DNA from: Kushneria avicenniae
Lineage (GTDB): Bacteria; Pseudomonadota; Gammaproteobacteria; Pseudomonadales; Halomonadaceae
Direction: 5' to 3'
DNA length: 64,000 nt
Assembly (NCBI RefSeq): GCF_900112585.1
Contig: NZ_FOLY01000002.1
Coordinates: 186,001 to 250,000 of the forward strand
This document shows, piece after piece, positions 1 to 64,000 of the stretch; position 1 is the first letter of the stretch, and each line of letters begins with the position of its first letter. The notes under the pieces are model-generated. The model did not search any database, was not told the origin of the DNA, and saw only the letters and a program-made list of their open reading frames with translations. Position numbers and translations under genes: made by a program.

Positions 1-645
1 GCGGTAGTTGATGGTGTCGCCAGCACCAAGTTCACGTACACGAGCCAGCTTGTCTTCGCTGGAGGAGGTCTGGATGACGCGGGCGCCGGCGGCGCGCGCA
101 AACTGCAGTCCGAACATGGAAACGCCGCCGGTGCCCAGCAGCAGTACGCTGTCGCCGGTCTTGAGCGGCGATTTGCCGGCATAAAGGGCATTCCAGGCGG
201 TGACGGCGGCGCAGGGCAGGGTCGCGCCTTCCTCATACGAGAGATGCTCGGGCAGCTTGACCAGCCCCTGCTGATCAAACAGGACATATTCACTGAGTAC
301 GCCATCGATGGCGCCGCCCATCGCCGAGCCGGGGTGACTGTCATTGACCTCACCGCCCAGCCAGTTCTGCATGAAGATGCCGGCCACACGATCGCCCACC
401 CCGACTCGAGTCACATTCTCGCCGACTTCGACCACTTCACCGGCACCGTCGGAGAGTGGAATACGATCGGGCGCAACGCCACCGGCGCCATAGTTGCCTG
501 TGGCCACCATCAGATCGCGGTAATTGAGTGACGCAGCGCGCATCCTTACCAGTACCTGTCCACGCGCCGGACGAGGCGTGTCGCGTTCGGCAAGGGTCAG
601 ATCGCTGATGGCATCGGTCTTTGGCAGGGTATAAAGCCGCATCAT
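1..645 (-). CDS. NAD(P)-dependent alcohol dehydrogenase / quinone oxidoreductase (3' part missing)
   Basis: Medium-chain dehydrogenase/reductase family protein, probably a cytosolic NAD(P)H-dependent alcohol or quinone oxidoreductase. I read 215 codons on the minus strand; the gene continues past base 1, so the C-terminal part is not visible. The N-terminal GroES-like domain has the family run around LSDGAGEVVEVG. The start of the Rossmann fold shows LLLGTGGVSMFGLQFA, close to the GxGxxG/GTGGVS motif. A GAGGAG ribosome site precedes two adjacent ATG codons (645 and 642); the second has the better spacing. It is divergent from radC with 135 bases between. The substrate cannot be told from the sequence. 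Zinc ligands are not evident in the visible part. Confidence 0.8.
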   Translation of the reverse strand, partial: MMRLYTLPKTDAISDLTLAERDTPRPARGQVLVRMRAASLNYRDLMVATGNYGAGGVAPDRIPLSDGAGEVVEVGENVTRVGVGDRVAGIFMQNWLGGEVNDSHPGSAMGGAIDGVLSEYVLFDQQGLVKLPEHLSYEEGATLPCAAVTAWNALYAGKSPLKTGDSVLLLGTGGVSMFGLQFARAAGARVIQTSSSEDKLARVRELGAGDTINYR

Positions 646-780
646 GAGTCTCCTCAAAATTAGTCGGATAACAGGCCAAGCGTAGCGGGCACAGGGACAT
701 GGCAAAAGTCGAGCGCGATTTCAGTTTTCGGGCGTGTCGTCGTTAACCCTTTATCAGGATGTTCTGTTAAAGGAGGGGTT

Positions 781-1455
781 GTGAGTATCAGTCACTGGCC
801 GGAGGGTGAGCGGCCGCGAGAGAAACTGATCAATCTGGGGGCGCAGGCGCTATCGGATGCCGAGCTGCTGGCGATTTTTCTTCGCGTGGGCGTCAAGGGG
901 CGCTCGGCGGTGGATCTGGCGCGGGATCTGCTGAGCGAGTTTGACGGGCTGCGGCCACTGCTGGAGGCCGATCGCGATACCTTTTGCAGTGCCCATGGGC
1001 TGGGCGATGCCAAATACGTACAGCTGCAGGCCGCGCTCGAGCTGTCGCGCCGGCATCTCGAAACGTTATTGATGCGTGGGGATGCGCTCAATTCTCCCAT
1101 CATGGTGCGTCGCTTTTTGAGTGCTCATCTGCGTGATCTCGGCCATGAAGTGTTTGCCGCGCTCTTTCTGGACAGCCAGCATCGGGTGCTGCGCTTTGAA
1201 AAGCTCTTTACCGGCACGCTGGACGCTGCGGCCGTCTATCCGCGGGAGGTGGCCCGGCGGGCGCTGGCGCTCAATGCCGGGGCCGTCATCTTTGCCCACA
1301 ACCATCCCTCCGGGGTGGCCGAGCCCAGCGACGCGGATCGTCGCATCACTACGCGTCTGATCGAGGCGCTGGGACTATTCGACATTCGGGTGCTGGATCA
1401 TTTTGTAGTGGGTGACGGCGAAGTGATTTCCTTTGCCGAAAGGGGATGGCTGTAG
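781..1455 (+). CDS. radC: RadC family JAB/MPN-domain protein
   Basis: Named a DNA repair protein, but the exact biochemical role of the family is unsettled. 224 residues, the usual full length. The N-terminal half has the helix-hairpin-helix-like region ([35 protein letters not shown]). The C-terminal half is the JAB/MPN domain with the metal-site motif HNHPSG starting at residue 173 and Asp186 in PSDAD. The start is GTG, chosen because AGGAGG lies at 771-776, directly upstream. It sits before rpmB-rpmG-mutM as in Escherichia coli and pseudomonads. No damage. Confidence 0.93.
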
Positions 1456-1495
1456 GACCGACACCGGCGCAATGGCAATAATATCAGGAGGGTGC

Positions 1496-1524
1496 TTGCC
1501 GATCAGGGGTCGCTCTGGTATAAA
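1496..1524 (+). promoter_or_regulatory. Candidate promoter for rpmB-rpmG
   Basis: TTGCCG at 1496-1501, a 17-base spacer, then TATAAA at 1519-1524. The -10 is preceded by TGG, giving an extended -10 (TGGTATAAA). The same extended -10 string occurs before rpsB at 21322. It lies 135 bases upstream of the L28 start. Judged by eye only. Confidence 0.55.
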
Positions 1525-1658
1525 GTACGCCCTTTGACTTTCTGCGGGTTATGAACAGGGGGCAGGGAGGCGTATCGCCTGCCACTTCTCACCGGTTTGC
1601 CCGAATACTTAATAGACACTCATGTGGGGCCCATTCGGGCTCACGGCTGGAGGCTTCC

Positions 1659-1895
1659 ATGTCACAAGTCTGTCAGGTTACCGGCAAGCGTCCGGTGACT
1701 GGTAACAACGTTTCCCACTCTCAGCGCAAGACGCGTCGTCGTTTTGTACCCAACCTGCATACGCATCGTTTCTGGGTCGAATCCGAAAAGCGCTTTGTTC
1801 GTCTGCGTCTGTCCTCCAAGGGCATGCGCATCATCGACAAGAAAGGCATCGAAGTGGTCCTCAAGGACCTGCGTGCCAACGGCCTGAGCGTCTGA
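1659..1895 (+). CDS. rpmB: 50S ribosomal protein L28
   Basis: Structural protein of the large ribosomal subunit, 78 residues. It begins [15 protein letters not shown] and carries the family block [17 protein letters not shown] followed by [10 protein letters not shown], close to the E. coli protein end to end. ATG at 1659 is chosen over an upstream in-frame start because the family starts exactly here and GGAGG lies at 1649-1653. It forms a two-gene unit with rpmG (64-base gap), closed by the terminator at 2154. Confidence 0.97.
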
Positions 1896-1959
1896 GACGA
1901 CGATCGTTTCGTGATCACACCTCAAGCGCTTTCGGCGCTTGAATGCGGAGAGCAATAAC

Positions 1960-2115
1960 ATGCGTGACAAGATCAAGCTGGTTTCAAGCGCGGGTACCGG
2001 TCATTTCTATACGACCGACAAGAACAAGCGCAATACTCCTGACAAGCTGGAATTCAAGAAGTACGACCCGGTCGTACGCAAGCATGTCATCTATCGTGAA
2101 GCCAAGATCAAGTAA
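1960..2115 (+). CDS. rpmG: 50S ribosomal protein L33
   Basis: Large-subunit ribosomal protein of 51 residues, beginning [17 protein letters not shown] and ending YREAKIK. It contains no cysteine, so it is the zinc-free form, as in E. coli. The start at 1960 gives the full domain; upstream spacing is loose (GGAGAG at 1947-1952). It lies directly downstream of rpmB and ends 38 bases before a strong terminator. Confidence 0.96.
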
Positions 2116-2153
2116 TTGATCGCGCTTTACGTACCATCTTTCGGGGTGGTCTG

Positions 2154-2182
2154 AAAGGACCCGGTCATGGCCGGGTCCTTTT
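2154..2182 (+). terminator. Intrinsic terminator after rpmG
   Basis: Perfect 11-bp stem (AAAGGACCCGG at 2154-2164 with CCGGGTCCTTT at 2171-2181), six-base loop, and a short T run. It ends the rpmB-rpmG transcript before mutM. Confidence 0.88.
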
Positions 2183-2242
2183 GCGTCTGCCCGACGCCTC
2201 CCTGCTTCACCACGGTTTTCAGACCCCAAACGCCGGATTCCC

Positions 2243-3058
2243 ATGCCCGAGCTGCCTGAAGTCGAAACGACCCGCCGCGGCATTGTGCCGTGGGTGACGG
2301 GTTTCGAGATCAATGAAGTCATCGTTCGTCATCATCGCCTACGCATTCCGGTACCGGAAGGTCTGGCCGGGCTTTTGGCCGGTGAGCGCGTCGGCGAGAT
2401 CGACCGGCGCGCCAAGTATCTGCTGCTACCGGTGGCCGGCGGCCATCTGCTCTGGCATCTGGGCATGTCCGGCAGCCTGCGTCTGGTCGAGGTCGGCACC
2501 GAGCCGCGTAAACATGATCACATTGATCTGGTCATGAGCTCCGGCCTGGTGCTGCGCTACCATGATCCGCGCCGCTTCGGGCTGGTGGATTTCATCAAGG
2601 GCGACCCGCTCAGCGACCGTCGTCTGGTGGCGCTCGGGCCCGAGCCGCTGGGAGAAACGTTCGACGGTGATCATCTTTATCAGCGCTCGCGTGGCAAGCG
2701 AGTGGCGGTCAAGAATTTCATCATGGACAGCGCCGTCGTCGTGGGGGTGGGTAATATCTATGCGGCCGAAGCGCTTTTCATGGCCGGCCTCGACCCGCGC
2801 GTCGAGGCGGGAAAGATTTCACTTGAGCGCTACCAGTCTCTGGCGACGGCCATCAGGGAGGTGCTGTCGGCGTCGATCGAGCAGGGCGGCACCACGTTGC
2901 GTGACTTCGTCAGTGGTCGCGGCGACCCGGGCTATTTTGTCCAGCGACTCAACGTCTACGGTCGCGGTGGCGAGCCGTGTCGCGTCTGCGGCCATGAGCT
3001 ACGCTCGATGACTATCGGCCAGCGCGCCAGCGTGTTCTGCCCACACTGCCAGCACTAG
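2243..3058 (+). CDS. mutM: Formamidopyrimidine-DNA glycosylase
   Basis: Bifunctional base-excision repair enzyme that removes 8-oxoguanine and formamidopyrimidines and cleaves the abasic strand. 271 residues, full length. The N-terminus [14 protein letters not shown] supplies the catalytic Pro2 and Glu3. The helix-two-turn-helix region includes [13 protein letters not shown]. The C-terminal zinc finger has Cys246, Cys249, Cys266 and Cys269. It follows rpmG, the standard order, but is separated from it by a terminator. No promoter was identified with confidence. Confidence 0.96.
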
Positions 3059-3151
3059 CGAGGCGTGGAGACGCTGCCGCGGCAGTGCCCAACTGATAGA
3101 ATGGCGGGCAATACGCGGGTGCCCTTTTTATTACCAATTCCGGAAGCTGTC

Positions 3152-4342
3152 GTGACCCAACGTCTTCGTCTCAAGAAAAACGCCGATCGTCGTCTCAAGG
3201 CGGGCCATCTGTGGCTCTACTCCAATGAGATTGACATCGCCGAAACGCCGCTCAAGGGCTTCGAGCCGGGCGCTCAGGCCATCGTCGAGGCGGCCAACGG
3301 TCGCGCCATGGGTGTGGCCTACGTCAATCCCAACTCCCTGATCTGTGCGCGTGTGGTCTCGCGCGATACCGACGTGATGCTGGGCCGTTCCCTGCTGGTG
3401 CATCGCTTCAAGCAGGCACTTTCCCTGCGTGAGCGCCTCTACTCGCGCCCGTTCTATCGACTGGTGCATGGCGAGGGCGATCTGCTGCCCGGCCTGGTGG
3501 TGGACCGCTTTGACGACGTGGTCGTGGTACAGCTCAATACGCTGGGCATGGAGAAGGTGCGCGACGAGATCATTGATGCGCTCAACAAGGTGCTCTCGCC
3601 GCGAGTGATTGTGCTGCGCGGCGACACCGCCGGGCGTCGCCTCGAGCAGCTCGAGGAAGAAGTGGAGATTGTCCAGGGCGAGCTTGATGGCTCCGTGGCG
3701 CTGGAGGAAAACGGCGTACGCTTTGAGGCCGACGTCGTGGGGGGGCAGAAGACCGGCTGGTTCTTTGATCACCGCGATAACCGTGCCTGGCTCAACGCCC
3801 AGGTGGCCGGCAAGCGGGTACTGGACGTGTTCAGCTACGTGGGCGGCTGGGGCATCCAGGCGGCCGCCAGCGGTGCTTCGGAAGTTGTCTGTGTCGATGC
3901 CTCCAGCCCGGCGCTTGAGCGGGTGATGAGCAACGCTGCCCTCAATGGCGTTGAAGATCGGGTCTCGACGCTTCAGGGCGATGCCTTTGAAGTACTGGCT
4001 CAGCTCAAGGCGCAGGGCGAGGTGTTTGATGCGATCGTGCTCGATCCGCCGGCATTCATTCGCAAGCGCAAGGACATCAATACCGGCGAGCGGGCCTATG
4101 GCCGACTCAACCGCGAGGCGATCCGCCTATTGGGCCGCGATGGACTGCTGGTGTCGGCATCATGCTCGATGCATCTGGCCAGCGACCGGCTCATTGACGT
4201 TGTGCGCGGCGCGGCACGTCATCAGGACCGTCATGCCCAGCTGATCCATCAGGGGCATCAGGCCGGCGATCATCCCATCCATCCGTCCATCCCGGAAACG
4301 GCCTATCTCAAGGCGATGGGCGTGCGTATTTTCCGCGACTGA
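3152..4342 (+). CDS. rlmI: 23S rRNA (cytosine-C5) methyltransferase RlmI type
   Basis: SAM-dependent methyltransferase of the RlmI/YccW family, which methylates C1962 of 23S rRNA. From the GTG at 3152 it encodes 396 residues, the length of E. coli RlmI; a longer reading from 3065 adds 29 unconserved residues and is rejected. An N-terminal PUA-like region (RLKAGHLWLYSNEID) precedes the Rossmann fold with VLDVFSYVGGWG. LDPPAF and the SASCS cysteine motif mark the catalytic site. The ribosome site GGAAG is weak. The DUF2007 gene follows after 7 bases, probably co-transcribed. Confidence 0.93.
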   Translation: MTQRLRLKKNADRRLKAGHLWLYSNEIDIAETPLKGFEPGAQAIVEAANGRAMGVAYVNPNSLICARVVSRDTDVMLGRSLLVHRFKQALSLRERLYSRPFYRLVHGEGDLLPGLVVDRFDDVVVVQLNTLGMEKVRDEIIDALNKVLSPRVIVLRGDTAGRRLEQLEEEVEIVQGELDGSVALEENGVRFEADVVGGQKTGWFFDHRDNRAWLNAQVAGKRVLDVFSYVGGWGIQAAASGASEVVCVDASSPALERVMSNAALNGVEDRVSTLQGDAFEVLAQLKAQGEVFDAIVLDPPAFIRKRKDINTGERAYGRLNREAIRLLGRDGLLVSASCSMHLASDRLIDVVRGAARHQDRHAQLIHQGHQAGDHPIHPSIPETAYLKAMGVRIFRD

Positions 4343-4349
4343 GGTCACC

Positions 4350-4694
4350 ATGCCGCGTCCGGTTCGTATCTTTCAGCACCCCAACAGCCTGCTGGTAGGT
4401 CACGTGCGCAACCTGCTCGAAGGCGCGGGGGTTGAATGTGAACTGCGCAACTGGACGCTGGCCGGCGGGATGGGGGACCTGGCCCCCATCGACTGCGAAC
4501 CGGAGCTGTGGGTGGCCACGAGGGACGAGGCGCGTGCCCGGGCGGTCATCGAGCAGTGGCGCCAGAGCGCTGAGGTATCGTCGTCGCCCGGGGCGCGACT
4601 GTCACGAGGCTGGCGCTGCCAGCGCTGTGGCGAATGGCATGAAGCGCATTTCGATACCTGCTGGCAGTGCGGGCACGAACGTCCCGATCCCTAG
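4350..4694 (+). CDS. DUF2007 protein with C-terminal zinc ribbon
   Basis: 114-residue cytosolic protein of unknown function. The N-terminal part (RIFQHPNSLLVGHVRNLLE... ELWVATRDEARARAVIE) matches the DUF2007 fold, sometimes called a putative signal-transducing protein. A C-terminal four-cysteine zinc ribbon follows (Cys90, Cys93, Cys104, Cys107). It starts 7 bases after rlmI, so the two are probably one transcript. I cannot assign a biochemical role. Confidence 0.8.
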   Translation: MPRPVRIFQHPNSLLVGHVRNLLEGAGVECELRNWTLAGGMGDLAPIDCEPELWVATRDEARARAVIEQWRQSAEVSSSPGARLSRGWRCQRCGEWHEAHFDTCWQCGHERPDP

Positions 4695-4801
4695 CGCCGG
4701 CGGGTGAGGCTGTCGCCCGGCAGGCCCTGCCGCGTTACACTGTAGTCACCCTGACGCGATGACTTCGCGCCGTTTTCCATTACCGAGCAGACGTTGCGTT
4801 C

Positions 4802-5815
4802 ATGACCAGCACACGAGTACTGACCGGCATTACCACGACCGGTACCCCCCATCTGGGCAATTATGTCGGTGCCATTCGCCCCGCCATTGCCGCCAGTCAG
4901 GACGACAGCGTTCAGTCCTACTACTTTCTGGCCGATCTGCATGCGCTGATCAAGGCCAGCGATCCCAAACGGGTGCAGCAGTCACGCCTTGAGATTGCCG
5001 CCACCTGGCTGGCGCTGGGGCTGGATACGGACAACGCGACCTTTTATCGTCAGTCCGATATTCATGAGACGACCGAGCTGGCCTGGATGCTCTCCTGTGT
5101 CTGTGCCAAGGGGTTGATGAATCGCGCGCACGCCTACAAAGCGGCCGTGACGGACAACGAGGAGAACGGCAGCCCGGACCCCGATCGCGGCATTACCATG
5201 GGGCTTTTCAGCTATCCGGTACTGATGGCGGCCGATATCCTGCTGTTCAATGCCAATCGAGTGCCGGTCGGGCGCGATCAGGTTCAGCACATTGAGATGG
5301 CGCGTGACATGGCCGGGCGTTTCAATCATGTCTACAAGGGCAACTATTTCACGCTGCCCGAGGCGGTGGTCGACGAGCGCGTCCAGACGCTCAACGGGCT
5401 GGACGGGCGCAAGATGTCCAAAAGCTATGACAACACCATTCCGCTGTTCTGCTCCGAGAAAAAGCTTCTGAAGCTGATTCGCAGGATCAAGACCAACTCG
5501 CTGGAACCGGGTGAGCCCAAGGACCCGGATACCTGCACGCTCTTTCAGATCTACTCGGCCTTTGCCAGCGAAGACGAAGAGCAGGCCATGCGTGACCGCT
5601 ACGTCGAGGGCATCGGCTGGGGCGATGCCAAAAACGCGGTGTTTGAGCACCTCAACGCTCAGCTCGAGGGGCCGCGCGGTGAGTATGAGCGACTCATGCA
5701 GGATCCGGGGCACATCGAGTCGGTGCTGCAAAAGGGCGCCGAGCGCGCTCGCGGTGAAGCCAGTGCGTTGCTGGAGCGCCTGCGCCCGGCCGTGGGGCTG
5801 GGTCGATTCGTCTGA
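4802..5815 (+). CDS. trpS: Tryptophanyl-tRNA synthetase
   Basis: Charges tRNA-Trp with tryptophan. 337 residues, a complete class Ic synthetase. The HIGH-type motif is HLGN at residues 17-20 and the second signature is KMSKS at 204-208. The substrate-site runs AYKAAVTDNEENG and PVGRDQVQHIEMARD are also present. The start gives MTSTRVLTGITTTG, typical for the family. It is followed by a terminator shared with the convergent peptidase gene. No tryptophan-sensing leader was seen upstream. Confidence 0.97.
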   Translation: MTSTRVLTGITTTGTPHLGNYVGAIRPAIAASQDDSVQSYYFLADLHALIKASDPKRVQQSRLEIAATWLALGLDTDNATFYRQSDIHETTELAWMLSCVCAKGLMNRAHAYKAAVTDNEENGSPDPDRGITMGLFSYPVLMAADILLFNANRVPVGRDQVQHIEMARDMAGRFNHVYKGNYFTLPEAVVDERVQTLNGLDGRKMSKSYDNTIPLFCSEKKLLKLIRRIKTNSLEPGEPKDPDTCTLFQIYSAFASEDEEQAMRDRYVEGIGWGDAKNAVFEHLNAQLEGPRGEYERLMQDPGHIESVLQKGAERARGEASALLERLRPAVGLGRFV

Positions 5816-5840
5816 TCAGCGCCTGATCGTGCCGGACATT

Positions 5841-5874
5841 AAAAGGGCCGCCTTCATGAGAGGGCGACCCTTTT
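5841..5874. terminator. Bidirectional terminator between trpS and the S9 peptidase gene
   Basis: AAAAGGG and CGCC pair with GGCG and CCCTTTT across one C-A mismatch. The flanking A and T runs make it usable in both directions, which suits two convergent genes. Confidence 0.8.
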
Positions 5875-5894
5875 GCTTGTCGAGCGTTGCTCGA

Positions 5895-7922
5895 TCAGGA
5901 CGTGGCGTTGAGCGCCGCCTCGAGTCCGGGCGTGTACTCGGCGCCGTGCGGTACGGTGGCCGTCGAAGGCGTCAGCGCGTCCCCGATCGGCTCGAATCGC
6001 CCGCCCAGTGACTCGGCCAGAAACGCCTCGGTGATGGCGTTGAAGGCGATGTTGTTGGCCGGACGGGCAAAGCCGTGACCCTCGTCGGGGAAGAGCACGT
6101 AGGTGACGGGAATCGATTTTTCGCGCATGGCGTCAACGATCTGGTCACTCTCGGCCTGCTTGACGCGCGGGTCGTTGGCGCCCTGCCCGATCAATAGCGG
6201 TCGCTGGATGCGATCGGCATGCGTCAGCGGTGAGCGCGCCTTCAGCCACTCGCGACCCTCCTCGGTATTGGGGTCGGCCATGCGGCGATACATCTGCTGG
6301 CGTCCGGCTTCCCAGTAGGGCGGGATGCTCTCAAGCAGAGTGGTCAGGTTCGACGGCCCGACAATATCGACGCCGCAGGCGAACACCTCTGGGGTCATGG
6401 TCAGCCCGGCAAGCGTGGCATAGCCCCCATAGGAACCGCCCATGATGGCAACTTTTTTCGGGTCGGCAACGCCCTGGTCGATGGCCCAGTTGACGGCATC
6501 GATCAGATCATCGTGCATGGTGGTGCCCCACTCGCCGTCACCGGCAGCGGTGAAGGACTTGCCAAAACCGGTCGAGCCGCGATAGTTGACCGACAGCACG
6601 GCGTAGCCGCGGTTGGCCAGCCATTGGTGATAGCTGTTGCTGCCGTAGCTGTCGCGCGCCCAGGGGCCGCCGTGCACCAGCAGCACCATGGGCAGCGGCT
6701 GGGAGGGCGCCGTGAACCCCTCGGCCTCGCTGCCGTGGGGCAGGGTCAGGTAGGACACCAGTGTCAGACCATCACGCGTTTTGATTTCAAGCGGTGTCAT
6801 GCCGGAAAGCGGTGCGCCTTCAAGCTCCGGGCGGCTGACAAACAGTGAGGTCAACGTGTGCGCGTCGCGGTCAAAAAGCCAGGTTTCGGCCGGGGCGGTG
6901 ACCGGGTCATTGACCACAATCCAGCGGCGGTCATCATCGGTGCGCGAGGTGACGTTGACATCGCCCTTGAGCCTTTCATCAAGAAAGGTCAGTGCCTCAC
7001 CGATGGCCGGGTCAATGGCGGTCCATTCGGTGCGCAGATAATCCACCGCCCAGGCCTGAATGTCGTGGTTGTCACGATCGGCCATCACGCCGGTAATGTC
7101 GGCCCTGGGTGACTCGGCGATCACGCGTAGTTCACCGCTGTCCCAGTCCTGCGCCGTCAGAGCCGCCGTATCGCGTCCGCGGCTGTCGATCCAGTACATG
7201 GTGCGCCCGTCGCGGGTAAAGCCTGCCGGCCCGGTGTTGGCGCTGTCTTCAAAGCTGATGGAGGCAAACGGCTCGCGCTCGACGCTCAGGTCATTGACGC
7301 GGAAAAAGTCTTCGCCGCCGTCGGCGCGAGGCTGCTCGGCCAGGCGAATCTCCAGATTCTCGTCGAGCAGAAAGCCGCCGTGGCCGTCGTTTTGCAGCAC
7401 CAGCGACAGCTCGCCGCTTTCAAGGTTGAGCTGATAGACGTCGTGCCAGCGCGGGTCGCGGTCGTTGATGCCGACCATGATGCGATCCTTGATATGGCGG
7501 CTCACCCCCAGTATCTGGACGCGCACGCCTTCCTGCGGAGTGAGGGTGCGCTGCTCGCCGCTTTTGACGTTGACGCCGTAAAGGCGAAAGTTCTCGTCAC
7601 CGCCCTGGTCGTTGACGTACAGAAGCTGCTGGCTGTCCGGCGACCAGAAGTAGCTGCGAATCGGGCGGGTATCTTCCTGCGTCAGAGCGTGTGCCTTTTC
7701 AGGCTGATCGGCCGGGGCCACCCAAAGATTCAACACGTCATTATGAGGTGCAATCCAGGAGAGCCACTGCCCGTCGGGGCTCAGGCGACCCTGAACGCGG
7801 CTGGGATTGCCAAACAGACGCTGTCGCTCGATAAGCGCCTCATCATTTGCCGGGCCGGCGCCTGCCGAAGGGGTCTGACTGGCCGCCACGGTCGTCAGCG
7901 CTACATTGATCCAGCGCATCAT
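5895..7922 (-). CDS. Prolyl oligopeptidase family (S9) serine peptidase
   Basis: 675-residue hydrolase of the S9 family (dipeptidyl/acylaminoacyl peptidase type). An N-terminal beta-propeller (about residues 30-400) has repeats such as RLSPDGQWLSW and FWSPDSQQLLYV. A C-terminal alpha/beta-hydrolase domain follows (about 400-650). The catalytic triad reads Ser497 in GGSYGG, Asp584 in GANDPRV and His616 in DEGHGF. AGGAG precedes two adjacent ATG codons (7922, 7919); the second is better spaced. The N-terminus could be a weak signal peptide (cut near SAGA), so a periplasmic site is possible but unproven. Probably scavenges peptides; the exact substrate is unknown. Confidence 0.9.
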   Translation of the reverse strand: MMRWINVALTTVAASQTPSAGAGPANDEALIERQRLFGNPSRVQGRLSPDGQWLSWIAPHNDVLNLWVAPADQPEKAHALTQEDTRPIRSYFWSPDSQQLLYVNDQGGDENFRLYGVNVKSGEQRTLTPQEGVRVQILGVSRHIKDRIMVGINDRDPRWHDVYQLNLESGELSLVLQNDGHGGFLLDENLEIRLAEQPRADGGEDFFRVNDLSVEREPFASISFEDSANTGPAGFTRDGRTMYWIDSRGRDTAALTAQDWDSGELRVIAESPRADITGVMADRDNHDIQAWAVDYLRTEWTAIDPAIGEALTFLDERLKGDVNVTSRTDDDRRWIVVNDPVTAPAETWLFDRDAHTLTSLFVSRPELEGAPLSGMTPLEIKTRDGLTLVSYLTLPHGSEAEGFTAPSQPLPMVLLVHGGPWARDSYGSNSYHQWLANRGYAVLSVNYRGSTGFGKSFTAAGDGEWGTTMHDDLIDAVNWAIDQGVADPKKVAIMGGSYGGYATLAGLTMTPEVFACGVDIVGPSNLTTLLESIPPYWEAGRQQMYRRMADPNTEEGREWLKARSPLTHADRIQRPLLIGQGANDPRVKQAESDQIVDAMREKSIPVTYVLFPDEGHGFARPANNIAFNAITEAFLAESLGGRFEPIGDALTPSTATVPHGAEYTPGLEAALNATS

Positions 7923-8324
7923 GAACTCCTTTTACCATTAGCCGGTTATCGTAGCGCTCTACGATGTCCTCTTGCGTTCGACAGCATAACGCACGCGTGT
8001 ATCCCGGGCCTGATGAATCCGTTGTCCGGCTTCCATCAGTCTCCGGTCGTTCAGGGGCGCGGTAGCGCTTTTGGGGCGCTGTACGGGTGCGGTCTGGCAC
8101 TTTTAATGACGTGACATCGGTATCGTTTCGGCAGATTTGCACGGCTGGGTATGGATGATATTCACCTTCATCGGCAGTTGCATGGTGAAAAAGCATCAGA
8201 GTTTGCCAGTGACGCATCAACGATGCGCTTGCATGGGTGTGTTTGATATGAAGCGTTTTACATTCCCTTGTGCATGTAAATCGCTATAATGTTTTGTTAA
8301 CACGCTCACGATTCTGGAACGATC
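7923..8324. other. Divergent intergenic region, no gene seen
   Basis: 402 bases between the S9 peptidase and the membrane protein gene. The right-hand end is AT-rich and contains a perfect TATAAT at 8285-8290. No -35 lies at normal distance; TTTACA at 8257-8262 is 22 bases away. A TATAAT 35 bases before the next ATG is the likeliest promoter element. Otherwise nothing recognisable. Confidence 0.4.
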
Positions 8325-8972
8325 ATGCACGGTTTTACCGATTCATCTCCTGGCGAACGACGCAGGACGCTCAACAGCATCTATCGCTACATTGGCTATC
8401 TTTTCTTTATTGCCCTGATCTGCCAGTGCATGTACTGGGATGCACTGCCCAGAGCACTTGAAGATCAGTTCACGGAAGCCTCCTTCGCTGAAATCTCCCA
8501 GACCTTCATGCTGCTGGCCAGCCTGATTCTTCTATGGAAAATCCGCGCAATGGGGATTTACCGTCACGGCACCGTGTTGATGTTCGCCTTCTTGCTGGCT
8601 TCACTGATTCGTGAGCAGGATTTCATGCTGGACCGAATCTTCGATGACCTCTGGCAGTGGCTGGTGACGCTGGTACTGCTGCCGGCCATTGTGTTTCTGG
8701 TGCGCCGCCGAATGCGGGTGCTGGACGAATGCTGTCAGTATATGCAGCAGATGTCCTTCGGCCTCTTTCTGGGCGGTTTTGTAACCGTCTACGTCTTTTC
8801 CCGTCTGATGGGACGCGGCATCTTCTGGGAAGCCGTTTTAAAGGCGCAGTACATCTATGAGATCAAATCCACGGTGGAAGAGGGTGTCGAGACGCTGGGC
8901 TATGCGCTGATGCTGCTGGCCATTGTCGAGCTGTGGTTCTGGGCCCGACGGCAGGTCGCTCACGCTGGCTGA
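8325..8972 (+). CDS. Hypothetical multi-span inner membrane protein
   Basis: 215 residues, family not recognised. About six hydrophobic segments can be read: near residues 22-38, 58-72, 84-96, 112-128, 145-162 and 190-208. Short loops are rich in Arg/Lys (RRRMRVLDE, ARRQ), consistent with cytosolic faces. Acidic residues lie near the third and last spans. It stands alone between a candidate promoter and a bidirectional terminator shared with acnA, so it is a single-gene transcript. There is no signal peptide or catalytic motif. Function unknown. Confidence 0.75.
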   Translation: MHGFTDSSPGERRRTLNSIYRYIGYLFFIALICQCMYWDALPRALEDQFTEASFAEISQTFMLLASLILLWKIRAMGIYRHGTVLMFAFLLASLIREQDFMLDRIFDDLWQWLVTLVLLPAIVFLVRRRMRVLDECCQYMQQMSFGLFLGGFVTVYVFSRLMGRGIFWEAVLKAQYIYEIKSTVEEGVETLGYALMLLAIVELWFWARRQVAHAG

Positions 8973-9011
8973 TCGATTGTCGCCTGAGAGAGATTGCTGT
9001 GCAGGAAATAT

Positions 9012-9043
9012 AAAAAAGGCCCCATCCATCGATGGGGCCTTTT
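9012..9043. terminator. Bidirectional terminator between the membrane protein and acnA
   Basis: Perfect 13-bp stem (AAAAGGCCCCATC with GATGGGGCCTTTT), four-base loop, A run on the left and T run on the right. It works for both convergent genes. Confidence 0.9.
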
Positions 9044-9065
9044 ATGTGGCAGAGGCTGAGTCCGA

Positions 9066-11804
<2,739 letters not shown>

Positions 11805-11932
11805 GAAGCCTCCTCCTCATCGTATTGCGGACCCGTGCCATGCGGCCTTGTCATTCTCGTCAGGAAAGGCGATCCCGCACGGTCGGTACGCGGCATCAGG
11901 AAACATGGCATCGCGCCATCGAATTCCTGATG

Positions 11933-11991
11933 AGTATAGTAGGCATACCGACATCGTGATCCCATATCGGCTTGTCTACATTGTCGACAAA
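11933..11991 (-). promoter_or_regulatory. Candidate acnA promoter with palindromic operator
   Basis: On the minus strand a TATACT -10 reads from 11938 to 11933; no good -35 accompanies it. About 40 bases further upstream is the palindrome TTGTCGACAA at 11981-11990, inside ATTGTCGACAAA, with a partial copy TTGTCTAC beside it at 11972. This shape resembles operators of GntR-type regulators of methylcitrate/TCA genes. The regulator is not in this window, so the assignment is inference. Confidence 0.4.
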
Positions 11992-12057
11992 ATTCGTGGT
12001 GCTAGCATAACAGTTTCCCGCTCGTTTCGTTCAAGTATTTCAAGGCTAAAGCACTTT

Positions 12058-12264
12058 ATGTACGACCAAAGGCTAATGTCGTGGCAGGATCATTGCCCCT
12101 ACTGCGACGCCATGAACGATATCGACATCGATACCAGCCAGGGCACCCATACCACCTGGGTGGACTGCCAGTGGTGCTGTGCGCCGATCGTGGTGACGGT
12201 GACGATATCTCCCTTTGATGACACCCTTGAGTCGGTCACTCTCGGTCGTGATGACGACGCATGA
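12058..12264 (+). CDS. CPXCG-motif cysteine-rich small protein
   Basis: Small probable zinc-binding protein, 68 residues from the ATG at 12058 or 62 from the ATG at 12076. The family is usually about 60 residues, and neither start has an ideal ribosome site. The cysteine pair CPYC (Cys13, Cys16) and the later VDCQWCC (Cys37, Cys40, Cys41) are the family signature; the CPxCG glycine is Asp here. Function is unknown throughout the family. It lies between acnA (divergent) and trxB. Confidence 0.75.
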   Translation: MYDQRLMSWQDHCPYCDAMNDIDIDTSQGTHTTWVDCQWCCAPIVVTVTISPFDDTLESVTLGRDDDA

Positions 12265-12365
12265 ACCGGTATCAGACAATGGGTGTCATTGTCACCACCG
12301 ATTGGCGGCAGGCTGCACGTCGGCCCACAATGAGCGCCATCCCGTCATGTTCGCCCGGGCACTGA

Positions 12366-13409
<1,044 letters not shown>

Positions 13410-13446
13410 GGAGGTGCGGCGATCATCGCCGCTGCAGGAGGCATCA

Positions 13447-13473
13447 GGGGAAGGCTTTGGCCTTCCCCTTTTT
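13447..13473 (+). terminator. Intrinsic terminator after trxB
   Basis: GGGGAAGGC pairs with GCCTTCCCC around a TTTG loop, followed by five T residues. Confidence 0.9.
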
Positions 13474-13512
13474 CATGTCCGTTTATCAGTCGTTCCGGTT
13501 ATTCAGGATGTT

Positions 13513-13785
13513 TCAATAGTGCGGCGGACGCTCCTGGTCGCCGCTGTCGGCCTGCATGGATTCAAGGCTTTCGCGCTGCTCACCGAGGCGCTGGGCCATG
13601 AGATTACACAGGCGTTCCAGCCGCTCGATGGTGGCATTCTGGGTGATCAGGGTGTCGTCCAGCCGCTCCAGCCAGTCTTCCTGCCACGCCAGGCGGCTCT
13701 CCAGATCATTGACGCGCTCTATCACCTGCTTAAGCGTAGTGTCAATGTGCATGTTAGAATCATCCTGTTGCGGAGGCGTTGTCAT
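13513..13785 (-). CDS. slyX: SlyX family protein
   Basis: 90-residue soluble protein, almost entirely coiled coil from about residue 15 to 75 (heptads such as VIERVNDLESRLAWQEDWLERL). This is the SlyX pattern, and the C-terminus ends RPPHY as in the family. Function is unknown. The start at 13785 has GGAGA upstream; an internal Met12 is the alternative. It is convergent with trxB and divergent from the cold-shock-domain gene. Confidence 0.85.
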   Translation of the reverse strand: MTTPPQQDDSNMHIDTTLKQVIERVNDLESRLAWQEDWLERLDDTLITQNATIERLERLCNLMAQRLGEQRESLESMQADSGDQERPPHY

Positions 13786-13928
13786 ATCGTTGATCTCCGT
13801 ACGTTAAACATCCGGCCCATGGCCGGTGGCTGGGTCTGCATCCTGTAAGCAGAGGGCATCACGGGAACATGCGGGATGCAGACCGTCTGATTGAACAATC
13901 CGATAAACGTTTGAAGCCGAGTATCGTC

Positions 13929-14384
13929 ATGAGTGCAAAAACCATCTGGCGCTGTACCGTTATCAGCCTGTTGCTGGCGCTTTTAACGCCGGTTCTCGCA
14001 GGTTGTCTTGTCTACCTTGCAAGCCCTGTCGTTATCGAAAACATGGCCGTCGACCCCGGTCTTGTCGTCATCTGGGCGCTGTCTGCCGTGGCGGCCTTTG
14101 CAGCGCTTGAGGTCGCAACGATTGCCATGCATGTGCTGACCCCCACGCTGTCCAACGTGGTGGAAGTCGAAAAGGATGATCGCGAAATCGGCGTGGTCAA
14201 GTGGTTCAATGTCAACAAGGGCTATGGGTTTATTACCCGCGATGGTGGCGAGGACGTCTTCGTTCATTTCCGTGCCATTCGAGGCAAGGGGCACCGCACG
14301 CTCGCCGAAGGCCAGAGAGTGCGTTACCACTCCATACAGAACGAGCGCGGTCTGCAGGCCGAGGATGTGACCGTCATTACCTGA
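13929..14384 (+). CDS. Membrane-anchored cold-shock-domain protein
   Basis: 151 residues from the ATG at 13929; an upstream in-frame ATG at 13869 would add 20 residues before the first membrane span. Two hydrophobic segments (about 10-34 and 44-70) precede a complete cold-shock domain (about 86-151). The domain has the RNA-binding motifs KGYGFI (97-102) and VFVHF (110-114). The likely arrangement is a membrane hairpin with the nucleic-acid-binding domain in the cytosol. It is monocistronic with its own terminator. The CSD suggests RNA binding at the membrane; that role is inferred. Confidence 0.85.
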
Positions 14385-14422
14385 GACGGCGTTGTATTCT
14401 GTACGCCACGAACCGCCTCACG

Positions 14423-14451
14423 AAAACGCCCCGCAGCGCGGGGCGTTTTTT
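14423..14451 (+). terminator. Intrinsic terminator after the cold-shock-domain gene
   Basis: AACGCCCCGC pairs with GCGGGGCGTT around a three-base loop, flanked by A and T runs. It may also serve the convergent dap transcript. Confidence 0.88.
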
Positions 14452-14470
14452 ATCTCGGAAATGTGGCGTG

Positions 14471-14875
14471 TCATTTCTTCGTCTTCTGTTCACCGGCATC
14501 AGGCCAGTGCACCACGCCTTCGCTGCCATCGGCGAGTACCTGGAAAAAACGGTCCGGGTCATCGCCGGGCTGCCATCCGCCCAGCGAGCAGCGCACTTCG
14601 CATTCAAGTGCCTGGCTTGCCGCCCGGGCGCAATCGACATCCCGTGGCCAGGGGGTGGCATCGCTGTCAAACCACAGGCTTGCCAGGCGGTCGGCCGCGT
14701 TTTCGACCAGCAGAACCGGCAGGCGCTGTCCCTTGTAGATGGGGACGGCGCGCCACTGGTGTTTGCCGGCGCGCTCGAGCGTCACGGGGGTGTCCAGCGC
14801 CCCGGCAAGCCACTGCGAGATACGCTCGGCATCGTTGCAGGCGAGGTAAACCTCGATGTCTGGATAGTGCTCCAT
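14471..14875 (-). CDS. Hypothetical protein coupled to dapE
   Basis: 134 residues, family not recognised. It starts 3 bases after the dapE stop codon, so the two are almost certainly translationally coupled. The protein is soluble, has no signal peptide, contains four cysteines, and ends in a charged tail (GEQKTKK). The pattern (EVYLACNDAERISQWL, VPIYKGQRLPVLLVEN) looks like a compact alpha/beta protein. No catalytic motif was recognised. Position suggests a link to the dap operon, but this is inference. Confidence 0.7.
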   Translation of the reverse strand: MEHYPDIEVYLACNDAERISQWLAGALDTPVTLERAGKHQWRAVPIYKGQRLPVLLVENAADRLASLWFDSDATPWPRDVDCARAASQALECEVRCSLGGWQPGDDPDRFFQVLADGSEGVVHWPDAGEQKTKK

Positions 14876-14878
14876 GGG

Positions 14879-16051
14879 TTATCGCAGCAGCCGGTCAAAA
14901 GTGGATTCAAGGGCCTGACTCATCCGATCGAGGTCGGTGGCGAGGATACGCTCATCGCGTTGATGGATGGTGGCATTGCGCGGACCGAATTCGATGGTCT
15001 GCGGCCCCAGTGTGGCAATAAAACGGGCATCGGAGGTGCCGCCGCCGGTAGAGAGCCGGGGAGGGTGGCCGGTGATGTCACGAAGAGCGGCGCTGACGGC
15101 GTCGGTCAACCCGCCCGGTACGGTCATGAAGGGGTCACCGGAGAGCTGCCAGTCAATATGCCAGTCAAGCTGGTGCGCATCGAGCAGGGCCTCGATGCGC
15201 GCCTTGAGCGCCGGCGCTGTGACCTCGGTGGAAAAACGCAGGTTGAAGGTTACCTCCAGTTCCCCCGGGATGACGTTGTTGGCGCCGGTGCCGCCATGGA
15301 TATTGGAAATCTGAAAGCTGGTCGGCGGGAAAAACTCGTTGCCGCTGTCCCAGTGCTCCATCACCAGGGCGTCGAGTGCCGCCAGCGCCTGATGGATCGG
15401 GTTGCGTGCCAGCTGCGGATAGGCCACATGTCCCTGCACGCCGTGAATGCGCAGCACGCCGTTGAGGGAACCGCGCCGGCCGTTTTTGATGACATCACCA
15501 AAATGCGACTCGGAGGAGGGCTCGCCGACGATGCAGTAGTCGATGGCCTCGTTTCGGGCGCGCAGAATTTCGACGACGGCGCGGGTACCGTCCCGGGCCG
15601 GGCCCTCTTCGTCGCTGGTCAGCAAAAAGGCGATGCGTCCCGAATGATCGGGATGCGCGGTCACGAACCGTTCGACGGCGGTGACCATGGCCGCCAGCGA
15701 CCCCTTCATGTCGGCCGCGCCGCGTCCGCACAGGTAGCCGTCATCATCAATGCACGGCGAGAAGGGCGGCACCTGCCAGAGATGCTCCGGGCCGGTCGGC
15801 ACGACATCGGTGTGGCCCGCCAGTACCAGCGTGGGGCCGCCCTGACCGCGCACGGCCCAGAGATTGCGCACTTCGCCCTGATCCATCCACTCCAGATGAA
15901 AGCCCAACTGCGTCAGGCGCTCGCCGATCAGCGTCTGACAGCCGGCATCCTCCGGGGTGACGGAGGGCCTTGAAATCAGATCGAGCGCCAGCGATAGCGT
16001 CTCGCCCGGTGCCTGTCTGTCAGCAACGGTAGTGTCAGAAACCTTGTGCAT
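14879..16051 (-). CDS. dapE: Succinyl-diaminopimelate desuccinylase
   Basis: Hydrolyses N-succinyl-L,L-diaminopimelate in lysine and peptidoglycan synthesis; cytosolic di-zinc M20 peptidase family. About 390 residues from the ATG at 16051; a GTG at 16075 would add 8. Metal-site motifs are visible: [11 protein letters not shown] (His80), the GRGAADMKG aspartate, the catalytic EEGP glutamate, and GEPS. The lid-domain run [15 protein letters not shown] is also typical. dapD lies 87 bases upstream on the same strand, so consecutive pathway steps are co-transcribed. Confidence 0.95.
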
Positions 16052-16138
16052 GGCTCTCGTTCGGTCAACGGGCACTCATGAGAGCGCCCGGATGCATGGA
16101 CAGCACTGACGGCCCCTGGTTTGTGGGCGTGCAGGGCA

Positions 16139-17164
16139 TCAGTTATGGGCGTGCAGAGCGTCGTTGAGTGCGATGGCGCTCTTGTTGGTGCGGCATTCCA
16201 GACGGCCCGTCTGGGAGTGACGCAAAAACAGCAGGTCGTTCTGACCGGCCAGCTGGCGCGCCGCCACAGTGTCCACCAGTTCGCCGTGATCGTCGAGCAC
16301 CGCGACCTTGGCACCGGCAGTGATGTAGAGGCCGGCTTCAACGGTGCAGCGATCGCCCAGTGGAATACCGATGCCGGCATTGGCACCGATCAGACAGTTT
16401 TCGCCGGTGCCGATGACAATGTTGCCACCGCCGGAGAGGGTGCCCATGGTCGAGGCGCCGCCGCCCAGGTCAGAGCCGCTGCCCAGCATGACGCCTGCTG
16501 CAATGCGGCCTTCCACCATGCCCGGGCCCTCGGTGCCGGCGTTGAAGTTGCAAAAGCCTTCATGCATGACAGTGGTGCCTTCGCCCAGATAGGCGCCCAG
16601 ACGAACGCGTGACGTATCGGCGATACGCACGCCCTTTGGCACCACGTAGTCGGTCATTTTGGGGAACTTGTCGACACAGTCGATGGACAGCGCACGGCCT
16701 TCAAGGCGGGCCTTCAGGCGACGATCATCGAGTTCTTCGATATCGATGGCGCCTTCATTGCTCCAGGCAATGTTTTTCAAAAGACCGAACATGCCATCGA
16801 GTTTGAGACCATGGGGCCTGACCAGACGATGCGACAGCAGGTGCAGCTTGAGATAGACCTCGGGCACGCTTTCCGGCGCACGGTCTTCTTCAAGAAATAC
16901 GGCCACCAGCGGACGGCGGCTGTCGGCCATGGCGCGAGCGATATCGGCTTGCGTCTCATTGCCGGCATGACTCAGGGCTTCGGCCAGGCTCTCGCAGTGC
17001 TCGGGCAGAAAACTCACCGACACATTGCCTTCCGGGGCGCCGAGCGTGCTGCGAACGGTGTCGACAAGCGTCTGGTCCGGGGTATGAAGCGGGGCGGGGT
17101 AGTAGACTTCGAGCCAGTCGCCCTGACGGTTCTGGGTACCGATACCCAGTGCAAAACTCAGCAT
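16139..17164 (-). CDS. dapD: Tetrahydrodipicolinate N-succinyltransferase
   Basis: Transfers succinyl from succinyl-CoA to tetrahydrodipicolinate, the step before DapC/DapE in lysine and diaminopimelate synthesis. 341 residues, matching the long pseudomonad-type DapD rather than the 274-residue E. coli enzyme. The C-terminal half shows hexapeptide repeats of a left-handed beta-helix (around GSGSDLGGGASTMGTLSGGG). It sits between an ArsC/Spx-like gene and dapE in one minus-strand operon. Confidence 0.95.
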   Translation of the reverse strand: MLSFALGIGTQNRQGDWLEVYYPAPLHTPDQTLVDTVRSTLGAPEGNVSVSFLPEHCESLAEALSHAGNETQADIARAMADSRRPLVAVFLEEDRAPESVPEVYLKLHLLSHRLVRPHGLKLDGMFGLLKNIAWSNEGAIDIEELDDRRLKARLEGRALSIDCVDKFPKMTDYVVPKGVRIADTSRVRLGAYLGEGTTVMHEGFCNFNAGTEGPGMVEGRIAAGVMLGSGSDLGGGASTMGTLSGGGNIVIGTGENCLIGANAGIGIPLGDRCTVEAGLYITAGAKVAVLDDHGELVDTVAARQLAGQNDLLFLRHSQTGRLECRTNKSAIALNDALHAHN

Positions 17165-17193
17165 GAAAAACTCCTTGAATCAACGGGGGTGGG

Positions 17194-17538
17194 TCAGGCC
17201 GTCCAATCGTCGGCGGCTCTGCCCACCAGCACCTGAGTGCCGGTATCAAGCACCGGGCGCTGGATCAGGCTCGGGTGTGTTCTAAGCAGCTCAACGGCAC
17301 GGGTCTGGTCCAGTTCGGCGCGGTCGCGCTCATCCAGCCCGCGCCAGGTAGTGCTGCGCCGGTTGAGCAGCATGGACCAGTCTGCGTGCGTCAGAAGATG
17401 CGCAAGGGTCGCTTCCAGTTCGCCCTGATCGGCCAGGCGGCGCAGATCGAGCATCTCGACGCTGTGACCCTCGGCCTCGAGCCGGCGGCGGGTGCGCCGG
17501 CAGCGATCACAGTTGGAAAGGCCATAAAGCTTCAGCAT
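17194..17538 (-). CDS. ArsC/Spx-family reductase-like protein (YffB type)
   Basis: 114-residue thioredoxin-fold protein of the ArsC/Spx/YffB family. ATG at 17538 is chosen for the strong AGGAG site 8 bases upstream and the family start MLKLYG. The N-terminal redox site reads NCDRC (Cys10 and Cys13), whereas YffB-type relatives usually keep one cysteine there. The C-terminal half has the family run LLRTHPSLIQRPVLD. It heads the dapD-dapE operon (29 bases before dapD); YffB-like genes next to dap genes are common in gammaproteobacteria. True arsenate reductase activity is not implied. Confidence 0.85.
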   Translation of the reverse strand: MLKLYGLSNCDRCRRTRRRLEAEGHSVEMLDLRRLADQGELEATLAHLLTHADWSMLLNRRSTTWRGLDERDRAELDQTRAVELLRTHPSLIQRPVLDTGTQVLVGRAADDWTA

Positions 17539-17631
17539 GGAAAATCTCCTGTGACGCGTCGGGCAGCGATTATAGGCGCCCTGTATGGCAGGGCTCAAAT
17601 CGGGAAAAACGCTGCTATCGATCGCCAGTGT

Positions 17632-20331
17632 CTATCCGGTGGTGGCGATCCCGGCCTCGGCGTCAAGGATGTGACGCAGTCGATTGCTCAGCGCCTCCTG
17701 AAGCTCGGGGTCCGTCAGCGGCGCGCCGTTGGTGTCGGTAATGAAGAAAACGTCTTCGACCCGTTCGCCGAGCGTCGCGATCTTGGCGCCTGACAGGGCG
17801 ATATCAAAGCTCATGAAAATCTGACCCACGTGTGCCAGCAGTCCCGGACGGTCGGCGGCAATCAGCTCCAGTACGGTGCGCTGGTTGGTCTCGTCCTGCT
17901 CGATGAGCACCCGGGTCGGCACCCGAAAGTGTTTGAGCTGGCGCGAGGTGTGGCGCTTGACGATACGCGGATAGTCGTCGGGGTCGTCGAGCTCCTCGAT
18001 CAGGTGGGCCTGAATTTCCCTGAGTCGAGCGGGATCGCGAATGGCCTGGCCGTCACCGTCGAGCAGAATGAAGGTGTTGAGCGTCCAGTCGTTGCTTGAG
18101 GTGGCGATACGGGCGTCGTGGATGGACAGCCCCAGCTGGTCGATGGCCGCCGCCGTAGCGGCAAACAGATTGTTGACCGAGCGGGTATGGATAAAGACCT
18201 TGGTACCGCCGTCGGTCATGTCCTCGGTCGGCGCGCTGATCAGAATCAGCGGCATGACCTCGACGCCGGCCTGCAGAATGCCCTGGGTGTGCCAGACGAT
18301 CTCGCTGGCGCTGTACTGCAGGAAGTAGTCATCGCCCAGCGTTTCCCACAGCGCATCCACGGCCCGGCACTCACCGCCCATGCACTGCGTCAGGGCGCGG
18401 GCTTCACGACGGGTTTCCTCGATCCAGTCCTGGCGGTCGAGCGGGTTTTCCAGTCCGCGTCGCAGCACGCGGCGTGTCTCTCCGTGCAGCTGGCGTAAAA
18501 GGGCTGCTCGCCAGCTGTTCCAGAGCGTGGGGTTGGTGGCATTGATGTCGGCCACCGTCAGCAGATAGAGATAGTCGAGGTGTACTTCGTCGTGAACGAT
18601 GGCGGCGAACTCGCGAATGACCTCCGGGTCGCTGATGTCGCGCTTCTGGGCGGTGGTGGACATCAATAGATGATGCTCGATCAACCAGCTCACCAGATGC
18701 ATGTCGCGCCTTGGCACACCGTGACGGCTGCAAAAACCCTGAACGTCCCGCGCGCCGAGCTGTGAGTGATCGCCGCCGCGACCCTTGGCAATATCGTGAT
18801 AGAGGCCGGCGATCCACAGTAGTTCGAGCTTGGGCACGCGTGCCATCAGCGAGGCGCACAGCGGGTACTCCTCGCGCCCTTCGGGCGTTCGAAAGCGCTG
18901 AATGACATCCAGCACGCGCAGGGTGTGGGCATCCACCGTATAGATATGGAACAGGTCGTGCTGCATCAGGCCGATGATATGGCCAAAGCGGGGCAGGTAC
19001 TTGCCCAGAATGCCGTAGCGCGCCATGCGCCCCAGCTCGCGTGACACCATGCCGCCGCCGCGCAGAAGCTCCAGGAACAGGCCGCGGTTGCGCAGGTCGG
19101 CCCGAAAGCCGTTGTCGATCAGGTGGCGATGGTCGCGGATGGCGCGAATGGTCGCGGCGCGCACGCCTTCGATATCGGGATGCTGGGCCAGCAGTACGAA
19201 CATTTCGATCAGCGCCGAGGGGCGGCGCTTGAAGACATTGGGCGAGCGGGTGCGCAGATAGCGTCCGTGCAGTTCAAAGCGATTGTTGAGCGCCACGATC
19301 CCGGACGTCTGACCCTGCTGGAGGATGTTCTCCTCGAAATTCTGAATCAGCATATCGTTGAGTTCGACCAGCGCCGTGACCACGCGGTAATAGCGGCGCA
19401 TGAACTCTTCAACGCCCAGCCGCTCGGGGGTGTCGTGATAGCCGAACAGGGCGGCAATGGTGCGCTGATGATCAAACAGCAGCCGGTCCTCGGCGCGAGC
19501 GTTGATCATGTGCAGCGCGTAGCGCACCTGCCACAGAAAGGCGCGGCTCTGGCTGGCGATGCGAATGTCGGCGTCCGTCATGAAGCCGCGCTGCATGAGC
19601 ACTTCGATGATGTTGGTTCCAAAGTGGCGCTTGGCGATCCAGGTGACGGTCTGGATGTCTCGAAGACCGCCGGGCGAGCTCTTGAGGTTGGGCTCGAGAT
19701 GGTGCTCGGAGTTGTTGAAGCGCTGATGGCGTGCACGCTGCTCGGCCAGCTTGGCCTGAAAGAAGGCTTCGCTGTTCCAGATGCCTGGCTGGTCGAGACG
19801 CTGTCGCATGCGTTCCAGCAGCGCCTCGTCGCCAGCGACGCAGCGCGTTTCCATAAGGTTGGTGATGACGGTGACATCGTCACGTGATTCGCGCTCGCAG
19901 TCGGCCAGTGAGCGCACGCTATGACCGATTTCGAGCCCGATGTCCCAGAGCAGGGTGATGAAGTCGGTCAGTGAGGCCTGCCTGGGCGTGTCGTCATCGT
20001 CTGCCAGCAGGATCATCAGATCGATATCCGAGCATGGATGCAGCTCGCCGCGACCATAGCCGCCCACGGCAATCAGGGCGACGCCCTCATCAGGCCAGTC
20101 GAAGCGTGACCACAAAAGGGCCAGCAGCTGATCGACGCACCAGGCCCTGCCATGCACCAGATCGCGAATGTCGGCACCGTTTTTGAAGCGTTCGTCCAGA
20201 CAGCGCCGAATATCGGCCAGCACCTCCCGAATGACGCTGATGGGCGAGGTGCTCCGGTCAAGGCGCGTTTTCAGAGTCTCGATGTCGATCAGGGTAGTGT
20301 CCGGAGTGAAGCGATAGTGGTGCAGCAGCAT
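17632..20331 (-). CDS. glnD: [Protein-PII] uridylyltransferase/uridylyl-removing enzyme
   Basis: Senses glutamine and reversibly uridylylates PII, controlling nitrogen assimilation. 899 residues, full length. The nucleotidyltransferase domain has GGYGRGELHPCSDIDLMIL (glycines from 90, Asp102/Asp104). The HD hydrolase domain has HD at 512-513 in LYHDIAKGRGGDH. Two ACT domains fill the C-terminal 190 residues (e.g. ADRPGLLAHVGQIFM). It lies downstream of map on the minus strand, with a long hairpin between them. The map-glnD-dapD neighbourhood is typical. Confidence 0.96.
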   Translation of the reverse strand: MLLHHYRFTPDTTLIDIETLKTRLDRSTSPISVIREVLADIRRCLDERFKNGADIRDLVHGRAWCVDQLLALLWSRFDWPDEGVALIAVGGYGRGELHPCSDIDLMILLADDDDTPRQASLTDFITLLWDIGLEIGHSVRSLADCERESRDDVTVITNLMETRCVAGDEALLERMRQRLDQPGIWNSEAFFQAKLAEQRARHQRFNNSEHHLEPNLKSSPGGLRDIQTVTWIAKRHFGTNIIEVLMQRGFMTDADIRIASQSRAFLWQVRYALHMINARAEDRLLFDHQRTIAALFGYHDTPERLGVEEFMRRYYRVVTALVELNDMLIQNFEENILQQGQTSGIVALNNRFELHGRYLRTRSPNVFKRRPSALIEMFVLLAQHPDIEGVRAATIRAIRDHRHLIDNGFRADLRNRGLFLELLRGGGMVSRELGRMARYGILGKYLPRFGHIIGLMQHDLFHIYTVDAHTLRVLDVIQRFRTPEGREEYPLCASLMARVPKLELLWIAGLYHDIAKGRGGDHSQLGARDVQGFCSRHGVPRRDMHLVSWLIEHHLLMSTTAQKRDISDPEVIREFAAIVHDEVHLDYLYLLTVADINATNPTLWNSWRAALLRQLHGETRRVLRRGLENPLDRQDWIEETRREARALTQCMGGECRAVDALWETLGDDYFLQYSASEIVWHTQGILQAGVEVMPLILISAPTEDMTDGGTKVFIHTRSVNNLFAATAAAIDQLGLSIHDARIATSSNDWTLNTFILLDGDGQAIRDPARLREIQAHLIEELDDPDDYPRIVKRHTSRQLKHFRVPTRVLIEQDETNQRTVLELIAADRPGLLAHVGQIFMSFDIALSGAKIATLGERVEDVFFITDTNGAPLTDPELQEALSNRLRHILDAEAGIATTG

Positions 20332-20366
20332 GGGCCATGACTCCGGTGGCAGATGTGAGGCGGCGC

Positions 20367-20413
20367 CTGTCGTGGCTTCCTGCCCGAGAGGGCAGGTCGG
20401 GAAGACACGACAG
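20367..20413. repeat. Long imperfect hairpin between map and glnD
   Basis: CTGTCGTG (20367-20374) pairs with CACGACAG (20406-20413). Inside it CTTCC pairs with GGAAG and TGCCC with GGGCA around a GAGA loop, with one mismatch and a five-base bulge. No T run follows on either strand. It fills most of the 90-base gap, so an mRNA-processing or partial-termination role is possible. Confidence 0.55.
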
Positions 20414-20421
20414 TCGGTGGA

Positions 20422-21210
20422 TCAGTCTGTCAGAAAGCTCAGATCCTCGTCATGACGTACGGTCGTGGCTTCGACGCCATCGGCGGTGACAATCAGGGTG
20501 TGCTCCCACTGGGCAGAAAGACTCTTGTCACGGGTCACGGCGGTCCAGCCGTCCTTGAGTACCCGGGTCTGCCAGTCGCCGGCGTTGATCATTGGTTCGA
20601 CGGTCAGGCACATGCCTTCCTTGAGCTCGGCATCGTTGTGCTCATTGTAGCCGTCGTAATGAAGCACCTGGGGATCTTGATGAAAGTTGCGCCCGATGCC
20701 GTGGCCGCAGAAGTCGCGAACCACGCTGTAGCCGTTGTCGTTGGCATGTCTTTCGATCACGCGGCCGATGTCGGAGAGCCATACGCCCGGGCGCATGATC
20801 TTCATGGCCTCATAAAGGCACTCCTGGCTCACTCGGGAGAGCCGCTCGCCCTTGATGTTGTCTCCCACAATGAACATGCGGCTGGTATCGCCGTAGTAGC
20901 CATCCTTGATGATGGTGACGTCAATATTGAAGATGTCGCCCTTCTTGAGCTTCTTGCTGAAGTCGGGAATGCCGTGACAGACCACATGGTTGAGCGAGAT
21001 GCAGGTGGCGTGCTGGTAGCCGTGATAGCCGATGGTGGCAGAGATCGAGTCGATATCGTTTTCGATGTAGTGCTGGCACAGACGATCGATCTCGCCGGTG
21101 GTGATGCCCGGGCGGATGTGGGACTCGATCATCTCCAGTACGCTGGCGGCCAGGCGACCTGCAATGCGCAGCTTGTCGATGTCTTCGGCATTATGGATGG
21201 GGATGTTCAT
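20422..21210 (-). CDS. map: Methionine aminopeptidase, type I
   Basis: Removes the initiator methionine from new proteins; cytosolic di-metal enzyme. 262 residues. The metal ligands can be read in order: Asp in FNIDVT, Asp in YYGDTSRMF, His in CGHGIGRNFHQDP, Glu in TVEPMI and Glu in QWEHT. It is divergent from rpsB across a shared 304-base region, the standard arrangement, and precedes glnD on the same strand. Confidence 0.97.
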   Translation of the reverse strand: MNIPIHNAEDIDKLRIAGRLAASVLEMIESHIRPGITTGEIDRLCQHYIENDIDSISATIGYHGYQHATCISLNHVVCHGIPDFSKKLKKGDIFNIDVTIIKDGYYGDTSRMFIVGDNIKGERLSRVSQECLYEAMKIMRPGVWLSDIGRVIERHANDNGYSVVRDFCGHGIGRNFHQDPQVLHYDGYNEHNDAELKEGMCLTVEPMINAGDWQTRVLKDGWTAVTRDKSLSAQWEHTLIVTADGVEATTVRHDEDLSFLTD

Positions 21211-21514
21211 GGCGACTCGTTATAAGCGAAATGGGAAGCCGTGGCAGGCGAGGGATTCATGTCCCGCTCCATGGTTGGACAATGATCGGCAAAGGTTCGG
21301 CTTCATCTTGACAGCGTTATATGGTATAAAGCCGCGCGTTTTCCTGCAATCCGTGGCCCGGTATGACACACTTGTATCGTGCAGGGATGATGCAGCAGAA
21401 CGCTTGAACCATCACAGAGACCACACATGTACCGACACATGGTCCCGGGTGCCGTGAAAACGGTCGGACCCATGGGGTGCGTGGAGGCTTAACCCGATAC
21501 TCAGGAGAGTCATC
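21211..21514 (+). promoter_or_regulatory. map/rpsB divergent region: rpsB promoter and structured S2 leader
   Basis: 304 bases with no gene. An extended -10, TGGTATAAA (21322-21330), lies 184 bases before rpsB; TTGACA at 21308 is too close for a standard spacing. The long leader folds well: GGTCC (21441) pairs with GGACC (21466) enclosing CCGT-GAAA-ACGG, and GGGT (21475) pairs with ACCC (21492) around GCGTGGAGG. In E. coli, S2 represses its own mRNA through a structured leader, so this is a candidate S2 operator; that is inference. Confidence 0.5.
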
Positions 21515-22255
21515 ATGTCAGTCAATATGCGTGACCTGCTCAAGGCAGGTGCTCACTTTGGTCACCAGACCCGTTACTGGAACCCGAAGATGGGCAAATA
21601 CATCTTCGGCGCTCGTAACAAGATTCACATCATCAACCTCGAACATACGCTGCCGGCGCTGAACGAAGCCGTCTCCGTGGTCGAGCGCATGGCCGCCAAC
21701 AACAACAAGATCATGTTTGTTGGTACCAAACGCGCCGCTGCCAAGATTGTTGCCGAAGAAGCGACCCGCGTGGGCCAGCCCTTCGTCAACCATCGCTGGC
21801 TGGGCGGCATGCTGACGAACTACAAGACCATTCGTCAGTCGATCAAGCGTCTGCGCGAGCTTGAAGCCATGCATGAAGACGGCACCTTCGACAAGCTGAC
21901 CAAGAAGGAAGTCCTGATGGCCACGCGCGAGCAGGAAAAGCTCGAGCGCTCCATCGGTGGTATCAAGGATATGGGCGGCCTGCCGGATGTCATGTTCGTG
22001 ATTGACGTTGATCATGAGCGTATCGCGATCAACGAAGCCAACAAGTTGGGTATTCCGGTCATCGGCGTGGTGGATTCCAATTCCGATCCGGACGGCGTTG
22101 ACTACATTATCCCGGGTAACGACGACTCCATTCGTGCCATCCAGATCTACGTTCAGGCGATTGCCAATGCCTGTGCCAAGGCGAAGGAAGGGCGTCCGGA
22201 TGAGTTCGTCGAAGTCGACGAGACTGCCGAAACGGCGGCGACGGCTTCCGAATAA
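21515..22255 (+). CDS. rpsB: 30S ribosomal protein S2
   Basis: Small-subunit ribosomal protein, 246 residues. It begins [26 protein letters not shown] and includes [15 protein letters not shown] and [12 protein letters not shown], all standard S2 blocks. The C-terminus is acidic ([11 protein letters not shown]). AGGAGAG upstream of 21515 fixes the start. It is the first gene of the rpsB-tsf-pyrH-frr series; a terminator-like hairpin after it probably lets only part of the transcripts reach tsf. Confidence 0.98.
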
Positions 22256-22309
22256 TGTCACCAGCGCCGGCAGGTGAGTTCACTGCCGGTGTCTGCGAAT
22301 GACAGTATG

Positions 22310-22336
22310 AAAGGGGGCTCAAGGGCCCCTTTTTTT
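22310..22336 (+). terminator. Terminator/attenuator between rpsB and tsf
   Basis: AAAGGGG pairs with CCCCTTT in a GC-rich stem with a mismatch near the loop, followed by seven T residues. Its place inside the conserved rpsB-tsf pair suggests partial termination. Confidence 0.75.
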
Positions 22337-22458
22337 GAGGCAGAAACAGCGACGCTGTCCAACTCTGTCTCGAGAGTGTCATTCAACAGTGCTACCGATT
22401 TTTCTTCTCGTTCCGGTATGGCCGGAACCGAATACATGATTCAACAGAGGTTCACGAC

Positions 22459-23328
22459 ATGGCAGCTATCAGCGCATCTCTGGTCAAGGAACTACGCGAG
22501 CGCACCGGGCTTGGCATGATGGAGTGCAAGAAGGCGCTCTCCGAGGCCGATGGTGACATCGACACCGCCATTGAAAACCTGCGCAAGAATGCAGGTCTCA
22601 AGTCCGCCAAGAAGGCCGGCCGCGTGGCCGCCGAAGGCGCCGTGCTGACCCGTGTTGCCGAAGACGGCACCACCGCCGTCATGCTGGAAGTCAACTCCGA
22701 GACCGACTTTGTCTCTCGTGATGACAACTTCAAGAACTTTGCCAGTGAAGTCGTCAACAAGGTGCTCGACACCCGTAATGAAGACATCGCCGTGGTAATG
22801 GAAGGCGAGCTGGAAGACGCGCGGGCGCAGCTGGTACAAAAGATCGGCGAGAACATCACCGTTCGTCGTGCCGCCGTCATCGATGCGCCCGAAGGCGGCA
22901 GCGTTGGTGCCTACGTCCACGGTGACCGCATCGGTGCGGTTGTGGTGCTGACCGGCGGCAACCAGGACGTTGCACGCGACATCGCCATGCACGTCGCTGC
23001 GATCAACCCGTCCGTCTCGCATCCCGAGAAGATGCCTCAGTCCGAGCTCGACAGCGAGAAGGCTATCATTCTGGCGCAGCCCGACATGGCCGGCAAGCCT
23101 GCTGAAATCGCTGAAAAGATGGTACAGGGTCGTCTGAAGAAGTATCTTGCCGAGAACAGCCTGATCAATCAGCCGTTCGTCAAGGATCAGAATGTGACCG
23201 TGGCCGAATACGCCAAGCAGGCGGGCGCTGAAGTTGTTAGCTTTGTGCGCTTCGAAGTTGGCGAAGGTATCGAGAAGGAAGAAGTCGACTTCGCCAAGGA
23301 AGTCATGGAGCAGGCGCGCCGCAGCTGA
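22459..23328 (+). CDS. tsf: Elongation factor Ts
   Basis: Guanine nucleotide exchange factor for EF-Tu. 289 residues. The N-terminal UBA-like module reads [20 protein letters not shown], and the core has [11 protein letters not shown], both family signatures. It follows rpsB after a 203-base gap holding the attenuator, and precedes pyrH. Confidence 0.97.
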
Positions 23329-23488
23329 TCGGGCGTGTCGTCTCTCGTCTGTGGTCAGGGTTGGCCGCAGGCGGTCTGAAGGCGTGCGTTCGCGCACGCC
23401 TTCGCGTATCTGCCGGATCATGACCAGGCTGTCGTGATCGGTGATACACCTCACGTTTTCTCCACTCGGGCCATCAGGAGGATGTCAC

Positions 23489-24229
23489 ATGCCCCCCAAT
23501 ACTGAACGTAGCGCCAAGTACAAGCGTATTCTGCTCAAGCTCTCGGGTGAGGCGCTGACGGGCGAACAGGACTTCGGTATTGATCCAAAGGTACTGGATC
23601 GCATGGCGCTGGAAATCGGCCAACTGGTGGGCATTGGTGTCCAGGTGGGTATCGTGGTCGGCGGCGGCAACCTGTTTCGCGGAGCAGCGCTCCACGAAGC
23701 CGGCATGGACCGCGTCACCGGCGACCACATGGGCATGCTGGCCACGGTCATGAACGCCCTGGCCATGCGTGATGCGCTGGAGCGCGCCAATATCCGCTCG
23801 CGCGTCATGTCCGCCATCCCCATGAGTGGCGTGGTCGAGCACTATGATCGTCGTACGGCCATCCGCTACCTGACCTCCGGTGATGTCGTGATCTTCTCGG
23901 CAGGTACCGGCAACCCCTTCTTTACGACCGATAGTGCTGCCTGCCTGCGCGGTATCGAGATCGATGCCAACGTGGTCGTCAAGGCCACCAAGGTGGACGG
24001 TGTCTACGACAAGGACCCCGTCAAGCATCCCGATGCCGCCAAGTACGAGCGACTCAGCTACGATGATGTACTCGACCAGAAGCTCGGCGTCATGGATTTG
24101 ACCGCCATTTGTCTGGTACGTGACCATGACATGCCGGTTCGCGTCTTTGACATGACGCGCCACGGTGCACTGCTGAACCTTGTCATGGGCGGTCGTGAAG
24201 GCACTATCGTCGACAACGGCCCGGCGTAA
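23489..24229 (+). CDS. pyrH: Uridylate kinase
   Basis: Phosphorylates UMP to UDP in pyrimidine nucleotide synthesis; hexameric amino-acid-kinase-fold enzyme regulated by GTP and UTP. 246 residues from the ATG at 23489, which has AGGAGG seven bases upstream; an earlier in-frame start would add 16 unrelated residues. Motifs: [21 protein letters not shown], and the UMP-binding [16 protein letters not shown]. It is followed by frr after 27 bases, probably co-transcribed. Confidence 0.97.
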
Positions 24230-24256
24230 CAAAAGGCTGAGCAGAGGATTTACAAA

Positions 24257-24814
24257 GTGATCAACGAGATCCAGAAGGACGCTGAAAGCCGCATGCAGAA
24301 AAGCGTGGAATCGCTGCATTCGACTTTTGGCAAGATTCGCACCGGGCGTGCCCATCCCAGCATTCTCGAATCCATTCGCGTTGAATATTATGGCTCCGAG
24401 ATGCCGCTTTCCCAGGTGGCCAATATCAACGTCGAGGATGCTCGAACGCTGGCCGTGGTGCCGTGGGAAAAGTCTATGGTACCCAAGGTGGAAAAGGCCA
24501 TCATGATGGCGGATCTGGGGCTGAACCCGTCCTCGGCCGGTACCGTGATTCGCGTGCCGATGCCGCCTCTGACCGAAGAGACGCGCAAGGGCTATATCAA
24601 GCAGGCGCGCGCCGAGGCCGAGCATGGTCGCGTTGCTGTGCGCAACATTCGTCGTGATGCCAACGGCGAGATCAAGTCCCTTCTCAAGAAGAAGGAAATT
24701 TCGGAAGATGAAGAGCGTCAGGCCGAAGACGGCATTCAGAAGCTGACCGACCGTTTCATTGCCGAGATCGATAAATCGCTTGAGCAGAAGGAAAGCGATC
24801 TGATGCAGGTCTGA
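24257..24814 (+). CDS. frr: Ribosome recycling factor
   Basis: Splits post-termination ribosomes together with EF-G. 185 residues, the canonical length. It begins at GTG (24257) with AGAGGA upstream. Family blocks: [24 protein letters not shown] and [10 protein letters not shown]. The C-terminal half is a long three-helix coiled-coil arm. It lies between pyrH and uppS. Confidence 0.97.
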
Positions 24815-24876
24815 TGTCCGGGCCCGAAACCATCCGACTCAGGGCGCGGCAGCTGCCGCGTCTGCAGTGAGAAGTC

Positions 24877-25620
24877 ATGACGCCTGACAAGTTTTCAAAC
24901 ATGCCCCGGCATGTGGCTATTATCATGGACGGCAACAACCGCTGGGCCAAGGCCCACGGACTGTCCGGAGTACGCGGTCACCATGCCGGGGTCGAATCGG
25001 TCAGGGCAGTGATCAAGCGTGCGGCCGAACATCATCTGGAAGCCATTACGCTGTTTGCCTTCTCCAGCGAGAACTGGAAGCGTCCCGCGCAGGAGGTCAG
25101 CGCCCTGATGGAGCTTTTCATCATGGCGCTCAAGCGCGAGGTCTCCCGGCTGCACAAGAACGGCATTCGTCTGTGCGTCGTTGGTGACCGTTCAAGGCTT
25201 TCGTCGTCGCTCAATCGTGCCATCGACAAGGCCGAGCGGCTGACGCGCTACAATCAGGGCCTGAAGCTGATCGTGGCGGTCAACTACGGTGGGCGCTGGG
25301 ATATCGCCGGCGCCGCTCAAAGACTGGCGCGTCAGGTGGAATCCGGTCAGCTGACCGCTGATGATATCGACGAAAGCCTGTTTGACCGCGAGATGGCATC
25401 GACAGGCATTCCCGAAGTGGATCTGTGCATTCGCACCAGCGGTGAGCAGCGCATCAGCAATTTCATCCTCTGGCAGATGGCTTACGCGGAGTTCTACTTT
25501 TCGCCACTGTACTGGCCTGATTTTGACGCCGATGCCTTCGACGAGGCGCTGGGTGTCTATTCGGGTCGCAAGCGACGTTTCGGCATGACCGACGAACAGA
25601 TCGAGGTTCAGGGTGCTTAA
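24877..25620 (+). CDS. uppS: Undecaprenyl diphosphate synthase
   Basis: Cis-prenyltransferase that builds the C55 lipid carrier for peptidoglycan and O-antigen. 247 residues. The pyrophosphate-site motif is IMDGNNRWAK with catalytic Asp18. FAFSSENWKRP and the C-terminal RTSGEQRISNF and YFSPLYWPDF are diagnostic. Its last 8 bases overlap cdsA, so the two are translationally coupled. Confidence 0.97.
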   Translation: MTPDKFSNMPRHVAIIMDGNNRWAKAHGLSGVRGHHAGVESVRAVIKRAAEHHLEAITLFAFSSENWKRPAQEVSALMELFIMALKREVSRLHKNGIRLCVVGDRSRLSSSLNRAIDKAERLTRYNQGLKLIVAVNYGGRWDIAGAAQRLARQVESGQLTADDIDESLFDREMASTGIPEVDLCIRTSGEQRISNFILWQMAYAEFYFSPLYWPDFDADAFDEALGVYSGRKRRFGMTDEQIEVQGA

Positions 25621-26410
25621 GCAACGGGTGTTGACTGCGCTGGCCATCGGGCCCACGTCGCTGGTGCTGCTTTTTGTACTGGGCGGCGGCTGGTTTGCCA
25701 CTTTTGTGGGGCTGCTGGTCGCGGGCTCTGCATGGGAGTGGTCCAATCTTTCCGGTGGCGAGAATCTCAAGGACCGTGCCCTGTTCACGATCACGGTGAT
25801 CGCCCTGATGGCGCTGGGCTGGTCATCCGGCATCGCCCTAGAGACTTGGCCGCTGTGGATTGCCCTGGCAGGCTGGTTGCTCTGTCTGTACTGGGTGGTG
25901 AGCTACCCGGAGCAGGTTGATCAGTGGGAGAGCCGTGGCGTGCGCTATGCCATGGGGCTCTGGGTGTTGCTGCCCTGCTGGGTGGGACTGTTGCTGCTGC
26001 GCGAGTCGCCAGTCTGGCTTCTTTACGTCCTGTTTCTGGTCTGGGGTGCGGACATCGCGGCCTATTTTGCCGGACGTGCCTATGGCAATCGCAAGCTGGC
26101 GCCTCGTGTCAGCCCGGGCAAGTCCTGGGCGGGGGTCTACGGCGCGCTGGGCGGCACCGCCTTTCTGGCGCTGCTCATGGCGCTCTGGCAGGGCATGGGC
26201 ATCGGTCAGACGCTGGTACTGATCATTATCAGTGGTGTTGTGACCGCCGCCTCGGTGCTGGGTGATCTCAACGAGAGCATGCTCAAGCGCTATCGCGGTA
26301 TCAAGGACTCCGGCAATCTGCTGCCGGGTCACGGCGGGCTGCTGGACAGGATCGACAGCCTGACGGCCGCCATTCCCATTTTCGCCCTGCTGGCGCCCTG
26401 GATCGGCTGA
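25613..26410 (+). CDS. cdsA: Phosphatidate cytidylyltransferase
   Basis: Makes CDP-diacylglycerol, the precursor of membrane phospholipids; polytopic inner-membrane enzyme. 265 residues, with about seven or eight hydrophobic spans. The C-terminal CDS signature is SMLKRYRGIKDSGNLLPGHGG followed by LDRIDS. The start is GTG at 25613, inside the end of uppS, giving MLKQRVLTALAIG. dxr follows after 115 bases containing a small hairpin without a T run. Confidence 0.95.
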   Translation: MLKQRVLTALAIGPTSLVLLFVLGGGWFATFVGLLVAGSAWEWSNLSGGENLKDRALFTITVIALMALGWSSGIALETWPLWIALAGWLLCLYWVVSYPEQVDQWESRGVRYAMGLWVLLPCWVGLLLLRESPVWLLYVLFLVWGADIAAYFAGRAYGNRKLAPRVSPGKSWAGVYGALGGTAFLALLMALWQGMGIGQTLVLIIISGVVTAASVLGDLNESMLKRYRGIKDSGNLLPGHGGLLDRIDSLTAAIPIFALLAPWIG

Positions 26411-26525
26411 ACGCCATCTTGACGAGCCTTGTGGCCCGCGGCCCGATTGCCGATGATGACAATCGGGTTGTTCGGGTCACAACCCTGACGCCGCCTATCC
26501 GTTTCAAGCTTTCAGGATCTCTTTC

Positions 26526-27716
26526 ATGCAGACTGTCACCCTGCTGGGGGCCACCGGCTCGGTGGGTACCAGTACCCTTGATGTCATCGAGCGCCATCCT
26601 GACCGCTATCATCTACACGCACTGACGGCGCATACCAGCGTCGAAAAAATGCTGGCGCTGTGCCTGAAACATCGGCCAGAGCATGCCGTCATGGGGACGG
26701 AAGAAACCGCCCGTCAGCTGAGCGCTGCCCTTGAGAAGCAGAGTGTGGCGACCTGCGTCAGCTGGGGCGAACAGGCGCTTTGTGACGTGGCTGCAGCGGC
26801 AGAAATGGTCGTGGCCGGCATTGTCGGGGCGGCCGGATTGATGCCGACACTGTCGGCGGTTCGTGCCGGGCGGCGGATTCTTCTGGCCAACAAGGAAGCG
26901 CTGGTCATGAGCGGTGCGCTGTTCATGCGGGAAGTGGCGCGTTCCGGTGCCGTTCTGCTGCCGCTGGATTCCGAACACAATGCCATCTTTCAGTGTCTGC
27001 CGCGCGAGCATCGCGGCGGTCTCGAGCGTCACGGGATTACCCGTCTGCTGCTGACGGCATCGGGTGGCCCCTTTCGCGATCATGATCGGGCGACGCTGTC
27101 ACAGGTCACGCCGGAGCAGGCGTGTGCTCACCCCAACTGGTCCATGGGGCGCAAGATCTCGGTGGACAGCGCCACGCTGATGAACAAGGGGCTTGAGCTG
27201 ATCGAAGCGTGCTGGCTGTTTGATGCTACTCCCGATCAGATCGAGGTGGTTGTCCATCCACAGAGCGTGATCCACTCCATGGCCGCCTACAGTGACGGCT
27301 CGGTGCTGGCGCAACTGGGCAACCCTGACATGCGCACGCCCATTGCGCATGCTCTGGCGTGGCCGGAGCGCATCGATGCCGGCGTTGCGCCGCTGGATCT
27401 GTTTACGGTGGCCCGTCTCGATTTTCAGGCACCCGACCTTGAAAGCTTCCCCTGCCTGAGACTGGCCCGGGAAGCCATGACGGCAGGAGGTACGGCGCCG
27501 GCCGTGCTCAATGCGGCCAACGAGGTGGCGGTGGATGCCTTTTTGGCCGGCACGCTCGGTTTTACCGATATCCCGACGGTGGTTGAAACCGTCATGTCCC
27601 GCATCAAGACGCAGGGTGCCGACGAGCTGGACATGATTTTATCGCATGATCGCCTCGCCCGGCGCGAGGCGCAGGATGTGATCGAGGCGCTTGCCGCGAC
27701 AGCGGCTGGAGAGTAG
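26526..27716 (+). CDS. dxr: 1-deoxy-D-xylulose-5-phosphate reductoisomerase
   Basis: Converts DXP to MEP in the non-mevalonate isoprenoid pathway, using NADPH and a divalent metal. 396 residues. The N-terminal Rossmann motif is [41 protein letters not shown] and the flexible-loop/substrate region [16 protein letters not shown] are diagnostic. It ends two bases before rseP. It would supply isoprenoid precursors to uppS upstream. Confidence 0.97.
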
Positions 27717-27718
27717 TC

Positions 27719-29068
27719 ATGGGTATCCTGCAAAACATTGTGGCGGTGATCATTGTTCTGGGGCTTTTGATCACCATTCATGAGTTCGGTCATTTCTGGG
27801 TGGCGCGGCGATGCGGGATTCGCGTGCTGCGCTTCTCGGTTGGTTTCGGCAAGCCGTTAATCTCCCGCGTTGATCGCCATGGCACCGAATTTACCCTGGC
27901 CGCCATTCCGCTGGGTGGCTATGTCAGGATGCTTGATGAGCGTGAGGGGCCGGTTGACTCTGCCGATCAGCATCTGGCCTTCAATCGTCAGCATGTTCTA
28001 AAGCGTATTGCCGTGGTAGTGGCAGGACCACTGGCCAATTTTATCCTCGCGGTGGTGGCCTACTGGGTCATGTTCATGATCGGTACCACGGCCATCGTAC
28101 CCATGGTGGGCGAGGTCAGCCCCGATTCACCTGCCGCCCGCGGTGGCCTGCAGAACGGCCAGGAGATCGTGTCCGTTCAGGGACGTTCAACGCCTGACTG
28201 GAATGGCGTCAATCTGGCGCTGGTGGCTGAAATCGGTGCCAGCGGGCATCTCGAAATTTCAACGCGCGATGATCTGGGGCGGCTTGAAACGCATCAGGTG
28301 CCGGTCGATCGCTTCATGGTGCGTCAGGACCCGCCCGAGCCGCTGAGTACGCTTGGCTTTACGCCCTGGCGTCCTGATGTGGCGCCGGTGATCGGGCAGG
28401 TGCTTGAAGACAGTCCGGCGGCACAGGGCGGTCTTCAGGCGGGTGACCGTATCGAGGCGGTCAATGGCGAGCCGGTGTCACAGTGGGAAGCGCTGGTATC
28501 ACGAGTGCAGGCGTCTGCTGGTACGCCGCTTGAAATGCGGGTGGCGCGCGAGGGGCGTGATATCACATTGACAATCACGCCCGAGGCGCGTGAGCAGAAT
28601 GGCACCACAACCGGTTTCATGGGCGCCGGAGCCGGTAGCGTCAGCTGGCCTGAAGCGTATCAGCGCACCCTGTCGTGGGGACCGGTGGGCGCCATGGGGC
28701 AGGCCTTTTCACGTACCGGCGAGATGACCTCCCTGACCGTGGACGCCATCGGCAAGATGATTACGGGGCTGATTTCCCCTTCAAATCTTTCCGGACCCAT
28801 CACGATTGCACGCGTAGCGGGGGATTCGGCCCGCTCCGGGGTTGAGGCCTTTATCAGTTTTCTGGCCTATCTCTCCATCAGTCTCGGGGTGTTGAACCTG
28901 CTGCCGGTGCCGGTGCTGGATGGCGGTCATCTGGTGTATTACATCATCGAACTGGTGCGCGGTCGTCCGGTCTCCGAGCGTGTTCAGGCATTTGGCATGC
29001 GTATCGGTGTGGCACTGATCGCATCGCTGATGCTGATGGCCTTTTATTTTGACATCATGCGCCTTTGA
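27719..29068 (+). CDS. rseP: Site-2 zinc metalloprotease RseP
   Basis: Intramembrane protease; in the family it cleaves anti-sigma factors such as RseA after DegS, activating the sigma-E envelope stress response, and degrades signal-peptide remnants. 449 residues. The zinc site HEFGH lies at residues 21-25 in the first span, and the third ligand Asp401 lies in NLLPVPVLDGGH. Two periplasmic PDZ domains (about 115-190 and 215-290) are visible, e.g. VLEDSPAAQGGLQAGDRIEAVNG. It sits between dxr and bamA, the usual place. Confidence 0.96.
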   Translation: MGILQNIVAVIIVLGLLITIHEFGHFWVARRCGIRVLRFSVGFGKPLISRVDRHGTEFTLAAIPLGGYVRMLDEREGPVDSADQHLAFNRQHVLKRIAVVVAGPLANFILAVVAYWVMFMIGTTAIVPMVGEVSPDSPAARGGLQNGQEIVSVQGRSTPDWNGVNLALVAEIGASGHLEISTRDDLGRLETHQVPVDRFMVRQDPPEPLSTLGFTPWRPDVAPVIGQVLEDSPAAQGGLQAGDRIEAVNGEPVSQWEALVSRVQASAGTPLEMRVAREGRDITLTITPEAREQNGTTTGFMGAGAGSVSWPEAYQRTLSWGPVGAMGQAFSRTGEMTSLTVDAIGKMITGLISPSNLSGPITIARVAGDSARSGVEAFISFLAYLSISLGVLNLLPVPVLDGGHLVYYIIELVRGRPVSERVQAFGMRIGVALIASLMLMAFYFDIMRL

Positions 29069-29373
29069 AGAAGTCGACGACACTGAACATGGCTGGTGCC
29101 GGGTTAAATCGGTGTTATTACAAATTCTGTACCGAGCCCGAGGCGTCCGCGCTTGTCAGGGTGGTGGGGTTGTGTATAAGGTGCCTGTTCCCGTCAGGGC
29201 AGCAGGTGGCTGCGACTGGCGTACTGGAATGTCATACTTGCCTTCCCGCTCGGAGCATCGATGTCGATAAACGAAACGGTTTCCCTTTTGTTGGACCCTG
29301 TGGGCATTGGCATGAACCCTGAGCAAAAGCGGGCCCCGAGTGGGCGGAATTCTGTAACAAGCGAAATGACGGC
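29069..29373 (+). promoter_or_regulatory. Intergenic region with candidate bamA promoter
   Basis: 305 bases without a gene. TTGTCA at 29153-29158, a 16-base spacer and TATAAG at 29175-29180 form a good sigma-70-type promoter about 195 bases before bamA. I looked for a sigma-E promoter, expected for bamA in enterics, and found no convincing GGAACTT/TCTGA pair. The remaining sequence shows nothing recognisable. Confidence 0.5.
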
Positions 29374-31707
29374 ATGAAGATTAGAGCTACAGGTTGGGCG
29401 GTGTTGTTAATGGGCGCCTCCCAGGCGGCGTTTGCCGTGTCCTTCGAGGTTTCCGATATTCGCGTGGAAGGGTTGCAGCGTGTTTCTGCCGGCACCGTAT
29501 TCAATGCGCTGCCCATTTCCGCCCACGACACGGCCAACGACGAATCGATCTCCAATGCCGGCAGGGCACTGTTTCGCACCGGCCTTTTTGACGACGTACA
29601 GCTGGGTCGGGATGGTGATGTTCTGGTCATCGATGTGGATGAGCGACCTTCCATCGCCAGCATCAATATCAAGGGCAACTCCAAGATTCCCGAGGATCAG
29701 CTCAGGAAGGGGCTGAGCGATGCCGGCCTTTCCGAGGGGCAGGTACTTCAGCGCTCCACGCTCGAAGAGATGCAGCGCGAGCTGGAGCGTGTCTATCAGG
29801 GACAGGGCCGCTACAGTGCCAGTATTTCGACCTCTGTTCATCAGCGTGACCAGAATCGCGTTGAGGTCGATATCAACATCAATGAAGGCAATGTGGCGCG
29901 CATCAAGCAGATCAATATCGTGGGTAACCATGATTTTGACGATGACACCCTTCGTCAGCAGTTCGAGCTCGAGGATCGCCCCGGCTGGTTCTTCGGCTGG
30001 TTCTCCTCCGATCAGTACTCCCGCGAGCAGCTTCAGGGTGATCTGGATCGCCTGAAGTCCTGGTATCTGGATCGTGGCTACGTCAATTTCTCCATCGACT
30101 CCACTCAGGTCTCGATCAGCCCCGACAAGTCTTCCATCTATGTCACGGTCAATGTGGATGAAGGCAAGCGCTATCGCTTTGGCGATATCAACTTCGCCGG
30201 CAATATCGAAATGTCCGATGAGCAGGCGCGCAGCCTGGTTCAGGCCAAAAGCGGTGAAACCTTCTCCCAGTCGGAGCTGACGGCCTCGTCCGAGGCGCTT
30301 CGCAAGGCCCTTGGCGCGCAGGGCTTTGCCTTTGCACGCATCGAGGCCGTGCCTAACGTTCATGACAACGATGATCAGGTGGATGTGACCTTCAACGTCG
30401 AGCCGGGGCGCCGTGCCTACGTTCGCCGCGTCAATTTCCGTGGCAATACCACAACGGCCGATGAAGTGCTGCGTCGCGAAATGACTCAGCTTGAAGGGGC
30501 GCCGGCGTCTACAGATGCCATCAGCGACTCTCAGGCGCGTCTTGAACGGCTGGGCTTTTTCCGTCAGGTCGAGGTCAATACGCAGCCGGTGGCCGATACG
30601 CCCGATCAGCTGGACGTGACCTATAACGTCGAAGAGCAGCCTTCGGGCAGCATTTCGGCCAGTCTCGGATTTGCCCAGTCCGAAGGCATCATCTACGGCG
30701 CTTCGCTTTCCCAGCGCAACTTTCTGGGGACGGGGAACCGCGTTGACATCGGGGCACAGACCAGCAAGTACTATCAGAATCTGCGGTTCAGCTATACCGA
30801 TCCCTACTGGACGCTGGACGGCATCTCGCGCGGTTACAACCTCTATTATCGGGCCACCGATTACGAGGACTCCGATATTTCTACCTACTCCACCGACGCC
30901 TTCGGCGGCGGGGTGAATTTCGGCTACCCGATCAGCGACCTGTCGCGCCTGAACTTCGGCATCAATCTTGAAAGTCTGCACGTTGATGATTACGACGACT
31001 CTCCCTCCGAGATCGTTCAGTTCATCGACGATGAAGGCAAGGACTTCAATACCTACAGCCTGACGGCCGGCTGGTCACGCAACAACCTGAACCGTGGCGT
31101 TCTGCCTACGGCGGGCAGCTATCAGAATGCTTCCATCGAGACGGCCGGTGGCGATGCCCAGTTCTACAAGCTGCGCTATCAGGGGCAGAAGCTTTTCCCG
31201 ATCAAGACCGAAGAGTGGGCGCTCAAGTTCCGTACGGAGCTGGGCTATGCCGACAGCTTTGGCGGCACCGACAACATGCCGTTTTACGAGAACTTCTACT
31301 CGGGTGGTCTGGGCTCCGTACGCGGGTATCGCAGCAACACGCTGGGTCAGAAAACCACCGAGCGCAACGACGGTGACGACGACACGCTGGGGGGTAACAT
31401 CCTCATGGAAGGCTCTGCCGAGCTGATCTTCCCGACGCCGTTTATCGATGATCACCGCCAGGTCCAGACCTCGCTTTTCGTGGATGCCGGTAATACCTTC
31501 CTGAGCGACTGTTATCCGGTAGAATCAGGCCGCACTTCCGAGTGCAGCTCGGGAGTCGATCTGGGAGATCTGCGCTACAGCGTCGGCCTGGGACTGTCCT
31601 GGCTGACACCGGTAGGACCGTTGACCTTCTCGGTGGCTCGTCCCATCAGCAAAAAGGATGATGACGATACACAGTTCTTCCAGTTCTCGCTGGGTCAGAC
31701 CTTCTGA
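29374..31707 (+). CDS. bamA: Outer membrane protein assembly factor BamA
   Basis: Central outer-membrane component of the BAM complex, which folds beta-barrel proteins. 777 residues. A signal peptide of about 21 residues probably ends at AAFA. Five POTRA domains follow, to about residue 420, with repeated runs such as VEVDININEGNVARIKQI. The 16-strand barrel has the conserved VRGYRS loop near residue 650. The chain ends in phenylalanine (SLGQTF), as outer-membrane barrels do. skp follows after 46 bases. Confidence 0.97.
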   Translation: MKIRATGWAVLLMGASQAAFAVSFEVSDIRVEGLQRVSAGTVFNALPISAHDTANDESISNAGRALFRTGLFDDVQLGRDGDVLVIDVDERPSIASINIKGNSKIPEDQLRKGLSDAGLSEGQVLQRSTLEEMQRELERVYQGQGRYSASISTSVHQRDQNRVEVDININEGNVARIKQINIVGNHDFDDDTLRQQFELEDRPGWFFGWFSSDQYSREQLQGDLDRLKSWYLDRGYVNFSIDSTQVSISPDKSSIYVTVNVDEGKRYRFGDINFAGNIEMSDEQARSLVQAKSGETFSQSELTASSEALRKALGAQGFAFARIEAVPNVHDNDDQVDVTFNVEPGRRAYVRRVNFRGNTTTADEVLRREMTQLEGAPASTDAISDSQARLERLGFFRQVEVNTQPVADTPDQLDVTYNVEEQPSGSISASLGFAQSEGIIYGASLSQRNFLGTGNRVDIGAQTSKYYQNLRFSYTDPYWTLDGISRGYNLYYRATDYEDSDISTYSTDAFGGGVNFGYPISDLSRLNFGINLESLHVDDYDDSPSEIVQFIDDEGKDFNTYSLTAGWSRNNLNRGVLPTAGSYQNASIETAGGDAQFYKLRYQGQKLFPIKTEEWALKFRTELGYADSFGGTDNMPFYENFYSGGLGSVRGYRSNTLGQKTTERNDGDDDTLGGNILMEGSAELIFPTPFIDDHRQVQTSLFVDAGNTFLSDCYPVESGRTSECSSGVDLGDLRYSVGLGLSWLTPVGPLTFSVARPISKKDDDDTQFFQFSLGQTF

Positions 31708-31753
31708 TCATTGGCCGTTGCGTTACAATGATATGAAATTCAGGAGTTGAGTG

Positions 31754-32260
31754 ATGCGTAAGTGGATGCTGGCTCTGGCGATGACCGGAGCGCTTGGAAC
31801 AACTGCGGGAGCTGCGCAGGCCAATGAAGTGGCGGTACTGGACTGGCAGCAGGCACTGCTGGATACCACTTCGGCCCAGCAGTCGATGAACCAGCTCAAG
31901 AATCAGCTGGGTAATCAACCGCAGCAGATCAAGGCGCTGGGCGAGGAAGTTCAAAAGCTCCAGCAGCGTCTGCAAAGCGATGGTGACGTCATGTCAGACA
32001 GCGAACGGCAAAACGTCATGCAGCAACTGCGTCAGAAGGGCGGTCAGTTCCAGCAGCAGCGGGGTCAGCTTGAGCAAAAGCGGGCCCAGCAGGAACAGGC
32101 TTTCCTGAAGCAGGCGCGTCCGAAGCTCGATCGTGCCATCGAGCAGGTTGTCAAGCGTCACAACGTGGATGTGCTGGTGGATCGCAACAGCGTGATCTAC
32201 GCCGGTGACGCGCTGGATCTGACCCAGGAAGTGACCCAAACCTTCAATTCGCTCAACTGA
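31754..32260 (+). CDS. skp: Periplasmic chaperone Skp/OmpH family
   Basis: Trimeric periplasmic chaperone that holds unfolded outer-membrane proteins on the way to BamA. 168 residues from the ATG at 31754, where AGGAG is seven bases upstream; the GTG directly before it is less well spaced. A signal peptide probably cleaves after AAQA. A long coiled coil rich in Gln/Lys (about 45-125) forms the tentacle. The C-terminal strands read VDVLVDRNSVIYAG. It lies between bamA and lpxD, its usual position. Confidence 0.92.
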   Translation: MRKWMLALAMTGALGTTAGAAQANEVAVLDWQQALLDTTSAQQSMNQLKNQLGNQPQQIKALGEEVQKLQQRLQSDGDVMSDSERQNVMQQLRQKGGQFQQQRGQLEQKRAQQEQAFLKQARPKLDRAIEQVVKRHNVDVLVDRNSVIYAGDALDLTQEVTQTFNSLN

Positions 32261-32282
32261 AGGCGCGCGTCGCTCCATCACG

Positions 32283-33323
32283 ATGACAAGATATTCAAGC
32301 CAAAGCTACACACTTGCCGATCTTGCCCGGCGTCTGGGCGCCACCCTGCACGGGGAGGGCGCCATCAGCGTTGACGGGCTGTCGACGCTGCAGGACGCCG
32401 GTGCCACGGACATCGCCTTTCTGGCCAATCATGCCTATCTGAAGGATCTGGCCAGCACGCGTGCCGCCGCGGTCATGCTGCATCCGGATCTGGTGTCACA
32501 GTGTCCCGTGCCGGCACTGGCCATCGATAATCCCTATCTGGGCTATGCGCACCTTTCCCGCTGTTTTGCGCCCATTCTGCCGAGTCAGAGTGGCGGCATT
32601 CATCCCACGGCTGTCATCGATGACAGTGCTCGACTGGGCAGTGACGTTACGGTGGCCGCCCATGCGGTCATCGGTGCCGGCGTCACGCTGGCCGATCGGG
32701 TAACGGTGGGTGCCAACAGCGTGATCGGCGATTACTGCACGATCGGTGAGAACAGCCTGGTCCATCCGGGTGTGACGATCTATCACGGCATCGTGATCGG
32801 TTCACGCGTTATCATTCATGGTGGTGCCGTCATCGGCGGTGATGGTTTTGGCTTTGCCCACGATGGCAGTCGCTGGCACAAGATCGAACAGCTTGGCGGT
32901 GTGATCATCGGCGATGACGTGGAAGTGGGCAGCTGCACCAGTATTGATCGCGGCGCGCTCGACGACACGATTATCGGTGATGACGTCAAAATCGACTCTC
33001 AGGTCCAGATTGCCCACAACGTCCACATTGGCGATCACAGCGCCCTGGCCGGCTGTGTCGGTATTGCCGGTTCCACTCATGTGGGTCGTCACTGTCAGCT
33101 CGGCGGCGGTGTGGGGCTTGCCGGCCACCTGACACTCTGCGATGGCGTGAATGTCACCGGCATGAGTCTTGTCACCAACTCCATCGAGGAGCCCGGGATC
33201 TACTCCTCCGGGACCGGTTCGATGCCCAATGCGCTATGGCGTAAAAACGCCGTGCGATTCAAACAGCTTGATCAACTGGCCAGAAGAATCACCCGTCTGG
33301 AACGCCACAGCGAGGGTGAATAG
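32283..33323 (+). CDS. lpxD: UDP-3-O-acylglucosamine N-acyltransferase
   Basis: Adds the second 3-hydroxyacyl chain to UDP-glucosamine in lipid A synthesis. 346 residues. The N-terminal uridine-binding domain (LADLARRLGATLHGEG, IAFLANHAYLKDL) precedes a left-handed beta-helix of hexapeptide repeats (about 110-310). The catalytic histidine region reads VQIAHNVHIGDHSALAG. It starts 22 bases after skp and leads the lpxD-fabZ-lpxA-lpxB set. Confidence 0.97.
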   Translation: MTRYSSQSYTLADLARRLGATLHGEGAISVDGLSTLQDAGATDIAFLANHAYLKDLASTRAAAVMLHPDLVSQCPVPALAIDNPYLGYAHLSRCFAPILPSQSGGIHPTAVIDDSARLGSDVTVAAHAVIGAGVTLADRVTVGANSVIGDYCTIGENSLVHPGVTIYHGIVIGSRVIIHGGAVIGGDGFGFAHDGSRWHKIEQLGGVIIGDDVEVGSCTSIDRGALDDTIIGDDVKIDSQVQIAHNVHIGDHSALAGCVGIAGSTHVGRHCQLGGGVGLAGHLTLCDGVNVTGMSLVTNSIEEPGIYSSGTGSMPNALWRKNAVRFKQLDQLARRITRLERHSEGE

Positions 33324-33409
33324 GCGCCCCGGGTTGCTGGTGCAACTGGTTTTCCACTGTTGCTGCGGCAGCAAACATCATGATGGCTGGCCACGTGCCC
33401 GCCAGTTAC

Positions 33410-33435
33410 ATGCCTGCCGGTTCGGCAGGCATTTC
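33410..33435 (+). terminator. Hairpin between lpxD and fabZ, possible weak terminator
   Basis: ATGCCTGCC pairs with GGCAGGCAT around a GGTTC loop, followed by an interrupted T run (TTTCGTT). It ends 24 bases before the fabZ start, so it may act as an attenuator or mRNA stabiliser rather than a full stop. Confidence 0.5.
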
Positions 33436-33458
33436 GTTATGTCAGAGGTTGTGAGCCC

Positions 33459-33902
33459 ATGGTCATGGATATCAACGAGATCCAGGAATACCTTCCCCAT
33501 CGCTACCCGTTTCTGCTCGTGGACCGCGTCACTGCGCTGGAGCTGGGTGAGTGCATTACGGCGTACAAGAACGTCAGCTACAACGAGCCCTTCTTTCAGG
33601 GGCATTTTCCGGGTCATCCCATCATGCCGGGCGTTCTGATCATCGAGGCGCTGGCACAGGCGGCAGGTATTCTCGGCTTCAAGACCGTCGACAAGCGTCC
33701 GGCCGATGGCTACATCTACTACTATGTCGGCAGCGATAACGTTCGCCTCAAGCGACCGGTTTTCCCGGGCGATCAGCTGACGCTGGAAGCGCGTATGCTC
33801 AAGGCGCGCCGCGGCATCTGGAAATTTTCCTGCCGTGCGCATGTTGAAGGCGAGGTCGTCTGTGAAGCCGACATCATCTGTGCCGAGAGGAAAGTCTCTT
33901 GA
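33459..33902 (+). CDS. fabZ: 3-hydroxyacyl-[acyl-carrier-protein] dehydratase FabZ
   Basis: Dehydrates 3-hydroxyacyl-ACP in fatty-acid elongation; competes with LpxA/LpxD for hydroxyacyl-ACP. 147 residues, hotdog fold. The motif [13 protein letters not shown] and the active-site block [20 protein letters not shown] contain the catalytic His and Glu. ATG at 33459 has AGAGG ten bases upstream; a second in-frame ATG at 33465 is the alternative. It overlaps lpxA by 4 bases. Confidence 0.97.
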
Positions 33903-34669
33903 TCCATCCATCTGCCATCATCGATCCTGCCGCGAGTCTGGCGGATGATGTCGAGGTCGGCCCATTCAGCGTGATCGGTGCCGATGTCGAGATCGGAGCC
34001 GGAAGTGTTATCGGGCCGCATGTGGTGGTCAGAGGGCCCACCAAGATGGGGCGCAACAACCGCGTCTATCAGTTCGCGACCATCGGTGAAGACTGCCAGG
34101 ACAAGAAGTACAAGGGTGAGCGGACTTATCTCGAGATCGGTGACAACAACATCTTTCGCGAAGGCGTCACCATTCATCGCGGTACCGTTCAGGATCAGGG
34201 GATTACCCGTATCGGCAGCGGCGGTCTGTTCATGGCTTATGCCCATGTCGCACATGACTGCGTTCTCGGGGATAACGTGATTCTGGCCAATCAGGCCACG
34301 CTTGGCGGCCATGTTCACATCGGTAACAACGTGATTCTCGGTGGTCTGTCGGCCGTGCATCAGTTCTGTCATGTGGGCACCTACGCCATGTGTGGCGGTG
34401 GCTCCATCATCACCAAGGACATTGCAGCGTTTGTGATGGTGACCGGCAATCCGGCGACCACGCACGGGCTCAATGCCGAGGGCATCAAGCGTCGTGGCTT
34501 TGAAAGCGATGTCGTCAGCGAACTACGTCGTGCTTACAAGCTGGTGTTTCGTAGCCAGCAGACGCTGGCTCAGGCGCTTGAAACCCTGGAACAGCAGGAC
34601 AACCGCAGTGCCTGGCTCGACGTCTTTATCGATTCATTGAAAACGTCATCGCGCGGCCTGACGCGCTGA
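33899..34669 (+). CDS. lpxA: UDP-N-acetylglucosamine acyltransferase
   Basis: First committed enzyme of lipid A synthesis. 256 residues. The start codon is TTG (33899), overlapping the fabZ stop in TTGA. It is supported by the family N-terminus [14 protein letters not shown] and by GAGAGGA just upstream. The left-handed beta-helix is followed by a C-terminal helical domain. The catalytic histidine region is [17 protein letters not shown]. The rare start and overlap suggest translation coupled to fabZ. Confidence 0.96.
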
Positions 34670-34700
34670 TGGCGACAGCTGCTCCTCGGAGAGGATCACG

Positions 34701-35855
34701 ATGCGCGTTTTTCTGGTAGCCGGTGAGCTCTCGGGCGATATCCTGGGGGCGACACTGATGCGAGAGCTCAAGCGTCGTCATGGTGATATCAGTTTCCGGG
34801 GCATCGGCGGTCCCCGGATGATCGAGGAGGGGCTCGATAGTCTCTATCCGCTGGAAACACTCTCCATCATGGGGCTGGTCGAGGTGTTGAAACACCTGCC
34901 CCGGCTGGTCGGCGTGCGTCGTCATCTGCGTCGTGAGGCACTGGACTGGCGGGCCGACATCATGATCGGCATCGATGCCCCGGATTTTAATCTGGGGCTG
35001 GAAGCACAACTACGAGCCCGGGGCATGACCACCGCGCATTATGTCAGTCCTTCGGTCTGGGCCTGGCGTCAGGGGCGGGTCAAAAAGATCCGTCGCGCCG
35101 TCGACATGATGCTGACCTTTCTGCCCTTCGAGGCCGAATTCTACGAGCGTCACGACGTTCCGGTGCAGTTTGTGGGGCATCCGCTGGCCGAAGAGCTACC
35201 ACTTGACGATGACCGCCACCAGGCGCGACAGGCGCTGGGCCTTGATGAGCATGCCCGCGTGCTGGCCGTTCTGCCCGGTTCGCGCGGCAGTGAAATCGGC
35301 TTCATGACGCCCGTGTTTCTGAAAGCGATACGGCTTTTGAGACAGCGCCTGCCCGAGCTCGAGGTGGTCATTCCCGCCGCCACGCCTGCACGTCGCGATG
35401 AGCTGCTGGCACATGGCGTGGTAGAGCAGGGCGTCAGAGTGGTGGACGGGCGCGCCTGGGAGGTCATGACAGCTTCCGATGCGGTGCTGCTGACCTCTGG
35501 CACCTCGGCGCTGGAGGCCATGCTCTGTCACCGCCCGATGGTCGTGGCCTATCGTATGGCGCCCGTGACCTGGCAGATTGCCCGGCGCATGGTGAAAACA
35601 CACTGGATTTCGCTGCCCAATCTGATCGCTCAGGAGCGCCTGGTGCCCGAGCTGATTCAGGATGATGTCACCGATGAAGCCATTGCCGCGGCGCTGACCC
35701 CCATGCTGGACAACGATGCTCACGCCCGTGCGTTGACCGAGCGATTTATCGACATGCACCGAACGCTTCAGCGCGGTGCCAGCGCCCGCGCTGCCGGGGC
35801 CATCATGGAACTGATGGCCCGGCCCAACCGAGACAGCAGCGCTACAGACTCATGA
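34701..35855 (+). CDS. lpxB: Lipid-A-disaccharide synthase
   Basis: GT19 glycosyltransferase that joins lipid X and UDP-diacylglucosamine to make the lipid A disaccharide; membrane-associated. 384 residues. Diagnostic runs: [12 protein letters not shown] at the N-terminus, [22 protein letters not shown], and LPGSRGSEI in the C-terminal domain. It overlaps rnhB by 4 bases (ATGA), as in E. coli where lpxB is also followed by rnhB. Confidence 0.97.
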
Positions 35856-36484
35856 ACTTTATTCCCGAAATTACCACTCAGGGCCCGGAGCATCCGCCGC
35901 TGGTCATTCATTATGACGGCTGGCGACTGGCTGGCGTTGATGAGGTCGGCCGCGGTCCTCTGATCGGCTCTGTCGTCGCCTGTGCCGTCATGCTTGACCC
36001 TGGCCGCCCCATCAAGGGGCTGATGGATTCAAAAAAGCTCACCCCTGCACGACGTGAGGCTCTGGCCGCCCGAATTCGCGAGCAGGCGCTGGCCGTTTCA
36101 CTGGGCGAGGCAACGCCCGGCGAGATTGATACGCTCAATATTCATCACGCCACGCATCTGGCCATGCGCCGTGCCATCGACGGTCTATCGGTGACGCCGG
36201 AATATCTGCTGGTCGATGGCAACCGGATGCCGGGGCACTCGATTCCCGGTCAGGCCATCGTCAAGGGCGATGGCCGGGTATCGGCCATCGCTGCGGCTTC
36301 GATCGTGGCCAAGGTCGCCCGCGATGCCCAGATGCAGGCCCTTGATGCGCGACATCCCGGATATGGCCTGGCCGCCCACAAGGGGTATCCGACAAAAGCG
36401 CATCTGGAAGCGCTCGAGCGCCTCGGGCCGCTTCCCGAACATCGCCGTTCCTTTCGCCCCGTCAGGGCGCTCTTGCAGGGCTGA
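35852..36484 (+). CDS. rnhB: Ribonuclease HII
   Basis: Cuts RNA in RNA-DNA hybrids and starts removal of misincorporated ribonucleotides. 210 residues. The catalytic acidic residues lie in [11 protein letters not shown] (Asp-Glu), LVDGNRMPG and the later [13 protein letters not shown]. The C-terminus has [13 protein letters not shown]. Its start overlaps the end of lpxB. dnaE follows after 142 bases. Confidence 0.96.
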
Positions 36485-36626
36485 CCGCGCTGTCAAACGC
36501 CTGTTTCCTCTCTTTGGCCTACTGGCCTGGCAGCGGTGTTCATCGGTACCATGGCCTGACCTGTCCGGTGTTCCCCGATGCCATTCGTTGACTGATGTCA
36601 TTCGTTGATCATAGCGAGCTGCTTCC

Positions 36627-39600
36627 ATGACCACGCCCTTTGTACATTTGCGACTGCACAGTGAATATTCGCTGACCGACGGGCTGATTCGGCTCAAGGC
36701 GCTGACGCAGAAGGCGGCCGAGATCGGCCAGCCGGCGCTGGCCATCACCGATGAAACCAACCTGTTCGGTTTGGTCAAGGCCTACAAGCAGGCGCAGGGC
36801 GCCGGGCTCAAGCCGATCGTGGGGACCGATGTCTGGCTGTATAACGCTCAGGACGCGGCGCATCCCTATCGACTGACCCTGCTGGCCATGAATCAGACCG
36901 GCTATCGCAACCTGACCGAGCTGATCTCGCGCGCCTGGCAGCACGGCCAGCAGCAGGGACGCGCCTATTTGCACAAGGAGTGGGTGCTCGAGCAGAGCGA
37001 CGGGCTGATCGCACTCTCCGGGGCGCGGGAAGGCGAGATCGGCCGCTATCTGCTCCACGGCCACGCCGAGACTGCCCGCGAGCTTTTGAGCGAGTGGCAG
37101 CGTTTCTTCCCGGACCGCTTCTATCTGGAGCTTCAGCGTACCGCGCGTGAAAACGACGAGGAGTGCCTGCACCTCTCGGTTCAGCTCGCCATGGAGACCG
37201 GCACACCGGTAGTGGCGACCAACGACGTGCGCTTTCTGTCGCGCGAAGAGTACTGGGCGCACGAGACCCGGGTGTCCATCGCCGAAGGCAAGGCGCTGGA
37301 CGATCCGCGTCGCGAAACGCGCTACACTGAAGAGCAGTATTTCAAGACGCCCGAGGAGATGGCAGAGCTTTTCGCCGACATTCCCGAAGCGCTGGAAAAC
37401 AGCGTCCAGATCGCGGCGCGCTGTAGTGTCGAGATGCGACTGGGTGAGATCTTTCTGCCCGAGTATCCGGTGCCGGAAGGTCAGACAATGGAAGCGTTCT
37501 TCTGCGAGCTTTCCCATGACGGTCTGAGCCGGCGTCTGGATCTGCTCTTTGGCGGCGAGCGACCCATCTATCCGGGGCGCTCGCGTGAGGAGCATGAACC
37601 CGAATATCGCAAGCGACTGGATTTCGAGCTCAACATCATCAATCAGATGGGCTTTCCCGGCTACTTCCTGATCGTGATGGACTTCATCCGCTGGGCCAAG
37701 CAGAACGACGTGCCGGTCGGCCCGGGACGTGGCTCCGGTGCCGGTTCGCTGGTCGCCTACGCGCTCGAGATTACCGACCTTGATCCGCTCGAATACGACC
37801 TGCTGTTCGAGCGTTTTCTCAATCCCGAACGTGTCTCGATGCCCGACTTTGACGTCGATTTCTGCATGGAAAAGCGCGATCGGGTCATCGACTACGTGGC
37901 CGACCGTTACGGCCGCGACGCTGTATCGCAGATCGTCACCTTCGGCACCATGGCCGCCAAGGCCGTGGTGCGTGACGTCGCCCGCGCTCAGGGCAAGCCC
38001 TACTCGCTGGGCGACAAGCTCTCAAAGCTCATCCCTTTTGAAGTAGGCATGACGCTTGGCAAGGCGCACGATCAGGAAAGCGCACTGCGCGAATTTCTGG
38101 GCGTCGATGAGGATGCCCAGGAGATCTGGGAGATGGCGCTCAAGCTCGAAGGCATTACCCGCGGTACCGGCAAGCATGCCGGCGGCGTGGTCATCGCCCC
38201 GACCAGTCTGACCGATTTCTCGCCGCTGCTGTGCGACGAGGACGGCAGCGGTTTGATGGTGCAGTACGACAAGAACGATATCGAAGAAGCCGGGCTGGTC
38301 AAGTTCGACTTCCTGGGGCTTCGTACGCTGACCATCATCGACTGGGCGCTCGAGATGGTCGACGAAGTACGGGGCCGTGAAGGCAAGGGCGCGCTCGACA
38401 TCGCCACTATTCCGCTGGACGACCGGCCGACCTTCGACATGCTCAAGAAGGCTGAGACCACGGCGGTGTTTCAGCTGGAATCCCGTGGCATGAAGGAGCT
38501 GATCAAGCGTCTCCAGCCCGATTCGCTTGAAGACATGATCGCCCTGGTAGCGCTGTTTCGCCCGGGTCCGCTGCAGTCCGGCATGGTGGATGACTTCATC
38601 AACCGCAAGCACGGTCGGGCCGAGCTTGCCTATCCGCATCCCGATTATCAGCACGAGTGGCTCAAGAGCGTGCTGGAGCCCACCTACGGCATTATCCTCT
38701 ATCAGGAGCAGGTAATGCAGATTGCCCAGGTGCTGGCCGGCTACAGTCTCGGTCAGGCAGACATGCTGCGCCGCGCCATGGGCAAGAAAAAGCCTGAAGA
38801 GATGGCCAAGCAGCGTGCAGGCTTTCTGGAGGGGTGTGCGCAAAACGGTATCGACGCCGACCTGGCCGGTAACCTGTTTGATCTGGTGGAAAAATTCGCC
38901 GGCTACGGCTTTAACAAGTCGCACTCGGCCGCCTACGGTCTGGTCTCCTATCAGACGGCCTGGCTCAAGGCGCACTATCCGGCGCCCTTCATGGCGGCGG
39001 TGCTCTCTACCGAGATGGACAACCTCGACAAGGTGGTGCCGCTGATCGAGGAGTGTCGCCGCATGGGGCTGAGCGTCACGCCGCCGGACGTCAACATCGG
39101 CAGCTACCGCTTCAGCGTCAACGAGCAGGGTGAGGTGGTCTACGGGCTCGGTGCAATTCGCGGCGTGGGCGAAGGCCCGATCGGTGCCATCGTCGAGGCG
39201 CGTGATGAGGGTGGTCCGTTTCAGGACCTGTTCGACTTCTGTCGTCGTATCGATGGCAAGCGCATGAACAAGCGCACGCTGGAGGCACTGATCCGCTCCG
39301 GCGCGCTGGATCATCTGGGGCCGTCGCGGGCGGTGCTGTTCTCGGCGCTGGAAGACGCGCTGCGGGCGGCGTCACAGAGTCAGAACAACGCCAGCATCGG
39401 CATGATGGACATGTTCGGCGAGGCCTTTATCGGCGAAGAAGCCGGCGGCAGCGATGTCTACAGCGATCATCGCGGCGCGCGCAACTGGAGCGACCGGGAC
39501 CGCCTGGCCGGTGAAAAGGACACGCTGGGGCTCTATCTGACCGGCCACCCGATCGACGAGTACGAGGCCGAGCTCAAGCGCTTCGTTTCCACCCGGATCG

Positions 39601-40136
39601 TCGATCTCAAGCCCTCGCGGGAACCCCAGCGTGTGGCCGGATTGATCGTGGCCATGCGTACCATGAAATCCAAACGCGGTGATACCATTGCCTTTGTCAC
39701 TCTGGATGATCGCACCAGCCGTATCGAGGCGTCGCTGTTCGGCGAGCTTTACGATCAGGTTCGCCAGCATCTGGCCGCTGACCGGGTCGTGATTCTGGAA
39801 GGCGAGGTGAGTCTGGATGACTATTCCGGCGGCCTGCGTCTGCGCGCGAAGGAAGTCACGCCGATGGTCGAGGCACGCGAGCGCTTTGGCGAGGCGCTCG
39901 AGATCAGCATCGATGCCGAGCGCATCAACGGCCGCTTCAGCCGTACGCTCATGGATCGGCTGACACCCCATCTGAGTCAGGAAGGGCTGCCGATCCGTCT
40001 CAACTATCGCAACAGCCACGCCGGCGGCTGTCTCGAATTCGATCCGCAGTGGCGGGTGTCGCCCTGCGATGAGCTGATCACGGGGCTTCAGGAGGGCGTC
40101 GAGGGCCATCCCGAGGTCAGGCTCTGCTACCGTTAA
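36627..40136 (+). CDS. dnaE: DNA polymerase III alpha subunit
   Basis: Catalytic subunit of the replicative polymerase. 1169 residues, full length. The N-terminal PHP domain begins FVHLRLHSEYSLTDG. The palm has PDFDVDF with Asp407 and Asp409, matching Asp401/403 of E. coli. Further motifs are GRGSGAGSLVAYAL and FNKSHSAAYGLVSYQTAWLK. Helix-hairpin-helix, OB-fold (about 985-1060) and C-terminal tau-binding regions follow. No lesion seen. Confidence 0.98.
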   Translation: MTTPFVHLRLHSEYSLTDGLIRLKALTQKAAEIGQPALAITDETNLFGLVKAYKQAQGAGLKPIVGTDVWLYNAQDAAHPYRLTLLAMNQTGYRNLTELISRAWQHGQQQGRAYLHKEWVLEQSDGLIALSGAREGEIGRYLLHGHAETARELLSEWQRFFPDRFYLELQRTARENDEECLHLSVQLAMETGTPVVATNDVRFLSREEYWAHETRVSIAEGKALDDPRRETRYTEEQYFKTPEEMAELFADIPEALENSVQIAARCSVEMRLGEIFLPEYPVPEGQTMEAFFCELSHDGLSRRLDLLFGGERPIYPGRSREEHEPEYRKRLDFELNIINQMGFPGYFLIVMDFIRWAKQNDVPVGPGRGSGAGSLVAYALEITDLDPLEYDLLFERFLNPERVSMPDFDVDFCMEKRDRVIDYVADRYGRDAVSQIVTFGTMAAKAVVRDVARAQGKPYSLGDKLSKLIPFEVGMTLGKAHDQESALREFLGVDEDAQEIWEMALKLEGITRGTGKHAGGVVIAPTSLTDFSPLLCDEDGSGLMVQYDKNDIEEAGLVKFDFLGLRTLTIIDWALEMVDEVRGREGKGALDIATIPLDDRPTFDMLKKAETTAVFQLESRGMKELIKRLQPDSLEDMIALVALFRPGPLQSGMVDDFINRKHGRAELAYPHPDYQHEWLKSVLEPTYGIILYQEQVMQIAQVLAGYSLGQADMLRRAMGKKKPEEMAKQRAGFLEGCAQNGIDADLAGNLFDLVEKFAGYGFNKSHSAAYGLVSYQTAWLKAHYPAPFMAAVLSTEMDNLDKVVPLIEECRRMGLSVTPPDVNIGSYRFSVNEQGEVVYGLGAIRGVGEGPIGAIVEARDEGGPFQDLFDFCRRIDGKRMNKRTLEALIRSGALDHLGPSRAVLFSALEDALRAASQSQNNASIGMMDMFGEAFIGEEAGGSDVYSDHRGARNWSDRDRLAGEKDTLGLYLTGHPIDEYEAELKRFVSTRIVDLKPSREPQRVAGLIVAMRTMKSKRGDTIAFVTLDDRTSRIEASLFGELYDQVRQHLAADRVVILEGEVSLDDYSGGLRLRAKEVTPMVEARERFGEALEISIDAERINGRFSRTLMDRLTPHLSQEGLPIRLNYRNSHAGGCLEFDPQWRVSPCDELITGLQEGVEGHPEVRLCYR

Positions 40137-40323
40137 GGGAAGTGATCGATGAGCAGACGACATCGCCGGTCAATGGATGTCGTCTCAAGGTTGCACCCAA
40201 CGCCCACAATGGGATAATGGCCCACCGATTCACCGACGCCGTGCGCTGCCTGTCTGTGCTGCGACGGTCCAGGCCGATACTGTCGTGCACGCCCTGCGCT
40301 GCTCGCGTTGATGAAAGAGCTTT

Positions 40324-41289
40324 GTGACGACCCCTATGAATCCGAATTATCTCGACTTTGAACAGCCGATTGCCGAACTGCAGGCCAAGATCGAAGAACT
40401 GCGTCTGGTGGGCAACGACAGCAAGATCAATATCAGCGACGAGATCGCCAAGCTTGAGGACAAGAGCCGCAAGCTGACCGAACAGATCTTTCGCGATCTG
40501 ACCTCGTGGCAGGTGTCCCAGCTGTCCCGTCATCCTCAGCGGCCCTATACGCTGGACTATCTTGACGAAATCTTTACCGAATTCGATGAGCTTCACGGTG
40601 ATCGAAGCTTTGCCGATGATGCCGCTCTGGTCGGCGGTGTGGCGCGGCTGGATGATCGCCCGGTCATGGTCATCGGCCATCAGAAGGGCCGCACGGTCAA
40701 GGACAAGGTGCGCCGCAATTTCGGCATGCCGCGTCCGGAAGGCTATCGCAAGGCCTGCCGGTTGATGGAGATGGCCGAGCGTTTTCATATGCCGATTCTG
40801 ACCTTTATCGATACGCCCGGCGCTTATCCGGGCATCGATGCCGAGGAGCGGGGCCAGAGCGAAGCCATTGCCCGCAACCTGGCGGTCATGTCGCGTCTGA
40901 AAACCCCCATCATCTCGACGGTGATCGGTGAGGGTGGCTCCGGTGGCGCGCTGGCGATCGGCGTATGCGACTCGCTCGCCATGCTGCAGTTCTCCACCTA
41001 TTCGGTGATCTCGCCGGAAGGGTGCGCCTCGATTCTGTGGAAGAGCGCTGATCGCGCCTCGGACGCCGCCCAGGCCATGGGCATCACGGCGACCCGTCTC
41101 AAGGAACTTGGGTTCGTGGATGAGCTGATCGAGGAGCCGCTGGGCGGCGCGCATCGCCATGTCTCCGACATGGGCCGTCGTCTCAAGACCTCGCTTTTGC
41201 AACAGCTGGATGTCCTGCAGGCCATGGACACCCAGTCGCTGCTGGAGCGCCGCTACGAGCGACTGATGAGCTACGGCGCGCTCGATTAA
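40324..41289 (+). CDS. accA: Acetyl-CoA carboxylase carboxyltransferase subunit alpha
   Basis: With AccD, transfers CO2 from biotin to acetyl-CoA, the first step of fatty-acid synthesis. 321 residues. It starts with GTG at 40324 (GTGACGACC). Diagnostic runs: [36 protein letters not shown] and [13 protein letters not shown]. It lies 187 bases after dnaE and ends at a strong terminator, closing the main plus-strand array apart from tilS. Confidence 0.97.
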
Positions 41290-41313
41290 GTGCTGCTGTC
41301 ATGACGCTCTGTG

Positions 41314-41342
41314 AAACGGGAAGGCTTTGCCTTCCCGTTTTT
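41314..41342 (+). terminator. Intrinsic terminator after accA
   Basis: Perfect 12-bp stem (AAACGGGAAGGC with GCCTTCCCGTTT), TTT loop, then T residues. Confidence 0.92.
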
Positions 41343-41419
41343 GATGATAGCAACGCTCAGGGGCATCCGTGGCGGACGCACCCTGTCGGCAGCGTTGAAA
41401 CCTCGTGGAGACTTCCCCC

Positions 41420-42742
41420 ATGAGTTCATCACTTGAAGTACGTATCGAGCACGCACTGGCGGTGCTATACCAGCGCTCGGCCCCCACGACGCTCTGGGTG
41501 GCGCTCTCCGGCGGGCGTGACAGCAGCTGTCTATTACTGCTCGCCGCCCGCGCCGTGCAATCCTGCCCCGGCATTGTTTTGCGTGCCGTCCATGTTCATC
41601 ACGGGCTGCAGTCGGCCGCCGATGACTTTGTTGACACAGCGCGCCGGCTTTGCGATCAGTTGGCGGTATCGCTGCACATCGAGCGAGTCACGCCCGGGAC
41701 CCGCGATGGGCTTGAAGCCGAGGCGCGCCGCGCCCGCTACGACGTTTTCAAGGCACTGCTTACCCCCGGCGATATCCTGTGGATGGCCCATCACCGCGAG
41801 GACCAGGCCGAAACGCTGCTGTATCGCATGATGCGTGGCAGCGGCGTGCGCGGTCTTGCCGGCATGCCCCCGCGTCGGGCTCTGGGCGTTGGCTGGCTGG
41901 AAAGGCCGCTGCTTGATACCTCGCGCTGTGAGATCGATGCCTTTCTGGCCGCAGAGCGCATCCCTTGGTGTGACGACCCGACCAATGCCGATGATCTTCA
42001 GGATCGTAACTATCTGCGCCATCGGGTGATGGCGCCTCTGAGCGCTCGCTGGCCGGCGGCGGCCGAGCAGATGGCGCGCAGCGCGGACTATCTGCGCGAG
42101 GCGGATGAGCTTTTGCAGGCGCTGGCAGAGAAGGATCTGGCCGCGCTGGGCGACGTGCCCGAGCGCCTGCCGCGCGCCGCGCTGTGTACACTGAGTCGGT
42201 CCCGACAGCGACTCGTCATCAATGCCGCGCTGACGCGCCTGGGGTTGGCTCTGCCGCCACGCGGGCGGCTGGAGACGCTGCTGGATCAGCTGGCCGGTGC
42301 CGGTACTGATCGTCAGGTACAGATCGACTGGCCCGGCGGGCAGGCGCGCCTCTGGCGGGAGACGCTTTACCTGCTGATCGATAGTAAAGGAGTTGCGCCG
42401 CAGCACGCATGGTCGCTTACGTGGAATGGCAGAGCGCCGATCGACACGCCACTGGGTGCTATCCGGCATCAACTGACGCCCTTGACGGGCGGCGAGGCGG
42501 CGCTGACGCTATCGCCCAGAGTCGGCGGCGAGAAACTTGTGCGCTACGGGCAGCGACGCCTGCTCAAGAAGCTGTTGCAGGCGCAGGCCATTCCGCCCTG
42601 GGTGCGCGAAAACATCATTGTCGCCTGGCACGATGGTGCGCCCGTGGCCGTTCTGGGACCGCTGGCGCTGGCAGCCGATGGCTGGATGCTGGAAGAGAAA
42701 GGGTGCCCCGGTGCGTCAGGGCGTGTTGATCGCCAGCGATAG
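41420..42742 (+). CDS. tilS: tRNA(Ile)-lysidine synthase
   Basis: Changes the wobble C34 of the AUA-reading tRNA-Ile to lysidine, an essential decoding step. 440 residues from the ATG at 41420, with TGGAGA eight bases upstream; a GTG at 41405 is the less likely start. The PP-loop ATP motif SGGRDS spans residues 30-35. HHREDQAETLLYRMMRGSG and DPTNAD are typical. The C-terminal TilS domain ends in a PP-loop-independent tRNA-binding part. Its last 27 bases overlap the convergent ppx gene. Confidence 0.94.
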   Translation: MSSSLEVRIEHALAVLYQRSAPTTLWVALSGGRDSSCLLLLAARAVQSCPGIVLRAVHVHHGLQSAADDFVDTARRLCDQLAVSLHIERVTPGTRDGLEAEARRARYDVFKALLTPGDILWMAHHREDQAETLLYRMMRGSGVRGLAGMPPRRALGVGWLERPLLDTSRCEIDAFLAAERIPWCDDPTNADDLQDRNYLRHRVMAPLSARWPAAAEQMARSADYLREADELLQALAEKDLAALGDVPERLPRAALCTLSRSRQRLVINAALTRLGLALPPRGRLETLLDQLAGAGTDRQVQIDWPGGQARLWRETLYLLIDSKGVAPQHAWSLTWNGRAPIDTPLGAIRHQLTPLTGGEAALTLSPRVGGEKLVRYGQRRLLKKLLQAQAIPPWVRENIIVAWHDGAPVAVLGPLALAADGWMLEEKGCPGASGRVDRQR

Positions 42743-44230
42743 CGCTGCCTGCTCCTGCCACTGATGTTCCAGTACCAGATCCTGGTGCAGCAGTTCGGGT
42801 ACCGCATGAGGAAAGATCAGCGTCAGTCGTTGATCATCGGCATGCAGCTCGGGTTGCCAGTCGCTTGATCCATCGCGCGCGCGGCACAGCACCACGGCCA
42901 GCCGCAGGAGACGCGCCAGCTGTATGAGATCATTTGCCGGCAGGGCGGTGCGGCGTTCGGGCGGCGGTTCGGGAAACTGACGCCGATGGGCCTGCACCAG
43001 CCAGGCCAGTGCCAACTGATCGGGCAGCGAAAACCCCGGCATGTCGCTGTTGGCCAGCAGATAGCTGCCGTGCTGATGGTAGCGGTTGTGGGCCACGCCC
43101 AGTCCGATTTCATGCACCATGGCGGCCTGTTCCAGCAACTGCCGGGCCTCGTCACCCAGCGCCCAGGTATCGGCCACCTGGTCGAACAGCGTCAGGGCCG
43201 TGGCCGCTACGTATCCAGCGTGTGGCTCATCGACCTGATACTGACGCTGCATGCCGGCAAGCGTGGTGTGGCGGACATCGGCGCCGGTATCGCGTGACAG
43301 TAGATCCAGCAGCACGCCGTCGCGCAGTGCACCACTGGTATGCTGCATTCGCTCCAGCCCCAGCGCCTGAAAAATGGCGTTCAAAATGGCGATGCCGGCC
43401 GGAAAGACCCGCGCACGATTGCTCTTGAGTCCCGGCAGGCTGACATGATCAAGGTGGCCGAGATCGATCAGTTTCCGGCGCAGCGCCACAAGCCCGTCAC
43501 GCGTGATCTCGCCCTTTTTGAGATGTGGATGCAATGCTCTGAGCGTTGAGGCGGCCGCCTTGATGGTGCCGGAGGTACCGATGGCCTGCTCCCAGCCCAG
43601 CCGCCTGTAGTTTGTGGTGATGTTGGCCAGCTCCAGCAGCGCGGCCTGCTCGGTGGCCTGCATGGTCGCCTCGGTAATCTCCCCGCTGGCAAAAAAGTGT
43701 CTGGTGTAGGCCACACAGCCCATTTCCAGACTTTCCAGCGCCAGAGGGCGAGTGCCGGCACCCACGATCAGTTCGGTTGAACCGCCGCCGATGTCGGCCA
43801 CCAGACAGTTGGCGGTCTCTTCCTGCCAGGCCGTCGAGGCGCCCTGATAGATCAGGCGCGCTTCCTCGCGTCCGGAAATGGTTTCGATGCGCTGGCCCAG
43901 GCACTGCTCGGCGCGAATAACGAAGTCGATGCTGTTGGCCGCCGAGCGCAGGGCGTTGGTGCCGACCACTCTTAGCCGGTTGACCCGGTGTTCGTCGATG
44001 ATGGTGCCAAACTCTTCCAGACATTTCAGGGCGCGCGCCATGACGTCTTCATCAAGCCGGCCCTGATCGTCCAGACCGGCGGCCAGCTGTACCTTGCGGC
44101 TGCACTTTTCAAGCTCGGTAAAGTGGCCGTTGTCGACATCGACAATCAGCAGGTGGAAGCTGTTGGAGCCCAGATCCACGGCTGCCAGGCGCAGCGGGCC
44201 GGAAGAAGGTAATGTATGAGAGTAGGTCAT
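42716..44230 (-). CDS. ppx: Exopolyphosphatase / guanosine pentaphosphate phosphohydrolase
   Basis: Releases phosphate from polyphosphate ends and may hydrolyse pppGpp. 504 residues. The ASKHA phosphate-binding motifs are AAVDLGSNSFHLLIVD at the N-terminus and VADIGGGSTELIVG near 145. GTSGTIKA follows, then a C-terminal HD-like domain (MVHEIGLGVAHNRYHQHG). The convergent end overlaps tilS by 27 bases. It is divergent from the thioredoxin gene; the ppx-trx-rho order is pseudomonad-like. Acts against Ppk (53609), which lies in the same window. Confidence 0.95.
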   Translation of the reverse strand: MTYSHTLPSSGPLRLAAVDLGSNSFHLLIVDVDNGHFTELEKCSRKVQLAAGLDDQGRLDEDVMARALKCLEEFGTIIDEHRVNRLRVVGTNALRSAANSIDFVIRAEQCLGQRIETISGREEARLIYQGASTAWQEETANCLVADIGGGSTELIVGAGTRPLALESLEMGCVAYTRHFFASGEITEATMQATEQAALLELANITTNYRRLGWEQAIGTSGTIKAAASTLRALHPHLKKGEITRDGLVALRRKLIDLGHLDHVSLPGLKSNRARVFPAGIAILNAIFQALGLERMQHTSGALRDGVLLDLLSRDTGADVRHTTLAGMQRQYQVDEPHAGYVAATALTLFDQVADTWALGDEARQLLEQAAMVHEIGLGVAHNRYHQHGSYLLANSDMPGFSLPDQLALAWLVQAHRRQFPEPPPERRTALPANDLIQLARLLRLAVVLCRARDGSSDWQPELHADDQRLTLIFPHAVPELLHQDLVLEHQWQEQAALSLAINTP

Positions 44231-44385
44231 GAGCCTGTATCCATGGCGTTGCTGCTCTTGCGGGCCCGGCGCATCAGGCCGCTCCGGTCAGTGGTCGGTT
44301 CGCCAAAGAGTGGTGCCAGGCTGATATCATGTCAATGGCCCGCACGGGCCGGCTGGGTGATGACACGATATGGATGAGGACAGGC

Positions 44386-44709
44386 ATGAGCAGCATTGTT
44401 GAACTCGATGACCATCGTTTTGATCAGGAGGTCGCCGACAGGCACGAGCCGGCGCTGGTGGTAATGACAGCGGACTGGTGTCGTCCCTGTCGCACGCTGA
44501 TGCCGGTGCTCGAGGAGGTGGCCGGCCACTATGTCGATCGGGTCACGATCTATCGTGTCGACATCAATGCCTCGCCGTCGCTGGCGGCGCGTCTGGGGGC
44601 CCGCGGCGTGCCGACGCTGTGTCTTTTTATCGATGGGACGCTGGAAACGACGCGCGTCGGGGCCCTGTCACACGATCAGCTGCATCAGCTGCTTGATGAG
44701 CATCTCTAG
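44386..44709 (+). CDS. Thioredoxin with WCRPC active site
   Basis: 107-residue thioredoxin-fold disulfide reductase. ATG at 44386 is chosen because GAGGA lies six bases upstream; an earlier in-frame ATG at 44329 would add 19 unrelated residues. The redox site reads W31-C32-R33-P34-C35 instead of the canonical WCGPC. The cis-proline loop RGVPTLCLF is intact. Position between ppx and rho matches trxA of pseudomonads. The Gly-to-Arg change may alter redox potential or partner choice, so I withhold the trxA symbol. Confidence 0.87.
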   Translation: MSSIVELDDHRFDQEVADRHEPALVVMTADWCRPCRTLMPVLEEVAGHYVDRVTIYRVDINASPSLAARLGARGVPTLCLFIDGTLETTRVGALSHDQLHQLLDEHL

Positions 44710-45125
44710 AGACGGCTTTGGTCGATAATGCCTGAAAGGGCGGTTTTCGATGCGATAAAAGGGCTTGCGTCGACGATCAGCGTTGTCTAACATCGGTGCG
44801 TTCGCCTGATTTCAGCTGCCTGTCGGCCACCGAGCGAGCCAGCAGGGTCTTACCGCTTTTCTCCCAGTCTGCCACGCCATTTTTCAAGCAGACGAACGGA
44901 CCCTGATGCTGTCGGTGCTGAATTCTGGTTTTACCGTCATGTTACTTCTTTCCTTCGAACGAGGCGCTTTTCGGGGATATCTCCATTGCCGGGGTTTTAA
45001 AAACCATCGGGCATAGGGACCCCGCGGGCTCTGACGACAATTCAGGCGGTATTCAAGATACCGTTTCCTGTCCCGGCCGCATCTCTTACAGCCATGCTGA
45101 CTAAAGCGATTTCCGAATCAAGCCG
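44710..45125 (+). promoter_or_regulatory. Long leader region of rho
   Basis: 416 bases without a confident gene. TTGCGT (44765-44770), a 17-base spacer and TAACAT (44788-44793) make a fair promoter, giving a leader of over 300 bases. An 11-codon reading frame (45094-45129) ends in TGA overlapping the rho ATG; neither it nor rho has a clear ribosome site. E. coli rho is controlled by attenuation in a long leader, so autogenous control here is plausible. No terminator was seen. Confidence 0.45.
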
Positions 45126-46385
45126 ATGAATCTAACCGAACTCAAGCAAAAGACTGTTCCCGAGCTGTTGGAAGTTGCCCAGGAAATGGGCATCGACAAT
45201 CTGGCTCGTTCGCGCAAGCAGGACATCATCTTCGCCATCCTCAAAAAGCACGCCAAAAGCGGTGAGGACATCTACGGCGATGGCGTACTCGAAATCCTTC
45301 AGGATGGCTTTGGTTTCCTGCGCAGCGCCGACTCTTCCTATCTGGCCGGGCCCGATGACATTTATGTCTCGCCGTCCCAGATTCGTCGCTTCAATCTTCG
45401 CAAGGGCGACTCGATCGCCGGCAAGATTCGCCCGCCCAAGGAAGGGGAGCGTTACTTTGCGCTGCTCAAGGTCAATCAGATCAACTTTGACCGCCCCGAA
45501 AATGCCAAGCACAAGATCCTGTTTGAAAACCTGACGCCGCTGTTTCCCCAGGAGCGTCTGGTCATGGAGATCGGCAACGGCTCCACGGAAGACATCACGT
45601 CTCGCGTTATTGATCTGACTTCTCCGATCGGCAAGGGCCAGCGCGGCCTGATCGTCTCGCCGCCCAAGGCGGGCAAGACGATGATGCTGCAGAACATCGC
45701 CAACTCGATCACCCGCAACAATCCCGAATGCCACATGATTGTGCTGCTGATCGACGAGCGTCCCGAGGAGGTCACCGAAATGTCGCGCACCGTGCGCGGT
45801 GAAGTGGTGGCATCCACCTTCGATGAGCCGCCGGCGCGCCACGTCCAGGTCGCCGAGATGGTCATCGAAAAGGCCAAGCGTCTGGTCGAGCACAAAAAGG
45901 ATGTGGTCATCCTGCTTGACTCCATCACTCGTCTGGCGCGTGCCTACAACACCGTGGTGCCCAGCTCCGGCAAGGTGCTGACCGGCGGTGTCGATGCCCA
46001 CGCCCTTGAAAAGCCCAAGCGCTTTTTCGGTGCGGCCCGTAATATCGAAGAGGGCGGCAGCCTGACCATTCTGGCCACTGCGCTGGTGGATACCGGCTCC
46101 AAGATGGATGAAGTCATCTTCGAGGAGTTCAAGGGCACCGGCAACATGGAAGCGCATCTGGACCGCAAGCTGGCCGAGAAGCGTGTCTACCCGGCGCTCA
46201 ACATTCGCCGCTCCGGCACGCGTCGTGAAGACCTGATCGCCTCCGAGGATGAAATGCAGCGCATGTGGATTCTGCGCAAGCTGCTCAATCCGATGGAAGA
46301 TGTGGCGGCCACCGAGTTTCTGATCGACCGGCTGAAGGACAGCAAGACCAACCTTGAGTTCTTCGAGGCCATGAAGCGCCGCTGA
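45126..46385 (+). CDS. rho: Transcription termination factor Rho
   Basis: Hexameric RNA helicase that ends transcription. 419 residues, the size of E. coli Rho. The N-terminal domain starts [20 protein letters not shown]. The RNA-binding cold-shock-like domain covers [13 protein letters not shown]. Walker A is PPKAGKT at residues 179-185, and the Q-loop/R-loop region is [13 protein letters not shown]. It ends before a terminator and ubiD. Confidence 0.98.
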
Positions 46386-46432
46386 TTCATTCGGTGGTGT
46401 CACGGGCGTCCACAGGCGGCGTCTGCATGAAG

Positions 46433-46458
46433 GGGGCAGCATGCTATGCTGCCCCTTT
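46433..46458 (+). terminator. Intrinsic terminator after rho
   Basis: Perfect 10-bp stem (GGGGCAGCAT with ATGCTGCCCC), GCT loop, then TTT. An ATG inside the hairpin (46446) is in frame with ubiD but is not its start. Confidence 0.82.
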
Positions 46459-46484
46459 GCTTTATCAAGGGAGCAGGACCGGGC

Positions 46485-47954
46485 ATGAAGTATCGCGATC
46501 TGCGGGAGTTTATCCACGAGCTCGAGAAGATGGGGGAGCTCAGGCGTGTGACCGCCGAGGTGGATCCCCATCTGGAAATGACCGAGATATGTGATCGCGT
46601 GCTGCGCGATGAAGGGCCGGCCCTGTTGTTTGAAAACGTGCGCGGCAGCCACATGCCGGTGCTGGCCAATCTGTTTGGCACTCCAAGAAGGGTGGCGCTG
46701 GGCATGGGTCAGGACAGCGTCGAGGCGCTGCGTGAGGTCGGGGAACTCTTGTCCTTTCTAAAGGAGCCCGAGCCGCCGAAGGGCTTTCGCGATGCCTGGC
46801 AGAAGATGCCCATCTTCAAACAGGTGATGAGCATGGGCCCCCGGCATGTCAAAAAGGCCGCCTGTCAGGAGGTCGTGCTGGAAGGTGATGAGGTCAATCT
46901 CGATGCCATTCCCATTCAGCATTGCTGGCCGGGTGATGCTGCGCCGCTGGTGACCTGGCCTTTGGTGATTACAAAGGGGCCTCACAAGGAGCGCCAGAAT
47001 CTGGGCATCTATCGTCAGCAGAAGCTGTCGAAAAACCGCCTGATCATGCGCTGGCTGTCTCATCGAGGCGGAGCACTGGATTTTCGCGACTGGCAGCAGG
47101 CTCATCCGGGCGAGCCCTTTCCCGTGGCAGTGGCGCTGGGTGCCGACCCGGCGACCATTCTGGGCGCGGTGACGCCGGTGCCCGACACACTGTCCGAATA
47201 CGCCTTTGCCGGGCTCCTTCGCGGGTCAAAAACCGAGCTGGTCAAATGTCATCACTTTGACCTCAGCGTGCCGGCCAGTGCCGAAATCGTGCTGGAAGGG
47301 TATATCTATCCTGACGACATGGCGCAGGAAGGCCCCTTCGGCGATCACACCGGCTACTACAACGAAGTTGATACCTTCCCGGTCTTTACCGTCGAACGCA
47401 TGACCCATCGGCGCGATCCCATCTATCATTCCACCTATACCGGTCGTCCGCCCGACGAGCCGGCCGTGCTGGGCGTGGCGCTCAATGAGGTTTTCGTTCC
47501 CATCCTGCGTCGTCAGTTTCCTGAAATCGTGGATTTCTATCTGCCGCCCGAAGGGTGCTCCTATCGTCTGGCCGTGGTGTCGATGAAAAAGCAGTACCAG
47601 GGGCACGCCAAGCGCGTGATGATGGGGGTCTGGAGCTTTCTGCGTCAGTTCATGTACACCAAGTTCGTGATCGTGGTCGACGATGACGTCAACACCCGCG
47701 ACTGGAAGGATGTGATCTGGGCCATCACCACGCGCATGGACCCCTCCCGCGATACGGTCATGGTGGACAACACGCCGATCGACTATCTCGATTTTGCCTC
47801 TCCGGTCAGCGGTCTGGGCTCCAAGATGGGGCTGGATGCGACCACCAAATGGCCGGGCGAGACCCAGCGTGAGTGGGGTACGCCCATTGCCATGAGCGAT
47901 GAGATCAAGGCTCGGGTGGATGAGCGCTGGGCCAGCTACGGCATCGATCCCTGA
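46485..47954 (+). CDS. ubiD: 4-hydroxy-3-polyprenylbenzoate decarboxylase
   Basis: Prenylated-FMN-dependent decarboxylase of ubiquinone synthesis; needs UbiX to make its cofactor. 489 residues from the ATG at 46485, starting [19 protein letters not shown] as the family does. Diagnostic runs: [16 protein letters not shown], the cofactor region [10 protein letters not shown], and [11 protein letters not shown] with the active-site glutamate region. It is followed by the flavin reductase gene after 66 bases, the E. coli ubiD-fre order. Confidence 0.96.
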
Positions 47955-48020
47955 GCCACCGCGGCCCGGGAGTTACTGACACAATGCACTGCTGCATTTC
48001 TACCGATTGAAGGAAGCACC

Positions 48021-48758
48021 ATGTCTGCCAGGACGTTGACCTGCAGGGTCGAGACCATGGAAACGCTATCGGCCGATGTCTATCGCCTTTTTCTGCGTGG
48101 TGACCCGCAACAGATCCTGTTCGCCCCGGGGCAGTATCTGACGCTGGCGGTACAGGGCAATCAGCTGCCGTTTTCAATTGCCAATGCGCCCAACGGCGAG
48201 GGCATTCTGGAACTGCACATTCAGTATGTGGCGGGCAGCGACAACTCCCGGGCGCTGTTCGAGCAGCTTCACGTCGGCGCCGACATCGAGGTGTCACTGG
48301 CCGGGGGCGAGTCCGTACTGGAGCTTGACGACCCGCGACCGCTGCTGCTGATCGCTGCCGGTACCGGCTTTGCCCAGATGAAGTCCATCATCGAGGCGTC
48401 GCTGGCACTGCATCCCGAGCGCCCCATTCATCTGTGGTGGGCAGCGCGCGCGCGCAGCGAGCTCTACATGGAATCGCAGGCACGCCACTGGGCCGAGCAG
48501 CATGAGCACTTCAGCTTCACGCCGGTGGTCGAACTGCCGGGAGAAGAGGACTTTGACGGCGTGGTCGAGCGCATCGACAATGCCCTGCATGACCGGGTGC
48601 AGCGCGCCGATGAGGCCAGCATCTTCATTGCAGGCTCGCCCGGGATGGTATACGCCGTGGTGGATACGCTGGCGCGGATCGAGCCCATGGCGAAACGGAT
48701 GTTTTCCGATGTCTTCAGCTATGCGCCCCGGGTACAGGGGGAGGTCGACGGCTCATGA
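48021..48758 (+). CDS. fre: NAD(P)H-flavin reductase
   Basis: Reduces free flavins with NAD(P)H; may supply reduced FMN for neighbours such as the UbiX/UbiD system. 245 residues. An N-terminal FAD-type barrel (FAPGQYLTLAV) precedes a pyridine-nucleotide domain with AAGTGFAQMKS and FIAGSPGMVYAV. The flavin motif is LPFSIAN (49-55), where E. coli Fre has RPFS, so the usual arginine is replaced by leucine. Its end overlaps folM by 4 bases. Confidence 0.87.
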   Translation: MSARTLTCRVETMETLSADVYRLFLRGDPQQILFAPGQYLTLAVQGNQLPFSIANAPNGEGILELHIQYVAGSDNSRALFEQLHVGADIEVSLAGGESVLELDDPRPLLLIAAGTGFAQMKSIIEASLALHPERPIHLWWAARARSELYMESQARHWAEQHEHFSFTPVVELPGEEDFDGVVERIDNALHDRVQRADEASIFIAGSPGMVYAVVDTLARIEPMAKRMFSDVFSYAPRVQGEVDGS

Positions 48759-49468
48759 GTCAGTCGCCCATTCTGGTCACCGGAGGCGGGCAGCGACTGG
48801 GCCGATACTGTGCCGAACGCCTGCATGATGATGGCCATCCGGTCATCATTACCTACCGCCGTGAGCGGCCGGCCATCGAAGCGCTGCGGGCCCGGGGCAT
48901 TACCGCGCTGTACGCCGATTTTTCCAGCGAGGCGGGCATTCTGGACTTCGTGGCGCGGCTGAAGGCGCAGACCGGCGCGCTTCGGGCCATCATCCACAAC
49001 GCCTCGCACTGGCAGCGCGATGAGGACAGCCCCTCCTGCGGCGAGGATTTTGCCCTGATGTTTCAGGTTCACATGCAGGCGCCGTATCTCATCAACCTGC
49101 ATGCCCATGCGCTTTTGATGGCCTGCCCGGAGCCGATGCGCGACATCATCCACATTACGGACTACAGCGCCGCGCACGGATCAAGACAGCACATGGCCTA
49201 TGCCGCCACCAAGGCCGGACTTGAAAACCTTGCCCTGTCGATGGCCGGACGCTTTGCGCCCGATATCAAGGTCAACGCCATCGCCCCGGCGGGCATCATG
49301 CTCAACGCCGAGGACGGCGACGATTATCTGGCACATCTCAATCGCCGCTCGGCCCTGCCTGCCGTGCCCGGGCCGAGGGTCATCTGGCAGGGCGTACGCT
49401 ATCTGCTGGATAGTCCTTTTGTCACAGGGGCCACATTGCCTGTTGACGGCGGGCGTCATGTGAAGTGA
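48755..49468 (+). CDS. folM: Dihydromonapterin reductase FolM type (SDR)
   Basis: Short-chain dehydrogenase that reduces dihydromonapterin (and weakly dihydrofolate) with NADPH. 237 residues. The N-terminal cofactor motif is TGGGQRLG, and the catalytic YAATK (Tyr-x3-Lys) lies near residue 150. PVDGGRHVK at the C-terminus is typical of FolM. It overlaps fre by ATGA, so the two are translationally coupled. An alternative is another pteridine-type SDR. Confidence 0.85.
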   Translation: MSQSPILVTGGGQRLGRYCAERLHDDGHPVIITYRRERPAIEALRARGITALYADFSSEAGILDFVARLKAQTGALRAIIHNASHWQRDEDSPSCGEDFALMFQVHMQAPYLINLHAHALLMACPEPMRDIIHITDYSAAHGSRQHMAYAATKAGLENLALSMAGRFAPDIKVNAIAPAGIMLNAEDGDDYLAHLNRRSALPAVPGPRVIWQGVRYLLDSPFVTGATLPVDGGRHVK

Positions 49469-49550
49469 ACTGGCCATGGCGAGCGATTCGCCGGACAACA
49501 ATCACATGTTCAAAACATCGGTGTTTCAACGACCGTGACAGGTGGCCATC

Positions 49551-49676
49551 ATGACATCGCCGTCGACGCTATTGAAGGATCGTGCATTGCTGGTCGGTAT
49601 TGTGGCAGGAGTTGTCATCATATCGCTGGCGGCAGCGCTACCGGCGCTGTTTATATGGAAGGAGTTTGTCATCTGA
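49551..49676 (+). CDS. Small single-span membrane protein (hypothetical)
   Basis: 41-codon frame read directly from the sequence. AGGTGG lies at 49540-49545, five bases before the ATG. The protein is one hydrophobic segment (about residues 12-36, GIVAGVVIISLAAALPALFIW) flanked by a Lys/Asp/Arg-containing N-terminus and a short Lys-Glu tail, the shape of a real mini membrane protein. It lies 82 bases after folM and before the aromatic leader. No family recognised; function unknown. Confidence 0.5.
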   Translation: MTSPSTLLKDRALLVGIVAGVVIISLAAALPALFIWKEFVI

Positions 49677-49700
49677 GCGCGGTATGCTGGTCTCGGATGA

Positions 49701-49730
49701 TTGACTGCGGCGCTTCAGGCGCTGCATCAT
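49701..49730 (+). promoter_or_regulatory. Candidate promoter of the aromatic leader and DAHP synthase gene
   Basis: TTGACT at 49701-49706, an 18-base spacer and CATCAT at 49725-49730. Transcription would begin near 49737, about 27 bases before the leader reading frame. No TyrR-type or TrpR-type operator was recognised around it. Confidence 0.45.
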
Positions 49731-49763
49731 CGAATCAGAAAGTGTTCATCAGGATAACTCGAC

Positions 49764-49889
49764 ATGTTGCAGTCCATGTTCAATGACACGCTGACACCGC
49801 CGGCTCCAAAGGCCGCAGCGGCGTTTTTGTGTGTCCTGAGCATGTCCGGTTATCCCGTGGGCTATTGGTTTAGAGACAGGCACGCCTGA
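49764..49889 (+). CDS. Aromatic leader peptide upstream of DAHP synthase
   Basis: 41-codon frame with AGGA nine bases upstream of its ATG; an internal ATG at 49842 would give a 15-residue peptide, the size of TrpL or PheL, but lacks a good ribosome site. Near its end it has the codons TAT (49851), TAT-TGG-TTT (49863-49871), i.e. Tyr, Tyr, Trp, Phe. The peptide ends MSGYPVGYWFRDRHA. Its TGA stop (49887-49889) lies at the end of the first arm of hairpin 1. This is the layout of a classical attenuator leader. It would sense all three end products of the pathway started by the gene downstream. Confidence 0.72.
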   Translation: MLQSMFNDTLTPPAPKAAAAFLCVLSMSGYPVGYWFRDRHA

Positions 49890-49973
49890 TTTTTCAGGGC
49901 GTGCCGGTACCTACCGTGCTGCCCACCCTCAAAAACCCCGGTTGGCAGCACGCCACCGGGGTTTTTTGTTTTT
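49879..49973 (+). promoter_or_regulatory. Transcription attenuator of the DAHP synthase gene
   Basis: Hairpin 1: GGCACGCCTGA (49879-49889) with TCAGGGCGTGCC (49894-49905), 11 bp, one G bulge, T4 loop. Terminator: A5-CCCCGGT-T-GGC (49931-49946) with GCC-ACCGGGG-T6 (49952-49967), followed by a second T run. Competing pairings: GGCGTGC (49898-49904) with GCACGCC (49948-49954), and CGTGCTGCC (49915-49923) with GGCAGCACG (49944-49952). Both would break the terminator. A ribosome stalled on the Tyr-Trp-Phe codons would cover the first arm of hairpin 1 and free 49898-49904 to act as antiterminator. Confidence 0.75.
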
Positions 49974-50017
49974 CGCGTTACGACAAACGACCCGACAGAC
50001 ATGAGAGGGCGCATCAT

Positions 50018-50146
50018 ATGACCATGACCGATCAATACTATCCGATGGCTGACTGGCGATTTAATCACACGCTGGCGGTGCTTCGAGCGCTGACCGCCGG
50101 CGTGCTGGCACAGGGCGCTCCACACTCCCCCTTGTTACGCTGTTGA
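50018..50146 (+). CDS. Second mini-ORF before DAHP synthase (possible leader peptide)
   Basis: 42-codon frame with AGAGGG at 50004-50009, eight bases before the ATG. Its stop (TGA, 50144-50146) is 17 bases before the DAHP synthase ATG, and the AAGGA that would serve that gene begins within it. Residues 7-15 read YYPMADWRF, so Tyr-Tyr, Trp and Phe are again clustered near the start. GAGCGC and GCGCTC inside the frame can pair around GCCGG/CTGGC, but no T run follows. It may couple translation to the synthase gene; equally, it could be chance. Confidence 0.35.
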   Translation: MTMTDQYYPMADWRFNHTLAVLRALTAGVLAQGAPHSPLLRC

Positions 50147-50163
50147 AGGATAGAAACAACGCC

Positions 50164-51255
50164 ATGAACGCCTTGACCAATATTGCCGAATCCGCCACCA
50201 CGCCTGCCGTGCAGGATGACAACGCCGATGGCCCGAGCGTTGCCCAGCCCCTGCCGGCGCCCGCAGCACTCAAGGAAGCCATCGGGCTCGAGCCCGTCAT
50301 GAAAGCGCAGATCGCCGGACATCGTCAGGCGATCCGGGAGATCCTCGAGGGGCGCGATTCGCGCCTGCTGGTCGTGATGGGGCCCTGTTCCATTCATGAT
50401 CGTGACAGCGCGCTGGACTATGCCAGACGTCTGAAACAGCTGGCCGACGAAGTAGGCGACAGCATGTTGCTGGTCATGCGGGTCTATGTCGAAAAGCCCC
50501 GTACGACCGTGGGCTGGAAGGGGCTGGCGTATGACCCGCACCTCGATGGCAGTGACAACATGGCTGAAGGCCTTGCCAGCACACGTCGACTCATGCGCGA
50601 CATCACCGAGTTGGGACTGCCGATTGCCTGTGAGCTGCTCCAGCCCATGCTGAGCGCCTACATGGATGATCTCATCAGCTGGGCGGCCGTCGGCGCCCGC
50701 ACCACCGAATCCCAGATCCACCGTGAAATGGTCAGTGCCCTGCCCATGCCCACGGGGTTCAAAAACGGCACTGACGGTGGCATTCAGGTCGCCATCGATG
50801 CCATGGGCACCAGCCGCCACGGCCATCGCTATCCGGGTTTTGATGACCAGGGCCGCCCGGCACTTTTGAGATCCCGTGGCAATCCTGATACCCATCTGGT
50901 TCTGCGCGGGGGGCATCATGGCGCCAACTTCGATGACAAAAGCGTCGAAAAGGCAGCTTTTGACCTCAGGGCGGCAGGCGTTTCAAGTGCCATCATGGTG
51001 GACTGTTCCCATGCCAACAGTGGCAAGGACCCCGCTCGGCAGCCGCTGGTACTCAATGAGGTCATTCGCCAGCGTCTCAATGGCATGTCCTCGCTGGTCG
51101 GCGTCATGCTCGAAAGCCATCTGGAAACGGGCAAGCAGCCCCTGGGCGCTGAACTGCGCTATGGCGTTTCCATCACCGATGGCTGTCTGGGCTGGGCGGA
51201 AAGCGAGCATCACATACGTTTTGTGGCGAAGCGGTTATCCGAACAGCCGGTTTGA
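50164..51255 (+). CDS. 3-deoxy-7-phosphoheptulonate synthase (DAHP synthase, class I alpha)
   Basis: Condenses phosphoenolpyruvate and erythrose 4-phosphate, the first step of the shikimate pathway. 363 residues from the ATG at 50164; a TTG at 50143 would add 7. Diagnostic runs: VVMGPCSIHD, RVYVEKPRTTVGWKG, GARTTESQIHREM, KNGTDGG, and the metal/PEP residues in RGGHHGANFD and VDCSHANSGKD. This is the AroF/AroG/AroH type; which end product inhibits the enzyme cannot be decided by eye, so no symbol is given. Expression is probably set by the upstream attenuator. Confidence 0.95.
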   Translation: MNALTNIAESATTPAVQDDNADGPSVAQPLPAPAALKEAIGLEPVMKAQIAGHRQAIREILEGRDSRLLVVMGPCSIHDRDSALDYARRLKQLADEVGDSMLLVMRVYVEKPRTTVGWKGLAYDPHLDGSDNMAEGLASTRRLMRDITELGLPIACELLQPMLSAYMDDLISWAAVGARTTESQIHREMVSALPMPTGFKNGTDGGIQVAIDAMGTSRHGHRYPGFDDQGRPALLRSRGNPDTHLVLRGGHHGANFDDKSVEKAAFDLRAAGVSSAIMVDCSHANSGKDPARQPLVLNEVIRQRLNGMSSLVGVMLESHLETGKQPLGAELRYGVSITDGCLGWAESEHHIRFVAKRLSEQPV

Positions 51256-51269
51256 GGCAGCCGGCATTT

Positions 51270-51298
51270 GCCCGGGGCAGCGTCGGGCCGCCCCGGGC
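51270..51298 (+). repeat. GC-rich hairpin after the DAHP synthase gene
   Basis: GCCCGGGGC (51270-51278) pairs perfectly with GCCCCGGGC (51290-51298) around an 11-base loop. No T run follows, so it is not a standard terminator; it could protect the mRNA end. Confidence 0.55.
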
Positions 51299-51316
51299 CA
51301 TCAGGGTGTCAAATCC

Positions 51317-51334
51317 CTGTCATGATATCGTCGT
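51317..51334 (+). promoter_or_regulatory. Candidate Pho box before the PhoX gene
   Basis: CTGTCAT, four bases (GATA), then TCGTCGT. The first half matches the PhoB half-site exactly; the second matches four of seven. It lies 38 bases upstream of the phosphatase start. The gene's function (phosphate release) makes PhoB control likely. Confidence 0.4.
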
Positions 51335-51371
51335 AATCTCGGCCATCGATCAACCCACGGGAGATGATGGC

Positions 51372-53516
51372 ATGAGTCAGGAAATCGAAAATCATGACAA
51401 CCACAATGATAGCGATAACCGCCCCTTTTCATCGGTCATGGCGCGCTACATGTCGCGTCGGCGCATGTTGCAGGGAAGCCTGGGTCTGGCGGCTGCCACA
51501 CTCTTTACCGACTTTGGCCTCGGGGGCGTCATCCGTCAGGCCGGCGCCGAGCCGCGACGCCGGCTGACACTGGGCTTTGACTCGCTGCCCGGCAGCATGA
51601 CGGATGGCATTGTGGTTCCCGAAGGCTATATCGCTCAGGTCCTTGTGCCCTGGGGCACGCCGATGGATGGTAGTACAGCCGGATGGCAGCAGGACATGCA
51701 CATGACACCAGCGTTCCAGGCCCGTGCCATGGGCATGCATCACGATGGCATGTATCACTTTGCCCTCGATACCCAGCATGCCTCTCGTGATTTTCTGCTG
51801 GCGATCAATCACGAATATATTGATCAGAGTGTGCTCTGGGCACCACAGAACGGTCCGACCAATAATGATGAGGGCGCTCGCCCGGCCGATGAAGTCCGTA
51901 CCGAGATCAATGCCCATGGCGTCGCAGTGGTACGCCTGCGTCGTGATGATCAGGGCCATTGGGCGCCGGTCGTTGATGACAGTCGCAATCGTCGCATTAC
52001 CTCGGCGACGCCCATCGAACTGTCCGGCCCGGTTCGCGGCACTCCCTGGGTGATAACGGCCTGGTCACCCGATGGAACACGCATTCGTGGCACCAACAAC
52101 AACTGCGCCTGCGGTTATACCCCCTGGGGGACCTACCTGACCTGTGAGGAGAACTGGCCCGAGGTGTTCATCAATCGTGGCGAGCTGACAGCCGATCAGG
52201 CCCGTCTGGGCATCAACGGCGAGCGTGGCCGCTACGGCTGGGAAAGTGCCGATGATGGCGAGCAGGGGGAATTCAGCCGTTTCGACAATACGCCACAGGG
52301 CGACGATCCTGCCCGGGACTATCGCAACGAAGCCCGTGGTTTCGGCTATATCGTGGAAATCGACCCCTACGACGCTGACAGCACCATCTACAAGCGCACG
52401 GCACTGGGGCGTTTTCGTCATGAGGGCTGCTGGCCCGGTCGAGTTGTCGAGGGCATGCCGCTGACCTTCTATACCGGTCATGACAGCCGCAACGAATACA
52501 TCTACAAGTTCGTGACGAACAAGCGCTGGCAGCAGAGCGATGCCAACCGTCCCGGTGAGACCTATGATCGCCAGGCCATCGGTGCCAGCTACCTGGACAA
52601 CGGCACGCTGTATGTGGCCCGTTTTGATGCCGATGGCGAAGGGGAGTGGCTGCCCCTGACCGTGGATGCCGTTATCCCAAAGGGCGAGCACAAGGGCCGG
52701 CGGCTGGGTGAGCTGTTCGAGGACCAGGCCGGCATTATCATCAATACCTGCGACGCCGCTGATCTGATGGGGGCCACCCCCATGGACCGCCCGGAGTGGG
52801 GAACGGTTGATCCGCAGTCGGGCATGGTGTACATGACGTTGACCAACAACTCCAGGCGCACCGATGAAGAAAGCTCGGCCAGCTTTACCGGTGACGGCAG
52901 CGATGTGTCTGCCATGGGCAGCGGTTATGCCACGGCGCCGGTCAATGCAGCCAATCCTCGTCCGGACAATACCTATGGTCATATCATCCGCTGGCAGGAG
53001 CGTGAGGATGACCCCACCCGTATGCGCTGGGAGCCTTTCGTATTTGGCGGCAGCCCCGATGATCAGGACGCCACCAACCCTTCCGGCCTGACCGACGTCA
53101 ATGCCTTTGCAAGCCCTGATGGCCTCTGGTTTGACGAGCGTGACAATGGTGAAGGAATTCTCTGGATCGAGACGGACAACGGTCTGGACAAGGGGCGTGA
53201 AAACGCGGTGGCGAACATGACCAATGATCAGGTACTGGCCGTGGTGCCGGGCGCCATGAGTGAAGAGGGCAAGCCGGCCATCAATGCCCGAAATCAGGCG
53301 CAGCTCAAGCGTTTTGCCATTGGTCCCAACGAGGCTGAAGTCACCGGAATTTTTGCAACGCCTGACCGTACGGCACTGTTTATCAATATTCAGCATCCCG
53401 CCAACTGGCCGGCAGCCGATACCGACGATGCCACACAAACAGCACAGGGACAGGTGCGCCCGCGCTCATCGACCGTGGTCATTCAAAAGCGCGATGGCGG
53501 CAGAGTCGGTGTCTGA
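51372..53516 (+). CDS. PhoX family (DUF839) phosphatase, Tat-exported
   Basis: Secreted or periplasmic alkaline phosphatase of the PhoX family, which uses Ca and Fe and frees phosphate from esters. 714 residues from the ATG at 51372, with GGGAGA upstream. A twin-arginine signal is visible: SRRRML at residues 28-33 followed by the hydrophobic run GLAAATLF. Family runs include NNNCACGYTPWGTYLTCEENW, FRHEGCWPGR and the C-terminal FINIQHPANWP. The tatABC genes lie 4-6 kb downstream. A long Asp/Asn-rich tract before the Tat motif is unusual. Other DUF839 roles remain possible. Confidence 0.85.
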   Translation: MSQEIENHDNHNDSDNRPFSSVMARYMSRRRMLQGSLGLAAATLFTDFGLGGVIRQAGAEPRRRLTLGFDSLPGSMTDGIVVPEGYIAQVLVPWGTPMDGSTAGWQQDMHMTPAFQARAMGMHHDGMYHFALDTQHASRDFLLAINHEYIDQSVLWAPQNGPTNNDEGARPADEVRTEINAHGVAVVRLRRDDQGHWAPVVDDSRNRRITSATPIELSGPVRGTPWVITAWSPDGTRIRGTNNNCACGYTPWGTYLTCEENWPEVFINRGELTADQARLGINGERGRYGWESADDGEQGEFSRFDNTPQGDDPARDYRNEARGFGYIVEIDPYDADSTIYKRTALGRFRHEGCWPGRVVEGMPLTFYTGHDSRNEYIYKFVTNKRWQQSDANRPGETYDRQAIGASYLDNGTLYVARFDADGEGEWLPLTVDAVIPKGEHKGRRLGELFEDQAGIIINTCDAADLMGATPMDRPEWGTVDPQSGMVYMTLTNNSRRTDEESSASFTGDGSDVSAMGSGYATAPVNAANPRPDNTYGHIIRWQEREDDPTRMRWEPFVFGGSPDDQDATNPSGLTDVNAFASPDGLWFDERDNGEGILWIETDNGLDKGRENAVANMTNDQVLAVVPGAMSEEGKPAINARNQAQLKRFAIGPNEAEVTGIFATPDRTALFINIQHPANWPAADTDDATQTAQGQVRPRSSTVVIQKRDGGRVGV

Positions 53517-53550
53517 CTTTCGATGAAGCCTTTCGATGCAGTCTTCCGGT

Positions 53551-53582
53551 AAAAGCACTCGGGCCGCTTATGCGGCCCGAGT
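53551..53582. terminator. Hairpin between the PhoX gene and ppk
   Basis: Perfect 11-bp stem (ACTCGGGCCGC with GCGGCCCGAGT), TTAT loop. On the minus strand it is followed by GCTTTT, so it mainly terminates ppk; the plus-strand T run is poor. Confidence 0.75.
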
Positions 53583-53608
53583 ATTGTGATGAACACTGAA
53601 GGGTATTG

Positions 53609-55804
53609 TCAGGGCCGTGCCGCGTAGGCGTACAGCAGGGTCTCCTGCGCGCTGATGGCAGCCTCATCCTTGCCCGGGCAGCGCTTTTCATAATGGCCGT
53701 CCGGCTGCAGCGTCCAGCTCTGGCAGTTGTCCAGCATGTAGGTATCGAGATCCTTTCTGACCCGCTGGGCAATCTTCTTGTCCAACAGCGGAAAGCAGGT
53801 TTCCACGCGCTGAAACATGTTGCGCTCCATGAAGTCGGCGCTGGAGCACCATACCTCCGGTTTGCCACCGTTATGAAAGTGAAAGACCCGGGTATGCTCC
53901 AGAAAGCGGCCCACGATCGAGCGTACCGTGATGTTGTCGGAGACGCCGGGAACGCCGGGGCGCAGACAGCAGGTGCCCCGGATGATCAGCTGGCAGATGA
54001 CGCCGGCCTGGGAGGCGCGGTACAGCGCCTGAATCAGCCTGGGTTCGGTCAGGGAGTTGCACTTGATGGTCAGGGTGGCCTTGTGCCCCTTACGGGCGTA
54101 TCCGGCTTCCCGATCGATCAGCTCCACCAGACGCTTGTGCAGCGTAAAGGGCGCATGCAAAAGATGCTCGGTATGGCGCGGTTCACCCATGCCGGAGAGC
54201 TGCTGAAAGACATGGTGGACGTCCTCGCACAGCGTCTCCCTGGCGGTCAGCAGGCTGTAGTCGGTGTAGAGCTTTGCAGTCTTGGAGTGATAGTTGCCGG
54301 TACCCATGTGGGCGTAATGACGAATGCGGCCCTCTTCACGGCGCACGATATGCAGCATCTTGGCGTGGGTCTTGTAAGCCATGACGCCGTAGATCACATT
54401 GGCGCCGGCCTCCTGAAGCCGTGAGGCCAGCGCGATATTGTCGGCCTCGTCAAAGCGGGCGCGCAGCTCGATCACGACCGTGACTTCCTTGCCGCTGCGG
54501 GCGGCATCCACCAGGGCGCTGACCACGCCGGAGTCGACGCCGGTGCGATAGAGCGTCTGCTTGATGGCCAGCACGGCAGGGTCCCGAGCCGCTTCGGCCA
54601 GCCAGTTTTCGATGACGCCGAACGACTCCCACGGGTGCAGCAATAAGATGTCCTGCTGCCCCACGATACTGAACATGCTCTCGTCCTTGCGCAGTGCCTT
54701 TGGCGTACCTGGCGCAAACGGCGTATAGCGCAGATCAAAGCGATCACTGTCGCCAATCATGGCCATCAGGCGGCTCAGGTTGACCGGGCCGTCGACCAGA
54801 TACAGATCTTCCTGGCCGAGCTGGAACTGTCTGAGCAGAAAATCGCTCAGATGCGTCGGGCAGTTGTTGGCGACCTCAAGACGCACGCCATCGCCATAGC
54901 GGCGGGCCAGCAGCTCGCTCTTGAGGGCCGTGGCCAGATCCGAGACTTCCTCGGTATCCACTGAAAGATCGGCATTGCGGGTCAGGCGGAACTGGTAGCA
55001 GCCGCGGACGGTCATGCCGGGAAACAGCTCCTCGGCATGCGCGTGAATCATCGAGGAGAGGAAAACATATTCCTGACGTCCTTCACGCTCGAGCTCCCGC
55101 GGCAGCCTGATCAGTCGGGGCAGGGAGCGGGGCGCCGGGATGATCGCCATGCCACCCTCGCGGCCGAATGCATCGCGCCCTTCCAGCTCGACGATGAAAT
55201 TGAGGCTCTTGTTGACCAGCCGTGGAAAGGGGTGGGAGGGGTCCAGTCCGATCGGACTGATGACCGGCATGATCTCATCATCGAAGTAGCGGTTGACCCA
55301 CTCTCGCTGCGCCTTGTTCCAGACGTGGCGGCGCAGAAAGTGAATGCCCTGTTCGGCCAGTGCCGGAATCAGTCGGGTATTGAGAATGTGATACTGGCGC
55401 TCGACCTGCTCATGGGCAGTCTGTGACAGCTCGTTGAAGATGCTGGCGGTCGAGTGACCATCCATGCCGATCTCTTCATTGCCATAGGCGAGCTGTCGTT
55501 TAAGACCAGCCACGCGAATTTCAAAGAATTCATCCAGGTTGGAGGAGAAAATCAGCAAAAACATCAGCCGCTCCAGCAGCGGATGCGACTCGTCCAGGGC
55601 CTGCTCCAGTACCCGGATATGAAAGCGCAGCGTCGACAGTTCGCGGTTGAAATAGAGACCGGCATCGTCAAGGCTGCGCTCGGCGTTGGCGGCAGCGCGG
55701 GCTCGAATGCCGGCGTGGGTGTGATTGACTCTCAGCGCCGGAGTGGCGTCGTTGTCGGCGGATGTGCCGGTGTCCGACGTTTGGGAGGAAGGTAATTCAG
55801 ACAT
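53609..55804 (-). CDS. ppk: Polyphosphate kinase 1
   Basis: Makes inorganic polyphosphate from ATP; membrane-associated. 731 residues from the ATG at 55804, preceded by GGAGAG; a longer reading would add 18 residues. The N-domain has LYFNRELSTLRFHIRVLEQA and FSSNLDEFFEIRVAG. The catalytic domain has RHYAHMGTGNYHSKTAKLYTD with the phosphorylated histidine. A matching exopolyphosphatase gene lies at 42716. A two-repeat Pho box lies upstream. A hemB remnant sits next to it, the pseudomonad ppk-hemB order. Confidence 0.96.
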   Translation of the reverse strand: MSELPSSQTSDTGTSADNDATPALRVNHTHAGIRARAAANAERSLDDAGLYFNRELSTLRFHIRVLEQALDESHPLLERLMFLLIFSSNLDEFFEIRVAGLKRQLAYGNEEIGMDGHSTASIFNELSQTAHEQVERQYHILNTRLIPALAEQGIHFLRRHVWNKAQREWVNRYFDDEIMPVISPIGLDPSHPFPRLVNKSLNFIVELEGRDAFGREGGMAIIPAPRSLPRLIRLPRELEREGRQEYVFLSSMIHAHAEELFPGMTVRGCYQFRLTRNADLSVDTEEVSDLATALKSELLARRYGDGVRLEVANNCPTHLSDFLLRQFQLGQEDLYLVDGPVNLSRLMAMIGDSDRFDLRYTPFAPGTPKALRKDESMFSIVGQQDILLLHPWESFGVIENWLAEAARDPAVLAIKQTLYRTGVDSGVVSALVDAARSGKEVTVVIELRARFDEADNIALASRLQEAGANVIYGVMAYKTHAKMLHIVRREEGRIRHYAHMGTGNYHSKTAKLYTDYSLLTARETLCEDVHHVFQQLSGMGEPRHTEHLLHAPFTLHKRLVELIDREAGYARKGHKATLTIKCNSLTEPRLIQALYRASQAGVICQLIIRGTCCLRPGVPGVSDNITVRSIVGRFLEHTRVFHFHNGGKPEVWCSSADFMERNMFQRVETCFPLLDKKIAQRVRKDLDTYMLDNCQSWTLQPDGHYEKRCPGKDEAAISAQETLLYAYAARP

Positions 55805-55862
55805 CGGAAACTCTCCGGCAAATGGCATGTGGCGCCTCGGAACAGGCCGTATGCTCAAGTTT

Positions 55863-55891
55863 GAGAAATTCTCATGACATTTTCATGACAT
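55863..55891 (-). promoter_or_regulatory. Pho box upstream of ppk
   Basis: On the minus strand: ATGTCAT (55891-55885), GAAA, ATGTCAT (55880-55874), GAGA, ATTTCTC (55869-55863). This is two exact half-sites and one weaker, at the 11-base period of PhoB sites (consensus CTGTCAT-N4-CTGTCAT). It lies about 60 bases before the ppk start. ppk is a known PhoB target in several gammaproteobacteria. Confidence 0.6.
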
Positions 55892-55897
55892 CTTCCG

Positions 55898-56618
<721 letters not shown>

Positions 56619-56749
56619 CTACAATGGCAACCGCTGGCCGATCCGGCAATGGCGACAATGGTCGCCCTGATCGATCAGGTTCGGCACAGTGCCGGTCAAC
56701 AAGCCTCGCCCGGCAGGGTGGCTATCATGTATCTGATGGGAGCAGCAGC

Positions 56750-57418
56750 ATGAAAAAGCGTGTAGCGGTCGTGATTTCCGGGTGTGGCTGGCTGGATGGC
56801 ACCGATGTGCAGGAGCTGACGATGGTGCTGCTGCGCCTGGATCAGATGGGGCTTGAATGGAGCTGCTTTGCACCGGATGTTGCGCAGCATCATGTGATCG
56901 ATCATACCAGCGGCGAGCCCATGGCCGATGAACAGCGTCAGGCCATGGTGGAGTCATGCCGCATGGTACATGAGCGCATCTATCCGCTGGATCGGCTTGA
57001 GGCGAATGCGTTTGGTGCAATCATCATTCCCGGCGGGCATGGCGCCATCAATCAACTGAGCGATTTTGCCGTCAGCGGTTCCTCCATGCAGGTGCTCGAG
57101 CAGCTGGTCTCCCGGCTCCACGAGTTTCACGAGGCGCGCAAGCCCATCGCGCTCATCGGCATGGCGGCGCTTCTGGTGCCGCGACTCTTCGAGCAGGCCA
57201 TTCCGGTGACGCTGGGTCAGAGTGCGGCGCTTTCCGGGACCGTCAGCGCCATGGGTGGGCTGCACAAGAGTGCCGGCGTCGGCGAGATCGTGGTGGATAT
57301 CGAGCACCGCGTGCTCACCACACCCGGCTGGCTGGTGGGCACGCGGCCCTCGGACATCGCGAAGGGGATTTTCAAGCTGGTGGAGCGGGTAGGGACGCTC
57401 ATGGAGCAGCCGCGCTGA
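56750..57418 (+). CDS. elbB: ElbB-like DJ-1/PfpI family protein lacking the nucleophile cysteine
   Basis: 222 residues from the ATG at 56750, preceded by GGGAGC; a longer frame from 56624 adds 42 low-complexity residues. It matches E. coli ElbB (isoprenoid-linked, glyoxalase III-like) over its length: VAVVISGCGWLDGTDVQE, CFAPDVAQHHVIDHTSGE, IIIPGGHGA. At the nucleophile elbow, where ElbB reads FMCIAP, this protein reads LIGMAA, so the cysteine is Gly. Glyoxalase-type chemistry is therefore doubtful. It is convergent with tatC with 14 bases between them. Function uncertain. Confidence 0.8.
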   Translation: MKKRVAVVISGCGWLDGTDVQELTMVLLRLDQMGLEWSCFAPDVAQHHVIDHTSGEPMADEQRQAMVESCRMVHERIYPLDRLEANAFGAIIIPGGHGAINQLSDFAVSGSSMQVLEQLVSRLHEFHEARKPIALIGMAALLVPRLFEQAIPVTLGQSAALSGTVSAMGGLHKSAGVGEIVVDIEHRVLTTPGWLVGTRPSDIAKGIFKLVERVGTLMEQPR

Positions 57419-57432
57419 GGCGCGGCGACTGC

Positions 57433-58206
57433 TCAACTGCCGGTATCGTTCATCTCGACATCGTCGCGACCGCCGCGCGGGCGGCGGATGAGACGGGCAA
57501 AGAGAATGCCGACCTCGAACAGAAACCACATCGGGCCTGCCAGCAGCGTCTGGGAGATTATGTCAGGCGGCGTCAGCACCATGCCCACCACAAAGCAGGC
57601 AATGACCACATAGGGGCGCTTGGCCGACAGCGCCTGTACCGTGGTGGCGCCGGTGAGCACCAGCAGGAAGGTGGCGACCGGAATCTCGAAGGCCAGTCCA
57701 AAGGCCATGAAGAGCTTGAGCACAAAGGACAGATAGGCGTTGATGTCGGTCATGACCTGCACATTGGCCGGTCCAGCCGTGGTGAAAAACTGAAACAGCA
57801 GCGGAAACACCACGTAGTAGGCAAAGGCCGCACCGCCATAAAAAAGCAGCACGCTCGAGCCCAGAATGGGGAGTGCCAGCTTTTTCTCGTGCGCGTAAAG
57901 GCCCGGGGCGATAAAGGCCCAGGCCTGGTAGAGCACAAAGGGAATGGCCAGAAACAGCGAGACGATCAGCGTCAGCTTGAAGGGCGCCAGAAAGGGCGAG
58001 GCAACTTCCGTGGCGATCATCTGTGAGCCGGGCGGCAACAGCGCCATGAGTGGCTCGGCCACAAAGGTATAGATCTGGTTGGAAAAGGCATACAGCGCTG
58101 CAAATGCCACCACGATGACAATCATGGCGCGCAGAAGACGTGAGCGCAGTTCAATAAGGTGATCGATCAGCGGCGTCTGCGACTGATTATCGTCCTGTTG
58201 GCTCAT
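57433..58206 (-). CDS. tatC: Sec-independent protein translocase TatC
   Basis: Six-span inner-membrane receptor for twin-arginine signal peptides. 257 residues. The N-terminal motif PLIDHLIELRSRLLRA and the region FIAPGLYAHEKK with its conserved Phe and Glu are diagnostic. The start overlaps the tatB stop by 4 bases. With TatA and TatB it would export folded proteins such as the PhoX protein encoded at 51372. Confidence 0.97.
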   Translation of the reverse strand: MSQQDDNQSQTPLIDHLIELRSRLLRAMIVIVVAFAALYAFSNQIYTFVAEPLMALLPPGSQMIATEVASPFLAPFKLTLIVSLFLAIPFVLYQAWAFIAPGLYAHEKKLALPILGSSVLLFYGGAAFAYYVVFPLLFQFFTTAGPANVQVMTDINAYLSFVLKLFMAFGLAFEIPVATFLLVLTGATTVQALSAKRPYVVIACFVVGMVLTPPDIISQTLLAGPMWFLFEVGILFARLIRRPRGGRDDVEMNDTGS

Positions 58207-58742
58207 CGATCGTGTTTATCCCTGTCATGGCTGTCCGACTGCGATTCCCGTGAAGACGCAGGATCGGAAAGTGTCTGCTCATCGGATGCCGTATCAAAAG
58301 CCGGCGCCGGGGCGGTGGACGGGTCGGCAGTGCCGGCGTGACGATCCAGTGCGGGCTCGGTTGATGGCGCCACGGCACGCTCGCCCTGATCCGGCCCGGA
58401 CTCGGGGCGTTCATCCTCCCGGGGAGATGAGCGCTCGCTGGAGAGCGCCCTGTCCGACAGCTTCCGACTGCTGGCGGACGGATCATCTCCCAGGCTTTCG
58501 ATATCATCCCGGGCCTTTTTCAGCCCTTGATCGAAACGATCCTGCTGGCTTTTCATCTTGCGCTGCAGCTCTTCGGCTTCGAGCTGGGAGGTAATCTCCT
58601 GCTGCATGCTGGAGACCGTGCGCTTGATCTTGCCCAGCCACAGTCCGGCCGTGCGCGCTGCCGTTGGCAATCGCTCGGGGCCCAGCACCACCAGGGCGAT
58701 GGCGCCGACCACGATCAGCTCGGGAAAACTGATATCGAACAT
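58203..58742 (-). CDS. tatB: Sec-independent protein translocase TatB
   Basis: Forms the signal-peptide receptor with TatC. 179 residues. It has the short N-terminal span MFDISFPELIVVGAIALVVLG with the family Glu, the hinge GPERLP, and an amphipathic helix AARTAGLWLGKIKRTV. The rest is a long charged, Ser/Asp-rich tail typical of TatB. Six bases separate it from tatA. Confidence 0.95.
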   Translation of the reverse strand: MFDISFPELIVVGAIALVVLGPERLPTAARTAGLWLGKIKRTVSSMQQEITSQLEAEELQRKMKSQQDRFDQGLKKARDDIESLGDDPSASSRKLSDRALSSERSSPREDERPESGPDQGERAVAPSTEPALDRHAGTADPSTAPAPAFDTASDEQTLSDPASSRESQSDSHDRDKHDR

Positions 58743-58748
58743 GACGGC

Positions 58749-59000
58749 TTATTTCCGGGTATCTTCTTTTTCGCGCGTGTCCGTATGGCCATCGATGGTG
58801 TCGTTGCCCTGGGTCTCGTCATGCTTGACGCGCTGCTGAGGCTTGTTGCTCGTCTCGTCGTCTTCATTGACGGCCTGCTTGAACCCCTTGATGGCGCCGC
58901 CCAGATCGCCGCCCAGATTGCGAAGCTTCTTGGTTCCAAAAATCAGGATGATAATGCCCAGAACGATCAGAAGCTGCCAGATACTGATACCACCCAACAT
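58749..59000 (-). CDS. tatA: Sec-independent protein translocase TatA
   Basis: Pore-forming Tat subunit. 83 residues. N-terminal span [19 protein letters not shown], then the hinge [21 protein letters not shown] and an acidic, polar tail. Order tatA-tatB-tatC, downstream of hisE, as in pseudomonads. The acidic C-terminus ([17 protein letters not shown]) fits a salt-adapted organism but is not proof of it. Confidence 0.96.
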
Positions 59001-59106
59001 GGCGTTTCTCCATTGTGCCCGTGTCGGACACGTGTGTTGATAAATCCGGTGCCGACTGCGGCGACACCCATCATTTTAATGGTATGACAGACAAAAGAAA
59101 CAAATG

Positions 59107-59445
59107 TTACCCCTGCGTGCGCGAGGCCTTTTCCTCGAGCCCTGAAATGCCCTGACGGCGTGCCAGTTCCTCAAGCACGCTGCGATGGTCCAGACCCAGG
59201 TGCGACAGCATGACCAGCGAGTGGAACCAGAGATCGGCCGTCTCACGGATCAGTGCCTGTCGGGCCTTGTCATCACCATGCTCGGCATCGCGGGCCGCCA
59301 GGATGGCTTCGACGGCTTCCTCGCCCACCTTTTCCAGAATCTTGTTGAGACCACGCTGGTGCAGCCCTGCGACGTAGGAGGTGCTGGCGTCACCGTGGCG
59401 TCGGTCGGCGAGATTTTGATCGAGCTGATCGAGGATAGTGTCCAT
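59107..59445 (-). CDS. hisE: Phosphoribosyl-ATP pyrophosphatase
   Basis: Hydrolyses phosphoribosyl-ATP to phosphoribosyl-AMP in histidine synthesis. 112 residues from the ATG at 59445 (AGGA upstream); an ATG at 59469 would add 8. The MazG-like helical fold shows LNKILEKVGEEAVEAILAA and ETADLWFHSLVML, whose Glu/Asp residues bind Mg. In pseudomonads hisI sits between ubiB and hisE; here hisI is absent at this place. Confidence 0.94.
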   Translation of the reverse strand: MDTILDQLDQNLADRRHGDASTSYVAGLHQRGLNKILEKVGEEAVEAILAARDAEHGDDKARQALIRETADLWFHSLVMLSHLGLDHRSVLEELARRQGISGLEEKASRTQG

Positions 59446-59540
59446 TGAGAAGGGTTCCTGATTGTACATGCCGGACGTATTCAGGACGATGGGAGCTTAT
59501 ATCATCACCGCCCGCAATGTGTCGATGTTATCGGTGGGGC

Positions 59541-61169
59541 TCAGCGCCAGATGACCAGTACCAGTCCGATACCGGCGGCGGCGAGGATGCTCCAGTGCTG
59601 CTGCATCGCCCACTGGGAGATGGGCTGCCAGGCCAGGGCACCGGCAATCAGGGCCAGTCCGATCCTGATGCGACGCGCGCCCTTGCGTACGCCCGAGAAG
59701 GAGCTCTGGAGCGTCATGAGTGCCGCGGTCTGCTGTTCGCGATGCTTGCGCTCGTGATCGACCTGGGAGAGCGCCTGATGCGCCAGTACCGGCAGCTGGG
59801 GAATGCGCTGGGCCAGATCCGGTGCCTGTCGCTTGAGCTCCTCCCAGAACCCCCTGGGCCCGGCCCGCTCGTGCATCCAGCGCTCCAGAAAGGGCTTGGC
59901 GGTGTGCCACAGATCAAGTTCGGGGTAGAGGGTGCGCCCCAGCCCTTCGATGTTGAGCAGCGTTTTCTGCAGCAGGACCAGCTGCGGCTGCACTTCCATG
60001 TGAAAGCGTTGCGCCGTCTGGAAAAGCCCCATCAGTACCTGGCCAAAGGAGATGTCCTTGAGTGGTTTCTCGAGGATGGGCTCACAGACCGAGCGAATGG
60101 CAGCAGCAAACTCATTGGCACGAGTGCCTTCGCCGACCCAGCCCGACTCGATGTGCAGCATGGCCACTTCGTAATAGTCCTGGCGGAAGAACGCGATGAT
60201 GTTGCGCGCCAGGTAGTCCTGATCCTCGCGGGTCAGGCTGCCCACAATGCCACAGTCGATGGCAATATAGCTCGGGTCGCTCGGGTTGCTGATATCGACG
60301 AAGATATTGCCCGGGTGCATGTCAGCGTGGAAAAAGTTGTCGCGAAACACCTGGGTGAAAAAGATCTCCACGCCGCGCTCGGCCAGCAGGCGCATGTCGA
60401 CGCCCGCGTCCTCAAGCGCATCGGTGTCGGCCACCGGCACGCCGTTGACCCGCTCCTGGGTCATGACGCGCTTGCGCGTCAGCGGCCAGTAGATGGTTGG
60501 GACGTGCAACAGGGGGGAGTGCTGAAAATTGCGCTTGAGCTGGGAGGTGTTGGCCGCCTCCTTTTGCAGATCCAGCTCGTCAAAGAGCGTTGATTCGTAG
60601 TCCTTGACCACCTCCACGGGGCGCAGGCGCCGCGCTTCGGGCCAGACCTTCAAAAGCACCCTTGCAAAGGTATATAAAAGCGCCATGTCGTTGCGCATGA
60701 CATTGTCAATGCCGGGGCGGATGACCTTCACCACGACCTCTTCACCGGAGTGAAGGCGCGCGGCATGGACCTGCGCGATCGAGGCCGAGGCCATCGAGTC
60801 GGCCTCGAAGTGGTCAAAGAGCTCGCCGACCGACGCGCCCAGCTCCTCTTCGATAATGGTACGGGCCGTATCGCTGTGAAAGGGCGGCACCTGATCCTGC
60901 AGCCGCTTGAGCTCGACGGCGATATCCGGTGGCATCAGATCACGGCGGGTCGAGAGCATTTGCCCGAACTTGATGAAAATGGGGCCCAGATCCTCCAGCG
61001 CCAGTCGCAGGCGCTCGCCACGCGTTTTGTTTCCTTTCGGAAACAGCCTGATGGGCGCAATGCTCATCAGAAAGCGGGCATAGCCCGGCAGGCGGTCGGT
61101 CGGAATCAGGCTGTCGAGCCGATAACGGGTCACCACCCAGGCAATACGGATCAGGCGCCATAGCGTCAT
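59541..61169 (-). CDS. ubiB: Ubiquinone biosynthesis kinase-like protein UbiB
   Basis: Atypical protein-kinase-like ATPase needed for ubiquinone synthesis; membrane-bound. 542 residues. The start ATG (61169) overlaps the ubiJ stop in TGATG. Diagnostic motifs: [14 protein letters not shown] (the KxGQ motif), [11 protein letters not shown] (A-rich loop) and [12 protein letters not shown]. Two hydrophobic segments at the C-terminus anchor it. The order ubiE-ubiJ-ubiB is conserved in gammaproteobacteria. Confidence 0.97.
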
Positions 61170-61804
61170 CAAGAGTGTTGCCCTCGCAGACGACGGTTGA
61201 GACGTTCAAGCCGGGCTTCCAGCCGATCCGTCGCAATTTCGAGTTCGGTCAGGTGTTCGCGGGCCACATCAAAGCGAGCGCGGCCGGCGAGCCACTGGCC
61301 CTCTTCAAGGATGTACTCGCGCAGATCCTGCTCAAGGCTTCTGGACGAGTGGACGCCGAAATGCCCCAGACGCCGCAGCCCGGTGGCCAGACTGTGGGCC
61401 GGCGCGTCACCGAACCATTCGGCGAAGGCGCCTTCCCAGTCGATGTCGAGATCCATCAGCAATTCACGGGCCTGCATCAGAAGACCGAGCTGACCGCGCA
61501 CCACCAGCCGATGGCTGGTCATGAGCGACTGGATCGGCATGCCGCCCAGCAGAGCGCCCAGCGTATCGGCATCGATCTCGATGGTCGTGTCGGCGTCCCG
61601 GTCTTCACCATCGGGCAGCGAGGCAAGCGTCAGGCCGTGAATATGAAAGATGACCAGCACTTCGATCCGGGGCGACTCGAGTCTCAGCAGCAAGCGCTGC
61701 CCGGCCATGGCCGCCAGACGTGACGGCGCCGCCGGGTCACGCGCCAGCAGGCGATTGACGCTTTTTTCGATACCGGCCAGCAGTACAGGAGTTAGAAAGG
61801 ACAT
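61169..61804 (-). CDS. ubiJ: Ubiquinone biosynthesis accessory factor UbiJ
   Basis: Lipid-binding scaffold of the cytosolic ubiquinone complex. 211 residues from the ATG at 61804 ([11 protein letters not shown]); a TTG at 61831 would add 9. The N-terminal SCP2-like domain (about 10-110) has [18 protein letters not shown]-terminal coiled coil ([20 protein letters not shown]) follows. It lies between ubiE (130-base gap) and ubiB (1-base overlap). Confidence 0.92.
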
Positions 61805-61933
61805 CAGTGCGGTTGCCCTTGAGGTATGCAATGACGAAAAGTCATGAGATACGCGTGTGTCATGCCATTGACCCTGTCGGGAAAGCGGCCCGGCGGGTGA
61901 TGGCGAACATGAGACACCACCCGCTCAGGGCGT

Positions 61934-62680
61934 TCAGAACTTGATACCGCGGTGCAGGGCGACCACACCGCCGGTCATGTTGGTGTACTCGACGCGCTCG
62001 AGTCCTGCATTTTCCATCATGGCCTTGAGGGTCGGCTGATCGGGGTGCATGCGAATCGACTCGGCCAGATAGCGATAGGAGTCGGCGTCGTTGGCCACCC
62101 ATTTGCCGATGCGGGGCAGGACATGAAAGGAGTACTGGTCGTAGACTTTCTCGAACACCGCGTTGACGGGTTTCGAGAACTCCAGCACCAGCAGTCGTCC
62201 GCCCGGCTTGAGCACGCGCGTCATGGACGCCAGCGCGGCATCCTTGTCGGTGACGTTGCGAAGGCCAAAGGCCATTGTGATGCAGTCAAAGGTGTTGTCG
62301 GGGAAGGGCAGGGCCTGAGCGTCGGCCTGCACGATTTCCACCTGCGCGCCGATGCCGCGGTCCATCAGGCGGTCGCGACCGACCTGCAGCATGGAGGCGT
62401 TGATGTCGGCCAGTACCACTCGACCTGAAGGGCCTACCCGTTCCACGAATTTGGCGGTGAGGTCACCGGTGCCGCCGGCAAGGTCCAGCACGGTATGGCC
62501 GCGACGCACGCCGGAGCGCTCCATGACCACGCGCTTCCAGAAGCGATGAATGCCCATCGACATCAGATCGTTCATGACATCGTAGCGGCGTGCCACGCTG
62601 TCAAAGACCTGCTCGACGCGGCCGGCCTTTTCCTCGACAGGGACTTCCTCATAGCCGAAGTGCGTTGTCTGCTTGTCCAT
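61934..62680 (-). CDS. ubiE: Ubiquinone/menaquinone C-methyltransferase UbiE
   Basis: SAM-dependent methyltransferase of ubiquinone (and menaquinone) synthesis. 248 residues from the ATG at 62680, preceded by AGGGGAT. SAM motif [12 protein letters not shown], then [31 protein letters not shown] and the C-terminal [15 protein letters not shown], all family signatures. First gene of ubiE-ubiJ-ubiB. Confidence 0.97.
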
Positions 62681-62846
62681 GCGATCCCCTGTCAGCGTTT
62701 TCAAAATCGTGTGTTCCGGTATCGGTGGCGGCGCTGCCTGCCCTTCGGGGCGGGTGCGTGATCAAGCCGGTCGGGAGGGGCGCGCCTGTCGACAGCCATT
62801 GTAGCTTTCAGGACGTCATTTGTCCTGACGCCCATATCGGCTGCCC

Positions 62847-63239
62847 TTACTGTCGCTGCAGTGGTATGCCCAGCGGCTCGCGCGAGGCATTGGCCTTCTT
62901 GAGTTCATGAAGATAGTCGTCCCACCACAGCTCGCGGTTTTCGATCATCTCCCACAGATAGGCATAGGTATACAGCCCGCTGTCGTGGCCGTCATCAAAG
63001 TGCAGCTTGAGCGCGTAGTTGCCCACCGGTGTGATGTTTTTAAGACCCACGTATTTCATGCCGGTCTGCAGCACGGCCTGCTCCGGGCTGTGGCCTCGCA
63101 CCTCGGCCGAGGGCGAGTACACTCGAAGCATTTCGGCACCCAGGCGAAAGCTCTGCTGCTCACCGTTGATGTCATAGGTCAGCGCCAGCTCGCGGCTGCG
63201 CTGATGATAGTGAACGCCGGTTGGCATGGGGGCACTCAT
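62847..63239 (-). CDS. DUF971 / gamma-butyrobetaine hydroxylase-like N-terminal domain protein
   Basis: 130 residues. The single small domain (REL ALTYDINGE, LRVYSPSAEVRGH, KNITPVGNYALKLHFDDGHDSGLYTY) matches DUF971, the N-terminal zinc-binding module of gamma-butyrobetaine hydroxylases. There is no dioxygenase domain, so it is not a hydroxylase. Homologues downstream of hslVU occur in pseudomonads. The His/Asp residues in HFDDGHDSG may bind metal. Function unknown; a terminator separates it from hslU. Confidence 0.85.
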   Translation of the reverse strand: MSAPMPTGVHYHQRSRELALTYDINGEQQSFRLGAEMLRVYSPSAEVRGHSPEQAVLQTGMKYVGLKNITPVGNYALKLHFDDGHDSGLYTYAYLWEMIENRELWWDDYLHELKKANASREPLGIPLQRQ

Positions 63240-63307
63240 GGCATGTCTCCATGATATTGAGTATCACATCGATGATGTCGGTCACACCGGGCCGCCGACA
63301 TCAGGTC

Positions 63308-63340
63308 AAAAAAAGCGGGCGGCCCGTGTTCGGGCCGCCC
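63308..63340 (-). terminator. Intrinsic terminator after hslU
   Basis: GGGCGGCCCG (63317-63326) pairs perfectly with CGGGCCGCCC (63331-63340). On the minus strand it is followed by GCTTTTTTT. Confidence 0.92.
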
Positions 63341-63377
63341 TCCAGGATACGCTGTTGGCGTCAAACGATAAAGATGC

Positions 63378-64000
63378 TCAGAGGATGTAGCGCGACAGGT
63401 CCTCATCGCGGGCCAGTTCACCCAGACGCTCGTCCACGTAGGCGCCATCGATCACCAGCGGGCCTTCCATGTCGCTGCCGTCAAAGAGGGCCTCTTCCAG
63501 CAGGCGCTCCATGACCGTATGCAGACGACGCGCGCCGATGTTTTCGGTGCCCTCGTTGACCTGCCAGGCCGTCTGCGCAATGCGCTCGATGCCATCGTCG
63601 GTAAACCGGATATCGAGACCTTCGGTCTTCATCAGCGCCTCGTACTGGCGCGTCAGCGAAGCAGAAGGCTCGGTCAGGATACGCTTGAACTCGTCTGGTG
63701 ACAGCGCTGACAGCTCCACGCGAATCGGCAAGCGACCCTGCAGCTCCGGAATCAGATCCGAGGGCTTGGAGAGGTGGAACGCGCCCGACGCGATGAAGAG
63801 GATGTGATCGGTGTGCACCATGCCGTGCTTGGTGGAGACGGTTGACCCCTCGATCAGCGGCAGCAGGTCGCGCTGCACCCCTTCGCGAGAGACGTCGCCA
63901 CCGCTGCCGGATTCGGCACGCTTGGCCACCTTGTCGATTTCGTCCAGGAACACGATGCCGTTCTGCTCGACCGCCTCGATGGCACGCGCCTTGAGATCCT
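63378..64000 (-). CDS. hslU: ATP-dependent protease ATPase subunit HslU (5' part missing)
   Basis: AAA+ unfoldase that feeds proteins to HslV. About 207 C-terminal residues are visible; the gene continues beyond base 64000. Walker B is VFLDEIDK near the window edge. The sensor/arginine region has [20 protein letters not shown] and [18 protein letters not shown]. The chain ends DLSRYIL, the C-terminal tail that inserts into HslV. hslV is expected just upstream, outside the window. Confidence 0.96.

Follow-up and report, generated by a model that had tools for sequence, protein, structure and literature searches.

A conserved, very probable aromatic amino-acid attenuator precedes the DAHP synthase gene in Kushneria avicenniae and its relatives

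Organization of the DAHP synthase leader region

We analyzed a 64,000-nt stretch of DNA from Kushneria avicenniae (Halomonadaceae), hereafter the window, and all coordinates are window positions. On the plus strand, an upstream frame ends at 49468 and is followed by a first leader frame (ORF1, 49764-49889), an intrinsic terminator (49936-49967), a second leader frame (ORF2, 50018-50146) and a DAHP synthase gene starting at 50164. A preliminary description, made from the sequence alone, had placed an aromatic amino-acid attenuator in front of this gene; its letters and coordinates were correct on recheck, and the element is a real, conserved aromatic amino-acid attenuator before DAHP synthase. 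The features of the first leader and the regulated gene are as follows:

49684..49701, plus strand: shared block ATGCTrGTCTCGGATGAT, possible promoter region of the leader transcript
49764..49889, plus strand: ORF1, leader peptide 1 (41 aa), ending in SGYPVGYWFRDRHA, from translation; AGGAT lies 8 bases 5'
49851..49853, plus strand: Tyr control codon TAT, read from the sequence
49863..49871, plus strand: Tyr-Trp-Phe control codons TAT TGG TTT; all three residues conserved across loci
49878..49889, plus strand: strand 1, contains the ORF1 stop codon, partner strand 2 (covariation)
49895..49909, plus strand: strand 2, partner strand 1 or strand 3 (covariation)
49912..49927, plus strand: strand 3, forming the anti-antiterminator with strand 2 and the antiterminator with strand 4 (covariation)
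49936..49967, plus strand: intrinsic terminator stem-loop with T6 tail (RNA folding)
49940..49951, plus strand: strand 4, terminator 5' arm and loop, partner strand 3 or strand 5 (covariation of 3:4 and 4:5)
49952..49961, plus strand: strand 5, terminator 3' arm, partner strand 4 (covariation of 4:5)
50164..51255, plus strand: DAHP synthase (aroFGH type), the regulated gene (TIGR00034, 420 bits against a cut-off of 173; PF00793, 240 bits)

The DAHP synthase shares 82% identity with that of Kushneria indalinina, the closest named genome among the matches listed. ORF1 runs from ATG at 49764 to TGA at 49887-49889 and encodes the peptide MLQSMFNDTLTPPAPKAAAAFLCVLSMSGYPVGYWFRDRHA; the AGGAT motif before it is also present in 6 Kushneria-like relatives. 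About 63 bases 5' of ORF1, the block at 49684-49701 is found in the window and 6 Kushneria-like relatives and is absent from the 3 other rows compared. A promoter consensus scan pointed elsewhere, to 49701-49730, and the shared block is perhaps the better promoter candidate of the two.

The preliminary description had read codons for all three aromatic amino acids in the leader frame, and this reading extends to the relatives: Tyr, Trp and Phe all occur in the leader of 202/202 loci, 195 of which were parsed by a pattern that already demands Tyr-Trp and leaves Phe free, giving 179 unique leaders. These loci comprise 120 from Halomonadaceae (including 60 further matches of our covariance model R1, hand-picked to spread over genera) and 82 from outside that family, almost entirely the top Pseudomonas matches listed. 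The three residues fall inside a single stretch of 13 residues in all 179 unique leaders, and the remaining 7 loci, read by eye, contain all three as YWF (3 loci), FWYGYF (2) or YWRWF (2). Adjoining residues vary, as in FFGFSYWYWF, GYWFGYWF and GYFGSYWF.

The codon following Tyr-Trp is TTT in 178 of the 179 unique leaders and TTC in one, and in both leader frames TTT is nearly always followed by A (49869-49872; 50054-50063). The TTT-A motif, together with the CGA codon of ORF2, is notable because GC-rich genomes are expected to prefer TTC and to shun CGA. That TTT and the A after it hardly ever change suggests that more than the encoded amino acid is constrained, and slow decoding or an RNA-level constraint may lie behind this. 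Codon-position rates moderately support coding of both frames: the third position is the most variable one in ORF1 and in all but the last part of ORF2, and the signal is much weaker than in the DAHP synthase gene used as control.

Alternating helices and the computed switch

Downstream of the control codons, an 11-pair hairpin carries the ORF1 stop codon in its 5' arm, as previously reported, and has one bulge. The terminator stem-loop (49936-49961) has 10 pairs, one bulged T and a 5-base loop and is followed by six T; a simple terminator scan over 49400-50400 reported no terminator, presumably because of the bulge, while RNA folding does find it. Between the control codons and the end of the terminator lie five strands, and the conserved antiterminator pairs 49916-49927 of strand 3 with 49940-49951 of strand 4.

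Pairing between strands was assessed by a strand-swap test: the five strands were taken from a single alignment, and each species' strand x was matched with strand y of all the other species. Among 87 unique Halomonadaceae sequences, native partners pair better than swapped ones for all four successive helices (1:2, z -12.5; 2:3, z -12.0; 3:4, z -12.2; 4:5, z -10.8), and no covariation was detected for 1:3, 1:4, 2:4, 2:5, 1:5 or 3:5. The same pattern was obtained with 33 representatives below 75% identity (29 Halomonadaceae and 4 others), for which the z-scores of 1:2, 2:3, 3:4 and 4:5 are -7.9, -6.6, -8.1 and -7.2 and none of the six non-adjacent strand pairs covaries. Over all 140 sequences the four helices reach z -14.0 to -15.4, and 3:5 only z -2.3 (p 0.016); the Pseudomonas-type set alone, whose 53 sequences are much alike, shows weak covariation (z -2.0 to -5.4). 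Across Halomonadaceae, for which the preliminary description had suggested an alignment, the Tyr, Trp and Phe codons are conserved and the helices covary.

We denote as ON the structure made of 1:2 and 3:4 (the antiterminator) and as OFF the structure made of 2:3 and 4:5 (the terminator). Paired cells amount to 86.5% for ON and 87.8% for OFF in alignment A1, and the covariation score of each structure is above all 500 shuffles. Two of five measures for ON were matched by shuffles (123/500 and 50/500), perhaps because Kushneria rows are out of register in A1. When GCC/GGC serves as the anchor for 3:4, each sequence being given its best anchor and the 8 of 87 sequences without one being dropped, a position shows UA as well as CG, or GC as well as UA, across the remaining 79 sequences. 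The covariation of 3:4 and 2:3 marks a mutually exclusive antiterminator under selection. Many Pseudomonas leaders additionally carry a small GAGA...TCTC hairpin in the antiterminator loop, between strands 3 and 4, which may quicken the formation of 3:4.

From this geometry a mechanism can be proposed. The five strands would form a chain of mutually exclusive helices, with the aromatic codons positioned just 5' of strand 1. A ribosome stalled at these codons would let 1:2 form and leave strand 3 free, so that 3:4 could form and transcription read through. With charged tRNAs available, the ribosome would enter strand 1 and melt 1:2, upon which 2:3 would capture strand 3 and the terminator would fold. 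The terminated leader RNA would itself show up as a short RNA.

Partition functions were calculated for transcripts reaching the end of strand 4, with an assumed ribosome footprint of 12 bases past the first A-site base; the groups folded left out leaders whose stop codon lies 27 bases after Tyr. Outside Kushneria, a ribosome with Tyr or Trp in its A site leaves 3:4 at a mean of 9.2-9.7 pairs. Its entry into strand 1 lowers 3:4 to 2.1-2.7 pairs among leaders of the Pseudomonas type (first 25 of 53), to 2.7-4.9 pairs in long-loop Halomonadaceae (first 25) and to 4.5-6.2 pairs in the short class (n=11); with the ribosome at the stop codon it recovers to 5.4 pairs in Pseudomonas-type leaders and 7.7 pairs in the short class. 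No switch was seen in the Kushneria group (6/6) for the same transcript end, 3:4 keeping at least 10.4 pairs throughout. Comparison of the stop codon with the Trp stall gave a lower 3:4 in 44, a higher one in 1 and little change in 42 of 87 Halomonadaceae, and a lower 3:4 in 44/53 non-Halomonadaceae. The prediction for the Phe codon hinges on a base or two of the assumed footprint.

In the window, for a transcript ending at 49949, footprint edges of 49876 and 49879 leave 3:4 with 8.9 pairs; edges of 49888 and 49893 leave it with 2.6-2.8 pairs, and here 2:3 takes about 10.7 pairs (-16.7 kcal/mol). An edge at 49884, or at 49899 with the stop codon in the A site, still leaves 3:4 at 8.8 pairs, and extending the transcript to 49951 makes 3:4 the equilibrium structure whatever the footprint edge. 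In these models, the window shows only a partial switch, whereas that of Pseudomonas and many relatives is clear. At equilibrium, the terminator is favored by the full transcript in every averaged state, and therefore the switch must be kinetic; in Kushneria the decision would have to be a kinetic one, taken with the ribosome inside strand 1. For a transcript that reaches strand 4 and carries no ribosome, the ON fold is predicted. More generally, a leader with its codons 5' of an odd helix chain predicts that loss of leader translation raises readthrough, opposite to trp and his.

Relation to the Rfam RNA P15 and distribution among relatives

The preliminary description had also proposed a search against Rfam. 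The best match of the window is RF00627 (P15) with an E-value of 5e-4, at a score of 28.6 bits that lies under the gathering cut-off of 70; by Rfam's rule the window is not a P15 member. The name P15 reportedly goes back to Livny in 2006. Excerpts of later studies describe the RNA, predicted with Rfam, as overexpressed in a P. fluorescens hfq mutant and of unknown function as of 2017 (PMC5627042), and record a riboswitch suggested for P. aeruginosa P15 in 2008 from synteny with a TPP riboswitch (PMC2527527).

P15 loci over the cut-off and the relatives of the window all precede DAHP synthase and fit one alignment, through UAUUGGYUUAG and the terminator. Read in frame, the P15 consensus gives Tyr-Tyr-Phe-Gly-Tyr-Trp and ends in the same kind of terminator; the Rfam entry differs in being typed as a gene, with a structure line that lacks the alternating strands. 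Alignment and shared position together indicate that P15 is the Pseudomonas form of this leader and that the window locus is homologous to it. When P15 was used to fetch loci without reference to the gene, all 30 (the window among them) contained DAHP synthase, each with a preceding aromatic leader, in agreement with the target gene named in the preliminary description. Twenty loci were scored at Rfam's threshold: 16 pass, all from Pseudomonas, Stutzerimonas or the genome G056, and those below it are three Halomonadaceae and locus L116. Searching 58 relatives with the P15 model gave 40 genomes with a match at E <= 10 and 2 above the cut-off, passes being recorded for G025, from the family of the window (82.3 bits), and for G056 (104.7 bits); because 6 of the 14 control genomes were weakly matched too, a weak score on its own means little. 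The genome of the window contains a second weak P15 match (G000:C10:40969-41085; 20.2 bits, E 0.09), and its second DAHP synthase is without such a leader.

To follow the leader beyond the reach of P15, the covariance model R1 was built from 42 leaders. R1 matches 149/161 family genomes at E <= 1e-6, at one place each and in 20 of 24 genera; the attenuator architecture claimed for the window is kept in these genomes and in Pseudomonas. In 274 class-wide genomes, 32 had a match at E <= 0.01, mostly by chance: among 30 loci fetched, DAHP synthase was contained in the 4 best only (L113-L116, window included), and the strong matches before the gene are those of the window, a congener, G056 (same order) and G227 (another family). 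Eight of the 12 family genomes without an R1 match were inspected. Five of them (G013, G026, G036, G343 and G372) have a single DAHP synthase match each, at 49-52% identity, and the upstream regions of three of these revealed no aromatic leader, one having a terminator-like stretch; G401 and G030 carry divergent candidate leaders and G032 an ORF2-like frame.

Several explanations other than a ribosome-mediated switch of five strands can be weighed against these data. The preliminary description had assumed the four-strand logic of trp and phe, in which strand 1 is covered by the stalled ribosome, leaving strand 2 to pair with the inner part of the terminator (49898-49904 with 49948-49954). The 7-base complementarity does exist, GGCGTGC being the exact complement of GCACGCC, and reaches a mean of -14.6 kcal/mol in Kushneria-like sequences (n=7); its role as antiterminator did not hold up, for the mean is -7.1 in 91 other Halomonadaceae, the pairing shows no covariation (z 0.3 in the 33 representatives, z -0.8 in 98 Halomonadaceae), and within the Kushneria-like group itself 3:4 is stronger (-19.7). 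Moreover the codons lie 5' of strand 1, and given 2:3 and 3:4, masking strand 1 would favor termination on starvation. With five strands found, all four successive helices covarying and the control codons ahead of strand 1, we rejected this scheme, which we regard as improbable. Even less probable is that P15 is a genuine trans-acting small RNA, with the peptide and downstream gene incidental. The Rfam typing as a gene and the overexpression in the hfq mutant speak for it, but a short RNA is also expected from a terminated leader, and the conserved Y/W/F frame, the four alternating helices and the constant place before DAHP synthase are at odds with it. We give hardly any credence to a metabolite-binding riboswitch, to which the proposal from TPP riboswitch synteny would lend some weight: the invariant columns are the aromatic codons, the GCC of strand 3 and the terminator, with no separate core, and the helix letters vary with compensation.

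By far the likeliest reading, in our judgment, is that of a ribosome-mediated transcription attenuator of the DAHP synthase gene, sensing the charged forms of the Tyr, Trp and Phe tRNAs. The leader shows the sequence, the conservation and the covariation of four helices and, in most groups, the computed effect of ribosome position; from these we infer ORF1 translation, termination and amino-acid sensing in the cell. Through this leader, a shortage of any one of these amino acids very probably switches on the first enzyme of their synthesis.

A second leader peptide and comparison with known attenuators

Between the terminator and the gene lies a second frame with aromatic codons, which, like helices 2:3 and 3:4 and the relationship to P15, was absent from the preliminary description. 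Its features are as follows:

50018..50146, plus strand: ORF2, second aromatic leader peptide (42 aa), MTMTDQYYPMADWRFNHTL...LLRC; its stop lies 17 bases 5' of the DAHP synthase ATG
50036..50041, plus strand: Tyr-Tyr codons of ORF2, read from the sequence
50054..50062, plus strand: Trp-Arg-Phe codons TGG CGA TTT of ORF2, near-invariant in copies
50071..50079, plus strand: strand P, partner P' at 50093-50101 (covariation, z -10.5)
50085..50091, plus strand: strand Q, partner Q' at 50114-50120, interleaved with P:P' (covariation)
50093..50101, plus strand: strand P' (covariation)
50114..50120, plus strand: strand Q' (covariation)

ORF2 was accepted as any frame of at least 18 residues with three aromatics in 12, or with WRF, and by this rule it is present at 163 of 179 unique loci, with Trp-Arg-Phe in 156. 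Selection for WRF or WRY gave 157 copies, of which 156 share TGGCGATTTA. The peptide has no Pfam or NCBIfam family above cut-off and the region no Rfam match. In the window, the Phe codon of ORF2 starts 11 bases 5' of strand P, and that of leader 1 starts 10 bases 5' of 1:2. Ribosomal frameshifting at CGA-TTT was also considered: a -1 slip on the ORF2 TTT would run straight into TAA (50062-50064) in the window, and into TAG or TAA in 126/157 copies.

Covariation supports two interleaved helices in ORF2, as in an H-type pseudoknot: P:P' is strongly supported and Q:Q' more weakly, with z -10.5 and z -2.3 (p 0.014), respectively, in 30 representatives, and z -14.5 and z -4.3 in 74 Halomonadaceae. 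Only Q:Q' shows signal in 56 Pseudomonas-type copies (z -3.0, against z -0.7 for P:P'), and one control pair reaches about z -2 in both the Halomonadaceae and the Pseudomonas-type sets. Twenty-six sequences were aligned without gaps: the window plus 25 of the 30 representatives, leaving out L017, L208, L003, L071 and L095. In this alignment 91.1% of cells pair, 11 of 16 pairs have changed on both sides, and none of 500 shuffles, nor any slide, nears the covariation score; in the window the P register is retained with different letters, and the Q register is shifted by two. Perfect interleaved helices are found in 73/77 Halomonadaceae, 3/60 others and 13/138 shuffled sequences, and Pseudomonas ORF2 has a mismatch in P. 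Linkers of the candidate pseudoknot measure 0-2 bases in 74 of 76 matches, but the search admitted only 0-3, and mutually exclusive hairpins would give covariation equal to that of simultaneous P:P' and Q:Q'. Model R2, built on ORF2, matched only the window and a congener in the class sample of 274; it missed G056, whose ORF2 has WRF, and so misses the pseudomonad form. Other sequence features are seen nearby: CGATGTT or CGAACAC recurs between Q' and the aroF Shine-Dalgarno site in many relatives (e.g., L012, L021 and L008), and L038 and other Pseudomonas loci have an extra GC-rich hairpin, without a T run, between the ORF2 stop and the aroF Shine-Dalgarno site.

ORF2 probably provides a further step once the terminator has been passed, and we propose that it holds a second sensor. 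A plain translational-coupling leader, with the gene translated by ribosomes finishing ORF2 and with aromatic codons that take no part in sensing, is a quite plausible alternative for this frame. Among 81 Halomonadaceae, with the gene start chosen by Shine-Dalgarno strength, ORF2 overlaps the start by 4 bases in 10 and ends 2-7 bases 5' of it in 32, and the Shine-Dalgarno site of this near-coupled group is predicted to be paired with Q/P' until the ribosome passes. On the other hand, 67 of 68 other copies, mainly Pseudomonas, stop 41-49 bases before the chosen start, TGG CGA TTT is nearly invariant, and Tyr codons precede it in most copies displayed. Folding of four groups (7, 25, 24 and 25 sequences, groups being cut at 25), restricted to nested structures since pseudoknots are outside the program, showed no influence of a stall at Tyr, Trp or Phe on access to the aroF Shine-Dalgarno site; accessibility increased in the near-coupled group alone, from 0.25-0.29 to about 0.4, and there only once the ribosome was past Q/P'. 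We tentatively put forward, as a possible though somewhat doubtful whole, two aromatic sensors in series: the five-strand attenuator, ON if untranslated, and then an ORF2 ribosome that gates the pseudoknot and translation, with P15 as the terminated product. With its conserved interleaved fold, ORF2 could be a second checkpoint on DAHP synthase.

Related proposals exist in other genera. Shewanella aroF appears as 'Attenuator sensing tyr-tRNA' in a listing that cites an E. coli paper (PMC2659441), and attenuators have been predicted before the DAHP synthase-tyrA operon of Vibrio (PMC1173090). As excerpted, these proposals concern Tyr only or leave the amino acid unspecified, and contain neither a three-residue leader nor a five-strand scheme. 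No account of a three-residue attenuator of DAHP synthase was found in the literature searched, whose coverage takes in few subscription papers; as far as searches of literature and libraries show, the three-residue sensor assigned to P15, the five-strand logic and the second leader are new. Attenuation as proposed here would assign a function to an Rfam RNA recorded as of unknown function, and would place the entry step of aromatic synthesis in many Pseudomonas and Halomonas relatives under a control in which three end products are pooled in one leader. Both leaders bear on the engineering of aromatic compounds in Pseudomonas and Halomonas hosts.

Among classical systems, the trp and pheA attenuators have four strands, codons in strand 1 and one amino acid sensed. 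The leader described here shares with them the codons for end products in a leader peptide before a terminator and differs in its five strands, in codons that end 5' of strand 1, in three amino acids and in the gene controlled. The remark in the preliminary description that classical cases sense one amino acid was too narrow, since ilvGMEDA senses Ile, Val and Leu, and thr senses Thr and Ile; these leaders, like ours, respond to two or three related end products, with other codons and other genes. Closest is the his attenuator of Salmonella and E. coli, an alternating helix chain in which B:C and D:E form the ON state and C:D and E:F the OFF state. Strands 1-5 resemble his B-F more than they resemble trp, with the difference that there is no counterpart of strand A, so that an untranslated leader is predicted to be ON rather than OFF, and with three aromatic residues taking the place of His before a different gene.
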